From Magnolia sinica (Eukaryota; Streptophyta; Magnoliopsida; Magnoliales; Magnoliaceae), in NCBI RefSeq assembly GCF_029962835.1, contig NC_080583.1, positions 2,899,001 to 2,963,000 on the forward strand: a stretch of DNA of 64,000 nt, given 5' to 3'. Position numbers and translations under genes: made by a program. Below the pieces are notes generated by a model. That model did not search any database and was not told the DNA's origin. It worked only from the letters and a program-made list of their open reading frames with translations. This document shows, one piece after another, positions 1 to 64,000 of this stretch (position 1 is its first letter; the number at the start of each line of letters is the position of its first letter).

Positions 1-1984
1 CCCTTCATCCGTGCCCTGACAGCTTACTTGGGACTGGCCTCGGGCGAATTTACTCCCAATGCTTGAAGAGCTTTAATATCTTCATACATCATCTGGCGTC
101 AAGCCAAGAACCCATAGTTGACGCCGAAAGAGCTGATGAGTCTGTACTTAATCGAGCATGATAGCCAGGAGCCGTGGTACTATTTCACGACCTGCGGTAG
201 CAAGGGCTCGGGACTAATCCTGCAACTTCCATCCTCTAACAAGGATTGGAAGAACAAGTGGTTTTGGGCTTCGGCCGAGTGGGAAGCGCTGGTGGCAGAG
301 CTTAGGAATCTAAAGACTCGGGTCCCTACCGATTTGCTCTTATAGGTTGGATCCTGAACAATCTCTTTGCAACACTCCCCTACTTGCTGTACTTTAACTA
401 GCGTTTGACTTCATTTCTGCAGACTTCCCGAGGGGTCAGCCTCTCCTCTCTTCTGATAAAAAGAATCAGATCGCCAAGGCCAGGGCATGTTCAGAGGACC
501 TACGCTCCTGGTCAGTCTTGATTACAACAGACAACCTTTATCGGTTCGGGTTCTGTAGGTTCAAGCCGCTCCCCACTTCATTTAGTAAGTGCCCTTTTGC
601 CTTTTACTTTGATGAAACTGAAGATCTCGCAGCTCAAACATTAATTTACTGTCACATGCGCAGGCATGGCCGAGGCCTCCCCCCCCCCCCCCTCGGGCAG
701 TCGAAGAGATTATGAGATCCGAACCGCGGATGAAGACGACGGCTAAGAAGAGGTAGGTGGCTCCTCGCGATGAGAACCCCTCGGCCCCGACTTCTGTTGC
801 TGCAACTCCAGCACTTGCTATTGTGGCTTCAATTTCTGTTACTGCAGCTCCAATTTCTGTTGTTGCAGCTCTAGCACTTCTAACCAACACCGCGGTCGAG
901 GTCGCGACCGATAATGTTTCAGCTTCGATTCCTCCACCTGTCATCGCCCCTCATGCCTCCGAGGTGCCTCCACCAGCCCTCGAACCCTACATAGCCATCC
1001 CGTCTTCCTCCGAATGGGAGGAAGCCATTCAGATGGCCAACACGATACTCTCTCCTCCCGAAGTCGGGGATGACCACAGGGCCTATGCCCAAGCTTCGGC
1101 GGGCATCGAAACTGGGGCAGGAGTAGCGGGGTCTGCCTGGGTTGGAACCAGTGGGGGCAGACTTTCGCTGGGTTATCATATGTTGGGCTTAGTTCACTGG
1201 GCTGCGAAGCACGCTCCAAAGAAGGAGATTGTTGCCCTCCTTAACAAGTCGGACGAGTCCTTCGTGAATGACATAGGCTCTGTCTTCTGTAGGGTATCTT
1301 TACCGAACTCTCTTTATCTTAATTCTCTCTTAGTCGCATCCATATGCTCACATACTTGTTTTAATTTAGTCCATCCCAAGGCTCCTGATGACTCGGAAGA
1401 GGTTGAGAGAGATCACGCAAAATGATAAGGAGATAGCCATTCTCAGGGGTGAAGTCGGAACTCTCCGAGACGAGGCTGCAGTCCTTCGAGTAGAGCAAGC
1501 AGAACTACACAGACTGCTTGATGATGGAAAGGGAAGAGAGTTGCAGCTCCAGGGGGTCGTTAATGACCTTCAGGCACGTTGTGCTGCTAATGTAGCTGAG
1601 CTGACAAGAGTTAGGGCTCACGCGAACTCACTCATGAAGGACAATGCCCGACTGGGGGACGCATTGGAGCGGGCCAAGGCTGAGGCGACGGAAGAGTTGA
1701 GCCGAGCAGTAGCGAAAGCGAATGAGGCTCAACGAGTTGAGGATGAAGCTTCCCTGACATCGGCGATGGCCGCTGCGATGGATGTGTTCAAGACCTCGGA
1801 GGAGAGGACTGCTGAGGCCAACAAGTTATACAACCGCAGCTTCGATGCTTTCATAGACGCGATCCAGGAGCTCTACCCTGATCTTAACCTTGAGTCCCTC
1901 ACCTCCGAAGACGAAGGCGAGAGACCGGTTGAGGACGTCTACCCGGGCCCGGCTACTGCCTCTCAGCCCCCTCCAACTAACTAG
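1..1984 (+). mobile_element. Antisense ORF region of the Tat-lineage element (putative gypsy-type transposon domain)
   Basis: This stretch is coding-like on the plus strand, opposite to gag-pol. The part near 118-345 has the W-Y-x-F and P-S-S-N-K-x-W-K pattern of the 'putative gypsy type transposon' domain found in many plant genomes. The part at 1,388-1,984 is rich in Glu, Ala, Leu and Arg and looks like a long coiled coil with an acidic, Pro-rich tail. Intron-like segments with GT...AG borders lie near 347-421, 585-662 and 1,293-1,374, as expected for the spliced antisense ORFs known from Tat/Retand elements. The upstream part is outside the window. Its function is not known. It is treated here as part of the fossil. 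Confidence 0.7.
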
Positions 1985-2720
1985 CTTTTGATACCCTCCT
2001 CTTTTAACTCTTTAAATAATAGTTTTTTACAATAGTTTTTGGATGGATAATTCTTGTGGATAATCTTTTAACTCTTAGGAGAGAGCATAATATAACATGA
2101 TTGATTTGTTGAACGATGATTCTTAGATGCTAAGTTGTTGATTAATTGACGAGCTGACCCCTTAGCAGGTCGGCTCATCCAAGGGCCGTCTCCCCTTACC
2201 TAGGAGGCCCCTTAGCTATTCTGTAGAATCTTGTGATATTAAAATTATAAGGACCGATCCCTTGAGGGGTCAACCCCCCTCCCCCAAACGAATGGCGAGT
2301 GGCAATTATTTTTGTAGATCCGTTAGTCGTACGACGAGCTGACCTCTTCATCAAGGGATCAGGTCGTCCATGGGCTTTTCCCCTACATATGAGGGGATCC
2401 CTTGGCGAATTTTTGTGGGTTAATGTACTAACACCTTCTTTAAGGGATCAGTCCGTTGAGTCAGCCCCCACTTATGAGAGATAACTTTTTTTCATTTGTC
2501 GACAAGTCGTGCACGTAGATTATGTAGAAATAGAGATTTTATTAAAAGCCTTAAGAGGCTAGCCGCTCTAAGTTGTACACTTATTGGGGGCCTTCAGCGG
2601 CCAATACATTAAGGGTAGTAGATTTTTAGGTGCTCGACGTTCTAGGGGTGGGGAGCTGATAACGTTCAAGATCCTCCAAGTGGTAGGAGCTTGGCTTGGT
2701 CGAGTACCACGCGGTAAGCC
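1985..2720. mobile_element. Non-coding spacer between antisense ORF and pol of the Tat element
   Basis: This AT-richer spacer sits between two convergent coding regions, the antisense ORF on + and pol on -. It contains several repeats of a short phrase around 'gggatcag/gtcggctc' near 2,150-2,480, giving a loosely tandem look. No coding potential is visible. A convergent spacer is where polyadenylation of both transcripts would be expected. Confidence 0.5.
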
Positions 2721-3720
2721 CCCTCCCAATTGGGTCCGAGTACCCCAGCCTCCGGCTCTGCAGTATTCTAGAAAACTCGACGGAGGACTAAGTCACTTGG
2801 TCGGAATCGCCAAGTCTTGACATTGGAGTTGTAGAATCGTGCCACCTGCTGATGCCGAGCAGTAACTCGGAGTCTGGAGACATTTCTAACTTCCTCGATT
2901 AGGTCCAGATTGGCTGCAATATGGTCGGCGTTCTGATCTTCCTGGTAGTTCTTGACACGAGCTGTGGGGAGACCAACCTCGACTGACACCATTGCTTCCG
3001 AACCGTAAGATAGTGAAAATGGGGTTTCCCCAGTAGACGACTAAGTCGTAGTCCTATAGGCCCAGAGGATGAATGGGAGTTCCTCGGCTCAGTTGTCTTT
3101 CACTTTCTCCAACTTTGTCTTGATATGATGCTTGATGACTTTGTTCACTGCCTCCACTTGTCCATTAGATTGCGAGTGCTGAGGTGAGGAATACGCGTTT
3201 AAAATGTCGAGCCCCCGATATATGTCTTGGAACTTATCGTTGTCGAGCTGCTTGCCCTTATCGGAAACGATAGTGCGCGGGATTTCGAACCGATAGATAA
3301 TATTCTTTTAAACAAATTTAATCACCTTCTACTCTGTGATTTTTACGACAGGCTCAGCTTCGGCCCACTTGGTAAAGTAGTCGATTGCAACAATAACGAA
3401 CTTGACTTGTCCTTTCCCAGTGGGCAGAAGTCCGATGATGTCGATTCCCCGTTAGGCGAACGACCATGAGTCGCTTATGGGGGTCATCTCTTCTGCAGGT
3501 TACCTTGGTACGATCGCATATCGCTGACACTTATCACATCTCTGGACATAGTTCTTCGAGTCCTCCCTGATGGTCGGCTAGAAATATCCTTGACAGAATA
3601 TTTTCAGAACCAAGGCTCAACCACCAGAGTGATTTTCACAGATGCCTTAATGAATCTCCCAAATCACATAGTCTGCTTCATCGGGTCGGAGACACTTGAG
3701 GTAAGGCTGTGAATGCCCCT
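2721..3720 (-). mobile_element. Integrase region of the Tat-lineage element
   Basis: Minus-strand fragments match a Ty3/gypsy integrase: an N-terminal zinc-binding segment around 3,550-3,700, the catalytic core across about 3,000-3,520 with recognisable D-I-x-G and D-Y-F-T-K-W words, and a C-terminal segment (2,768-2,992) with the A-R-x-x-N-S...D-L-V-L-R-R pattern usual at the end of plant Ty3/gypsy pol. The region is broken into several pieces. Confidence 0.8.
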
Positions 3721-4500
3721 TCTTGTACAAGATCGCTTCCAAGATTATATACCATGCAGCTCTGACCCTCAGATGTTTTGCCTCCAACCTGTCCGAGGGG
3801 ACCTCACCAGATGTGAGGTAATTATAAATCGGGTCCATCCAACTCGGTGTGACTTTCACCAGGTTGACTGATTCCTGCTCCGTTCGGTCAATGATCGGAT
3901 GCTCTATGAACTCCATAGGGATGACTCGAGGAATCTTTCCCTCAGTGGTCGAGGCTAGCCTTCCGAGGGCGTCAGCCCAAGAATTCTCTGTTCTTGGTAT
4001 TTGATTGATAATGCAGCTCCAAAACTTTTCTATCAACTTTCTGGCCTTGACCAGATAAGCCACCATCCCGGTTTGCTTGGCCTCATATTCGGTGGAGATA
4101 TGATTCACCACCATCTGAGAGTCGCATCGCACCTTGAGGGACAGGACCCCCGGGCTGGCCACCAATCGGAGTCCAGCCAACAGGGTCTCATACTTCGTTT
4201 CATTGTTAGAGGCTTTGAAACCAAGTTTAATTGCGTATTAGATAGGTGTAGAGTCAGATGCGACTAGGACAATCCCTGCCCCAGCACGCTTGGCATTAGA
4301 CAATCCGTCCACGAAGAGGATCCACCTTGGTTTTGACTCTGTATCTTGATTAGTTGAAGGAGCAGATGAGGGAGCTGCTTCTACTTTGGCGCTCGTCCCC
4401 TCTACATTTGGAGCAATAAACTCTGCAATGAAATCGGCCACAGCTTAGCCCTTAATCACGGTCCTTGGTCAGTACTGGATATCAAACTCACCGAGTTCGA
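3721..4500 (-). mobile_element. Second (archaeal-type) RNase H domain of the Tat-lineage element
   Basis: The first part (4,238-4,441) carries the F-V-D-G-x-S-N...G-A-G-I-V-L signature that opens this second RNase H in Tat elements. The next part (3,647-4,180) continues with C-D-S-Q-M-V-V-N and N-S-W-A-D-A-L-G-R-L-A. The presence of two RNase H domains separates Tat-lineage elements from chromoviruses and supports the lineage call. Confidence 0.85.
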
Positions 4501-5560
4501 TTGCCCACTTAGTTAGCCAACCTAACACCTCGAGCTTCTGGAGGACTTGCTTGAGGGTAGAGTCGGTCAAGACAATGATGGAATGGGCCTGAAAGTACGG
4601 GTGTAACCTTCGAGCTGAGACAATTAAGCAGTGTTAACTTCTCCAGAGTCGGGTACCTTATCTCAGCAGGCACCATTACTTTGCTCACATAGTATACGGG
4701 ATGCTGCTTGCCCCCCCCCCTGATTAGCCCGAAGCTAACGGCTGAGGCCGAGACTACCAGATACAGGAACAAGGTCTCGCCCTCTTTAGGCTTGGACAGT
4801 AGGGGCGGAGAGCCCAGATACTGCTTCAACTGATGGAAGGCTTTCTCACATTTCGATGTCCACTCGGCCCTCTTATGATCCTTTAATTGCTGAAAGAAGG
4901 GGAGGCATTTGTCAGTAGCTCTGGATATGAACCGTCCAAGCGTAGCTACTCATCTGGTGAGACATTGTATCTGTTTTGTCGTCCGAGGCAAGCTCATATC
5001 GAGGAGCGCCTTGATCTTGTCTGGGTTTGCTTCAATAACCCGTTGACTAACCTAAAACCTGATGAATTTGTCAGAGCCGACCTCGAAAGTACACTTCGTG
5101 GGATTTAGCTTCATTTGGTATTCTCGGAGGATGGAGAAGGTCTCTCTGAGATCCGTTAGATGATCGGATGCCCTGACGCTCTTAACAAGCATGTCATCAA
5201 CGTAAACTTCCATGGTGCGTCCTATTTGCTTGACGAACATCTGGTTCACCAATCTCTGAAATGTGGCCCCAACATTCTTCAGGTCAAACGGCATAACCCG
5301 ATAACAGTAGAGCCCCTTATCGGTGACGAAAGTAGTCTTCTTCCTGTCTGGGGGGTGCATCGCGATCTGGTTATATCCGGAATAAGCGTCCAGGAAGGAG
5401 AGTAGTTCATACCTAGCTGTACTGTTTACCAGTTGGTCGATCCGAGGCAAGGGGAAACTATCCTTAGGACAAGCCTTGTTCAGGTCCGAATAGTCCACAC
5501 AGACCCGCCACTTCCTGGTTACCTTCTTGACGAGGACCATATTTGTGATCCAATTTGGAT
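4501..5560 (-). mobile_element. Reverse transcriptase and first RNase H of the Tat-lineage element
   Basis: The reverse transcriptase part (5,052-5,540) shows D-Y-S-D-L-N-K-A-C-P-K-D, L-D-A-Y-S-G-Y-N-Q-I and the catalytic Y-V-D-D-M-L-V-K-S box. The RNase H that follows (4,509-4,829) has the A-V-S-x-x-L-I-R and P-V-Y-Y-V-S-K pattern of Ty3/gypsy elements. These are the most readable parts of the fossil and fix its superfamily. Confidence 0.92.
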
Positions 5561-6480
5561 AGTGTACCTCCTCGATGAAGCCGATGCTGAGGAGTTTGAA
5601 GACCTCGTCGGCTATAGTTGTATATCGCTCGACGTCGAACGCTCCTCTTCTATTTTACTAGCCTGTGATCTGGGTCTACATTCAGCCTGTGGACCATAAC
5701 ATTAGGAGACATTCCCAATATATCCTCATGTGACCATGCGAAGACATCTCTGTGCTGCTACAGGAAAGCCAACATTTGAGACTGTTGGTCGGAATTTAAT
5801 GGTATGCTGACTTAAACGATTATGCTTAGATCTGCTTCATCAAGCGGCATGGCCTCCAAGTCCTCCATGGATGAATCCTCTGTAGGGCCCCTTGGATTAA
5901 GGACATTAATGGTGAGGGCCTGCTTCACTGACCCTTTCCTTACTGCTATCACATAACATATCTGAGCCTCGCGCTGATCACCTTAGAGATAGCCTATTCC
6001 GCCTTCGGCGAGAAACCTAATCATTAGATGGTATGCGGACATGACTGCCCTCATTGTGTTGAGGGAGGGTCTGCCTAAGATGATGTTGTGCACTGACGAC
6101 ACGTAAACGATAAGGAAGTCAACCAAAAGGGTGACTTGATGTCGTCCTTCTCCCGCGGTCATAGGAAGGGAGAGCTCATTCAGAGATCACCCTTTCTTCG
6201 GCAAAGCCATGCAGAGGGGTCTTCACAGGTCTCAGGTGTGACCTTGGAATCCCTATTCTTTCGAAGGCCTTCAAGTAGATGACATCAGCCGAACTCCCGG
6301 TGTCGACCAGGATGCGGTACACCTTGTGGTTGGCTATGATCATCGTCACCACTAAGGCATCGTCATGTGGATGCTGAATTCCGCGCACATCATCTTCCGT
6401 GAAGGTCAGGCTCCAAGAATTGACTCGAAGCTCTTTCTTCGGTCTCTCGTTCATGTGGACGTAGTGCTTCGGATCAGACT
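5561..6480 (-). mobile_element. Protease and pol linker of the Tat-lineage element
   Basis: A retroviral-type aspartic protease is seen at 6,176-6,454 with the V-D-T-G-S-S-A-D-V-I active-site pattern, followed towards the reverse transcriptase by a linker that resembles Ty3/gypsy pol but is fragmented. Confidence 0.85.
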
Positions 6481-6783
6481 TCCGAGAGTGGGCTTTATGG
6501 ACCTTATTTGAGTCTCCTCCACCGGACGAACCGCCAAAGATGGTACGGATTTCGACCGATTCTTCTGCAGCTTTGCTCGACTACTCTTCTCTCTGGGTTA
6601 TTTTCTCCTCCTTAGTGTATCGGCGTAGATGACCCTTACAAATAAGGGTCTCGATATCGTCCTTAAGATCCACGCAGTCACTCATGTTGTGACCGTGATC
6701 ACGATGGAACCGACAATATTTGCGCTAGTCTCGGGGTTCAGTGTCGGCCTTCATGCAAATGGGCAAATTCAGGAGCTTCTGAC
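6481..6783 (-). mobile_element. gag C-terminal part with zinc-knuckle-like motif (Tat lineage)
   Basis: On the minus strand, 6,600-6,725 reads H-R-D-H-G-H-N followed by D-C and L-K-D-D-I-E-T-L-I. This resembles the conserved zinc-binding end of gag in Tat elements. The rest of gag continues beyond the inserted solo LTR, at 9,056-10,350. Confidence 0.75.
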
Positions 6784-9050
6784 TGTTTAGGGTCAAATAT
6801 TGCATATTATACCCTAATTATTACCTGAAGTTATGAATATGATACTGTTTAATGGCCCGATTTAATCGTGTTTGTGATGAAGAGTGTATTTACGAGCTTG
6901 AACTAAAACAGGGTGCTAAAAGCATGGATTTAACGCTCTAAAGTCACTAAGGCAAGGGACGGACTCTAAGAGACTAAGATTGATAGATTTACACGCAAGA
7001 GATCTAAGAAAATCGAGAAACTGGAGTTCAAGTGGCCTGAAAGATGTCTAGAATGCTAGACAACAAAGTTTCCACCATCCGTTCAGCCCGAAACTTCATA
7101 CGTGGACTGAAGACTATAAATTAACCGTACACATTAATTTTCATCCATTGGATCCCTCGAAAAGTAGTCCAATGGACAGATCAGCCCATAAAACCTTGAG
7201 TTGGGGCTCGCCTGAAATCTGGATATACTTTCATTGTCATGGCCTTAAATTGGTTGAGGAAAAGGATGGACGGTACAAATTCCTTACAAACATCACAGTG
7301 GACCCCACATGAGGGTGTGTGTGCATTCAGTGCACGCACACGCAAGCCGCATTGGACCGGAGAATCCGATCAACAGGCGCTGACCCGACCGCTGCTGCGC
7401 AAACAGCGTCCGCCTCTGCGGACACTGATCTAGTGTAGTGGGCCCCACTCGCTCCCCAGAACGTTGATCTGGACCTTACATTCATTCCATATGATGGCCA
7501 AGACCAACTCCTAGGGGGCGGAACTGCAGAAGAAAGCGTGGATCAAATTTTAACCGTCCAAACGCAGGACGGACAGTAGGGAGAAAATTCTGTGGGCCAC
7601 ACCAAAATTAGTCCAAAACTGACCATTCCCGACTAGTTTTTCGAGGGGAAACCAATGGACGGCGTGGATTTCTTTGAAAAATCTGATAATGGCCCCCCAC
7701 CGACAGCCAGCGCAAGAAGCGCTGGCTCTGTTTTCTGCGTTCAGAAGAACCGGACGTTTTGGGAGGTAGTGGCCCACCACTGATGATTATATTGATGATC
7801 TGGACCACCTATCATGAAGATGAACTTGAGCAGGTCGAACTCTAGTTGACTGTTTGTAATCATATACGCAAACGTGCCCGCTACAATAATCAACAGATGA
7901 CCGTCAGCTGCCGTTACAACAGGATTGCTTCACTGGGCCTCATCAATGGATGACCAAAACTTTCCCTCTCTGGTCAAAATTCTGAGGAGAAGACAATGGA
8001 TGGACTGGATTTTCTTGCCAGCATTGATTATGGGCCCACTAATCATCAGATGCGTAAAGTGCTTTTCAGAATATCTGCTACGTAAATGGACTAACTGACC
8101 TGCGAAAGGAGTGCGTACACGCACTCCACCGACTCCATCAAGGTCGGTTCTCCACCGACAACTCTCTACTGCCTTCATTGCCTATAAAAGTAAGAGAAAG
8201 AGAGAGAGCAGATCATCTTGGCTTAGGTTAGACGTGGAGCAGGGAGACAGAGTTTGTTTTTATTTTTTTGTTTTTATTTTTTTCCTTTCTTTTCTTTTAA
8301 GATTTAGTTAATCAAAACTATGGTTGGCTAAACCTCTTAGCTAGGGCTAAGAGGTGAAGCTTGTCGTATGATGGGAGAACTTATTGCTATGCCTTTTGTT
8401 TATACTGAACTGATGTTGATTTTAATTTAATTAAGGGAATGTTTTTAGTTTTTAATGGTCTGTTGTGACTGAAATTATAATGGGTCTGCGATAGCTTTGA
8501 GCATGTTCTTATTCCTTTTATGTTTATGATGTCAGGAAGCCCTGTTGTTCACCATCGTCTCGTGGACATGGTCGGATGACAGTACCCTTCCTAACCTTCA
8601 TAGCATGTGGATTGGTTGGTAATTAGTTTAATTCTATTGTTTACTTTGTCTCCTAGGCATGGTTTGGTGATGGAATCTATTCTAATTCATATACCTTTCA
8701 TCTCTTGAAAACTAGATCAAAGTAAGTTCAGTTTGATTTTCATGGTTACACCCTTCAACTAGATGAAGATGGGACTCTAAGTCCAGTTGAGTTCTTAAAG
8801 TAGGCATAAGATCTCCCTGATCTCTACAAGTGGATCCTCTGAATCCCTAGTTTCTTTTCCCTGAATTTCTTAAATTTTAGATAATTATTTCACAATTATC
8901 CTCAATCTCCAATCAATATTAGATTTCATCTTAGTCTAGTTCTAGTTCTACTTAGTTTCAGATAACGTACAGATATCAGTCCCTTGGGATTCGACCTCTG
9001 TCTTACCGAGTTTATTACTACATCACAACCCTGCACTTGGGGAGTGAACA
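6784..9050 (+). mobile_element. Solo LTR (2,267 bp) nested in the Tat element, with 5-bp target duplication
   Basis: The ends are TGTTTAGG and GTGAACA (TG...CA). The same five bases, CTGAC, lie immediately outside both ends (6,779-6,783 and 9,051-9,055), which is the target-site duplication of an LTR element. No internal coding region is present, so it is a solo LTR left by LTR-LTR recombination. A TATA-like CCTATAAAAG near 8,180 and the familiar LTR-tail wording near 8,990-9,050 indicate plus orientation. The perfect target duplication and clean ends make it younger than the gag it interrupts. Confidence 0.88.
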
Positions 9051-9055
9051 CTGAC

Positions 9056-10393
9056 CCCTTACGTCCAGCAGTATTTGTTCTATAGATGTGCTGAGGGGAG
9101 TGTAGGAATGGAACTTGCCCTTAGGCTTCCTATTCGACAGACAATCACGAGGAACATGGTTGTCCAATTTTCTTTCAGGATGTATGGGGTTCTTCGTTCC
9201 TCAGTCTCTTCTCTTTGGTTGACGGCTCTGCTACTTGGACATTTTTACTGGAGTTGGAGAACTCCTCGGCATTAGTGTATTTTTGAGCTCTAGTAACTAG
9301 CTCGACCAATGTCTTCGGTGGGTCTTCCCAATGGAGAAGGTAAACTTTCCCTCTTTCAGTCCGCTGAACATGGCAGAGAGCGTCATTTTGTCATCATAAT
9401 CCTCCACCTATAATGCCTCCTCGTTGAAGCGGGCAATGAAGTCCTTCAATGACTATTTAGGCCCCTGCTTGATGGTGAACAAATAAGTGGCCCGCTTCTG
9501 ACTCTTCTTACTACTTATGAACTGGGTAAGGAACAATCTGTTGAGCTCTGCGAAGGAGCCAATCGAATTGGGCTTGAGTTGCCTGTACCAACTCTGAGCG
9601 GGCCCAGTAAGGGTGATTGAAAAGCCCCTGCACATCATCGCGTCCATAGCCATCTGGATTTGCATCCATGAGCGATAGGCCTCTACATGCTCGGACGGGT
9701 CTTCAGACCCAGAGTACTAGATGACAGGAGGTATCTAGAATCTCTGCGGCATCACCTCGCTCATGATTGCAGAGGTGAAGGGAGGTTCGGTCTCTTCCAT
9801 CATTGCCTAAACAGCGGCAGGGAAGAATGAAGGCTGCTGATTTTGCTGTAGTGTTAGAATCCAATTGTTAAGTTCCACGAACCGTGCCTCCCACGGATCT
9901 CTGTTTTCGATTGCTACCTCTCATGGAGCCTCTACTTCAGGAGGTTCGTCGGTGCCAGGGCCGAAGTGACTGAAGCATTCGTCGGAGCCCGAGTCATTGG
10001 ATTCCAAGCCGGAACTTGGTTTTGGGTCGTAGGGGGTTCTGGACCGAAGCTGGAACTCGGGCGGATTGATGTTGTGACCCTTTAGGTCTTACACTCCGCG
10101 GTGCAGACTCGACTTCCACCACTGGTCCGACTATTTTCCGGACGGGGTGCGGCTGCTGCTCATTCGTTGCTTCATCTGATTGATTTTGTTGCGTAAGGCT
10201 TGGATCTCGTTTTACATGGCTCGATACTTGCTCGCCCGATTACGAGAGCATGGGATGGTCCCAGAGCTGACTCGGCGTGAAATAGCGAGGAAGACGGAGT
10301 CTGATCATTTGGCTCCAGCTCCACAGCTATGAATTTCTTCTTCCCGCTTGTTGTTGTACTAGAAAATAGGAAACTGACTTTTTATATCAATTT
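9056..10393 (-). mobile_element. gag N-terminal and central part of the Tat-lineage element
   Basis: The fragment 9,453-9,665 (minus) has the retrotransposon gag pattern: G-x-A-Q-S-W-Y-R-Q-L, F-x-E-L-N-R-L-F-L-x-Q-F and a later L-F-x-I-K-Q-G. The section from about 9,700 to 10,350 is the low-complexity N-terminus and leader. It is continuous with the gag C-terminus at 6,481-6,783 apart from the inserted solo LTR. Confidence 0.8.
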
Positions 10394-10413
10394 CCCACAG
10401 ACGGCGGCAAAAA
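10394..10413 (-). promoter_or_regulatory. Primer-binding-site region of the Tat-lineage element
   Basis: Read on the minus strand, the bases just inside the 5' LTR run GCCGCCGTCTGTGGGAA, close to the GGCGCCGTCTGTGGGAA wording seen next to LTRs of many plant Ty3/gypsy elements. The primer tRNA is not assigned. Confidence 0.6.
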
Positions 10414-11061
10414 TGTTACTGTCAAAATCTTGACTATCCTCCACTTGGAGCTCTGAACCGCCCCTAAGCCTTGAACCTGCGCAACAACGGTGAACAAAGG
10501 AGGCCCTGGCTTAAACAGGGGACCCTCCGATGCCTAAGTCAGGTCAAGGTAATCTGGGTCTAAGTCGAATTGTTGAGAGAGTGTAAGATATTGCATACTT
10601 GTCTCCTCCCCCCGAAGATGCTACTTATACCCCCTCGCTTAAGATAGGTGTGCCCGCATAAGTACGCCCATATTAGGGCATTCACCACGTCTTGCGGATA
10701 ATTCGGTCTCCCAGTCGTTCAATGGTCGTGCGGACGTGGGCAGTTGAGTAACTGTCGCTGGTCGTGTAGTAGTGGGACACCTTGTGGCCCCCCTCATTAA
10801 TGGATTCTGATATGAATCCCGAGCCGACCGCCTCAGCCTCGGATCACTCCAAGCCGATCGCCTCTGCCTCGTGTCACTCCAAGCTCCGAGTTGGCCTCCC
10901 AGACCTTGGGCCTCGGATCGAAGGCGTAAAGAATGTTGGGTCGGAAGTCATGCCTCTTCATATTCATATAACTCCGAGCTTAGTCTTGCACCTCGAGTCG
11001 GCTCTGAATAACTTCGGGCCTCGGAGTTTAGGTGTCTTTGATCTTCCCATAAAAGGTAACA
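10414..11061 (-). mobile_element. 5' LTR of the Tat-lineage element (648 bp)
   Basis: The ends form a perfect 6-bp inverted pair, TGTTAC at 10,414 and GTAACA ending at 11,061. On the minus strand a TATAAGTAG box at about 10,622-10,630 would start transcription near 10,595. A downstream phrase at about 10,520-10,546 recurs in the separate solo LTR at 16,664-17,466, so the two LTRs are related. The partner LTR is outside the window. Confidence 0.85.
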
Positions 11062-11737
11062 TTACATATACGTGAGAGAGAAGATGAGAGGATGTTTCTT
11101 ATTGGGAAATGCCTGGTGCATTTAAGTTACAGAGGACCAAAGGCACCGCTAATTGAGGTTCAATGGATGCACATATGGAAGGCCTTAGATTAAGGTAGAT
11201 GATCCTCAACAACCGCTACAAAAGGAGATACAGATATGATTTGAATATGTGATCTGAAACTCAATTGGGCTACACCCAATTAGCTTAGGGGTTTTAATCA
11301 TAATTTTATATCGTTCCCACTAGTTTGGCTCATAGAAAAATTTGTATTATGCTAACAATTGTATCAATGGTGAATGATGAAAGTAAGGGTTCTCACCTGA
11401 TGGATGGATGGAGTAGAGTGGATTACACATATATAACATGGTATCTATGTCCCACAAAATTCTAGTGTTTTATGCGTCGCATAATACTGAGGTATGTATT
11501 TGAGGCCAACAAGTGAGACTGCGATCCTCTACAACACCTGCCATACACAATGTCTAAAACACCCAAGTCTTTGGAGTCCACTTAATTATGTATGTCAAAT
11601 CCATTCCCTTTATAAGGTTCTATCCTTTACGTTAAGCCTTGAGCCAAAAATCATCTAAATTCACAAGTAAGATGCGGCCACACCATATGCAACAATGGGG
11701 ATGTGACACCAACAATAGATTTTCTATGTGGGGCCAT
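11062..11737. repeat. Intergenic, degenerate repeat
   Basis: No gene is visible. A section at about 11,230-11,480 resembles 12,350-12,600 (shared wording around CTCACCTGATG and CACATATATAACATGG), so both are decayed copies of one dispersed repeat, lying either side of the LTR-like repeat at 11,738-12,335. Confidence 0.4.
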
Positions 11738-12335
11738 GATGTAGAGTGGGTCGCGTACAATTTCATGGCCAAGATGGACCAGAAAAGCTTGATCAGAGGC
11801 GAAAGTGATCTAGACTGTCAGAACCTTAAAATGAGCATATCTGGCAAATCGAAATGAGTTATCTGATATGCCATATATAATTTTGAGGTAGGAGAAACTA
11901 CTTTAGCCACCTGACCCAATTAAGCCTGGTTACACACACCGAATTTGCGAGATTCCATCAAATCGATGGTTCAAATCTCATTTTATTTTCATTTTTACTA
12001 TTTATAGTAATTTTAGTTTGATTATATATTTTCATCCTTTGTGCTTTTAGGAGTTGTGTCCAACATGAAAAGTGCTTAGAAAAATTAGACCGAAAACCAT
12101 GATGTCTTAGTAAAAATAATGATTGTCTATAAATAGTAAGTCACGATTTATGCGAGTTTTAGTTGTAGTTTGATTCTAAAACTTGTTCCTAGAGTTTTTG
12201 TCATTATTTAAGAGGGTGTATGTTCAGACTTCTTTTCAAGGTATTTCTTCCAGGAATCTAGAGAAGCTCTCGGAATTCAAAGTAGTTACCCCTTGAGGAA
12301 GACAGTGCTCGACCTCAACAAGTCCATCCCTACCT
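11738..12335 (+). mobile_element. LTR-like dispersed repeat R1, copy a
   Basis: This copy shares many short blocks in the same order with 18,690-19,365, from ATGTAGAGTGGGTCGC at the left to CCTTGAGGAAG and CGACCTCA at the right, with TATA-like CTATAAATAG in between. The organisation suggests an old LTR fragment of unassigned family. No coding region is seen. A short third fragment is at 42,900-42,995. Confidence 0.6.
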
Positions 12336-13688
12336 TAGGCCACCAAAAACACCCTGATGCAAAACTCAAACGGAGCACACCATGTGTAATTAGTAGTTTT
12401 GGGAGCAATTTCACACTATTTCCATTGGTATAGCCCATATGAGCATTTAATCAAGCTTATATTATGTATGACAATTCAAATAATGACTCTCACCAGATGA
12501 ACAGAGTGAATTTTACATATACAACATGGTGGACCCCACATAGCTTATGTGTCCTAAACGATGTGATTCCTGTCCCAATAAGTCATGCGCAGGCGCATCC
12601 TCTTAGATTTCATTAGTAGAATGGACCACGGTTTCTTCCTTCTAGTGGGAAGTACCTTGAGCATTAATAAATAGTCATGGATTTGCAGATCCTTTGGGCA
12701 TGGCCCACCCAGATCTAGGAAATTTCATCCGGAATGTGAATATTGTAGTATTATATTCTTATTAAAATGCAACATGGTTCTAGAGATAGGATAATATTAT
12801 TATTATTATTTTTAAAAAAAAAGAATTTCAGTGACGTTTGAATGATTATTTTCCTTTTCTTTTATGATTAGATTGAAAAATTCTCATTCTTGGCATGATT
12901 CTCCACGAAGCATCTTATACGGTTCTTCTAGTTTTGATTTGAAAATGATGATTTTGTTATGAAGGTAGGCTAATACGGCACACGTCCATATACGGAGCAA
13001 CCAATCTATCCAGATCAAAGCCCAACCATCATCTGGGTCCCACTGTATAGATGCCATGGCTCAAAAATAAGGATAATCTAATTCTTACATGGACCATAAC
13101 GTTGGACAGGAGCATGATCCATGCCGATCATCAGCTGGATCCCACTGTCTACATGACATCATGGTAATTCACTCATCACGTGGACCAGAATGTTAGAAGC
13201 AAATGGAAGACTTAAAACACATGTTTATGTAGCAGCCCATTTCTACACCACTATGCGCGCCCAAGTGTCACACAGAAACAAGATCCAAGCCAACCATCTA
13301 CTGGGTCCCGCTCTTTAGATGCCATGGCCCAAAAATTAGCGTAATACCATCATCTAATGGACCACAACGTTGAAAACAAATGAACGGATTAAAAAAAGCA
13401 CATGGTCAAATTTTGGCCGGACATTTGTTTCATAAACTACGGACCATCTGGTTAGTGAATCGGCCTTTGTTTTACTAACAGCCCATCTAGATAGTGGGAC
13501 CCAAATAATGCATGCGTTGGATCTCTCGCAATAGTGTGCTACCTGGTCACTTGTGGTAGTGTGTAGACGGACTGCCATTTGCACCTGTGTGGCCTTAGAA
13601 ACCTCTATTATGTAATAGGCATTTTTAGTGCAAAAATCTTGGGAATTTGTATTTTACCAAATAACCCTGGACTCTTAGAAGTCACATG
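12336..13688. repeat. Intergenic repeats with fold-back wording
   Basis: No gene is visible. About 12,990-13,600 holds several related blocks with the phrase 'ctgggtcccactgtatagatgccatgg' style and 'atggaccacaacgtt' style, also seen at 16,420-16,530. These look like decayed copies of a dispersed non-autonomous element. A short (ATT)n tract is at about 12,792-12,812. Confidence 0.4.
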
Positions 13689-13976
13689 CAGGGGTGTACA
13701 TGAACCGAGCTGGCTCGATTCGGCTTGAAAAAGCTCAATTCAGGTCCGTTTGAAGTCGAGTTTGATCCGATTTGAGCTGGTTTTTAGAGCCCGAAACTGA
13801 GTTCGAACCAAGTTCGAGCTGACTCGAGCTCGACTTAGTTTGATATATGGCTCGAACTCGGCTCAAACTCGAATCGACTCAGTTATATAGTATAAAAAAG
13901 AAAAAAAAAAAAAAAACCTTTAAATTTACCCCCATTTCCCTTTTGTTCGAAAAAACCTGCCCGACGCCCAACCCTA

Positions 13977-14050
<74 letters not shown>

Positions 14051-14235
14051 TCGTCGCATCGCCCGCAGCGGCGGCTCTGCTCGAAAAGTCGAACTTGGCT
14101 CGAACTGGTCCAATCTACTAACTGAGCCGAGTTGAGCTGCAAATGATGGCTCGGTCATTGAGCCAAGCCAAGTTCAAGCTAGGTGTGCTTGCTGACTGAG
14201 CCGAGTCAATCTGGTTCGACTCGATGTACACCCTA
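13689..14235. mobile_element. hAT-type non-autonomous element, family A copy 1
   Basis: The ends are CAGGGGTGTACATG and ATGTACACCCTA, flanked by a perfect 8-bp target duplication GTCACATG (13,681-13,688 and 14,236-14,243). Eight-base duplications and (C/T)AGGG-type ends are typical of the hAT superfamily. The interior near both ends is built from repeated GAGCTCGA/GGCTCGAACTCG words in both orientations. The centre contains an A-tract and a long CT tract (13,982-14,049). There is no transposase. Confidence 0.9.
13982..14049. repeat. CT microsatellite inside hAT family A copy 1
   Basis: An almost pure (CT)n tract of about 68 bp with one TTCT interruption. Confidence 0.95.
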
Positions 14236-14286
14236 GTCACATGGAGGTACTTTTGAGAGTTGAAATTATAAAGATGCTCTTTTTAT

Positions 14287-14664
14287 ACACACACACACAC
14301 GCGCGCGCGCGCGGAAACGCTCACCTGCGAACCAGTTCGTACATACTACATACGAACTTTTTTGAGAACCCATCATACGTGATGTGTATCCAAAATCTGA
14401 ACCGTTCATGTGAAGCAGCACCTCGTGAAACCCTCAGGACCAAGTTTACTTTGATCTAAAATTTTGATGGGCCATGAAAAATGAAAACAGTTTCCTCCCT
14501 TGATTTGCATTTCTCTTTGCTATGGCCCACCAGAATTTTAGATCAGGGTGAAAATTTGTCACAAGGGTTTTCATGGGATTCCGCATCACATGGACCGTTC
14601 AGATTAGACACCCATGACACATGTGCAAAAGTGCGCATGTGCGTAGGTGTGCAGGGGAGCGTGA

Positions 14665-14671
<7 letters not shown>
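14287..14671. mobile_element. Fold-back MITE beside microsatellites
   Basis: The left part (near 14,320) and the right part (near 14,650) form an inverted pair (GAAACGCTCACCTGCG versus GCAGGGGAGCGTGAC), as do the inner blocks ATCTAAAATTTTGATGGGCC and GGCCCACCAGAATTTTAGAT. The centre of symmetry is near 14,495. The left flank is a (CA)n(CG)n tract and the right flank is a long (AT)n tract. No clear target duplication was found because both flanks are simple repeats. Confidence 0.65.

Positions 14672-14759
<88 letters not shown>
14672..14759. repeat. Long AT microsatellite
   Basis: About 88 bp of pure (TA)n directly after the fold-back MITE. A short (GT)n tract follows at about 14,793-14,806. 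Confidence 0.95.
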
Positions 14760-14762
<3 letters not shown>

Positions 14763-14804
14763 GTAAAAGTGGAGACTTATTTAACCAACATGGTGTGTGT
14801 GTGT

Positions 14805-16214
14805 GTATAACACCCAACCCATCCAATGTATGTATGCACCCAAACATGATGATAACATGAGTAAGGCTTGAATTATGATATTTTGAATGGTGTATGTTGT
14901 TTTTTTATGAATTGGCCTGCCCTATAATTGGATCTGTTGTATTTTCAATTCGCTTAAATGATAATATTGGTGTGCATTTGTTGGATGAGTTTGGATGTGA
15001 GATGAATATAAAACATACTAGTTAGGCTTTACACAACTCTGGATTCTTTACTTTGCTGCGGATAAAAATTAAAGAATTTACCAAGAAGCTCCAATCCACC
15101 ATTTTTAGTGCCACGACAAGATCGAAGTGACCATCAATCTCCACATCATTGCAGTAGTGTCTAAGTGCATCCCATCTCTCCACTTGTTTCATTGTTCTCA
15201 CTCATGTCACTTCCAAATAACCGCAGGGTGTTTTGTATTACTTGCTCGTTTATGAGGTTAGGCTATGCTTTCAAAAAAAAAACGCCCACTTTTCAAATTC
15301 ATTGCACAACATGGGTAAATATTTGTGGATGGAGTTGAAAATCACTATGCTCTGCTTATTTCAGAAAATATTCCATCTTCAAGGCACTGTTGAGAACTGA
15401 GAATTCTAATTTGTTTGAATTCCAAAAATAAAAATGTTGTGGATAGAAATTCAGTATTTTTCAATGACAACAAGGTAAGAATCTATGTGCAATTTCTGGA
15501 TGAGGACATGACTGATCAAGGAGAAAATTACAAAAACACATTTTATCTAAGTTTTTCTTTTTAAATTAGTGAAAGTCATGAATTATGGGGTCCCCAAGGT
15601 ATGTGTATAACATGCAAGCCACCCAAAATATGCAACCCACCATGGTGATTGCACAATCCAAATATTAGGCCTATCAAACCGTCAGATAGGCTACACTTGA
15701 ATTTAGATATTTGAGTGGTCTATATAATTTTGTTTTTAGGTATGCCCACCTTGTGATTGGACCTATCATATTTTTTGTTTGCCTTATAATTATGTTAGTG
15801 TGCATCTCTTGGATGGGTTGAATTCAAACACATACCATGTGTTCCTTATAATTCTAAATTTTCCACTTTATAAAGAAAAGAAATTTTTTAACAAGGGTAA
15901 TAGTATAATTTCTCCTATGAACTTGGTAAGATCCGAATCTCAAAGCAGTTTGTGGTAAAATTTCCTAAACAAGAAAAGAAAAAGAAAAGCAGGACCCCTT
16001 CTCATGAGCCATGTTTGAGGGAGTATGCAAAGATATAGCTCGCAACCTATCCAAGGCCATCATATTCTCCACCAAAGGTGAGAGAATATCAAAAGAAGAT
16101 CCACCATACAAGTTAGTGGGCCACCAAACATATGTATATATATCTAGTTTCTATCAGAAGTGGAGAATGATAGAGAAGAACAAATTCCTGAGAATGCATA
16201 CGTATTTTACTAGA
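14805..16214. repeat. Intergenic, pair of related repeats
   Basis: No gene is visible. About 14,805-15,030 and 15,600-15,850 are related to each other in the same order (shared wording around GTATAACA, CCTTGTGATTGGACC/CCTATAATTGGATC and GTGTGCAT...TTGGATG), so they are two decayed copies of one non-autonomous element. Confidence 0.45.
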
Positions 16215-16229
16215 TTTTGCCAGCTAAAC

Positions 16230-16374
16230 GTTTTTTTTTAATTTTTATTTTATTTTTACACACACACCCCACACACGCACGCCATGGTGGAATTTCACCA
16301 CCTATGGGTACTCGAACCCTTGGCCCGGTGTTGAAACTCTTAAGAGTCTACCACCCGAGTAAGAGTAAGGATCC
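16230..16374 (-). mobile_element. tRNA-derived SINE, family S1 copy 1
   Basis: Perfect 14-bp target duplication TTTGCCAGCTAAAC (16,216-16,229 and 16,375-16,388). Read on the minus strand it has a tRNA-like head with TGGTAGACTC (A-box-like) and GGGTTCGAGTACC (B-box-like), then a GT-rich stretch and an A-rich tail. This layout and the duplication length fit retroposition by LINE machinery. Confidence 0.88.
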
Positions 16375-16663
16375 TTTGCCAGCTAAACCTACTGACCACA
16401 TGTGCCACCATCGTATATGCCTCCAAGATCCATGCATCCAATTTGGTGGGTCCCATCACATAGATGCCCTGTCTCAAAAATAAGGCTGACCCACTTATTA
16501 GGTGGGCCTCAGTTCGCAGAGCAAATGGACAGCTTAAATAAACTTGAAATATTTTTGCCCACGTGTTGAGTGGACTAGACTATTTTTTTTTTTAGGAGGG
16601 ATCATGGGCAAGGTCAGACGTACCTAATGGATGGCTTGGATTTTCAACCTATGCCATGTTGGC

Positions 16664-17466
16664 TGTTGATGCAGTTTTTTGGCGGGCCCTCCTTGGCTAA
16701 CCCTTTGGGACCTACACAGAAGAAGGTGAGAGACAAAGGAGACCCTAATTAGTGCAAGGGACCCTCCGATGCCTAAGTCAGGTTTTTGGGTCTTTCAAAA
16801 GAGATGATCCCTTGGAAAAGAATCATCAGTGTAATAGACCATGCGTACATTAGATTAAGTAGAAGTATCTTTATTAATAGGGGAAGGAAGACCATGCCGT
16901 AAGAAGTCTTTCCTGATATGTCAGAGATCTTCCTGTACAGGTTTCCAAATCCGTCTGGGATCTTCCCGGGATTGTGGTTGTCTGAGATCCTCGAGATCTG
17001 ATTCTATCTCCCGGAGATCTTGGAGAGATCTTCGAGCTGTTGGAGAAATTCCCGGACTGTTAGTTCGAAAAAGGTCGGGTGATAGAAGCGCCAAGTACAG
17101 TAGACGCAAGTAATACTGAGCCTTCCGTCAGATCAGTATTTATCTTATTTAGAGATTATGCCGACCTATGGCCTAGCTATGGCCGAGCTATATCAAGTTG
17201 ACCTATAGTCGACATATGATTGAGTTATATCCGACCTATAGTTTAGGCCGACCTATAGCCAACCTATCATTTTAGGTAGGCAACTGGCCATTTGAGTAAA
17301 CTTACAATTGTATCTTATTTGAGTGGTCTTACAGTTGCATCGACCTACTTAAAGATTGATATCTCCTTGCCAATGGATGCCTCTTTAGTGGTTTTAACCC
17401 TATTGGGTCCGTGCTGGTTTGTAGAGTTAGTCCATTTCATAAGTCAGATCTATTTTTCTCCCAACA
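16664..17466 (-). mobile_element. Solo LTR (about 803 bp) related to the Tat-element LTR
   Basis: The ends are TGTTGATG and CCCAACA. The flanking five bases are TTGGC and CTGGC, a target duplication with one mismatch. It shares the phrase GGGACCCTCCGATGCCTAAG (about 16,759) with the 5' LTR of the large Tat element. On the minus strand an AATAAA lies near 16,870 and a TAAATACTG TATA-like box near 17,140. No internal region is present, so it is a solo LTR, older than the one at 6,784. Confidence 0.7.
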
Positions 17467-17719
17467 CTGGCAATACCAAACACCCCGTTAGCAAAAGAAG
17501 GTTAATTAAAGTTAAAGTGTCATCCACATATAGAACATGCATCAGGACTGACCGACCATGAGCATATACGAGCTTAAAAGTCAGTCGTCCACAAATCATG
17601 TAGGCCATTTGTGTAAATTGAATATGGTTCCTGGATCTATTTCCTTTGTACATGACTGGGCCCACTTATTGAGGGATGCGGATTACGTCCTGCACTATCA
17701 GGATGGACTAAGTCTAGGC

Positions 17720-18075
17720 TGGTGGATGTATAGGTTTTATATGCACCGTTCATTTATTTTTCCATATATGAATCCAAAAATGAGACAGATCCAAGGATCG
17801 AGTGGACCACAAAGTGAGGGTTGAACACCACCATTAAAAACTTATTAAGAGCCACAGAAGTTTTAATCAAGCTTATTTGTGTTGGATGTCAAATAATCAT
17901 CATGGTGGGCCTTCGGACGGTTTCAACTGTGGGTGTCATTATCATATCTGCTTCCTCTGCTGTGGTCCACTACAGCCTTGGATTTACCTTATTTTTGGGC
18001 TCGTACCCTAAAATGGTATGGTAAAATGAATAGAGGGCGTCGATAAAACTCATAAATCATAATGACCACAGAACC
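17720..18075. mobile_element. Palindromic MITE of family P
   Basis: Two inverted arms are seen, with the left ending in GAGTGGACCACA and CCACCATTAAAAACTT and the right starting GGTTTCAACTGTGGG and TGTGGTCCACT. This is the wording of the large palindromic family found about 19 times in this window. The ends are decayed. Confidence 0.6.
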
Positions 18076-18079
18076 CCCG

Positions 18080-18689
18080 GTGCCTGGACCGAGTTTATCC
18101 TGGCCATTGGGCAGAGGGCCTGATTTTAGGGCCAAGTGATCTACGGTGTGGGACTCCCAAAAGAGCCCGTAGTTTCTAAAGCGACAATAGGAACACCATA
18201 AACTATTGTTAGTAGGTAATCTAGATGGCAAAATTCTACTACCGATCTTTAGAATTTTTCTTATTGAATATGGATAATCTTGACCAGTCATTTGCCAGCA
18301 CAAATTTAAAAATTCGAATTATTTCATAAAAGAGATTTGAATAATCTTGACCAGTCATTTTCCTACCAATGATTTGGATTACTAAAATAATGGCCCCCAC
18401 TTATATCATGAAAGTATAAAAGAATATATGATGAAGATGGCCAAAGATTCTTAATTGCCCATCCCATTTCTTAAGGAGTTATATCGTCCTCGAACCAATG
18501 CCTTGCAAGAGATAGTCAGGTTTTTAAATTATAGAGGCGAAGCCGTGGTCGGCTGATGTGGACCATTGGTTTATTGTATGACACATCGATGTACCATGCT
18601 TCAAAATCTAAGTAAATATGATGAACCCACTTATTCTTTTTCTGGCCTACAAGCATATGGTTAAGATCCAGGATGGTCCAACTTTGATG
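18080..18689. repeat. Intergenic, no gene seen
   Basis: AT-rich. It contains a short direct repeat: GAATAATCTTGACCAGTCAT-like wording occurs near 18,275 and again near 18,340. Nothing else recognisable. Confidence 0.35.
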
Positions 18690-19365
18690 TAGAGTGGGTC
18701 GCAAACACTTTCGTGGCAAAGATGGACCAGAGAAGGCCCTATTAGAGTCGGAACGGATAGCCTGTCAAAACCTTAAATCAGTCGTATCTCACCAACTGGG
18801 ATGAATTTTTCGACATATTATATATGATTTTGTAGTAAGATGACCTACTTAAGCCAACCAACGCCGCTCCCTCAGGTTGTCCACCCCAGTTTGTAAAATT
18901 CAGTCAGATCGATGGTTAAAAGTCTAGTTTATTTCATTTTTACTATAAAAAGTTAAGTCTTAGTTCGAGGATAACTTTTGATCCTTTGAGTTATACAAGT
19001 CATGCCCAACATGAAAATGGTTAAGTTAGGAGAATACGTGGTTGGGTCAACTTTAACATTTATTATTTTTAGCTGAAAACCCCAAGTCTAGTAGGAATAA
19101 AGGTCAAGTCATATTTTTAGGGTGTTTGAGTTGGAGGCTAAGTCTAAAACTCTATCCTAAGTTTTAGTTCCTTATTTAAATAGTTGTAATTTCATTTTTT
19201 TTATCATCAATTAAATTATTTCGAATTGATTAGGAATCATTCCTGCTTTTATCCCCGTGGATGTGGATTCGAGAAAGCTCGACGAGAAATCCAGAGAGCT
19301 CTGTGAATCCAGAGTAATCATCCCTTGAGGAAGTTGGTGAACGACCTCATCACATCCCTCTCTGT
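18690..19365 (+). mobile_element. LTR-like dispersed repeat R1, copy b
   Basis: Second copy of the repeat at 11,738-12,335, in the same orientation. Shared blocks include ATGTAGAGTGGGTCGC, AAGATGGACCAGA, the ATCGATGGTT block near 18,910 and CCCTTGAGGAAG near 19,322. Probably an old LTR fragment; superfamily not assigned. Confidence 0.6.
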
Positions 19366-20823
19366 GCAAAATTTCAACTGATTGCCATAAGTAAACGGCT
19401 AGCATATTCTAACATAAAAAGTTCATTACAGATGGTCCATCTGCAGATGGATGTAACAGAACAACGGATTGGATTACCCAATCATGGTTCTCATTTAATT
19501 TGTTGGAACCAAAAGCCCGAATATGAACAGACGGCACTGTTTGGCTGACACCGCAAATCAATTAATTGTTGCTACATGCTATGTTTTCTCCCTTATTGCT
19601 AGCAGGTGGATGGGTCACACGCCTGGCACGTATTCGTGATACATACGAGGAGAGATTGAAGAGATGACTCGTGGCACACATGAGAGATACGGGCCATATA
19701 CCAGATGGAGATCAAACTTGAGATTGTCCTGTCACGAAAGTAAGGACCATTAGTTCTTGTTTATGTAACTGCCAATTTTCTACGTCCAAGGACTTGGTTA
19801 TTGGCCTGTATTTCACACGTGTGCCATTCATCTCTGCATTCTCTCCCACGTGCGAATTGTCCAATTTTCTTCTTTCTCTTCCTTTGTGCTAAGGAGTCTA
19901 TTTGTGACATTGTTGGAAATGCAACCTAGTGCTGTAAAGGCCATCTAATGTCTGGTGGGCCTCCTGCAAAAGAGAGAGCAGAGAAGGTGATTGGTCTCTG
20001 CTGGTTAGAAATTTTCAGCTGTTCATTTTCTTTATATGCATGTAGCTCTGCTGATGATGGTCTTCAAGACAATTATATTTTATGTGACACCAGAGCAAAC
20101 GAACATTTTTGTCCATTCAATTAGTTTTAAAGAAATTAGAGGCATTTAAAATTTTATAAGACATTAAATGAAATTTTCAAAACAAATAATAGTATTCGTA
20201 AATTTTAAAATTTTAGATGCTTATAAATCAATTGCTTGAATTTAAACAAACACCTTGAATTTTATACACTTCGTTCCTTTTATGCAAAACTCCCACTTCT
20301 GGCATCATTTCCTTCCATTTCTCTCTACCCTTTGAATTCTCTCCTGTTATTTCTCTCCCTTCCTCCCTTCACATGTTACTTGGTATGGGTTTTATGTGAA
20401 GGGTTCTTCGTATGCGAGTTACCTTAAAGGGCCTGTTGCGGTGAGGGATCTAGGGTATGGATTTTAAATCACTCGGATTTGTATTTTGTTAGGATTTGCT
20501 AAATCTGTGGATTTTGTTAGTTCACGACTCCATAAATTCTTAGAATTGAAGGAAAAAAAAATTAAAGACTTGGCAAATACTCAAAATGTGTTATGGAAAG
20601 GCCTCACACGACAACCATGATACCCAACCAGTTTAACATGATTACCCTAGAATGAAAATGGGATGCCCAAGATGTCATGTCGATCCAACCATCGAGTGGG
20701 CTACAATATGAATTTCAAGGTTTTTAGGTAGTTGCTATTCATCAGTAGGATTTTCTGGCCATCATATTTTCATGATGGAGATACCCTATTTGATGGATTT
20801 GAATGTCATGCATACACCAAAAT
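19366..20823. other. Intergenic, no gene recognised
   Basis: AT-rich sequence with short open frames but no recognisable domain. About 20,240-20,430 is pyrimidine-rich. The wording at 19,640-19,700 (GAGAGATTGAAGAG) recurs at 26,960 inside CKS1 intron 2, so it is part of a dispersed repeat. Confidence 0.4.
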
Positions 20824-20835
20824 ATAGTTTTACAG

Positions 20836-20958
20836 TTTTTTTTCCCCACACACTCATGCCATAGTGGGATTTCACCACATGTGGATACTCGAACCCTTGA
20901 CCAGGTGTTGAAACTCCTGAGAGTCTAGCACCCGAGCAAGAGTAAGGATCCGAGAATC
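20836..20958 (-). mobile_element. tRNA-derived SINE, family S1 copy 2
   Basis: Same family as the copy at 16,230-16,374: the tRNA-like head near 20,950 reads towards the T-rich end near 20,836. The flanks ATAGTTTTACAG (20,824-20,835) and ATAGTTTTTTATAG (20,959-20,972) look like a decayed target duplication, so it is older than copy 1. Confidence 0.75.
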
Positions 20959-20972
20959 ATAGTTTTTTATAG

Positions 20973-21484
20973 GATTTTATTTTAATTGTGTTTAGGTAAT
21001 TAGTAAAGAGTCACCCCTTCTATAAGCATTTCAAGAACCTAAAGGCTTGTGAGTGTGGATTTGAACTTCCATGGAATCAAGTGTTTTTGAAATCAGACTA
21101 TTGAGGTGGGAGTTCAGCAGAGTATATGATTTTCTTTCCTCTCAAATCTCAAATTCAAAGTCCTTCAATTCCTAGTTATAATAATCCAGAAAACAGCAAA
21201 TCCCACACATCCGTCTGATTCCAATTTGCTAAATGAGCCTGAAGCATTTTAGATGAAACAGTTTCAGCCTCATTTGGATGACTTTTCTGTTCTGTAACAT
21301 GCAAGCCAAAAAAAAAAAAATCCCTCTAATAATGAAAGAGTTTATGTAAGTAGGATGAATTTTCTGCACTTGTATGAGACGCAAACACAAAAACATTGGA
21401 AAAAACAAAAAACAAAAAACAAATGAAAGAGGTGGAATTGGTGACAGAATTGCATTTCAACTCAATACGCTATGCATACTCAGT
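20973..21484. other. Intergenic, no gene recognised
   Basis: AT-rich, with a short A tract near 21,310. No recognisable feature. Confidence 0.4.
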
Positions 21485-21905
21485 AAACTCTGTGGGGCCC
21501 GCCATGATGTATGTGTCATATCCATGCCGTCCATCCGTTTTTTCATATCATTTTAAGACATGATCCCAAACTTCAAGAATATCCAAAGCTCAAGTGGATC
21601 ACACCATAGGAAACAGTGCGAATTGAAGGCATACCATTGAAAACTTCTTAGGGTACACAGAAGTTTTGTATGAAGCTGATATTTGTGTTTTCCCTTCATA
21701 AATATCTCTGTAACGTTATGAACAGGTGACAAATAAACATCACTGTAGACCTTAGGAAGGTTTCAATGTTGGACGTCATTATCCCCACTATTTCTTGTGG
21801 TGTGATCCACTTAAGCTTTGTTTATGCCTCAATTTTGAGTTCAACCCCAAAAAATGAGCTGAAAAATTCGATGAACGGCGTAGATAAGCCACATACATCC
21901 AAGGT
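21485..21905. mobile_element. Palindromic MITE of family P
   Basis: Left arm from TGTGGGGCCCGCCATGATG, right arm with GTGATCCACTTAAGC and ATGAACGGCGTAGAT. About 420 bp, no coding sequence. Outer ends not clear. Confidence 0.65.
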
Positions 21906-22550
21906 AGACCCAACAAAGTTTACTCTATGTTACTCAGTACGCAGTACGTTTATGAAATTGGTTTATAAACTTTTCATACATCATCCTGGTAGTTCAAATT
22001 TCCGGACATGTTGCTTTGAACCGTCTGAAGTATCTTGGTCCGTTAATAGAAAAGAGAGCAATGTGTTTTAAAGGACCATTCAACATATGGATGCAAATGG
22101 CTTATAAAGGGTTATTTGGATTAGATTAAATTGAGGTAAATTAGGAGAATTTGAAGTAGATAGAGGTACTGGGCATTTGAGTTATGTTTGGATGGAAATG
22201 AATTGTAATGGGAAAAAATAGGCTGAAAATGACATTCTTTTTCTCATGAAGGATTTTGAAGTAAATTGAGTGAAATGACCCTTTGAGCTCCCTTAAAGAG
22301 TTGCACAGGTAAACATGTCATTACACTCATCTGCCATACACAAAGCATATTAATGATATTTCAAAACAATTCAATTATTAGCTACAATACTAAAACTTAA
22401 TATTAGATACAATGTTATTATTTAGAGAGAGTTGTGTACTATAGATCTAGTATCATGATAAGCCATACTCCTTGAAAATATGCTAGTTCTCTTATCTCCT
22501 TTGTTTGCAATAAATCAAAGAGAGACCACTATAGTTAAAAGATCAGCATC

Positions 22551-22718
22551 GGATTTTTATTTATTTATTTATTTTTATTATTATTATTATTATATTTTTT
22601 TAAAGTACACCCATGGTGGGTTCACACTTCACTGTTAGCCACCCCTCTAGGGAATCGAAACCAAGACTTCAGTGTTAAAACGAGGTATCTTTCACTTAGT
22701 CTACCACTTAGAGCGATG
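22551..22718 (-). mobile_element. tRNA-derived SINE, second family S2
   Basis: Read on the minus strand: a tRNA-like head with AAGTGGTAGAC (A-box-like) and TTGGTTTCGATTCCC (B-box-like), a short body, then a tail of TAA and TAAA repeats. The flanks GATCAGCATC (22,541-22,550) and GATCTGCATC (22,719-22,728) are a 10-bp target duplication with one mismatch. It is distinct from family S1 in sequence. Confidence 0.8.
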
Positions 22719-22729
22719 GATCTGCATCA

Positions 22730-23149
22730 AAATTGACATCTTGGAAAAAGCATCCTACAATTCATCACAAAAGTAAGATCCGAAGTAAGATCCAAACTCT
22801 TAATCCTGATATTTAATCTTTGTAAAATCTGACATTATCACGTATGAAGATCCTTAAGGAATTATATAATTGAATTTTTGAAAAAAAACACTTTCTACCA
22901 TGCATGCATCCCTACAATCAGCCAACACATGAACCCCCTTCACACCATATGTGCCTATATGCATATATTTCATGGACATTTACTGGAAGGTTGAAACTAA
23001 AAATAAAAAACAAATAAACAGTCCCATGTGGGCAAATATGTCTAGGAGTCAGACGTCTGAATCGACCAACCAATCTGATTACAGAATTGTGACTTGGGTT
23101 GGTAGTGATAGGGGAGCCAACTCTGTATAGTAGGTCGGAGAAATTTTTT
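22730..23149. other. Intergenic, no gene recognised
   Basis: No recognisable coding region or repeat ends. Confidence 0.35.
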
Positions 23150-23560
23150 GTGGGCCCCATCATAATGTTTATTTTTTATCCACTCCATCCATCTATTTTT
23201 CCATATCGAATTAGGCTAAAAATGAGGTAGATCTAAAGCTCAAGTGGACCACACCGTAGGAAACAATGGGGATTGAATGATTTCCGTTGAAAACTTATTG
23301 GGGCCACACAATGTTTATTTGCCATCCAACCTGTTTATAAAGTCACGGAAAACTGGATAAAGGGGAAAAAAAAAAAACAAATATCAGCTTGATCCAAACT
23401 TTCTTTGAGCCTAAGAAGTTTTCAACTGTAGGCATTCAATCCTCACTTTTCCCTTTGGTGTGGTCCACTCGAGCTTTGGATCTCCTACATTTTTAGGATA
23501 ATGCTCTAAAATGAACTGGTAACGTGGATGGATGGTGTGGATATTACACATACATCATGT
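23150..23560. mobile_element. Palindromic MITE of family P
   Basis: Left arm starts near TGTGGGCCCCATCATAATG; right arm ends near GGATGGTGTGGATATTACAC. Inner GTGGACCACACCGTAGGAAA and GGTGTGGTCCACTCGAGC are inverted counterparts. Confidence 0.7.
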
Positions 23561-23689
23561 TGGTGCTGGGTCAGCACCCAATCCGCTTCCCCAATCTGGG
23601 CTCGCCCCGATCCATAAAACTCCCTGCCACGTGTACCGTAGAGAGATGGCTTTTCCGCATTATGGGTCTCAGCAGAATGCTTGGACGGC

Positions 23690-23885
23690 AAATAAACATT
23701 ACGGTGGGGGTGGGCCCTATGAAGTTTTTAATGGTGGGTGTTCAATCACCACTGATCTTTGTGATGTGATCCACCTGAGATATAGATCTGCTTCCATTTT
23801 AGGATCATGAACTAAAATTAGATGGAAAAAAGGATGGACTGCGTGGATATATAATACATACATAAGGGTGGGCCCCACGGTAAGT
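23690..23885. mobile_element. Partial palindromic MITE of family P (right arm)
   Basis: Only the right arm is present, from GGCAAATAAACATTACGG to the terminal GTGGGCCCCACGG. The left arm is missing. Confidence 0.6.
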
Positions 23886-24344
23886 GTAACACACACTAAC
23901 GTGATACCCATCCGCGCCCCAATTCTGGGTGCTCTGGCTCAATGGCATCCATCTCCCGTGAGTTAATAAATGCCACGTGTACAACTCATGTTGCCTGAGT
24001 AGCAAGCATTAGGTAGCCAGAGTATTAAGAGAATTTGAAATGAGATCCATTCAACGTATATTATTACTAGGTTGTTCTAATGATGAGGGACACCTCTTGG
24101 ACGGCACGGATACGGAAGATATGTGCCACACGCGTGTCAGCTTTCTGATGCGTGTGGATCTAGCACCTCATGAAGTACATTCTCATTATCCCAAAAAAAA
24201 CAAAAGGTCCGCAAACCATGGATATGAGTGGGAACCCGACCGTGGGTCCCACCTCGATGAACCAATTGTATATCCACGCTGTTTATACTTTTTTTGGGAA
24301 GCCCATAGGCTGGAGTACCACATAGCTGGTGCATTGACGTCAGC

Positions 24345-24890
24345 AAGTTCTGTGGGTCCCATCATGAGGTATGTATCATATCCAATCCGGCCTTCCATTT
24401 GACGAGATCCTCTTAAGTCTTGAGAGGAAAAATGAGGACCAAACCGGCCATCCATTTAACAGGATCCTCTTAAGTCTTGAGAGGAAAAATAAGACAGATC
24501 TAAAGATCAAGTGGACCACACTGCAAAAAGCAGCGGGGGATTGAACGTCTACCATTGATATCCTTTTTGGAGTCACAGAAGTTTCTGACCAATAAGAATT
24601 TTGGTTTTCCTCTTCATCCATGTAATTCTGATTAATAAGAAATTTGGTTTTCCTCTTCATCCATGTAATTTTAACCTTAGTAATGGATGGAAAATATAAT
24701 TTTAACCTTAGTAATGGATGGAAAATAAACGTTATGGAAGGCCCCATGAAGTTTTTATATCCTCGCTGCTATTTTTGGTGTCGTTCATTTGAGATTTTGA
24801 CATATTTATATTTTTTTTAATGCTGTAAAATAATCTCGAAAAATGGATGATTGGCATGGATATAATAAATACATCATTGTGGGGCCATGT
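24345..24890. mobile_element. Palindromic MITE of family P with three internal tandem duplications
   Basis: Left arm begins GTGGGTCCCATCATGAGG and right arm ends near ATACATCATTGTGGGGCC. It is longer than its relatives because of three separate tandem duplications: about 57 bp (units from 24,387 and 24,444), about 43 bp (units from about 24,587 and 24,630) and about 31 bp (units from about 24,673 and 24,704). Confidence 0.7.
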
Positions 24891-25000
24891 AACTTTGATC
24901 TCCTTTGAACCGTTTGTACAACTTAGAGCTCGAGTAGCGTCAGCGCTCAGCTTCGCTAGACGCGTATCTACACCAGCCATATAGCCAGTGTGTGGTACAT

Positions 25001-25550
25001 GGAAACGGATTGGCTACTCCCCCTCACACCTGCCTCATGGCTGGTGGTTGGTGCTCTGTGGGCCCCACCATGATGTATGTGTCTCATCCCTTCAGTTCAT
25101 CCATTTTTAAAGATCATTTTAGAGCCATTTTAGGGCTCTGTCACAAAAATTAGATGGATATAAATCTTAGGTGGACCACACCACAGGAAAACAATAGTGA
25201 TTGGATATCCATCATTTAAATCCTCCTAAGGCACACCGTATTGTTTATTTGACATCCAATATGTTGACTAGCGCATAAAGACCCAAATGAAGGGGAAAAA
25301 CAAATATCAACTTAATCCAATACTTCCATGGCCCCCTAAAAGCTTTTAATGATCCGCATTCATTCAACACTATTTCTCCTAATGTGATCCACTTGAGATT
25401 TTGAATATACCTCATTTTCTGTGTAATACCATAAAATGATCTAGAAAAACAAATGGATGGCATGGATGAAACACATACATCATGGTGGGGCCACAGAGCA
25501 CCAACCACCAGCCATTGGCTGGTGTCACGGGGAGTAGCCAATCCGTTTCC
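25001..25550. mobile_element. Full-length palindromic MITE of family P (550 bp)
   Basis: Both ends are present: GGAAACGGATTGGCTACTCC at the left and its exact reverse complement, GGAGTAGCCAATCCGTTTCC, at the right. The arms are complementary over most of their length. No convincing target duplication is visible for this copy. Confidence 0.85.
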
Positions 25551-25559
25551 GTCATCTTA

Positions 25560-25770
25560 ACGGTACGGTGGACACTAGGAAGTGTTTAGTGGTGGGCATT
25601 AAATGACAAATGTTTCCTATGGTGTGGTCGACCCGAGATTTGAATCTTATACATAATTGGATTCGTTCCATAAAATTAGCTGAAAAAAAGGATGGACAGC
25701 GTGGATATACAATTCATACTTCGAGATGGGCCCCACGATCACGGTCCCACCCACATGGCTGGTTCGGGGG
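25560..25770. mobile_element. Partial palindromic MITE of family P (right arm)
   Basis: Right arm only. About 25,614-25,770 is nearly identical to 26,103-26,257 (see findings). Confidence 0.65.
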
Positions 25771-25774
25771 GTGC

Positions 25775-26258
25775 GGATTGGATACTGACAAGGTCAGTAG
25801 CCAAATCCCTACTGAAGTGACGTCACCAAGCTATGTGGACCCCATCACGATGCATGTGTTGTATCCATACCGTCCAACTATTTTTAGAGATCGTTTTATG
25901 GCATTGAAAACAGAATGAGATAATTTAAAGTTCAAGTGGACCCACCACAGAAAACTGTGGGAGCCATCACACCCTCCGTTGAAACATTTATAGGACCCAC
26001 AGTGATGTATTTTTGAGATCCATCCTTTTCATAAGTTAACATATAGTTAGATGAAGTGAAAAAAAAAAAAAATATCAGCCTCATCGGAAACTATTGTGGC
26101 CCCTATGGTGTGGTCGACCTGAGATTTGAATCTTATACATAATTGGAGTCGTTCCATAAAATTAGCTGAAAAAAAGGATGGACGGCGTGGATCTAAAATT
26201 CATACTTCGAGATGGGCCCCACGATCACGGTCCCACCCACATGGCTGGTTCAGGGGTC
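25775..26258. mobile_element. Palindromic MITE of family P upstream of CKS1
   Basis: Left arm starts near GCGGATTGGATACTGACA; right arm ends near GGGCCCCACGATC. An A-tract lies at about 26,061. It ends about 190 bp upstream of the MSA site of CKS1. Confidence 0.7.
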
Positions 26259-26447
26259 GCAGCGCGTCCCGCAAAAACGTACTACAGGCTAGTCTTGTAA
26301 TTTAGTTGAAGAGGAAGCGCTTTTTTGTATTAGAGAGGGGTATTTTCGGGAAGAAATATAATCCTTTACCATTTTTTAAACTTCAAATTTGAAAATTAAA
26401 AAGGCAAACAATCTATCCGTTTCAGGATTTTATAATTTCAAATATGT

Positions 26448-26458
26448 CTCCAACGGCT
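26448..26458 (+). promoter_or_regulatory. Mitosis-specific activator (MSA) element of CKS1
   Basis: TCCAACGGCTA matches the plant MSA consensus YCYAACGGYYA at every position. MSA elements are bound by three-repeat MYB proteins and drive G2/M expression. It lies 47 bp upstream of the TATA box of a cell-cycle gene. Confidence 0.75.
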
Positions 26459-26483
26459 ATTTTTTCCTTGTTTTGAATTAAGC

Positions 26484-26491
26484 ATTCCCGC
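26484..26491 (+). promoter_or_regulatory. E2F-like site of CKS1
   Basis: ATTCCCGC fits the plant E2F consensus WTTSSCSS. It sits between the MSA site and the TATA box. Short consensus, so chance is possible. Confidence 0.5.
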
Positions 26492-26503
26492 TCTTTACCT
26501 TCT

Positions 26504-26512
26504 CTATATATT
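26504..26512 (+). promoter_or_regulatory. TATA box of CKS1
   Basis: CTATATATT, placed so that transcription would start near 26,535 and leave a leader of about 85 nt before the ATG at 26,621. Confidence 0.65.
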
Positions 26513-26620
26513 CGTTTCTTCTCCATTCACATAAACGAGATTTCCTCTCTCTCATTGACATTGTGAGATATCCATCATTTTTAAATCGTTCACTTCTCAA
26601 GAAATTTTAAAAAAAAAAAA

Positions 26621-27454
26621 ATGCCGGAAATTCAGTACTCCGAAAAGTACTACGATGAAAAATATGAATACAGGTAGTCTCTCTCCCGTGGTTCTTCTTT
26701 ATGTTTCTTGAATTGGGTTATCTTCTCTCTCTCCGTTTCTTCCTTACGATTTCTTGAATTGGGTTTTCTATTCATATTGAAATGGATCATTTCTCTCACA
26801 GGCACGTCGTTCTACCTCGGGAGGTTGCGAAACTCTTGCCTAAGAACGTACTTCTTAAAGAGGTAATATACTTTGAATGCCGTTTCTACGGTTTGGATTT
26901 TGCAATTTGGGTTTATGATTTACTTTACTGTGAAACGCCACCAAGATAATCAGCATGATGAGAGATTGAAGAGGGACAAGCAGCACATTTTCCTTTCTCA
27001 CGTGTGTGAGAGATCTCTGCCAATCATTAGGATGTGCCATGTCCCATAAATCAGGACAATCTGCTATCAAATGAGTAAAATGGTTGGTTGAAACTAAATT
27101 TATAAACTGCCAATACTTCACCTACGCATTCATGTCGATTCCATCATGGTATATGGTCAGGATCTTGCACATTTTCCATGTTGATACATGTGCGTGATTC
27201 ACCTCTTCATTATTTTAGTTGCATGAATGGATTGATGGCGGATTAATGTTCTGATCAATATGATCGCGACCCCTTTTCAGGAGGAATGGAGAGGAATCGG
27301 TGTTCAGCAATCTCGCGGATGGGTACACTACGCGATTCATAAGCCCGAGCCCCACATCATGCTTTTCAGAAGGCCCTTGAATTATGAGGAAAATCAAAAG
27401 CAGGGGAAGATTGGTTTGAAAGGGGGAAATGTAACTACACCCATCTATTTGTAA
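26621..27454 (+). CDS. CKS1: Cyclin-dependent kinase regulatory subunit (CKS1), three exons
   Basis: This gene encodes the small CKS/Suc1 protein that binds CDKs and docks them on phosphorylated targets during the cell cycle. Exons: 26,621-26,673, 26,802-26,862 and 27,281-27,454, all with GT...AG borders and phases that join cleanly, giving 95 aa. It begins [18 protein letters not shown]. The phosphate-binding residues of the family are all present (K9, R18, S49, W52, R69), as is the hinge H-K-P-E-P-H (58-63), followed by I-M-L-F-R-R-P-L. The core is nearly identical to Arabidopsis CKS1 as I remember it. The C-terminal tail (residues 74-95) differs from the usual Gln-rich tail, and the stop codon overlaps a strong GTAAGT donor, so a further exon and an alternative end are possible. 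The MSA, E2F-like and TATA sites upstream fit a G2/M-regulated gene. Confidence 0.95.
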
Positions 27455-28447
27455 GTCTTTTGGATCATGGGTTTTGTTCTCATAGGCCTTGGATCTCTCT
27501 GTTTAGGTCTTTTGGATCATGGGTTTTTAAGTCCCAAGGGTTGGATGGGTTTGAATGAGAAGCATATTTGGCTGTGAAAGAACTCTCTGTTTCCTTTTTC
27601 TTCTTTTTTCTGCCCAATGTCTTTGAGATTGGAAGTTGATACGTTGGTTTGTATTAGCCCTTCAAAAAAAAGTTGGAGAAAACTTTGATACTCTGGCAGT
27701 GTGTGAAGGAGAAAACACAAGCACTTGGAAATGTAATTCAAAATTAAACTGTCCAAATTCTGGGTCTGCATTAAGATGCATTAATGAATCAAAATTTATG
27801 CTTATATTAATTAATACAATCCACGGACATCTATTGGACAGTTAAACTGAAAAATATCTCATGGTATTATTTCAATTCCATTTCCATCCCTTGGGAGATG
27901 GATCTGCCCAAGAACTACTAGTTTGTCACATGGTGTACATATGGCACGAGCAAGGTGTATATGTTGATTAAAAAGTATGAAAAACATGTATATGTTCCGT
28001 AATAGACCATTACAGGGCTATTATAGCCTTTTATAGGGAATATAATGTGCTGTTAACAGCAATTAGAAGTCATTTCTTTTTCCACAATGGTTGTTACGGC
28101 CGTTACAACCCCATAACGTGTAATGGTTGCTACCGTTACCTTTACGTAACGGCCTTTATGGCACACCATGGGCACGATCCAAATAGAGAAAAGCTAGCTA
28201 ATGGAATTAAAACTATGACAATCGCATTACAAATGTGATGTTCTAATCTATCTTAAGTGGGCTCACATAGCAGAAATTGTGTATATGAATTGAGAAGTAA
28301 CTGGTTATTTATTAAAATATCGCTCTTTGGCAGAGAAGGAAGAATTGTTAATGTGGTACATTTAAAATATATAATTGAAGGACGTGTATGGTTAGGTTTC
28401 ATTTGTATAATTGGTGGGAAATGACAAAACAAGTGTCCTCCATTAAG
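27455..28447. other. CKS1 downstream region
   Basis: No further gene is recognised. About 28,010-28,160 has repeated GTTACGGCCGTTAC-type words, typical of a decayed non-autonomous element. A further CKS1 exon could lie here if the donor at 27,451 is used, but none can be identified by eye. Confidence 0.4.
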
Positions 28448-28912
28448 TAGGGCTGAAAGTCAGGCGGGTTCAACCCAACCGACCTTGCGACCAACCCGAC
28501 ATTGGGTTGGGCATGGGCAGGATGTATCGGGTTTGGTCTTGGGCTTGGGCTATACAAACACCAACCCGATAAAACTTGGGTCGGGCTCAAGTTGAGGGAT
28601 CGGGTTGCCTAACCCAACGCTAACCCAATCAATATATAAGTTACTTATAAATAACTACATATATAATTAATATAATCATAGGTGTAAAAAAAATAAGATG
28701 TGTATTGAAAATATAATAGACTAATGACTAATGTAATAATGAAAATATTAGCATGTATCTAACCCGACTAACCAGACCGAGTCCACTTGGGTTGAGCTTG
28801 GGTTGAGAACTCCCAACCTGAGGTTGGGTTGGGTTAGGGTTGAATTATAGGAACCTTGGGTTGGCTAGGGTTGAGCAGCAACCCAACCCAACCCGCCTTA
28901 CTTTCAGCCCTA
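28448..28912. mobile_element. hAT-type non-autonomous element, family B copy 1
   Basis: Perfect terminal inverted repeats TAGGGCTGAAAGT and ACTTTCAGCCCTA. The subterminal parts are made of GGGTTGGG/AACCCAACCC words in both orientations and the centre is AT-rich. The 8-bp flanks CCATTAAG and GTTTTAAG agree only in the last five bases, so the target duplication is decayed. No transposase. Confidence 0.85.
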
Positions 28913-30501
28913 GTTTTAAGATTATGACTTAGCAACAAGGAGCTCCACAATTTAGTTGTATGCCACTTGGGCTTTTTTTGAGCGCATACATGGGTTTTTG
29001 AGGATACTGATTGGGTGCCACGCTACCCTGCTCGTCCTGGGCTCGGCACAGGTAGGGTTCTGAGGGGCCCACCATGATGTATACGTTTTATCCACGCAGT
29101 CCAGGGCTCAAGTGGACCACATGATGGGGATTAAACACCTACAATGGAAAATGGGAGCTGTACTGGATAAGGCTTGATTTTCCTGCATTCTCCACTGCCC
29201 ACCACCATTGGAATATAACACAGCAAATTGCAGATATCTGTCAACTTGGGTGGGGCCATCAAATAAAACTACAATGACGCAAAATCTAAATTGCTTCCTA
29301 TCAGGTGACATGCTGCTCGTGCCAATGAATGACACGTGGCTGATTTGTGTCTTAAAGCCTGTTTGGGATAAAGGAAATGATAATGTGCATTTGATAAAAA
29401 TCCATGAATTCGTTAAATTTATGGATTTGCACTGGATTTGAGTTTGGCATGTTCCGAAATCCACGGATTCTTTTTTGCTTTGAAAGGTATAGGATTTTCA
29501 AAGTCTTCAGGGCTTGGTTGATTGATGGTAAACAATGGTGATTGCAATCAATGTGAAATGGAATGCAACAAAATCGTGTGAATTGGAATCCTCTCAAAAG
29601 GGGCTTAGAATCAGAAGCAAATGCCAGAAACGGTCGGATTTTCAAAGCCGGGCCCACTTTTATGACCCACCCAAAGCTCCGAATGTCCTTAATTTTGGCA
29701 TCAAATGTGACATGTACTAATTTGGGTTATTAAAACTGATTTTTACTTAATGCATTCCAATGACAAGCATCCAAACACAATTTTTGGAATCCAATGTATT
29801 CTAATTACAGGCATCCAGACACAACTCAGGATTCCAATTCTCAATTATTCCATTTACCATGCAATTTGGATTCTAGTGTATCGAAATGACAAGCATCCAA
29901 AACCAGCTCTTAGTCTTAAAAAATATTTGAATGGCACATGACCCTCAAACATCGCATTGCAAAATCTAGGATGAATTTCCCATTCGTCGCTTGTGGGGGT
30001 AGGAAAATCCCTCGATTGGATATCCTCGACATCCATATAAGGTTTTCAAAGCTCAAAATGTGGGTTCCCATTCCAAACATGCCTTTCTTCTTAACACCCA
30101 TCATGGTTGGACAAGAGGTGAGAAATGATGATGGGGCAAAACAAGGGGCTGGGGCAAGTGAATCTAGCAGCAATCCTGTTTTGGGAAAGTTCTTTTCTTC
30201 CCATCCTAACTAGGATACCTTTTTTTTTTCGCTTTTCTTTTTTTTCTTTTTTTCATTTTGTTTGGATTCTTATAGAAATGAAAGAGTTCCACCTTACCAA
30301 TCAATGTACAGAGTTTTTGCAGATACATCATAGAATTTCACATTTCTTTCATCTTTTTACTCATCAATGGGAAGAATCTGATTTTTATTAACAACTCACT
30401 TCCACCTTCCACAATCATATCAATAATATATAGACACAACCACATCATGAACAGTCTCAGATATCACCAGCAAGACAACAATAGCCCAAGTTGAATGAGA
30501 A
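28913..30501. repeat. Intergenic between CKS1 and CASPL5, MITE fragments
   Basis: No gene is recognised. 29,066-29,130 is a short piece of palindromic family P. About 29,340-29,900 has wording such as GCCTGTTTGG and CATCCAAACACAA and repeated GGATTCCAAT-like phrases, which fits one or more Tourist- or hAT-type MITEs. The first 80 bases beyond the CASPL5 stop (30,420-30,501) are probably its 3' untranslated region. Confidence 0.45.
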
Positions 30502-33500
30502 TCACCAAGAGGCAAGCAGCCACATATTGAAAAGAGACGAAGTGGTGGTAAGAAACCAAGACAAGAAAGCCATCGCAGCAGAGAGCTGATACCTGCTGCA
30601 GAACTTTGATGGGCAGTAGGACCCATTAATGTGGGGGAGGACATTGATGACACTAGCCGTAGCACAAGCTGCTGCCAACGATAGTAATGATAAGACCTGC
30701 ATTGTGGGAATTAAATTTTCTCAGGAATGGATCATGGGAGCATTTGGTTAATTCAGGAATTGCAGGCACTTACCCAATCTCCGACAACGATGATCACCAT
30801 AATGCCTGGTTGGCGAAGACCACATCCTACAAAGATTGAATATCCGTCCACCATTGCCAATGTAAAACTCCACGGAATCACCAAACCCATGATCGTTACC
30901 AGATAGCTGTCAGATTAACACACAAGTCAATGTCGTTGTAGTAGTGATGATCTATCACGGGTAAAAAGCGTGTCCATATTTTTACTTGCAAAAAGATTCA
31001 ATTTAGATAGAAGGTACGTTTCACATAAGCAAGCTGTCATTGTTGTGTTGTGCTGTCCATTTCTTCTTCCAACATATAGTATATGCTGCTCAATGAAAAT
31101 GAAATGGTTTATCTCGTTATGGTTGTTGGGACAACTGATAAACTAACATTGGCAATCTCTTCCAAACGAACACTAAGGTGCATTTGGTTGCACTGCTCCA
31201 AATTAGACTGATTAATCATGACATTTCATGATATTTGGTGCAACCAAATGCACCCTAAAGATAGTGATATGAAGCTCTTTTATTCTCAGAAGTACATCTG
31301 GGTGTCTTTGGAAATGCAGGATACTTTTTTGCTCAAATCAATACTCATTTGTTTCAGGTCCTACCTGAAACCTGAAACAAAATCGATCTTGTTTTAGGTG
31401 GAGAAGACAGACAGACAAACTGATTAATGTGGCTTCAGTTTTCTCCTTGGCCTGAAACCAGTTGGGAGCAGACAACCATTCGTTCACTAGATTTTCTGTT
31501 TTCACTTGTTCACCAGACTTTCTGTTTTCACTGCAATTTGGGGTATCCACAAGTGCTCCTAAACATGTGGGAAACTAGTCTCTAGTTTTATCCCTAACAT
31601 TCTACAGATTATTTACTGTTGAATATGATTTGCATGGTAGTGTAAATCCCCACTGCTAGAAGAAGTTCACTGGTTAATTCCGAGTTCCCGAGTTTTTTTA
31701 TTATTATTATTATTTATTTATTTTTACACATGCACACACACCCCCACACACTCACGCTGGTGGAATTTCACCACCTATGGGTACTTGAACCCTTGACCAG
31801 GTGTTGAAACTCCTAAGAGTCTACCACTGGAGCAAGAGTAAGGACCCGAGTTCCGGAGTATAAATGCCAATTGGAAAGCAAAAGAAATCCGCAAACATAT
31901 CATTCAACAAGCCTTGTTCAGACAGCACCAGTCCTTTAATTAAAATGGCTCTACTCCATAAATCAATTTTCTAACTGCCGCAGAGGTCCAGCCCGAATTC
32001 AGGTTGGGTCGTCAAGGACCTTTGGCTGGGTTTGGGATTTTTTTTTTTCTTTTTTACACACGCACACACACCCCCACACACTCACGCTGTAGTGGGCTTT
32101 CACCACCTGTGGATACTCGAACCCTTGACCGGGGTTTGGGTTGAAAAGCGCCAACCGACTGACTTTGGGTCGAGAAATTTTGGGTCAGTTTTAGGTCAGG
32201 TTTCAATTAATCACATGTTTTCCGGTTGGGTTAGATTGGGTTCAGTCGGGTTGTGTTGAGTATAGAGGCCTTTGGTTGGGCTCAGGTTGGGTACCTCGAG
32301 TTGGAGTTTGGGTTGTGTTTGGGTTGACCCTCAACCCGACCCAACCCAACCCGCCCAAGCTGCACCCGTGTTGAACTCAAGTGGCAGTCATCAAAATCAT
32401 GTCCAGGGGCATATGTTATTAGGATTGACCTATGAGATGTACCAGAAGCACCAGGACCGTGGAATCAAATGTAAGATGATGTGCTATATGCCCCACTGTT
32501 GTTCACTTGATTGCATTACAACATGCTGAAAAGGCAGGAAAAGCTTCAGCGTCCTTATATTTTCACAAGATGGTTTTGTGTCTCAACTCTGTTTTTTTTT
32601 TCTCTTTTTTCATGTGCGTGCGTGTGGCTCAACTCTCGAACACAGTTTGAAGAGGATAGAAATGCTGAAAACACATTCTCCATAGCACATGTTCTTGCGG
32701 CAATGTTAGATGAATTATTTAAATCCTGAACATGTGGAGTAGTCTCTAATATTTGAAGCCGCTAAGGGTGAAACTTGGGCGGGTTGGATTGGGTTAAGGG
32801 TCAACCCGAGCCCAACCCTACCTCAAGAGAACCCAACCCAAATTCTTACCCGAGGTGCCCAACCCAAACCCAACTTGAATACCTCTATACCAAACACTAA
32901 ACCGACCTAACCCAACCATCCTGAATTCTAACACAAGGTGCCCAACCCAGCTTCCTCTATGATAAACACTAAACCAACTTAATCCGACCGATCTGACCCA
33001 AAATGTGATTATTCCCAACTTGGTATAACTCAACCAGCATTTGCTCAACCCAAACCCAAACCAATTTCAAATCGCGCAGGCATTTTCCAACCCTAACCTA
33101 ACCCGAGGACCTTCATAGCCTGACCAAACCCAACCTGGACTTGAGTTGGGTAAATTGGGTTCGGGTTGACCCAAAACCAAGCAGCCCTGGAAGCCGTTGG
33201 AGAGTTGAAACTGGAAAGCATTTTAGGTTGCTAAATTTCGATACACTTTTAAACTGTTTTGCAGTGATTTAGTTCATTTACATGAAAATGATCAAATGGT
33301 AGTCACCTCACTTCGAATTCATATTAACAGATTAGGCTGTAACTTGCAATTGCAGTACTTTCAAATGACAAGAGCCTCATTATGAATACTAGGAAATGTC
33401 ATTGTAATTTGATCATTTCCTCTTTACTAAACCAAAATTTCACGATTCAAGCCCAAACAAGAAACTAGTAGCTCTTCAGATTATTGTATTCTTGTCTCTG

Positions 33501-35092
33501 ATCGATAAAAAATCTTATTTTCGGTTTCCAATCTTGGTGGATCGAGTGATGTAAATAATGGAGGAAAGAAGCTTGGATGAGAATCGTGATAGAAACTGAT
33601 AATAAGCAAGTACAGAGTAAAAACAGAAAGACAACATGGGATGCTGACAGAAGTATACCAAGCTTCAGAATAACGAATAGCAAATTATTGGATGAATTAT
33701 CTAGTTGAATTGAGATTATTAGTCACACAAAGTGGCGATAACTAAATTGCATTGCCATCGAGCATCTGTCTCTAAACTCAATTGTGTTACTTTCAGGTTG
33801 GAATAAATGTAAATGCAATTTGAGGCTACTTCGTCATTATAATTGCTGGAATACATCACTAGTTCTGTAGTTTCCTCTTGAATAAACTGAAATGCAATTC
33901 AATTCACTTATGCATCCAAATGCTGCCCATTCCACCCACATTCTTTTTTCTTTCCAGTTGCAGAAAATGCAGCAAATTGTTCTAAAACAATTACAAACAT
34001 TTACTGATAAGATCAAAACAAAAGAATGAGATCTGGAAACAGCGAAACTGTTGAATCTTAGAAGGAAAATCAAACTCATCTAAATTGGGTTATTAAGAAA
34101 ATTGTCAATCCAATTCAGATTGTTCAGAAGCAGGATGGGTTTGTAGAGGATGGCTGTTAAATCCAAAAAAAAAAAAAGCTTTTCGGAACCTTCAAATTGA
34201 TTCGAGTCCAATTAAATGTTGAAACTTATGCTACTCAGCTCGACATGACCTAAAAATGGATTCCTGAAGTTGAATGTTGACGGGGCAGGTTGGAGTTGGG
34301 GAAATTATTAGAGATGGCTTTGGAAACTTGCTTTATGCTTATGTGGATTTTTATGACATTTGTAACAACATGAAGGCAGAAATAAAGGCTCTTTTGGATG
34401 GCTTGAGAATTTGTTCTTCCAAAAACATTATGTAGTAGTGGAAGTGATTCTGGGGTCGCAGTTAATAGCTTCACCAATCATAACTATAGAGCTCCTTGGA
34501 ATGCATGATATGAATGAGAGGAAATCAGAGGTTTACTTGAGACTTTTAGGGCCCTTTTGGACACAGTTGCACAAAAGGGTGTTTCAAGCCTGCTTTTCTA
34601 ATCGACCTAACGAAGACCTTTTGGATTGGTTTTTGTTCAGCTAGCATTTTAGAGCCTATTTTGCTGAGTGGGATGGTGAAACAGGAGTTTGCAAATTGCA
34701 TCAGAATGCACATTTAAAAAAAAAAGACTTGTTTGGCTCGAAAGGGGGTTTACACCTAAAACACCCCTCTGGAGAGTGTGTCCAAATGGGCCCTTAATTG
34801 TCCTTTGACCCATATCCTTCATGGGAGCAATCAGGTGCACACTGGCATGCAATAAGTGATGCAGCTCTTCCTTTTCCACATTGTCTTCCATACCTACTCA
34901 TATGAAACCTCTGATTCTTTCAGATCACTCAGGATTTTTCAATTAAAAATGAGGTGACATTTATGTGTAGCAGATTGTTTTAAGGGTTTTTATTTTTTAT
35001 TTTTGGGTTTAATAATTGAAGGATTATGTTTGACCCTCCCTCTTATCATTTGTAATTCTGATTTTTTAAAATAAATATTGGCAGTACCGTCC

Positions 35093-35149
<57 letters not shown>

Positions 35150-35183
35150 AACCTTGGAGAAAAGCTACAGATGTGTGTCCACC

Positions 35184-35237
<54 letters not shown>

Positions 35238-35287
35238 CCACAAAAACCAAATTTTTTGCCACTTCCTGCAACCCATGGGAGAATTCA

Positions 35288-35349
<62 letters not shown>

Positions 35350-36212
35350 TTTAGGTTGTGTTTGGATGACCATCCAACTGACTTGCAATAATTAGTTCAA
35401 TACAGAGCAAATGATCTAATTGAAGATCCATTTTTTTAGTGTCTGCCCCTCAAATTGCAATTACATTCCTTTAACAATTCAAAAGTAACATAATTTCAAT
35501 ATGGAACCTCACGCATCAATATGAATCCAAAAGAAAGCATCTGAAATCTTGTCATTTAAACTTCATTGAACTAATTATTGCAATTCAATTCAATTCTGCA
35601 CTCAAACACAGCCATAGCAGCAAAGTTCATGTGCAAATCTTTGTTTCTCAGAACCTGTTCTCTGAGACATAGGAAGAGACCATGGTGATAGGCCCCAACA
35701 TAGATGGTAGTTCCCTACAAATGTTCCAGATATGGAGGTCATAGCCTTCAATATTTGGACCATTCTCAATTAAATATAGATTGCTGTCTGGGAGATTTTT
35801 GGAGCATGCTGCATCCATGGTGAGGACCATCAGATCAATGGTCTAGATCACTGATCCATGGACCCCATATGTGTGATCCTGATCCATACTAACACTTCCT
35901 GGTGTTCATGACCCCGTAATTCCTCTTTTAAGCCTTTGACATCATTCAAATACTTCCAAATAATACAAATCATTCATTAACAAAATCTGTGAAGTTGAAG
36001 AGATTTGCATAGGAATTGGAATTGAGAAATGGATTTGAGAACACAACATATGCATGTTTGAGGTAAAGAGATAAAGATTACCAGAAGGCGGTGTAGCTGT
36101 AGAATTCGACGCCCACAGACATGAAGAGAAGAGAAGCTGCCGAGAAGAGCGCCTGCCCCAACCGCAGTGACAAGCTGGCGCTCGTGCCGAAAGACCCAGG
36201 CATTTCATCCAT
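30502..36212 (-). CDS. CASPL5C: CASP-like membrane protein, CASPL5 group (5C-like), three exons
   Basis: This gene encodes a four-transmembrane protein of the CASP-like family, relatives of the Casparian strip scaffold proteins. Exons on the minus strand: 36,212-36,082, 30,906-30,774 and 30,696-30,502, joined at GT...AG borders, giving 152 aa, a normal length. It begins MDEMPGSFGTSASLSLRLGQ. Transmembrane segments are at about residues 20-38, 45-63, 78-103 and 127-149. The family's conserved Arg in or next to segment 1 (R17) and Asp in segment 3 (D87) are both present, and the last loop has C116 and C121. The start is the first in-frame ATG. Intron 1 is 5,175 bp and full of transposons; intron 2 is 77 bp. 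The exact 5C assignment is from memory of the M-D-E-x-P-G-S-F-G-T-S-A-S-L start. Function of this subgroup is poorly known. Confidence 0.92.
31177..31255. mobile_element. Very short Tourist-like MITE (79 bp)
   Basis: Inverted ends GGTGCATTTGGTTGCAC and GTGCAACCAAATGCACC, flanked by TAA on both sides (31,174-31,176 and 31,256-31,258). TTA/TAA duplications are typical of the PIF/Harbinger superfamily. Confidence 0.75.
31694..31846 (-). mobile_element. tRNA-derived SINE, family S1 copy 3 (in CASPL5 intron)
   Basis: Flanked by CGAGTTCCCGAGT (31,681-31,693) and CGAGTTCCGGAGT (31,847-31,859), a 13-bp target duplication with one mismatch. The T-rich end is at the left, so it is on the minus strand, the same orientation as the host gene. 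Confidence 0.88.
31986..32367. mobile_element. hAT-type element, family B copy 2, with a SINE nested in it
   Basis: GGGTTGGG/AACCCAACCC words in both orientations and a right end resembling that of the copy at 32,763. The left end is decayed and no target duplication is certain. The S1 SINE at 32,037-32,131 is inserted inside it. Confidence 0.65.
32037..32131 (-). mobile_element. tRNA-derived SINE, family S1 copy 4, 5'-truncated
   Basis: Same tail and body as the other S1 copies but it stops just short of the B-box-like region, so it is 5'-truncated. Flanked by GGGTTTGGG at 32,028-32,036 and 32,132-32,140. It inserted into the hAT family B copy, so it is younger than that element. Confidence 0.8.
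32763..33189. mobile_element. hAT-type non-autonomous element, family B copy 3
   Basis: Ends TAAGGGTGAAACTTGGG and CCAAGCAGCCCTG. Flanked by GAAGCCGC (32,755-32,762) and GAAGCCGT (33,190-33,197), an 8-bp target duplication with one mismatch. Interior of AACCCAACCC-type words. Confidence 0.85.
34255..34475 (+). pseudogene. LINE-type RNase H fragment in CASPL5 intron 1
   Basis: The plus strand first reads L-K-L-N-V-D-G-A, then, in a second frame, I-I-R-D-G-F-G-N-L-L-Y-A-Y, then N-M-K-A-E-I-K-A-L-L-D-G-L-R-I-C. This is the RNase H-like domain found at the end of many plant non-LTR elements. At least one frameshift (near 34,285) and two adjacent stop codons (near 34,434) break it. No upstream reverse transcriptase is seen, so it is a small 3' remnant, or an insertion truncated on its 5' side. 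Confidence 0.65.
34549..34793. mobile_element. Tourist-like MITE (245 bp)
   Basis: Ends GGGCCCTTTTGGACACA and TGTCCAAATGGGCCC form an inverted repeat. Flanked by TTA on both sides (34,546-34,548 and 34,794-34,796), as expected of PIF/Harbinger MITEs. Confidence 0.85.
35098..35348. repeat. Three GA/CT tracts in CASPL5 intron 1
   Basis: Two (GA)n tracts (about 35,098-35,146 and 35,189-35,233), both introduced by CCAACTTGAGAG, then a (CT)n tract (35,289-35,348). The repeated lead-in suggests that the first tract was duplicated with its flank. Confidence 0.95.
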
Positions 36213-36376
36213 AGGTAGAAAAGAAGGGGTGCATGGAATTGACGGCGGTGATTGCCTTCTGCCTTGACTCGGCTCATCTTGGCCGTTCAATTCTCACCAT
36301 TTGCCATTCAAAGCTTCTCATCAATCAAAAATACAATACCCTTTACCGAAAACAAGGATTTCCGTAGAATCTGATT

Positions 36377-36815
36377 AGAAGAACTCAACGAAGACCTATG
36401 CAGCAGTTGGATTTCCCTTCTCTTCCATTTCTGAAGAGAAATCCAAGAAAACAGAACGAAATCTGCAGATTCTGATGAGAGCTCAAATCAAAAGCAGTTT
36501 GGGAGTTGGGTTCCTCTAGTCTTGGATTTATATAGAAAAAAATCAAGAAAAAAAGTTCTGCAGATTTTGGTATGGAAGAACTCAATCAAAAGCTATTTGG
36601 GAGTTGGGTTTCTCTTGTTTCTTTTATTTCCAAAGAAACATAAAGAAAATTCTGCAGCCTCCAGTGATATAAACCCAATCAAAAGCTATTTATGGAATTG
36701 GGTTTCTATTGTTTCTTTATTTCCAAGAAAACAGAAAGATAATTCCGGAGATTTCGATGATAAAAACCCAAACAAAAGCTATTTGGGAATCGGGTTTCCT
36801 TTGGTTTTTTTATTT
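36377..36815. repeat. Minisatellite (93-98 bp units) upstream of CASPL5
   Basis: The landmark CAAAAGC recurs at about 36,489, 36,587, 36,680 and 36,773, with a weaker first unit from 36,377. Units contain TTTGGGAGTTGGGTTTC, a poly-pyrimidine part and TTCTGCAGATT. It lies 165-600 bp upstream of the CASPL5 start codon, in its promoter or leader. Confidence 0.85.
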
Positions 36816-36929
36816 TCCCTGCTAGACAGAATTTCAGAGAAAAGGAGGGAAATTGAAGGACAGATGCTGGTGCTTTGGATTGCAGAAGCTTCTCTTTTTC
36901 CAGCTTTTCTTCAGGAAAGATGGCGGTAG

Positions 36930-37344
36930 AATTGCCGGGTATATCGTTTTGGGCGGTTGGGATCTGACACGTTTCTTTCCTTTCCCGGGAGAAAGATAAC
37001 GATCAAATCGATGATACTCGGATGAGACCATCCATACACGTGCACCCAGTTGCCTTACATTTGGCATGTGCCTCATTCCATCTAAAGCGTCCAGATTGTG
37101 GGCCTCACTTTAGATGGAGCATCTGATGATCTTCATCTCTTATTGTTTTTAATTCGTTTCCTAGTTGGAACAATTAAGTATTTTCATCCTGACCATTACA
37201 ATTAAGTATTTTTCATCTTGACCGTTAATGGCCTTAAATCGGATAGTTTTTGGGATTACCTGTTAGTTGTAATTTTTAGTATGGGCCCATCACTATGTTG
37301 GTCATGATTTACGGTTTGGATTGTGCAAGATGTAGACTAACTCA
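36930..37344. other. Intergenic, no gene recognised
   Basis: A short direct repeat occurs near 37,170-37,215 (AATTAAGTATTTT followed by CATC-TGACC wording twice). Otherwise nothing. Confidence 0.4.
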
Positions 37345-37357
37345 ACTCATTGATCAA

Positions 37358-37510
37358 GAGGGTCCTTACTCCTACTCGGGTGGTAGGCTCTTAAGAGTTT
37401 CAACACCGGGTCAAGGGTTCGAGTACCCATAGGTGGTGAAATTCCACCACGGCGTGCGTGCGTGGGGTATGTGTGCGTGTAAGAAGAAGGAAGAATAACA
37501 AATAAAAAAA
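37358..37510 (+). mobile_element. tRNA-derived SINE, family S1 copy 5
   Basis: Perfect 13-bp target duplication ACTCATTGATCAA (37,345-37,357 and 37,511-37,523). On the plus strand the head has GGTGGTAGGCTC and GGGTTCGAGTACCC, then a GT-rich part and an A-rich tail. This is the most complete copy for defining the family. Confidence 0.92.
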
Positions 37511-37523
37511 ACTCATTGATCAA

Positions 37524-38754
37524 AATAGTAATACAATACACTGGCTGCGGATAGCTCTTGATATGCAGGTACTAAAAATGATAAACGTGGAAAATATTAA
37601 ATCAATGTACACCTACTAAATTGTGGGACCCACCGTCTCCAAGAATTCTAACCCCTTCCGGGCGAATACTTGTTTTTTAATATGTGACTATTGCATTTTT
37701 TTTTTTTTAACTGTTCACTAAATGTCCAAAAGTCTAATATTTAGATAACCAAATAAGAGTTAGGTTTGCTACATGACAAATCTAAACTAGTGCTATAGTT
37801 TGAAAGGTTTCATTTGAATTTGTATGCCACGTGTGCAATGTTTCAATAATTTTTAACTACATGTGTACCATCCATCGCACTCTGCCAAAGTATTAAAGTA
37901 TTTCTCTAAAATGAATGCATGGATACTCAAAAAAGTGGAAAAAATTAGCACCTAGATGAGTAGATGAGTCCGTGTTATGCCCTTTTTTTTTAGCCGCTCC
38001 GAAAGTTTTTCACTGATTTATATTTTTAGGGTATAGAGCTTCGTTTTTTTTGCGAAAACATTTCTGCCTATCAAAGAAAAGCAGCCTAAAAAGGCAGGGG
38101 TTATTTTATCTTTCTAAGGTCGTACCTACAACTAGTAGTCTAGTTTAGTAATTAAAGTTTTTTTTGATTCGAAAGAAAAAACGAAGGTTGTCCATGGTCT
38201 ATACTAGAAAAGTATTCAAAAGTGTACGGTTAATCATTCAGTCAGGTGGTATGTGTGTACTTCAATCCAGACCGTATAAATCGGGGACTCGTTGTAGGTG
38301 GACATATCCCAAAAATAGATTGATGGATTGATCATAAACGCCCCACGTTTGGATATTGAAGGACTCTTGTGTAAAGAATGAGTTCCACGTGCCTTAATTC
38401 ATCAATCAAATGGCTAGGATTGAACGATCGGAGTGGGCCACAACTTGGATAATCCATAACCGAAAGTAACATCAATCAGTCAATCTTAGCCATTCTATTG
38501 AAGGAGTTTGGGGGAAAGATAGATGGTTATGAAAGAACGTCAACATATTCTTAGTCCGTCCATTCTTCTCTCCTCTAATTCAATGGTTTGGAGTTTCGAA
38601 TCCGTGTGGACTTCGGTATCTAATCCATCCAATGTAGCCCCACCTGATGATCCGTTCGGATATTGTACGGATTTTCCAGGTGTACAGAAAATCTTCTCGT
38701 TGGCAAGTTGAGTACAGGAGCTGTTCAAACTTTAGGGAACTTCCCATGAGGTCA
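37524..38754. other. Intergenic, no gene recognised
   Basis: AT-rich sequence with several T or A runs. No recognisable domain or transposon ends. Confidence 0.4.
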
Positions 38755-39045
38755 AGCTATGTGGGCCCCGCATTGATGCATGTTGAAAATCTACCCCATT
38801 AGTCAGATGCACCATTCCATGGTAGGCTTCTAGACTTAAAAATCAAGTTAATCCATGACTTGGATGGGCCACACCACATATAAAAGTTGAGAGGGGTTAC
38901 CCTCCCATTAAAACGTTCATAATCATTTGTTAGGCCCGATATGTGTTTCAAAAATCCAGCCCATCCATTATATGTATCCCATGTGGATGAGGGGTTAGAC
39001 CAAGTTTCAGATGCATCCAAATTTTATGTGGGCCCCACCAAGTGC
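38755..39045. mobile_element. Palindromic MITE of family Q
   Basis: Ends ATGTGGGCCCCGCATTGATG and TTATGTGGGCCCCACC form an inverted pair. The inner wording (CATTCCATGGTAGGC, GATGGGCCACACCA) differs from family P. Related copies at 40,395-40,757 and 47,645-48,078. Confidence 0.55.
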
Positions 39046-39205
39046 TTTTATATGTTTTAAGCATGTATTCACATAATTTTAGATGTTATAGCCTGCCTAA
39101 GTTCCTCATACGGCTGATTTTTGGAATATCTTATGATTGAAAGGGGACCATCAAACGCATGGTGTTGATGTTCAACACGCATCAAAGTAGGACTGTGTGA
39201 ATCAT

Positions 39206-39206
39206 T

Positions 39207-39262
<56 letters not shown>
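39206..39262. repeat. Compound (TA)n(TG)n(AG)n microsatellite
   Basis: Three dinucleotide tracts joined directly. Confidence 0.95.
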
Positions 39263-39829
39263 TAATGCTCACACACAACTAATTGGAAAAATTATATTAG
39301 TCTAACTAGCTGTATATTAAACAGTAAAAAATTATTATCACCATAAGTAATATAACTAGTGTGTATTCATAATATCAGGTTTTATAAGAGTATGATAGAA
39401 ATTATATGTCAAAGATCTAGCCTATCCATAAAATAGGGCATACTAATTATATTTTATCTGCTAAAACTTAATAAACGATCATTATCACTATAGCCACACA
39501 TATAAGTTGAATATGTACGGTTGGAATAGATTTTTAATAGCTCCGTTTTCTTGTAAATAAATATCATACAATTAATCATTTAAAAATATTTTTATGTCTT
39601 TCACATGTTAAAATAAATAAATAAATAAAATCCTATGTAAGTAATGGATGAGATTTCTTATACATTTAGTTCAACGCACAAATACATCACATGTGTGCAG
39701 CTTCCTTAGTCATCCCATTTCCTATTAACATCCGTTGCCTTATTGCCTAGTTTACATATCACTGCATGTTAATAAATGCTCTCCTGCATAGAGAAGGAGC
39801 TCCATGTTACGTGGCAAAATGAGTACCCA
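39263..39829. other. Intergenic, AT-rich, no gene recognised
   Basis: Strongly AT-rich with no open frame of note. Confidence 0.4.
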
Positions 39830-39837
39830 GATTGAGT

Positions 39838-40371
39838 GGAAACGGAGTGGCTACTCCTGACACCTGCCCTGGAGCTGATGATCGGTGCTCTGTGGGCCCC
39901 ACCATGATGTATGTGTTTCATCCATTCCGTTCATCCATTTTAAAATATCATTTTATATCTTTATCCCAAAATTGTGAGGGATATAAATCTCAAACGGATC
40001 ACACCACAGGAAAAAAAAGTGATTGGATATCCATCATTTAAATCCTCCTAAGGCCCAATGTACTGTTTATTTGAAATCCAATCCGTTTATTAGGTCATAA
40101 AGACCCAGATGAAGGGAGAAAACAAAGATCAACTTGATCCAATACTTTTGTGGCCCCAAAAATTTTTTAACGGTCGAAGTTCATTCAACACTGTTTCCTG
40201 TAATGAGGTCCACTTGAGATTGGGATATACCTCATTTTTTGTGTATTACCATAAATTGATCTAGAAAAATAGATAGACGGAATGGATGAAACACATACAT
40301 CATGATGGGCCCACAGAGCACCGACCATCAGCTCCGGGGCTGGTGTCAGGGGGAGTAGCCAATCCGTTTCC
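39838..40371. mobile_element. Full-length palindromic MITE of family P (534 bp)
   Basis: Ends GGAAACGGAGTGGCTACTCC and GGAGTAGCCAATCCGTTTCC. Flanked by GATTGAGT (39,830-39,837) and GATTGAAT (40,372-40,379), a target duplication of 8-9 bp with one mismatch. No coding sequence. Confidence 0.88.
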
Positions 40372-40394
40372 GATTGAATGCGCCTCGCTGTTGT

Positions 40395-40757
40395 GTCAAT
40401 GTGAAATCCACCCAAACCATCACTTCATGTTTGATCTAGGGCTAAGAAATCTGCCGATCTTTGTTTCAGTAGGGCCACATGATTGAAAATATTTTACGGG
40501 AAAATCTCACCCTCTACACTGTTCCCTAAAATGTGACCCAATTGAATCCCACGTGAGCTTTATTTTTTAACCTTTAAGGATATCTTTTGGTTTCCCATCT
40601 AATGGTGTAATGTATTCTACGGCGGTATAGTGGGCCCTGTAAAAATCGAGGGTGGATGTCTCTCTCCCAACTATTTTCTTTGGTGTGGGTCAATTGAATA
40701 ACAAATCATCCTGATTTTTAGGTTACTAGCCCCGGATTACAAATAAAATGATGGGAG
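40395..40757. mobile_element. Palindromic MITE of family Q
   Basis: Wording such as CAGTAGGGCCACATGATTG and TATAGTGGGCCCTGTAAAAA in arms of opposite sense. Ends not resolved. Confidence 0.45.
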
Positions 40758-40775
40758 TTTGACCCAGTGAAATAT

Positions 40776-41334
40776 CCGTGCGGATTAGCTACTGAAAAGT
40801 TGAGTAGGAAACTCGCTACTGAGTGACATCAAAAGCTCCGTGGGGCCCAACATGATGTATATTTTGTATCCACACCGTCCATCCATTTGGAGAGAACATT
40901 TTATGGCATGAGCCAAAAAATGGCTAAGATTCAAAACTCCAATGAACCCCATCACAGGAAGCAATAGAGAGAGTGACGCCCACCATTAAAAACTTCTAAG
41001 GGCAACAAAAGTTTTTGATCAAGCTGATATTTTTTTTTCCCCTTTATAATGTATTTTTTAACTTATTAACGGGTTGGATCTCAAATAAACATCATAGTGG
41101 ACCTTAGAAAGGTTTCAACGGTAGATGTCACTTTCTCCACGATTTTCTGTAGTGGGCCCATTACAGATTCTTATCTACCTTATTATTTGACTCTCCTCCT
41201 AATATAATATCTCCAAATGAATGAACTGTGCGGATATAATACATTTATCATGGTGAGACCCACGTCACTTGGTGACGTCACTTCAGCAGCGATCTCGCTG
41301 CTCAACCTGTCACTGGACACTAGCTAACCCGCCT
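40776..41334. mobile_element. Palindromic MITE of family P
   Basis: Ends GTGCGGATTAGCTACT and AGCTAACCCGCCT are inverted counterparts, then GTTGAGTAG near the left and CTCAACCTGT near the right. It lies directly before another copy. Confidence 0.75.
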
Positions 41335-41345
41335 CTTAAAATATC

Positions 41346-41876
41346 CGACGCGGATTATATACTGACAGGTTGAGTAGCCGGACTGGCTACTGAAGTGACG
41401 CCACTAAACTATGCGGATCCTATTGCGATGTATGTGTTGTATCCGCGATGTTCATTCATTTGTAAATATTATTTTAATAAATGATCTAAAGAATGAGGTA
41501 AATCCAAATCTTTAGTGCGCGACACCGTAGAAAACAACGGGAAAATTGATGCCCACCGTTGAAACCTTTTTAAGGCTCACCATGATGTTTTTTTTTGAAA
41601 TCCAACTTGTTCAAAAGTTATAAAAGGCATTAAAGAAGGGAAAACACAAATATCAACCTGATCAAAAACTTTTGTAGCCTTTAAAAGTTCTTAACGGTGG
41701 CATTACTCTCCCCACTGTTATCTGTGGTGGGATTTACTAGAGATTTGGATGTAACTCATTCTTTGGATATTACCCTAAAATGATCGCTCTAAATGGATTG
41801 ACGGTGTGGATACAAAAAATAACATCACTTCAGTGGCAGTGTCACTACTCAACCTGTGAGTAGCCAATCCGCGTCC
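41346..41876. mobile_element. Palindromic MITE of family P with 9-bp target duplication
   Basis: Ends CGACGCGGATT and AATCCGCGTCC. Flanks TAAAATATC (41,337-41,345) and AAGAATATC (41,877-41,885) agree at 7 of 9 bases. A 9-bp duplication points to the Mutator superfamily for family P. Confidence 0.78.
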
Positions 41877-42162
41877 AAGAATATCATTGCAGGCTTACCG
41901 CCTGCACTGGTCCGGGAAAATAGTATAGTACCGAGAAAAGATCGAGAGAAATTTCCTACCGTACCACCCATATATGGCCCACGAACTTTGTAAGTCCACT
42001 TGCTTTTACCTTCCAAGAGTAAGCCCTGGCTGTACGGATAACTTTTCTCAGGTCAAAAATGCCTCCTTTTCCTTCCGTAAGCGGATCGGCTGGTACTCGA
42101 AGACGAGCGCTGACACTCCTCGATCTCCAAGTTGTACGATCGGTTCAAAAGAGATCCAAGTT

Positions 42163-42620
42163 ACATGGGCCCCATAATTATGTATTTATTATATCCACAA
42201 CGTTCATCCATATTTCGAGGTCATTTTAAAGCATTATCAAGAAAAAAAAAAAAAATCATACCCAAAGATCAGTTGGACCACACCACAGAGCAGCAGGATT
42301 ATTGATTTTCACCGTTAAAAGTTTTATAACGCCCACCATAACATCTGTTTTCCATCCAATCTATTCATAAGGTCACAAAGACCCGAATGAAGAGGAAAAA
42401 ACAAAGACCTGAATGAAGCGGAAAAACAAATTTCATAATGATCCAAAACTTCTGTGACCCCTAAAAGGGTTTCAATGGTAGACATTCAATCCTCCACTAC
42501 CTTTTACAGTATGGTCCACTTGATAGCTAGATCTATCTTATTTTTCATCTCAACCCTTAATACGAGTTCACCAAATAGATGGACAGTTTGGATATAACAC
42601 ATACCTCATAATGAGATCCA
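42163..42620. mobile_element. Palindromic MITE of family P nested in the MULE
   Basis: Left arm ACATGGGCCCCATAATTATG, right arm TAACACATACCTCATAATG, inner GTTGGACCACACCACAGAGC. It contains a short duplication near 42,375-42,430 (GACC-GAATGAAG-GGAAAAA wording twice). Its presence shows that the MULE is older than this insertion. Confidence 0.7.
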
Positions 42621-42767
42621 CAAAAAGCGGTAGAGATTACAACAGGGAAAAAAAAAAAAAGCCAGCGAGTCGGGATCGACCGAGTTGGGACCCTAAACAT
42701 AGTGCCGCAGCAATCTGTGCACCTTTTTTTTATTTTAAGTGGAGAACTTTATTCTACCTACATTTTT

Positions 42768-42770
<3 letters not shown>

Positions 42771-42826
<56 letters not shown>
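42771..42826. repeat. AT microsatellite in the MULE left part
   Basis: Pure (AT)n of about 56 bp. Confidence 0.95.
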
Positions 42827-42828
<2 letters not shown>

Positions 42829-42899
42829 TTTTCTTTTTCATTTCTTTCTTTATTCATTTAACAAGAATATCTTCTAAACCAAAATTAGTTACTTGACGT

Positions 42900-42995
42900 G
42901 CTATATATGATTTTAGGGTAGGAGAAGCTACTTTAGCCAACCGACCTCGTTATTTTCAAAGATTCCATCAGGTCAATGGTCCAAAATCTATTTTA
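42900..42995 (+). repeat. Fragment of LTR-like repeat R1, copy c, in the MULE
   Basis: Shares GGTAGGAGAAGCTACTTTAG-like wording and the GATTCCATCA...TCAATGGT block with 11,870-11,990. It ends abruptly where the tandem array begins. Confidence 0.65.
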
Positions 42996-43843
42996 TTCAC
43001 TTCGCGATCAATTTCAATCCTTCACGGTCAATTCCATACATTTCACGGTTAATTCCGGCGATTCCCCTTCACTTCATGGTCAATTCAATTCATTTCACGG
43101 TCAATTCCATGCATTTTATGGTCAATTCCGGCGATTCCCCTTCACTTCACGGTCAATTCAATTCATTTCACGATCAATTCCCTTCACTTCATGGTCAATT
43201 CCATGCATTTCACGGTCAATTTCGACGATTCCCCTTCACTTCACGGTCAATTCCCTTCACTTCACGGTCAATTCAATTCATTTCACAGTCAATTCCCTTC
43301 ACTTCACGGTCAATTCCGGTGATTCCCCTTCACTTCACGGTCAATTCAATTTATTTCACAGTCAATTCCTTTCACTTCACGATAAATTCAATTCATTGCA
43401 CTGTCAATTCCATTCACTTCACGGTCAATTCCATGCATTTCACGGCCAATTCCGACAATTCCCCTTCACTTCACGGTCAATTCAATTCATTTCACGATCA
43501 ATTTCCTTTACTTCACGGTCAATTCCATGCATTTCATGGTCAATTCGCTTCACTTTACGGTTAATTCCATGCATTTCATGGTCAATTCCTTCACTTCATG
43601 GTCATTTCCATTCATTTCACGGTCAATTCCGGCAATTCCCCTTCACTTCACGGTCAATTCCATGCATTTCACGGTCAATTTCCTTCACTTCACGGTCATT
43701 TTCATTCATTTCATAGTCAATTTCCTTCACTTTACGGTCAATTCCATGCATTTCATGGTCAATCCCGGTGATTCCCCTTCACTTCACGATCATTTCCATG
43801 CATTTCACGGTCAATCCCCTTCACTTCACCGTCAATTCCAGTG
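42996..43843 (+). repeat. Left tandem array of the MULE (core TTCACGGTCAATTC)
   Basis: About forty imperfect units of 20-22 bp with core TTCACGGTCAATTC. Units alternate between endings CATGCA, AATTCA and CCTTCAC, and a longer variant adds GGCGATTCCCC about every few units, giving a higher-order pattern. The plus strand is free of stop codons over long stretches in all three frames simply because the unit contains none. Confidence 0.93.
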
Positions 43844-44672
43844 ATGATGATGAATATGTTTCTAGGTGACTTCTTTCACAAAATTACAGATTAATTTTGA
43901 AGATATTGATGCTATTATAGGATAAAGAACCTGCTACGAAGAAAATATGATGATGGAACAATGTTTAACTTGTGCTGCAGCCCAATTGTATAATTCTTGC
44001 AATTCCACCTCCAATCAAGATCTTGCTACCTCTGATGCAATTAAGATCACTTGAGAAGTAAATCCTAAAGATATGTGTTCATAGCTGTCAAGTGCAAAAA
44101 AGGATTCTTTCCTTGATGATTGTGTAGCTATTATAGTCAGGGTGTTTACTTTTCAACATATGCAAAAAGATTGAATCTAGCTTAATGTAGATTTATTGAT
44201 GTTGCTAATCATATGTTGAAAGTCGTTCAATTCATATGCTTTATTCAATGTACTATTATTTGTGGGGAGCATGTTGCATTATTCAATACACTTTGTTTTT
44301 CCATGATGGTAGGATGTGAAAAGAGGTCACCATTGTTTTGAGTAGGAAGGTAAGATGTATACATCTTGGCTTCTGTGATTGCCTGAGTGATGTAGCATTA
44401 GTTTGGAGGCTGACTAGTGTGAACCTCTTGTATCCTTCTAAACAGGCTTGTTTTTCTTTTGCTTGGTGCACATGCTGATCTAGGAAAAGTTCGCTCTGTA
44501 TGTTTCTCTTCACATGTAACTTTGTTTTTGCACTAGTTAAAAATCAATGTGTGAGTAAAAAACTAAAGCAGTGTATATGTTCTTTGCATTAGATCTCCAG
44601 CTTCTTATTGTTGGGGCGTCATGTTCAAAATCACTAGGTCTCCAGAAGTGTATATGTTCTTTGCACTAGTCA
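43844..44672. mobile_element. MULE interior, unrecognised part
   Basis: AT-rich with no recognised domain. GTGTATATGTTCTTTGCA occurs at about 44,572 and again at about 44,649, and the block CTTCTTATTGTTGGGGCGTC (about 44,602) recurs as CTTCTTACTGTTGGGGCATC at about 44,926 at the end of the transposase fragment. These are internal duplications. Confidence 0.6.
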
Positions 44673-44910
44673 GGGAATTGACCGTGAAATGCATGGAATT
44701 GACCGTGAAGTGAGGGGGAATCGCATGTAATTGACCATGAAATGCATGGAATTGACTGTGAAGTGAAGGGAACTAACCGTGAAATGCATGGAATTGACCG
44801 TGAAATGAATGTCTTATTAAAAATTTGAATCGTAGTAGTAAGAAATTTGCAATTTCAAAGAAAGCAACAAATGTATTCAATATATAACATTCACAGTCAT
44901 ATTACAAGAT
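44673..44910. repeat. Small array patch plus unique tail, duplicated at about 46,315-46,520
   Basis: The patch 44,673-44,812 is in the orientation of the right array. It is followed by a tail (CTTATT-AAAATTTGAATC ... ATTCAATATATAACATT) that recurs in the same order and orientation after the right array at 46,428-46,520. So array edge and tail were duplicated together. Confidence 0.8.
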
Positions 44911-45318
44911 ATGTTCCACACCCAAACTTCTTACTGTTGGGGCATCATGTTCGAAACCACTGTAAGCCACCGGGTCTTTGAGTATTGCCTCATTAACGCG
45001 CTGCATTGTTTCGGTGAATAAAGGAATGTAGTGATCTAGATGCTTCAATTGTGCTGCCAAGAATATTCTTACATCTACGTTATCTTCAATTACAGTCGGA
45101 AGGACTGATTTGTTTGTGCAAGGATATAATCCTTTCAACCTAATATCATAATCCTCAGGTCTACTCTTCGCAATCCATTACATTTTTTATAAAAGCTCAT
45201 CATATATAGTGTCAACGCCCACAACAGTAGTTTTCGAGTCTCCACCCTTGTACATGTATTGATTGTTTTCACTTACTAACTCCCCACCATATGAGCATAA
45301 GATGATTATTGAAGCCAT
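44902..45318 (-). pseudogene. Decayed MULE transposase N-terminus (PB1-like), fragment
   Basis: On the minus strand, the ATG at 45,318 opens M-A-S-I-I-I-L-C-S-Y-G-G-E-L, then Y-K-G-G-D-S-K-T-T-V-V-G-V-D-T-I-Y-D-E-L-L, then R-L-K-G-L-Y-P-C. This follows the pattern of the PB1-like N-terminal domain of many plant MULE transposases (GG-x-W/L, Y-x-GG-D, T-Y-x-E-L). Two in-frame stop codons lie near 45,175-45,195, and the reading ends at 44,902 with no transposase core. Assignment rests on pattern memory only. Confidence 0.55.
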
Positions 45319-45599
45319 TTTCTGAAAACAAACATAATGATATAACTCGTTTAGTATTCACATGTATAAGGTGGATTTGACCAAGTAGTAGGAAATCCAT
45401 CGTTGTACTAGCACGAATATGACCGACTTATCGGTCAAATTTTCAAAGTTTTCAATTGTAGGGATCTATGCCACTCAGTTCGCAATGATTTTCACTTACT
45501 TCGCGATCAATTTCACTCACATTTAGGGCAGGTTCACTCAATTCGTGATGAATTTCACTCACTTCTCAGTCCTGAAGTGATTACAAATGACCGCAAAGT

Positions 45600-46430
45600 G
45601 AGTGAACTTAAGGAAATTGAATTAACCGTGAAGTGAAGAGGAAATGACGGAATTGACCGTGAGAAGTGAAGGGAATTGACCGTGAAATACATGGAATTGA
45701 CCGTGAAGTGAAGGGGGAATTGACCGTGAAATGCATAGAATTGACCGTGAAGTGAAGGGGATTGACTGTGAAATGAAGGGAATTGACCGTGAAGTGAAGG
45801 GAATTGATCATGAAATGCATGGAATTGACCGTGAAGTGAAGGGGATTGACCATGAAATGAATTGAATTGATCGTGAAGTGAAGGGGATTGACCATGAAAT
45901 GCATGGAATTGACTGTGAAGTGAAGGGGATTGACTGTGAAATGAATTGAATTGACCGTGAAGTGAAGGGAATTAACCGTGAAATGCATGGAATTGACCGT
46001 GAAGTTGAGGGGATTAACCGTGAAATGAATTGAATTGACCGTGAAGTGAAGGGGAATCACCAGAATTGACCATGAAATGCATGGAATTGACTGTGAAGTG
46101 AAGTGAAATGACCATGAAATTCATGGAATTAATTGTGAAGTAAAGGGAATTAACCGCGAAATGAATTGAATTGACTGTGAAGTGAAGGGGAATCGCCAGA
46201 ATTGACCGTGAAATGCATGGAATTGACCGTGAAGTGAAGGGAAATGACCGTGAAACGCATGGAATTGACTGTGAAGTAAAGGGAATTGACCGCGAAATGA
46301 ATTGAATTGATCGTGAAGTGAGGGGGAATCGCATGAAATTAACTGTGAAATGCATGGAATTAACCATGAAGTGAAGGGAATTGACCGTGAAATGCTTGGA
46401 ATTGACCGTGAAATGAATATCTTATTGAAA
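45600..46430 (-). repeat. Right tandem array of the MULE (inverted relative to the left)
   Basis: Same unit as the left array but reverse-complemented (core GAATTGACCGTGAA), about forty units. The longer variant is present again (GGGGAATCGCC). A degenerate lead-in at 45,470-45,600 and a degenerate tail at 46,560-46,770 (GAAATTGACC words) extend it. Confidence 0.93.
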
Positions 46431-47324
46431 ATTTGAATCATAGTGGTAAGAAATTCGCAATTTCAAAGAAAGCAACAAATGTATTCAATATATAACATTT
46501 ATAGTCGTATTACAAAAAATGCACTACAAATTCACAGTCGTATTACAAAAATGCACTACAATTTGACAGTAAAATGCATGAAATTGACCAAGTAGCCCAT
46601 GAAATTGACCGATCCATGTAATAAATTGACCGAGAACTAAGTGAAATTGACCGCGAAACTTCGTCAACTTAACTGCGAACTTCTTGAAATTTATTGGATA
46701 ACCACGTAAAATTGACTTAGCAATGCATGAAATTGACCACGTGAAATTGACCACAAACTTCTAGGTAATTTCTTAAGAATTTAAACATCCTTACTTCCTA
46801 TAGCCGTCGTATCAGTGAAATCCGTGTTCGAGAAAAAGAATAAGAGTGCGTTGATGCGAAACACATTCTTCGGAGAAAAGCTTACAAGATTTCATGTTTA
46901 TCAATGCATTCATGTCCTCTCAGAAAATGAATGCAAGTAGCCTTGAGTAAAATGGAACATGGAGATGTAATGTGATACTAGGATGGAGATTCTATGGAGA
47001 TTTAATGAAGAAAATGGGTGAAAAGAAGGAATATGGATGACAGAGATGAGTTCAGACATGTATTTCAGTGTAAGGGAGTGAATGGAGTGAAATTGATAAA
47101 GTAGGGGCATTTTCAACCTGTAAAAGTTGTCCACGTAGCTGGGGCTTATTCTTGGGAGCTATAAAGAAGTGGGCCTAAAAAGGTTCATGTGCCATAAATT
47201 GGTAGTACAGTAGAAAATTTCTCGAAGATCGATTAGTTCCAAGAAAAGATTGATGTCTTCCGGGGCGGACTTAGATTGTGTAGCCTACCACACAGCCTGG
47301 GCGTGTATAGATGGCAAATATTTG

Positions 47325-47480
47325 TGGGCCTCATCACGATGGATGTGTTCTATCCACTGTTTCTTGTGGTGTGGTCCACTTGAGCATTGGATCTGCTTCA
47401 TTTTTTTATCATACCCTAAAATGATTTGAAAATATGAAAATATGTATGGACGGCATGGATAAAACTAATAAATCATGTTG
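47325..47480. mobile_element. Partial palindromic MITE of family P
   Basis: Short outer part of the left arm followed directly by the end of the right arm (TGTGGTGTGGTCCACTTGAG, then ATGGACGGCATGGAT). The middle is deleted. Confidence 0.55.
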
Positions 47481-47644
47481 GGGCTGATTTTCAGTCCCTT
47501 GATCTAACATTGGGTGGTCACATGTGGAAATGGATTTCAAATTAACACCATAGTAGGGCCATCGAATCTCCAGCCCTTTGTGACCTGAAATCACTCATCT
47601 CTCATGGTATTCATCTCTGGAACAACCATCCTCCTATTTTTACA

Positions 47645-48078
47645 GGGCCCACCATGATCTATAAGTAAGATTCACTCCCATCATTAGATGCGTGATTCCA
47701 TTGCGGGCCTAGAGCCAAAAAATCATGCTAACCTTTGATTCAACTCAGCCACAGCAATAGAAATAGTTGGGAGAGACGTCCACCCTTGATTTTTACCAAG
47801 CTCAACATGACAAGAATGTGAAATCCATTCCAACCATTAATATGACACTAAAAATCTATGGCTTATAGCCAAAAATCAGGGGCATATGTGATTCAGGTGG
47901 GCCAAACCAATAAAAATAGTTTGGAGGGTGAGTTTTCCTTGTACACTGTTTTCAATCATGTGGTCCACTTGAACCATGGATGAGACTGATTTTTTATACA
48001 TGGTTCTAATACGGGGTGACTCACCTTATGATTGGGGTGGATTTCATATTAACACTATGGTGGGGCCACCATGGCTGG
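47645..48078. mobile_element. Palindromic MITE of family Q
   Basis: From AGGGCCCACCATGATCTATA to CTATGGTGGGGCCACC, with arms of opposite sense. Confidence 0.55.
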
Positions 48079-48182
48079 CTACTTTTCCTCTTAGAATAAC
48101 TTTTCTTTGTATTGTTATTAAATAGCATTAATTAGTCCTTTGAATTAATCCTTTAGTTGGATGAAAATGCAATGTCCATATA

Positions 48183-48742
48183 TAGGGGTGTACACGAACT
48201 GAGCTAGCTCGGTTAGCTCGCTCGACTTGACTCGAAAAAGCTCAATTCGACTCGGTTTGAAGTTGAGTTCAAGCCGAGTCAAGTTGATTTTTTGAGCTTG
48301 AAAATGAATTTGGGCAGCCCCAGCTCGACTCAACTCGGATCGAATCCAGCTCGGATTGAACCTGTTTGGTGACTCGGTTACTTTGCCATTGATGTTGCTC
48401 ACCAAGTATTTGATAAAATGACTCAACGAGATGTGGCTGGTGGCAAGGAAGGTTTGGCCGGTGATGAAACACCTGTAAAACCATTGCCTATGTTTGTAAA
48501 ACAGTGGATTTTTAAAGTTGCAGTTCAGGTGTTTGTGGAAATGCCTCAATGGCGAAGTCAGCTTGATCTTAGCTCAAACTCGCCTTGAGCTAGCCCGAGC
48601 TGGTAACCAAACCGAGCTGAGCCGAGCTAGCTAGTTAGGCTCGAGGACCGAGCCGAGCCGAGTTTGAACTAAGGTCAGCCAGTGCTCCAGCCGAGTCAAG
48701 CTGAGGCTAGCTCAACTCGGTTCGATTGGATGTACACCCCTG
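48183..48742. mobile_element. hAT-type non-autonomous element, family A copy 2
   Basis: Ends TAGGGGTGTACACG and GATGTACACCCCTG, interior of CGAGCTCG/GAGCCGAG words. The flanks share only CCATAT, not quite in register, so the target duplication is decayed. The centre (about 48,385-48,545) carries a gene-like segment shared with copy 3, in opposite orientation (see findings). Confidence 0.8.
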
Positions 48743-48904
48743 GACCCATATGTCATGGTGGCGACTTAAAGCTCCTGCCGGTTCCCGGCTGGAGACTGGC
48801 GGGGTAGTGTGCAATCCACATCCATATTTTACATCTATACAAGTTGATGAGAAAAGCATTAATAATCTGTGAATGTGCGTATGTACTTTATATTAATACT
48901 GAGA

Positions 48905-49265
48905 TTATCAAAAAAAGCTATCATAGTCCGATTAATAGCTTCTAAAATGAGGCCCATCCAAATATAAGGTGGACCACACCATAGGAAACATAGGTGACTG
49001 AATGCCCGTATTAAAAACGCCTTCGTAGTGTTTTCCCTTCATCCAGCTGTGTGTGACCTAATCAACAGGTTGAATGACAAACAAAACAAGCATTAAAATG
49101 GCACTTAGAAAGTTTTCAATGGTTGGCATTCAATCACACTGTTTTCTATGGTGTGGTCCACTTGAGATTTCAATCTGCCGATTTTTTTAGTTCATGCCCT
49201 ATAAAGAGCTGCAAATATGGATGGCCAGAGTGCATACAATACATACATCATGGTGGCCCACGGAA
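48905..49265. mobile_element. Palindromic MITE of family P
   Basis: GTGGACCACACCATAGGAAA and TATGGTGTGGTCCACTTGAG in opposite arms, right end near ACATACATCATGGTGG. Confidence 0.65.
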
Positions 49266-49269
49266 CATT

Positions 49270-50388
49270 TTCAAACTCTAAACAGTACCAAGGTGGGTAC
49301 TGGAGAGGTCACTACCGAATCCAGTCCCAACTTTTGTATCCACATTTCCTTTTATTTCCACGTCCATCCAAACACACTTAAATTTACGTGCCGGTTAGAA
49401 TGGACGGTTAGATCCTCTCGATTTTTTTTTAATTTTTTTTTTTATTTTATACATTCAATTATCATGACATGATAGATGCTTAGATGGAGCTAGACAATGT
49501 ATATCAATCACGCCACGGTGGGCCCCACACCCAATTAGTTGCTCACCTACAACTAGCTGTGGTCCACACACTTTTGCAAATGTGAATGCACGTCACCTTG
49601 TTTCACATGCATACAACTTGGAACTGATACGTATAGCACTCGAATATTCATACGATGGCTCTTAAAGTAGCCAGATCATTAATTAAGTAAGAAAAGGAGG
49701 AAGGAATTAAAACGTACAACCATATACCGTTAAATTCACTATGCAACACCTTGTTTCCTACTGACACATCACATCTGTAGGACATCTAAGCCATGAAAAA
49801 TATGGGGTCAATCACAATCATCACCTGATGCAAAAATCAGGCCGATTCACTCATCTAGTGGGAGAGACCAACGAAATCCATCAACGGCCAAAGATCACAC
49901 TCCAACACATTGATGTCTCCATTAGATTACAGGAAGGGATGATTTTCATGCTAGGTGATATTTATGGTGGGGCTTACATTTTGTATGGCTTGGATTTCCT
50001 ACACATGGTACAGACTTGCAGAAAAACGGTGTAGCATCGCATGCTTTGTGTGGTATGGTCGTGTGTGATCATTCCTCTTCGTTTTGTTGACCGAACTTGG
50101 ATGCTTTGATGGGGTTGAGAACGACTCGTGACCAACAATTTCGACAGCGAAACTTTGAACCATTTTGACAAGGCACACTTAGTACGAGATCCACACCGTT
50201 CATCGCGCAAGCTTTATTGTGGATGGATTATACACCCCAGAATTGGATCATTATTTCACTATTTTGATGTGGGCCACATGGGCAATTACTTTGCCATAGT
50301 CCGAAAAAAATTCTCTATGAGTAGAGGAATGCTAATCCCACATGCCATTGCGCAATTTCCATTTGATGGTTCATAGGCAATGGACCCA
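49270..50388. other. Intergenic, no gene recognised
   Basis: Short open frames only. A T-rich run is at about 49,421-49,448. Confidence 0.4.
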
Positions 50389-50396
50389 GTAGGCCC

Positions 50397-51026
50397 GGGG
50401 CTGAAAGTTGGGCGGGTTAGGTTGGGCCGGGTTGGTGATCAATCCTAGCCCAACCCAAGGTTCCTATACTTCAACCCTATCCCAACCCAACCCAACCCAA
50501 GCGGGCTCGTTAGGTTGGTCATGTGGATACATGCTAATATTTTTGTAATTGCATTAGCCTATTATATTTCAATACACATCTTATCTTTTGTATTTATGAT
50601 TTATTAATTACAGATGTAGTTATTTATCATAAAGAATATTTTTTTTTTATAAACAAACAAGTTAAAATTAGGACAACTACTCCTTTAAAAGTAGTGTTGT
50701 GCAGCACGCAGTCCATTTGGGAGAGGAATCCAACATATTTTTTTAGCTTGAGTCATCGGAAATAGTGTGGACCAATGAGACCTGATAGCACTGAAATTCC
50801 CTATACTTTCAACACGGACGATCTACACTCAATTATAATTTATAACTTATTTATTGATTGGGTTTAAGTTCGGTCGGGCAACTTAAGACCTCAGCCCAAG
50901 CCTGACTCAAATTTTATCAAGTTGGTGTTTATATAGCCCAAACTCGAGACTAAACCTGATACATCTTGTCCAACCCCTACCCAATTTTGGGTCGGTCAGG
51001 TTGAACCCGACCGACTTTGAAACCTA
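50397..51026. mobile_element. hAT-type element, family B copy 4, with a nested insertion of about 200 bp
   Basis: Ends GGGGCTGAAAGTTGGG and CGACTTTGAAACCTA. Flanks GTAGGCCC (50,389-50,396) and ATAGGCCC (51,027-51,034) agree at 7 of 8 bases. Its AT-rich centre matches that of copy 1 (28,620-28,770) in reverse orientation, except for an extra segment at about 50,635-50,840 that starts with a T run and is unrelated to family B. Confidence 0.8.
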
Positions 51027-51034
51027 ATAGGCCC

Positions 51035-52149
51035 ATATGGAAGGTGCATGCATGCAATAATTCAAAACATAGGAGATGTATATAATTGCTGCAAAAGTAA
51101 GGGACCTAGATAAAATAAAGCCTTTCAAATAAATTGCTAGGCCTAGTTTAGTGGTCCTCTCGAACTGTTGTGAGAGATGACTGTGGCCCACCAAGGGATG
51201 GTTAAACAGGGTGCCGTACGAAACATGCTCGGTCCCATCACTGTTCAAGGTGGGTCCCACGTTGTCTTACTTCAATGGTAGAGGGAGTGGTACCAATCCT
51301 TTTCCCTTAGTTTATGCTATGGTTGAAAATTCGCATCTTTAAAAGTGCACAATCAGTGGCCGAGAGTCAAAGAACGAAGAGGAAAAAAAGAGCACCATTG
51401 CCAAAAAGAAGGGAGAGGAGCTTGCCACGTGTCACCTTTTTAGAGGATTTCTACGATCATGATCTGGCTGATAAACGAGGCATGCTATTTGAAGCCGCAC
51501 ATGGGCGACTGCCAAACATGAGTGTACGGTGTGTGATATCCCAGCTGTTCATTTGGGGGGCCAGAAGAGTTTCAGGAATTGTCGACGTGGCAAAATTGTA
51601 GTTAAATCTAAACCGTCCAGACCGTGGGGCTCAGTATAGATAGGTCATAACCATAAAATAAGATTAATTGGATGATCCTGAGTGTTGATTTGTTGAATTT
51701 TGATATAAACCGTCCAATTCATGCCCAACAATCCATCAGTTAAAATGCAATTCTAGTTTAATTGGTGGGTTCATGATTCTCACCGTATCTTGAGTCATGT
51801 TCATGTCATCTGCACAACTTCTAAGTGCACGTGTATGGAGATTCACAATCTGCCAGAGCACCGGAGTTCTTATCAAAGAAAAACGACCGGGCTTCTGTCT
51901 GTCAATGGGTAGGAGAGAGGTCAGTTCAAGTCCAGCCCGTAAAGTAAAACCCAGGCCACATCAAGCCCGGGACAAAACAAACGGGCCTGTGAATCCGAAC
52001 GGCTCCTAAGGTCATAGGAATAGATGGTCTAGCTGGCTCAGTTGGGAGGCATTAGGGACGGTCCATAGGGTTACATAAAGAAAAAAATCACACGATTACT
52101 GGATTGGGCTGGGTCTGGATACTATTATATTCAAATCGCTGTGCCTAAT
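51035..52149. other. Intergenic, one unassigned open frame
   Basis: An ATG-started frame at 51,314-51,601 (95 aa, + strand) is Lys/Arg-rich at the start and shows no domain that I know. It has no good flanking support and is not called a gene. The rest is repeat-like. Confidence 0.35.
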
Positions 52150-52745
52150 GTTGTTAATGTCTTAAATCCGTAAGAAACAAGGTCTATCAATGTCATTGAC
52201 ATACCACTCGATGCCATCTAGCAAAGATCGATACTATCAACAAATGCTCGATGCCATCGAAAAAATCTAAAAAATTCATATTCGGTTGTTGGAATGTTTT
52301 GGTATTGCTATTCGATGTCGTCGAAGGTGTTCAATGTCATCAATAAATTGTTGATGCCATCGAAGGTCCCATCGAACATGAGCGCAAAATTGTATAAGTG
52401 CAGGATTTGTTTCTGATTCTGGTTGTGATACTTCATATATCGGAGTGTAATTGGGATTTGAGAGATGTAGAGAGGTTTTTGAGACTTTTTAATTCATTCC
52501 AAAGGGTTCATGGGCATAGCTAGGATTTGTAGAGTGGATTTGAGGCTTGTTCGAATAAGTAAGCACTATTTCTTGTAATTTTTGCTTTCATATTGCATTC
52601 CTTGTTATTTTATACCGTGGGTTTTTTTCACAAGAATTTTTCCATATAAATTTTGGATTGTTTGTGATTGTACTTGTTTGTGCGATTGTAAGTACTTTGC
52701 TTAATTCATCTTTGTGTGCTTCCGCCCTTCCTAAACACCTAGTAA
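52150..52745 (+). mobile_element. LTR-like remnant, Ty1/copia-type wording
   Basis: A fossil. Several CGATGCCATCGA-type words are followed by GTGGGTTTTTTTCACAAG and TTTTTCCATATAAATTTTGG, wording typical of the end of plant Ty1/copia LTRs. No exact ends or target duplication could be fixed and no internal region is seen. Confidence 0.5.
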
Positions 52746-53256
52746 ATTATCAGTGGAACCTGAATCAGGCACTTGAACCAGTTCAGGCTCTGATTTGATG
52801 TCGAGCCCAGCTTGTTTCCAGCCCTATTGATACTGGTTTGGGTTTTGCCAAAGCTGGCCAAAACTGGCTCAATTTTATAACTTTGGTTGGTTGTGGCTTA
52901 GGTTCCTCAATTGGGCCTAATATATAGGCTCGATTAATGAAACTTGATCCAAACCATCAATATGAAGATCCTGATCGCGGGCCACCCAAATTCTTATTCA
53001 TAAAAGTGGGGTCGGTTTAGTGCGAGTGTTCATATTCCAGTTAGGTCGAGCAAAGATATTATGAGACCCAAGCCCAGAATTTTAATGGCTTACAAAAACA
53101 CAACCCAACCATAGTATCAAATCTTGTTCTTGGAAATTTCTCGGTCAACTTGAAACAACCCTCTCTTTAAACAGGATTAGGATTACAATTAGATTACAAA
53201 ACTCCCACCAGCTGAGTATATACACGCAAATACAAGACCTTTTCAGAACTCGTCTA

Positions 53257-53825
53257 TGGGGTCGTTTGGCACCATGGATTTGGAGGGATTTCAGGGGAAT
53301 TCAAATCCCCCGGTTGTTTGGCACCGTGAAGTAACTAGGTTTCAAATCCAAGTATGGTGAGAGCTTGGATTACATCTAAAATCCTTTCAAGAGTTGCATG
53401 TGTAAGATGTGTGTCACCAGACTATTATTCTATTAGGTAATTGCATCACTATAATTACTTTAATATGATGATCAACACCATCCAAACATTGTCCATGTAA
53501 ATTAACGGTTAATAATCGTTGGTTAGTCACTCAAACATGATCTGGTGCTTGTGGCCCATCTGAGACTTGGAATTTCATCATTTTTAGGCAAAGCATGTAT
53601 TTCAACGGGCTTATTACAACCATGGTGTCAAACATTACTTATGTCACTAATTATAGATATTATAGTTGATTTAATAATTAAATTCAAACCCTTATAAATA
53701 TACCATGCATAGCTACTTTTGGAATAAAGTTAATTCCCAATCCAAGGTGCCAAACACAATGGGAGGATTTCAAATCTCGGGGGTTTCAAATCCAGGGGTT
53801 CCGAATCCACGCTCCCAAACAGGCC
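53257..53825. mobile_element. MITE-like element with GTTTGG ends
   Basis: Starts GGGGTCGTTTGGCACC and ends CGCTCCCAAACAGGCC, with GGATTTGGAGGGATTTCA near the left and GGATTTCAAATCTCGG near the right. The inverted ends are imperfect and no target duplication is clear. Confidence 0.55.
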
Positions 53826-53864
53826 AGATGAGTCTGGAGCGGCTTGAGTGAATCTCTAACTGTG

Positions 53865-54215
53865 GAGGCCACTGTAATGTGTTTTCCTTACATCCATGTT
53901 GTCTATCATTTTTGAAAGCTCATTTTAGGACATAATTCTAAAAAAATGAAGCTGATCCAAATCTTAAGTGGACCACACCACAGGAATTAATGGTGATTGA
54001 ATACCCACCATTAAAAACTTCTTCGGGTTCACGGGAATGTTTTTTTCTTTTTTTGTCCTCCAACCTATTTAAAAGGTCACAAAGACCCGGATGAAGGGGC
54101 TACACAAATATCTGAGATTTGGATCTACTTCATTTTTTGAATCATGTCCTAAAATGACGTGAAAATGAATGGACAATGTAGATGCAAGGCACATACATTA
54201 CAATGGGCCCCACAA
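53865..54215. mobile_element. Palindromic MITE of family P
   Basis: GTGGACCACACCACAGG in the left arm. The right arm ends near ACATTACAATGGGCCCCAC. Part of the right arm is deleted. Confidence 0.65.
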
Positions 54216-54279
54216 TCAGAGACCACCCACTATGATGGTTCAAAGGATCCACTCAAGCTGTTTGCGTGCCGCCATTACT

Positions 54280-54600
54280 ATGGGGATTCATCTTGATGTA
54301 TTTATTTTATATCCATGTTGCCCATCCGTTTTGCATATCATTTTAGAGCATTAGCCCAATAACAATGAAGATCATCTCAAGTGAACCATGCTACAGGAAA
54401 TAGTGGAGATTAAACACCCTATCATTAAAAACTTCCTAGGGCCTACTGTAATGTTGTTTCCGTGATATCTATTTGCTATCCTATTATGGTATGGTCCACC
54501 TGAAATTTGGATCTACTTCATTTTGGGCTCCTAAAACCATCTTACAAAACAGATGGATGGCATGAATACATAATAAATACATCAAAGTGGGCCCCATGGT
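54280..54600. mobile_element. Palindromic MITE of family P
   Basis: From GGGGATTCATCTTGATGTAT to ACATCAAAGTGGGCCCCATG, decayed. Confidence 0.6.
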
Positions 54601-55015
54601 GAGGGCTGCACCATCTTAGGTTAGGCCAAGGATGCACCCTATCCACTCCCTATGAGTCACCTTATGAAACTCTTATAGGCTCAAAAATCAGCTCAGTCCA
54701 AATATCAAGTGGGGCACAACAAAGTGGGAAGATATGCCCACCTTTTATTTGAGATGTGTTTGGTTGTAAGAAATATTATAATATTTCACACCAATAAAAT
54801 AATTTCAAAATATTTCTTGCAAAATAAAAACAAAAACAGCATTATTTAAAATTTTAAATTATTCATGCATCATTATTAAGATAATTTAGCAATAAAGTTG
54901 CAAAATTTTGAAAATGGCGAGCTTTTGAAAATCTCACAGCATTAATGTGAATGCCATTTGATTTTTCTGAAGAATATCACAAAAATTTCAAAATCTCAAC
55001 CACATTAGTCACTAA

Positions 55016-55320
55016 GGGGTGGTTGGATCTTAAGTTTCTTAAGATAAGTTATTTATGCCACAAATGGCTTATCTTGATTTCTACTTACTAAGAAGATATA
55101 TCAGCTTCTATTCTCTTCCATCTCTCCTCTGCATCTTTCTAGCAACTTATGAAAAGCTGATAAAGCAAAAAAATATAAATTAACTTAAGTAATTAATTAT
55201 TTTTAAGTAAAAAATATTAACTTTAATTAATTATAAATCAAACTTACTTATCTGAATTAAGTTACTTATCTACTGCTGTAAGTAGACAAAGTAACTTATT
55301 TGGTAGTATCCAAATGGCCA
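55016..55320. mobile_element. Tourist-like MITE (305 bp)
   Basis: Ends GGGGTGGTTGGAT and ATCCAAATGGCCA, flanked by TAA on both sides (55,013-55,015 and 55,321-55,323). Interior made of repeated AAGTTACTTATCT-type words. Confidence 0.7.
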
Positions 55321-55324
55321 TAAG

Positions 55325-55448
55325 AGTGTCAGTGGGCCGGGCTCAGGCCTGAAATTTCAGAATTTTCAATAGTGGGCCTAATGGGCCGGCCTGAAATGGA
55401 TCAAAATCAGGCTGACAACTACCTTAGGCCCGGCCCATTACAGCCCTA
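55325..55448. mobile_element. Short hAT-like element, family D
   Basis: Built from GGGCCGGGC/GCCCGGCCC words, with TCAGTGGGCCGGGC at the left and GCCCGGCCCATTACAGCCC at the right. About 124 bp, no target duplication fixed. Confidence 0.5.
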
Positions 55449-55814
55449 TACAGTCCTGCTCCGAAAATTGTGGACACTGTACTTGTGATTTAAGTTAATG
55501 CAAAATGGAGTTTAAGGTTTGGGGATCTAGACCATTGATCTGTGGGGTATGGCCATGGATGGTCAATGCCCCAAACTTCTCCTTGGTCTTTCAATCCTAA
55601 CCTTACAATTTAAATCCTGAAAATAGACAATTAAGAAGTGGCACAAGATCAGTGGTTAGCATATCCCAATTTTGATAGATTTTTGGGCCATGTATGATTT
55701 GGGTTTTCATTTTCTGCGTCAAATGCTCCGAAATTCAAAGCCCAGAGTCATCCCCATCCATCAAATTCAACCAAATGCTAGTTTCGGCCACTTCCCACTT
55801 ATGCAATAAAAAAG

Positions 55815-56321
55815 GGACTCGGATTCGGTAGTTACCTTCAGTGCACGGTACTGGAAAAGCTCTGTAGGCCCGACCATGATGTATGTATTTTATCCACACG
55901 GTCCATCCACATTTCTAGATCATTTTAGGGTATTATCCAAAAAATGAGACAAATCGAAATATCACGTGGACCACACTACAGGAAACAGTGGTCATTGAAC
56001 ACTTTATTTTCTTCCAAAAATGATGATTGAACATTCACCGTTGAAAACTTCTAGGGGTCAAGCTGATATTTCTGTTTTCACTTCATCCAGGGCCGTGTGA
56101 TCTCATTAATAGGTTGGGTGGCAAATAAACATTATAGTGGGCCCTAGGAAGTTTTGAATGGTGGGTGTTTTCAATCATCACTATTTTCCTGTGGTGTGGT
56201 AGACCAGACATTTGGATCTACCCTTTTTTTTGGTTCATGCTCTAAAATGATCTGGAAAAATGAATGGACGGCGTGGATAAAGGGCATCCCACAGAGATTT
56301 TCCATCACGGAATCCGAGTCC
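55815..56321. mobile_element. Palindromic MITE of family P (507 bp) with 9-bp flank match
   Basis: Ends GGACTCGGATTC and GAATCCGAGTCC are exact inverted counterparts. Flanks ATAAAAAAG (55,806-55,814) and ATGAAAAAC (56,322-56,330) agree at 7 of 9 bases, again in line with a Mutator-type 9-bp duplication. Confidence 0.78.
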
Positions 56322-56465
56322 ATGAAAAACGCTACCTACTCCACCCACGTATGAATATAACCTCACCAACTCAACTGTCAACCAACCACTCATTTGCCCC
56401 TAAATCATTTAAAATGACGGTTTTGTCCTGAGTCTAAATCAAATAGCCCGGGCAAGGCCATGACT

Positions 56466-57290
56466 AGGACTGTCCATGGGCTGGGTGCCCACCTATTAAA
56501 TCGTAGCCCCAAGCCCGCCTTGAGCCCGGACCCTGACATCATGCATGGCGAATGACAAAATTGCCCCTTCAATGAGCCGGTCTGAGCTGATGGGATCTTA
56601 GACATAGCCCGAGCCTGGCCCAATTGTAATTGGCCTGAGTTGACAAATATTTCAGCATCTCAACTCTCACATGTGGTAATGTGGCACGTGTGAAATATCC
56701 AACTTGTTAGATTTATAGGTGGGTCCAACCATGCTGATTACTTATATAAAAGATTAGGCTGCTGATATAGTGATCACAAGGGCCAATGGTGTACGTGACT
56801 TTGCATGGTTAGTCATTTTTTAACCATACATTTATTTTATACACGTGTGGTCCACTTGATGATCAGATTGCTCGGATTTTTTATAAAATGAAACTAGACA
56901 ACTGAGCTTGTTACATGAGTGGCTTGGATCTTGCACTCATGTTGCGTTTTGAATGATGAAAGGTGTGTGAGATCCGGACCATTCATCAGCTGCGCTCCAT
57001 TATCCATGTGACATGGTCTGTAAATCAGGTTGGTTCTGTCATCAGGTGGACCACATGAGACGGAAAATGAAATAGTTAAAAGAACTAAGCAATTGAAGCT
57101 TATGTAACCATGCGGTCCATGTGATTGCAGGACCGACCTCATTTTCAGGTCCAAGAAACATAAACAGCGGATTTGGCACATAGGTCTCTGGTTAGCTGTC
57201 CAAGCCCGGCCCATAAATTAAAAGCTCAGCCCAAGCCTCGGACATGTGACAGGCCTAAAGAAATAGGCCTGACGCCAAGCCCAGCCACCC
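56466..57290. repeat. hAT-like family D pieces around unrelated sequence
   Basis: TAGGACTGTCCATGGGCTGG at 56,466 and GCCAAGCCCAGCCACCC at about 57,272 could be the two ends of one element, with an insertion of about 550 bp between 56,640 and 57,190. GCCC-rich words are present at both sides and absent in the middle. No target duplication could be confirmed. Confidence 0.4.
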
Positions 57291-57322
57291 ACTTTTGTGC
57301 AAGATCCGTGCCATTCATCAAG

Positions 57323-57914
57323 TAGGAGTGCACAAGGAACCGGTTGAACTGGTAATTCCACCGGTGAACCGGACCAGAACCGAGCAGACCGCACGGTTTG
57401 GACTAGTTCTGAAGCGCACCACCATTCTGGTTCTGGTTCTGAAAATCAAAGAATTGGTTAGTTCGGTTCGGTTCACGGTTTGGGGTTTTGTATAACCCAA
57501 TTGGACCGTACAACCAAACCTTGGATCTGAAATTAGAACCGGACCCTTGGTCAATAAATATTTAAAATTTACCTTTTTTTAAACATAAAATGTAAAAATT
57601 AAAAAATCAAAAAAGCAAAAAATGTCTAATTTTTCTTTATTCTCCCCCTCTTTCATGCCTTTCTTTGTCTCTCAAGAACCTTGGACTGGATTCTTAAAAA
57701 ACCATGCAATTAGAATGGATTATAAAAATAAATCATGCAATTGGACTGGTTTATAAAAAACCCACCCAAAACCATAGAATTGAACTGGTTTTTATGGTCC
57801 TATCCCATTCGATTCTAGGGTGCAAACGGTCCGGTTCTTGTTCTAGTTTTCCTGGAACCGTTGGGAACGGTTCAATTCCAGTTTCACCTCCAAACCGAAC
57901 CGTGTGCACCCATA
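57323..57914. mobile_element. hAT-type non-autonomous element, family C (592 bp)
   Basis: Ends TAGGAGTGCACA and TGTGCACCCATA, with perfect 8-bp target duplication TCATCAAG (57,315-57,322 and 57,915-57,922). Subterminal parts consist of ACCGGTT/GAACCGG/CGGTTCGG words in both orientations. It lies about 320 bp upstream of the dirigent TATA box. Confidence 0.9.
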
Positions 57915-58074
57915 TCATCAAGTGTGTTCCACCATGTGGAGCATGTGAAGAAAGCCACTTGGCATTCTAAATGGGTTGAGAAAATGGGCCCTTAGAACTC
58001 AGACCCGCCTAATTAATAGATGGGCTCAATTTCAAGCCGGCCCATTGAAAACCTTAGTTGGAGTTGCACACATC

Positions 58075-58081
58075 ACCAACC
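58075..58081 (+). promoter_or_regulatory. AC-type MYB site upstream of the dirigent gene
   Basis: ACCAACC is the core of the AC-II element bound by R2R3-MYB proteins in phenylpropanoid and lignin gene promoters. It is about 155 bp upstream of the TATA box. A 7-base match alone can be chance. Confidence 0.45.
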
Positions 58082-58234
58082 ACCAAAGTGACCAAAGTAC
58101 CCTTTTTGGAGCAGTTAGGGAGACACCTCTACTAACCCAAAATACCCTTTTGAAATTAGTGGTTTAGGTGTCTTAAATAGATTAAGTACATTCAATAGAA
58201 AGTACTTAAAAATAATAAAAGAAAAAAAAAAATC

Positions 58235-58242
58235 TATAAAAA
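58235..58242 (+). promoter_or_regulatory. TATA box of the dirigent gene
   Basis: TATAAAAA, placing the transcription start near 58,268 and leaving a leader of about 37 nt. Confidence 0.7.
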
Positions 58243-58304
58243 CACATCCAACCCTATCCAATCCAATCAAAGTAGTAATAGAAAGAAAAACAACCATCTG
58301 TTGC

Positions 58305-58862
58305 ATGATGCTACCCAAGATCATATTCTGCACAGCAGTTTCAGTGGCCACACTAGCTGTGATCCTCCTAGCTGTGATCTCCCCTTCAGTCCATAGAAAG
58401 CCACAAAAGAACCAAACAAGGCCGTGGCTAGCTCTCTCCTTGTACATCCAACACCCCCACCACCCAGTTCCCAGCACCCAAGTGGGCCCACTCGCCGACG
58501 GTGCGTTCGTCTTCCACCACACGCTCACGGCAGGGCCCGAGAACACGTCACGGGCCATTGGGAGGGCCCAAGGCTTCATAATCCCAATCGAGCACTTTGC
58601 ACAATCTGCATTCAACATCATATATCTTACTATCGACGCCGATGAATACTCCGGCAGCATTAGTGTCCACGCTAAGCACATCGGCCACAAGAGCAGGGAA
58701 GAACTTACGGTCGTTGGTGGGACTGGGTCTTTTGCATTTGCCCGAGGGCTGGCCATCTTCAAACAGACAGACGGACAAAGACCGTCGTCGAATATTGATG
58801 CAATGTATCATGTGAAGCTACAGTTGAGATTTCCTGATCGAGACCAGACGATTCCTGGTTGA
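58305..58862 (+). CDS. Dirigent family protein
   Basis: Dirigent proteins are secreted beta-barrel proteins that guide the stereochemistry of phenoxy-radical coupling in lignan and lignin formation, or related cyclisations. This gene is intronless, 185 aa, the normal length. Residues 6-27 form a hydrophobic signal peptide or anchor. The dirigent domain runs from about residue 41 to the end, with G-P-E-N-T-S-R (78-83, including an N-glycosylation site at N80), A-Q-G-F-I-I-P (88-94), Y-L-T-I (107-110), E-Y-S-G-S-I-S-V (114-121), E-E-L-T-V-V-G-G-T-G-S-F (132-143) and Y-H-V-K-L-Q-L-R-F-P (168-177). Two ATG codons stand in tandem at 58,305 and 58,308; the first is used. The TATA box and an AC-type site lie upstream. 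Subfamily and substrate cannot be told from the sequence alone. Confidence 0.93.
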   Translation: MMLPKIIFCTAVSVATLAVILLAVISPSVHRKPQKNQTRPWLALSLYIQHPHHPVPSTQVGPLADGAFVFHHTLTAGPENTSRAIGRAQGFIIPIEHFAQSAFNIIYLTIDADEYSGSISVHAKHIGHKSREELTVVGGTGSFAFARGLAIFKQTDGQRPSSNIDAMYHVKLQLRFPDRDQTIPG

Positions 58863-59328
58863 TGCATGCATTTTTGCTACATACTTTTTTTTGTTATTCT
58901 GATTGTACTTGAGAGACTAAATACAACCTAACTAAAGGCATACAAAATAAGTTCATATTGCATAAAATCAATATAACCTTGTTTTAAAACATCTTTGTTA
59001 TGGATACGAGTTGAGTAGTCCACTTATTTTTTTCAATGAGTGGAAAATTTAAAGAATATGTAAATGAATTTTCAATAAAGTAAGAGAATTTAGCTAATTT
59101 GGAGAGTTAGTAGCTAAGGTAAGAGATTTTTTGTCATTTTAAAATTTTGACTGGAATAGTCATAAACTATGGGCAACTTCCACTCACCCAAAATAAACAT
59201 CCGGACATTTTCTTATAAGGATGCATGGGGACTTTAGCTTCTAGTGTAGATGATGAATGAGAATTAGGTATATCATTTAAACAGTTTTAATAGTTAGAAG
59301 AGACCCATATCTAATAATGGGTTTGAAC
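58863..59328. other. Downstream of dirigent gene, no further gene
   Basis: AT-rich 3' flank, with possible polyadenylation wording AATAAAGT near 59,075. Nothing else recognised. Confidence 0.4.
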
Positions 59329-59763
59329 AGTGCTCTGTGAGTCTCACCATGATGTATGTATTTTATCCACACCATCCATCCATTTTTCCAGCTCATTTGA
59401 AGGCATGAATTCAAAAATGAGATAGATTAAAATTTCAAGTGGACCACACCATAGGAGCAATGGCGATTGAATGCCTACCATTAAAAACTTCTTAGGACCC
59501 ACAAAAGTTTTAGATCAAACTGTCGCTTTGACCCAATCAACAGGTTGGATGGCAAATGAAAGCCTAGAAAGTTTTTAATGGCGGTGTTGAATCACCACTA
59601 TTTTCCTATGATGTGGTCCATCTGATTTTTCAATCTACTTTATTTTCAGTCTCATTCACTAAATATTCTTTTTCCAATGGTGTGGTCCAAAATGGACAGC
59701 AGCATAAAATACATACATCATTGTGGGGGCTCAAAGAGCCACTCTCAATCAGCAATCCGCGTC
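59329..59763. mobile_element. Palindromic MITE of family P
   Basis: GTGAGTCTCACCATGATGTA at the left, GTGGACCACACCATAGGAGC and GATGTGGTCCATCTG in opposite arms, AATCCGCGTCC at the right end. Confidence 0.65.
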
Positions 59764-60179
59764 CTATTTAATTAACTTTCCCTCTGAACTGCTTTTTCCA
59801 CTCACAATCACCATGCCATGGGCCTACAAAAGCATGTATCATAAACTACATTTACATGGAGATTAGTCACTCGTCTATGAGATTAGAAGGCCACTCGTGA
59901 CAATCCCAACAATCTTCCGTATGATAATCATTCACGTTGGCTACAATCGTGAGGAGTAAGAAAACAAGTTCGGCTTGTTTATGGTGTGAGTAGCCCTCCA
60001 ACCTTATTCAATATATGTTCCTATGTAGAGCTCTACCCGCACATGCAAGGGTTGTTAAAGTCCATTCATATACATTGATACACTATCTTTTACCAGCTCG
60101 GGCTTTTGAAGCGAGCGGTTGTCTGATAAAGTTGACCCCTAACTCATATTTGCATAGTTTTATGTTGTAATTCCGAGCC

Positions 60180-60840
60180 ACAATAAATTTAGATCAATAT
60201 TAAATATTATAAATTCGGATTTAATACCATTGTCAATCATGCACTTTGTGCAACCATGTCCACTGAAGATAGAATAATCAAATAAACAATAATCAATCAA
60301 CCAAATACAAACACACAATATTTAACGTGGAAAACCTTTGTGGGAAAATACCACAACACAAAGTAATAGAAATCTCTAGTTTAATTAAAACTTTAAAATT
60401 ACACCACTCACCTTCTTTGATTATAGAAGTAACCTAATCTCCTATTGCAATGCGCACCATAGAAAAATCTCTATCACTTTAGAGTAATCATTTCCCAAGT
60501 GTAGAAAATCCTCTTAACTTGCAAAACCCTTGTCTTCTGAGAGAAAACACTGAGTCTCACCAAGCCCTAATTGCAACTTGGCTTAAATATCCTGACTTTC
60601 GTAAAATTGCATAATTTATTTGAAGTACGAATGGCACCATCGGTCAGACCAACTTGGATTAATAGAACATGCACTGCTCCTAAAAAACCTGTACCCTAGT
60701 GGTCAAACCGATATAACCCTGCTTCAACGTCTAGAGTGAGTAGAATCCAAGGCATTTACACGACATTTAACATGTATGGACGCTACAAGGTGAGGAGATA
60801 ACCTGACAGTCCTGCCTCACCGGATCAAAAAACTCTATAA
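60180..60840 (-). mobile_element. LTR-like remnant, Ty1/copia-type wording, minus strand
   Basis: A fossil. On the plus strand TTTAACGTGGAAAACC near 60,320 is the reverse complement of the GGTTTTCCACGTTAAA wording common in Ty1/copia LTRs. Exact ends were not found and no internal region is seen. Confidence 0.5.
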
Positions 60841-61709
60841 CAGGTACAATAGGGCCGCCATGTCACACGTGTATTAAACACTCCATCCATTAGGTGCCCC
60901 TCAATGTTTGGCCCAATGTAAAAAATTTTAAAAAAAATAATCAGCCTGATTCACAATTCAGGTGGGCCACACTACAGGGAACAACAACTATTAAAATTAA
61001 AAAATTAAAAATTAAATTTTTTTTTTAAAAAAAATACCTATCCAACCTGTCTATCAGCCAGATCCAAAACTCAGCTGGTTGAGCCACACCACATGAACTT
61101 AGACCTTTTATCCATGACCTTACATTGTTACTCATGGTGTGGCCCACCAAAATTCTGTATGGAGTGGAATTCTAGACTGTATTTGAAAATGATTCATCTA
61201 CTCATGAATGGAATTTTAAGAAAAAAGGTACACTCAGTTTTCCATGAAATACAAGCAGATCTTCACATGCCGGGTCCTACCACCATTACTACATAGGGAG
61301 AGAGATCTCAGTTATCCTGGATTGGACTAATTTGTAGAGATCTCGGTGGGACATACCTGATGAACAGAGTAGATGCCACACGCACAAACGGTGGGCCCAC
61401 ATGACTCGGGTGCTGTGCCGGTGGCTAAGATACCTATTGTAGAGGAACCCGGTCCTATCTTATACACGTGTTACTCATTTCCAAGTGTGATCCATTGCTC
61501 CCGTGGTAGTTTAAGTTACAGTCTTCCTTGTTGAATTGGGACACTTGAACACTATGATTGATTGATCTGGACCATCCATTAGGTCTAGCACACATTCCAT
61601 TGGCCACCATGCAAAATGTAACCTAGATCGGATGATCAAATCCATTAGCTGGCATTCTTTTTTCACAGCCATCTATTTTCTAAGCCAATCATGGGATGGT
61701 TAGAAATTA
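60841..61709. repeat. Intergenic, MITE-like wording
   Basis: Contains GGTGGGCCACACTACAGG and CATGGTGTGGCCCACC in opposite sense (about 60,960-61,150), like a decayed palindromic element. No gene seen. Confidence 0.4.
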
Positions 61710-61717
61710 GGTTTATC

Positions 61718-62305
61718 TAGGGGTGTACATCGAGTTGAACTGAGGCTAGCTCGACTCGGCTCGGCCATTAATTGACCCTAGCTCGAACTCGGCTCAGTCC
61801 TTGAGCATGACTGGCCAGCTCGGCTCAGTCAGTAGCTTGGGCGAGTTCGAGCCGAGTTGGCGCCAAGTTCAAGCCGAGTTCACCTATGCAGCATTTTCAT
61901 CAACACATGTACTGCACCTTCAAAATCCCAATATATGTAAAACAACAGTAGTAATTTTAGAAGTATTTTATCAAATACCTTTTAAGCAACATAATAGTCA
62001 AGAAAAAAATAAAAAGGCATTTATTTCATATACATATCTTCCTTGCCACCAGCCACACCTCGTTGAGTCATTTTATCAAATATTTGATGGGCATCAAAAG
62101 TAATCGGGTCACCTAACTGGTTCAATCTGAGTTCTATTCGAGTTGAGTTCGACCATGTCGAGTCGAGCCAGGGCCAGCTCAAACTCGACTGAAAACTCGA
62201 GCTCAAAAAATTAGCCTGAGTAGCACGAACTCAGCTTCGAACCGAGACAAATCGAGCTTTTTCGAGTTGAGTCGAGCGAGCTAGCTCGATTCATGTACAC
62301 CCCTA
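61718..62305. mobile_element. hAT-type non-autonomous element, family A copy 3 (588 bp)
   Basis: Ends TAGGGGTGTACAT and ATGTACACCCCTA, perfect over 13 bp, with perfect 8-bp target duplication GGTTTATC (61,710-61,717 and 62,306-62,313). Subterminal CGAGCTCG/GAGCCGAG words. The centre matches that of copy 2 in reverse orientation. Confidence 0.92.
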
Positions 62306-62313
62306 GGTTTATC

Positions 62314-63952
62314 TAATAAAAGTGAATCTTCTTAGCCATAACCAATCTATGATGAGTCCCAACAAATGGATGGATCCTATTGTTGATGGGACCTAAATGA
62401 TCTCAACGGTCTACTTGGTAAGCTATTGATCAGATGGATAGAATCTTCTGATCGGGGTGATTTTGTGTGGGGGCCCATTAAATTTGTGTTGGACCTAATT
62501 GACGGCCTGGATGAATCTATCAAAGTGTCTAAACGTCCTGATGCAAATAGAGGTACCATATAAGGCTTCCCATTGAATGCCACGAGGGTACATGTACCGA
62601 AAACATGTGACATCCCTAAGAAGACAGTAAGGTAACACTCGGTAGAACCGGAATATGGTAGAGCCATCGCACTACGCTCTACACGTGGCAGGTTAATTGT
62701 CAATCAGGACCGTTGATGTAGTGGTACCTACTATAGATACTAAATCGTAAAGATACACATAGATACGATGATCCTAGCCATCTGAATAGTAGCATTTAAT
62801 CTAACGGTAGATGAGAAAACTTATCAATTGTCATAATCAAGTACTTCGAAGTGTAGGAAACTGATGGTTAGGGCTGTCTGGTAGGTGTCAGTTTCGAAAC
62901 ATATGCCATCCATGATGAGGCCCACCATATGGACAGTCCTGATCGACACATCTCACTCCTACGTTCTTAGGGCTCTACCGTATCATCTCTTGCGGCTCAG
63001 TAGGAATTAAATCCTCTAACGTGTCTAATGTCCTTAGCTTTTAAGGGTAGGTGGCCCACCTTGATGACGGTTCTGGCCATTCCCAATCTACCCCGAAGTG
63101 GACCCCACATTGTATAACCAAAATTTAAGTACTCTAACGACTTTCCACCTACCCTTTCGTCAAGAACTAAAGTACAAAGACAGATAGGGGGTGGATGATT
63201 TGGGCCGTCCATTGGATTGGTCTCATAGTAGGTATGATCATCGATGCATCGCTTTGTGAAAACTTGTATAAATTGGACAATGCTGCCAATCTGATTGGTG
63301 GACCACTTTCCATTTTTCATCTACCCTCATCCCAATTAATTGGGGTCAGCTACATGAATTGACAGCCCGGATCATCGACCGCTTATCCCAACTAATTGAT
63401 CGGCTACATGAATGGACGGCCCAGATGAACGACCCTTTATCAGTCTTTATACTTTAGTGCTTGACAAAAGGGCAGTGGGGAAGTGGTTAGAGAACTTTTC
63501 ATTCAGTGCTGGTTATTTCCTCTTTTCCTTTTTTTTTTATTTTTTTATTTTTTTTGTGCTCATGGATTGGAGATCATCTGGGCCGTCAATTAAGTCCACC
63601 GGATGGGCCATCAAGATCGTACACTTTTTGTCAAATGCAATGATGAGCAAGTGGATAACTTTTTTCCTTTATGTTGAGGACAGCAGGCCGCACATGGTGT
63701 ATCTGGTGATCGTCACCGTTGATCTGGTGGGCCACTGTGGGAACGGTGTATACGGAAAAATATCTCATTGATTGGACAACTCCTAGCATCATTGCTGTGA
63801 ATTTAAATGGTTCAATCTGGACCGCTGCTCTTACCGTTCCTTTCGTAGGTCGCTTATCAAACGTCCATGACAGTTCACTCCCTGGATATTTTTGGCTAGT
63901 GGCTATCCATGTGATGGCCCACCAGATCCATGGTCCCTCGGTGGAATTCCAT
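62314..63952. repeat. Intergenic with one inverted-repeat segment
   Basis: No gene is recognised. About 63,130-63,186 and 63,438-63,495 are inverted counterparts (CTCTAACGACTTTCCACC versus AGTGGGGAAGTGGTTAGAG, and AAGTACAAAGACAGATA versus TATCAGTCTTTATACTT), so a fold-back element of about 370 bp is likely. A T run is at about 63,530-63,557. Confidence 0.5.
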
Positions 63953-64000
63953 TAGGACTGTAAACGGGCCGGGCCTGAGGTTCGTTTCAGCCCAGGTATG
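63953..64000. mobile_element. Left end of a hAT-like family D element, cut by the window edge
   Basis: TTAGGACTGTAAACGGGCC followed by more GGGCC words resembles the family D start at 56,466. The right end is outside the window. Confidence 0.45.

Follow-up and report, generated by a model that had tools for sequence, protein, structure and literature searches.

The window analysed here, a stretch of 64,000 nucleotides from Magnolia sinica, contains a MULE (41946-47223) whose interior holds two opposed arrays of a short repeat, and the locus raises the question of what these arrays are for. Fuller copies of the same family possess a transposase and a gene resembling known anti-silencing genes; thus, the arrays may be landing pads through which the element escapes silencing.

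Structure of the Element

The element is flanked by the target-site duplication copies AAAGATCGA (9 bp, 41937-41945) and GAAGATCGA (47224-47232), which in the flank comparison agree at 8 of 9 positions, as stated in the preliminary description of this DNA; the chance of such a match at a fixed position is about 1e-4, by our own arithmetic. Alignment of the two ends gave terminal inverted repeats (TIRs) of about 135 bp, in keeping with the earlier estimate of at least 130 bp: the left one begins with GAGAAATTT (41946-42080, plus strand), while the right one (47089-47223) is included in the RIGHT end region (46801-47223, minus strand), which has 41 genome matches. For the LEFT end region (41946-42300, plus strand), at least 40 genome matches were scored among 5,243 first-look candidates. 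The left array (42990-43840, plus strand) begins about 1 kb in from the element end and comprises 37 units, the right array (45600-46417, minus strand) comprises 36; in both, the core TTCACGGTCAATT reads inward and was counted with at most three mismatches. The earlier description of two opposed arrays, each with some forty units of 20-22 bp and enclosed by distinct, non-repetitive ends, holds for this copy, the dominant period being exactly 21 bp, with additional 31-bp steps. In 200 shuffles of the left array the mean was 0.14 units and the maximum 1, versus 37 in the real sequence. Directly outside the left array lies a conserved flank, the L3 module (42831-42990, plus strand), matches to which stop where the arrays start in several copies; outside the arrays, the two sides of the window copy are asymmetric.

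Some features were absent from the preliminary description: a short third array of six units by core count (44670-44811, minus strand), a degenerate tail of the right array (46425-46790, minus strand; 5 cores at up to three mismatches, 10 at up to four), an array-plus-flank module present as a direct duplication (44672-44920 and 46280-46528, 89%), and a remnant of the N-terminus of a MULE transposase (44887-45354, minus strand). In the protein comparison this remnant, which contains stops, covers residues 2-157 and is 71% identical to the transposase frame of locus L043; the fragment gave no Pfam match, and no DUF1985 gene was seen in the window copy. By its order, the short array may correspond to the one located behind the L043 transposase gene. 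The copy in the window has lost internal sequence by deletion, is non-autonomous, and belongs to a MULE family that bears TIRs; the original assignment to MULEs agrees with the ends, the target duplications and the family transposase.

Distribution of the Family in the Genome

The family terminus pattern has 2,120 matches in the genome versus 7 for the control, and the array 36-mer 31,234 versus 0; figures of the family searches come from the best candidates scored, and the places listed by the pattern searches are the first 100. Other copies with the same ends, 9-bp duplications and arrays, which the preliminary description had left to be checked, were found. Of 15 two-ended copies, 9 are flanked by target duplications of 8-10 bp that differ at no more than one position, among them the window copy (8/9) and copies on C3 (10/10), C8 (9/9) and C5 (8/9); for L013 and L014a this requires shifting the match by one base. 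L023 is borderline and five copies have none. A poly-T flank match, which would allow an alternative pairing of the L022 ends, was left uncounted. These duplications, together with a MULE transposase and long terminal inverted repeats, are the features that define the MULE superfamily, and the symmetric order LEFT-L3-array ... array-L3-LEFT, seen in L014, L019, L023, L028 and others, provides the long inverted arms with tandem subrepeats of a foldback element.

The association of ends and arrays, on which the preliminary description depended, held at most places, with exceptions on both sides. The array is present in 18 of 20 fetched loci bearing the LEFT end (the first 21 of the 39 non-window matches listed), but not in L012, where the L3 module and a few units sit beyond a 6.3-kb interruption, nor in L016, which keeps the LEFT end and has arrays made of a different motif. 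Conversely, 10 of the first 12 array clusters on C1 have a family end, flank module or transposase within the fetched 3.5-4 kb, but L031 and L039 have none of these. No publication describing this family was found in the literature searched, which covered a minority of the subscription journals.

Sequence and Orientation of the Arrays

In the family arrays, units are spaced by 21 bp 1,282 times and by 31 bp 219 times. A coding nature of the arrays was rejected: although 21 bp is a multiple of 3, 31 bp is not, so the reading frames shift at these steps. The unit was also rejected as a hairpin former, since none of the sequences tested, two 21-mers and one 42-mer, folds. Tandem growth by itself would also preserve a single orientation and period. 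Indels per substitution (0.055) are not clearly rarer in the arrays than in the flanks (0.077 and 0.151). Cytosines in the units have decayed by 19.0 and 11.8% in CG, 9.5% in CHG and 3.3-3.5% in CHH context; this pattern suggests that the arrays have long been methylated, which counts against an escape from silencing, though two A/T sites also show transitions (6.5 and 8.4%).

Orientation is almost uniform: in the 10 two-ended copies counted, each given a single fitted switch point, 959 of 960 units point inward. Eight of these copies hold units on both strands, 11 to 94 per orientation, and L013 and L014b on one strand only. The count leaves out single-ended loci, the second L022 copy and L011, which has 24 units against the inward rule, no target duplication and frames that look retrotransposon-like by eye; in L009 and L020, the sole array seen points the opposite way. 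Since nearly all counted units, from either end, are directed inward, the inverted pair is best understood as two noncoding stretches, each placed in the same way toward its gene. That the arms arose recently through inverted duplication was rejected, because two arms from one element resemble each other no more than arms taken from separate elements do (LEFT, 0.851 vs 0.878-0.881, n = 4 pairs; L3, 0.873 vs 0.855-0.862, n = 8). In a tree of the ends, the two ends fall in different groups for 9 of 11 copies, the support being weak with 23 rows (73/85) and 97/97 with 19 rows.

Transposase and the Second Gene

A copy with a full-length transposase frame, whose existence had also been left to be checked, is L043; its 829-aa open frame matches PF10551 (6e-19), PF00872, PF03108 and PF04434, all over the cut-off, and the transposase of the fuller members is MuDR-type. 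In these members, 1.2-2.8 kb separate its N-terminus from the RIGHT-end match. Taking 40 of the 41 RIGHT matches and 150 of the 151 N-terminus matches, the N-terminus was found within 3.5 kb at 16 of 40 RIGHT-end places, all 16 in the window geometry, with 0.02 expected under uniform spread; this assumption also underlies the chance figures given below for DUF1985, Ulp1 and motif-2 neighbourhoods, and clustering of transposons can exceed it. L043 has about nine units between the RIGHT end and the transposase and larger arrays (22 and 47 units) behind it; the far end of this copy is not in L044.

A second gene accompanies the transposase. The transposase N-terminus forms 10 pairs with DUF1985 within 25 kb, 9 of them convergent, and 18 with Ulp1, 16 of them convergent, whereas uniform spread gives, for each domain, 0.61 pairs and 0.15 convergent pairs. 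Ulp1 follows DUF1985 at 2.2-2.6 kb in 59 of 68 rows, a proportion that applies to these rows, picked from 150 for looking paired, and not to all 150. L046 represents the opposite arm of the 15.4-kb copy on C5; its array of 23 units stands about 0.4 kb upstream of two frames, whose combined match to DUF1985 scores 48 bits (cut-off 35.1); singly, one reaches 30.5 and the other has no match. A DUF1985 gene lies at C5:28.48 Mb. Genes of the DUF1985/Ulp1 type turn up elsewhere in the genome as well, with 819 first-look candidates, and are not necessarily VANC. On C1, the exact 36-mer of motif 1 was found within 15 kb of none of 6 DUF1985 places and none of 13 Ulp1 places, so the tie of this motif to the second gene comes down to L046, to an Ulp1 place at a distance of 21.5 kb from the transposase of L043, and to the convergent pairs.

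The arrays of L016 are made of another motif, of the GGGGCAAAC...AAAATCAGC type, with the same 21-bp period. On C1, 3 of 6 DUF1985 places, 4 of 13 Ulp1 places and 2 of 23 exact family termini have motif-2 places within 15 kb, against 0.05, 0.10 and 0.18 expected, respectively, under the assumption given above. A tentative reading, which we hold to be possible but somewhat doubtful, is that this TIR-bearing family runs a VANC-like, sequence-specific anti-silencing system, using two or more versions of the motif (TTCACGGTCAATT and GGGGCAAAC...AAAATCAGC) that would differ in sequence yet keep one 21-bp period of two helical turns; very many copies, including that of the window, would carry target arrays.

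Possible Role of the Arrays

The arrays themselves are, by a slight preference, probably dense, phase-locked cis targets of the element's own DUF1985-type, VANC-like protein, which would counter silencing. Fuller members combine a transposase gene with a convergent DUF1985/Ulp1 gene that points inward from the opposite side; each array would be the noncoding region facing its gene, and the inverted pair two such regions. We infer that the DUF1985 protein binds the 21-bp motif and removes silencing; once bound to the arrays it would work in cis as well as in trans, in the manner of VANC on the tandem motifs of VANDALs, so that non-autonomous copies retaining ends and arrays could be de-silenced and mobilised by the fuller ones.

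The arrays might instead be additional transposase-binding sites that raise the efficiency of transposition, as described for the TIR repeats of Galileo in the available text (PMC4079207); their presence in both arms, facing inward, would fit, as would the subterminal repeats reported for Muta1 and 10 of 12 long-TIR MULE families of Aedes (PMC5225508, in part). However, the core is not found above shuffles in either 135-bp terminus (the best match has 5 mismatches, and shuffles do as well in 79 and 81% of cases), the left array starts far from the end, and a locus with the LEFT end and another array motif is not what a shared transposase specificity predicts. As the family has a second gene, the motif looks more like a VANC-like target than like a transposase site, and we consider this alternative unlikely. 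Rather unlikely, too, is a non-functional, satellite-like growth by slippage or unequal exchange in a foldback MULE, with orientation and period simply inherited. Such growth would account for the 42-bp dimers, the 136-bp blocks and the variable unit number, and for unit distances (type A) almost equal within arrays (0.131) and between elements (0.154), and Tetris is a described precedent for the passage from foldback element to satellite (PMC4079207, in part); it would explain less well why the array is kept in nearly all LEFT-end loci, why a different motif has an identical period, why spacing is so sharp (5,205 exact core pairs genome-wide at 21 bp vs 25 at 20 bp), and why the L046 array lies directly upstream of DUF1985 frames.

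The inverted arrays could also give rise to hairpin RNA and siRNA, the window copy being then a silencer of its family similar to Mu killer, which has been proposed to produce a hairpin RNA silencing MuDR (PMC3440606, in part). The longest inverted pairs, the best 25 listed, are 80-91% complementary across 128-358 bp, and the cytosine decay is compatible with methylation; but copies with transposase or DUF1985 frames bear arrays too, so these are not a rearrangement specific to a silencer, and hairpins or siRNA may be by-products of these arrays. We regard this role as very improbable.

If the arrays are indeed targets of a VANC-like protein, transposon-encoded anti-silencing would reach beyond the TIR-poor VANDALs and include a MULE family with TIRs and some two thousand terminus matches and, with a magnoliid as host, such systems would exist also outside eudicots, in elements that keep their TIRs. 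A MULE with arrays inside would then be no random foldback, but what is left of two noncoding regions facing genes. The two motif types with their fixed 21-bp phase would form a natural series of target arrays for testing density and helical phase as determinants of specificity; the helical periodicity of the motifs reportedly sets VANC specificity, a result attributed to Sasaki in EMBO J, 2022.

Comparison with Known Systems

MuDR of maize has two convergent genes, each beginning inside one terminal region, as in the Magnolia family; its second gene is, however, mudrB, not DUF1985/Ulp1, and it is not known to carry large arrays. The FARE elements of Arabidopsis, known here through citations, are foldback elements now classed as MULEs (PMC4486113).

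The preliminary description had held that ordinary MULEs do not carry such arrays, which is too strong, since subterminal tandem repeats are described, in the available portions of the sources, for the Aedes families mentioned above, for Tm1 (PMC3169594) and for VANDALs (PMC5735166). Muta1 and other long-TIR MULEs of Aedes aegypti share with the Magnolia family 8-9 bp target duplications and derivatives varying in repeat number; in Muta1, nine copies of a 12-bp repeat lie inside the 145-bp TIR, and the available text mentions no second gene (PMC5225508). The Tm1 Mutator/Foldback elements of root-knot nematodes are likewise described as having 9-bp target duplications, a Phantom-type transposase in some members, and tandem repeats of variable number in both arms; their repeats of about 14 bp, however, form most of the TIR and start few bp from the end (PMC3169594, in part), whereas in the Magnolia family the left array begins about 1 kb from the end, and there is also a DUF1985/Ulp1 gene.

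The closest likeness is with the VANDAL/VANC/KIU systems of Arabidopsis, which, in the portions of the papers available, combine a MULE transposase with a second gene containing DUF1985, and Ulp1 in KIU (PMC5735166, PMC10398659, PMC13317346); DUF287 is also shown in VANC (PMC5735166). VANC21 is described as binding a short motif that is densely repeated in one orientation within noncoding regions, among them one upstream of the transposase gene (PMC5735166, in part); related copies of these systems bear different motifs. The Magnolia family has similar features, with an element-encoded DUF1985 protein represented by the L046 frames and the nine convergent pairs, and with a dense tandem motif of one orientation in noncoding regions, its role as a target being putative. 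VANDALs are noted for degenerate TIRs (PMC10398659, in part), whereas the Magnolia family keeps TIRs of about 135 bp and is therefore not filed as a VANDAL; it further differs in its inverted pair of arrays of up to 80 or more units, in its 21-bp unit with a 42-bp dimer, and in the convergence of its genes.

Structure of the Element

The MULE copy at 41946-47223 of the window is 5,278 bp long and is flanked by AAAGATCGA and GAAGATCGA; its termini start with GAGAAATTT... and align with each other over about 135 bp. It contains a left array of 37 units of a 21-bp repeat (42990-43840, plus strand), a right array of 36 units (45600-46417, minus strand), and a short third array of six units (44670-44811, minus strand); when the left array was shuffled, at most one unit was recovered. 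A broken MULE transposase N-terminus (45354-44887, minus strand) lies to the left of the right array, which is located upstream of the transposase start. The left arm also holds a pure AT microsatellite of 28 repeats (42771-42826). Elsewhere in the window, a Dirigent open frame (PF03018, 6e-18; 58119-58862, plus strand) and a retrotransposon relic with RVT_1 and RVT_3 matches (3647-5654, minus strand) were identified.

A fuller locus of the same genome, L043, comprises a RIGHT-type end (resembling the right end region of the window element), about nine array units, an 829-aa open frame matching MULE, Transposase_mut, DBD_Tnp_Mut and SWIM, a plus array (22 units) and a minus array (47 units). 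Because the window copy keeps this module order, with its transposase cut to residues 2-157, we interpret it as an internal deletion derivative. A transposase N-terminus is found within 3.5 kb of 16 of 40 RIGHT-end places, always (16/16) in the geometry of the window and L043.

Family Size and Target Duplications

Searches of the whole 1.84-Gb source genome gave at least 40 scored matches for the LEFT end (first 355 bp of the element), from 5,243 first-look candidates, and at least 41 for the RIGHT end (last 423 bp). When two mismatches were allowed, the terminus pattern matched 2,120 times versus 7 for the control; a 36-mer from the array, allowed three, matched 31,234 times versus 0.

Nine of 15 two-ended copies carry a target duplication of 8-10 bp with no more than one mismatch: the window element, L013 and the first of two L014 copies (both counted only after a one-base shift), the second L014 copy, L019, L025, and three long copies on contigs C3 (C3:20036727-20049675, 12.9 kb, 10/10), C8 (C8:64985013-65000668, 15.7 kb, 9/9) and C5 (C5:33236506-33251871, 15.4 kb, 8/9). 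L023 was borderline, and none was found in L011, both L022 copies, L026 and L028. The C3 and C8 copies have the LEFT and RIGHT ends of the window element; the C5 copy has a RIGHT end on one side and, on the other, a LEFT-like terminal repeat of 118 bp only. Inside the C3 copy, two long open frames (L010:7093-7980, plus strand) resemble by eye a host gene fragment, not MULE coding sequence, and are possibly a captured gene.

The preliminary description treated ends and arrays as parts of one element, and this holds for most of the loci covered: clusters of at least three array units occur in 18 of 20 fetched LEFT-end loci, and of the 12 array clusters listed first on contig C1, 10 lie near a family end, flank module or transposase. 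The exceptions are L031 and L039, array clusters with none of these nearby, and the LEFT-end loci L012 and L016, devoid of a cluster of at least three units of motif 1, the core of the window's unit. In several copies the array starts where L3, the flank module directly outside the left array, ends. Two family loci contain arrays of 34-35 bp units (L017:2948-4525 and L042:4097-5682).

Array Organization and a Second Motif

Among 1,710 units from 21 loci, 1,282 spacings measure 21 bp and 219 measure 31 bp; two spacer types alternate (BA 614, AB 435, BB 57, AA 24), thus forming 42-bp dimers and 136-bp blocks. Genome-wide, exact core pairs numbered 5,205 at a distance of 21 bp versus 25 at 20 bp. 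Spacings of 21 and 31 bp would correspond to about two and three helical turns. With one switch point fitted per copy, 959 of 960 units in ten two-ended copies point inward from the element end; in two of these copies all units lie on a single strand. Exceptions outside this count are L011, L009 and L020. Core changes in 1,501 units reached 19.0 and 11.8% at CG, 9.5% at CHG and 3.3-3.5% at CHH, a pattern matching plant methylation contexts; transitions also occur at two A/T core sites (6.5 and 8.4%).

The LEFT end of L016 (L016:551-7723) is 85.6% identical to that of the window element, and the arrays of this locus (motif GGGGCAAAC...) are of the GGGGCAAACATGAAAATCAGC / GGGGCAAACTAGAAAATCAGC type, motif 2, with a period likewise of 21 bp. 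An L3-like stretch (L016 3100-3190) joins these arrays via two TTCGYGGTCAA units; strict alternation of two unit types was not seen in L016. The 22-bp motif-2 pattern, with up to one mismatch, matched the genome 4,648 times versus 0 for the control.

The Second Gene

Pairs within 25 kb were sought among 150 transposase N-termini and the best 150 scored matches each for DUF1985 and Ulp1, yielding 10 pairs with DUF1985 (9 convergent) and 18 with Ulp1 (16 convergent); uniform spread predicts, for each of the two domains, 0.61 pairs and 0.15 convergent pairs. One of these Ulp1 matches faces the L043 transposase at 21.5 kb. The C5 copy has a transposase N-terminus at its RIGHT end; its other arm, L046, contains, inward from the terminus, a 23-unit array, a gap of about 0.4 kb and two frames, which jointly match DUF1985 at 48 bits (singly 30.5 bits and no match; cut-off 35.1), so that in this copy the array lies upstream of the DUF1985 gene.

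On C1, among the matches listed, an exact motif-2 place is present within 15 kb for 3 of 6 DUF1985 matches, 4 of 13 Ulp1 matches and 2 of the 23 exact family termini, and for 0 of 10 window-type transposase N-termini. At the same distance, an exact motif-1 36-mer accompanies 3 of these 10 N-termini and 3 of the 23 termini; no DUF1985 or Ulp1 match has one. The exact lists therefore link the second gene to motif 2, not motif 1, on this contig; motif 1 is connected with it through L046, L043 and the convergent pairs.

Possible Function and Comparison with Known Systems

Among VANDAL elements, VANC21 binds a 9-bp motif that forms dense, uniformly oriented arrays in noncoding regions of VANDAL21, including one upstream of the transposase gene; VANC proteins have DUF1985, and their tandem-repeat targets vary from one related element to another (PMC5735166). 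KIU genes, the Ulp1-carrying VANC genes, are also said to act on specific motifs (PMC13317346). The anatomy of the Magnolia sinica family fits such a system: arrays that face a transposase and a DUF1985/Ulp1 gene, a motif that changes at constant period, and many copies keeping ends and arrays. On this comparison, we give roughly half of our credence to the arrays being VANC-like targets, in which case a VANC-like protein is predicted to bind them and to de-silence the copies. As alternatives, passive tandem growth of the repeats and, at almost equal odds, their use as transposase-binding sites are rather unlikely, and a role as hairpin silencer is very improbable.

The preliminary claim that ordinary MULEs do not carry such arrays goes too far: as Tm1 and Muta1 show, tandem repeats in MULE arms are already known, and the array itself is thus not new in kind. 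No family uniting TIRs with a convergent DUF1985/Ulp1 gene, a fixed 21-bp phase and two versions of the motif was found in the literature searched. Compared with VANDAL elements, for which degenerate TIRs are noted as a feature (PMC10398659), the Magnolia sinica family has instead kept its TIRs.
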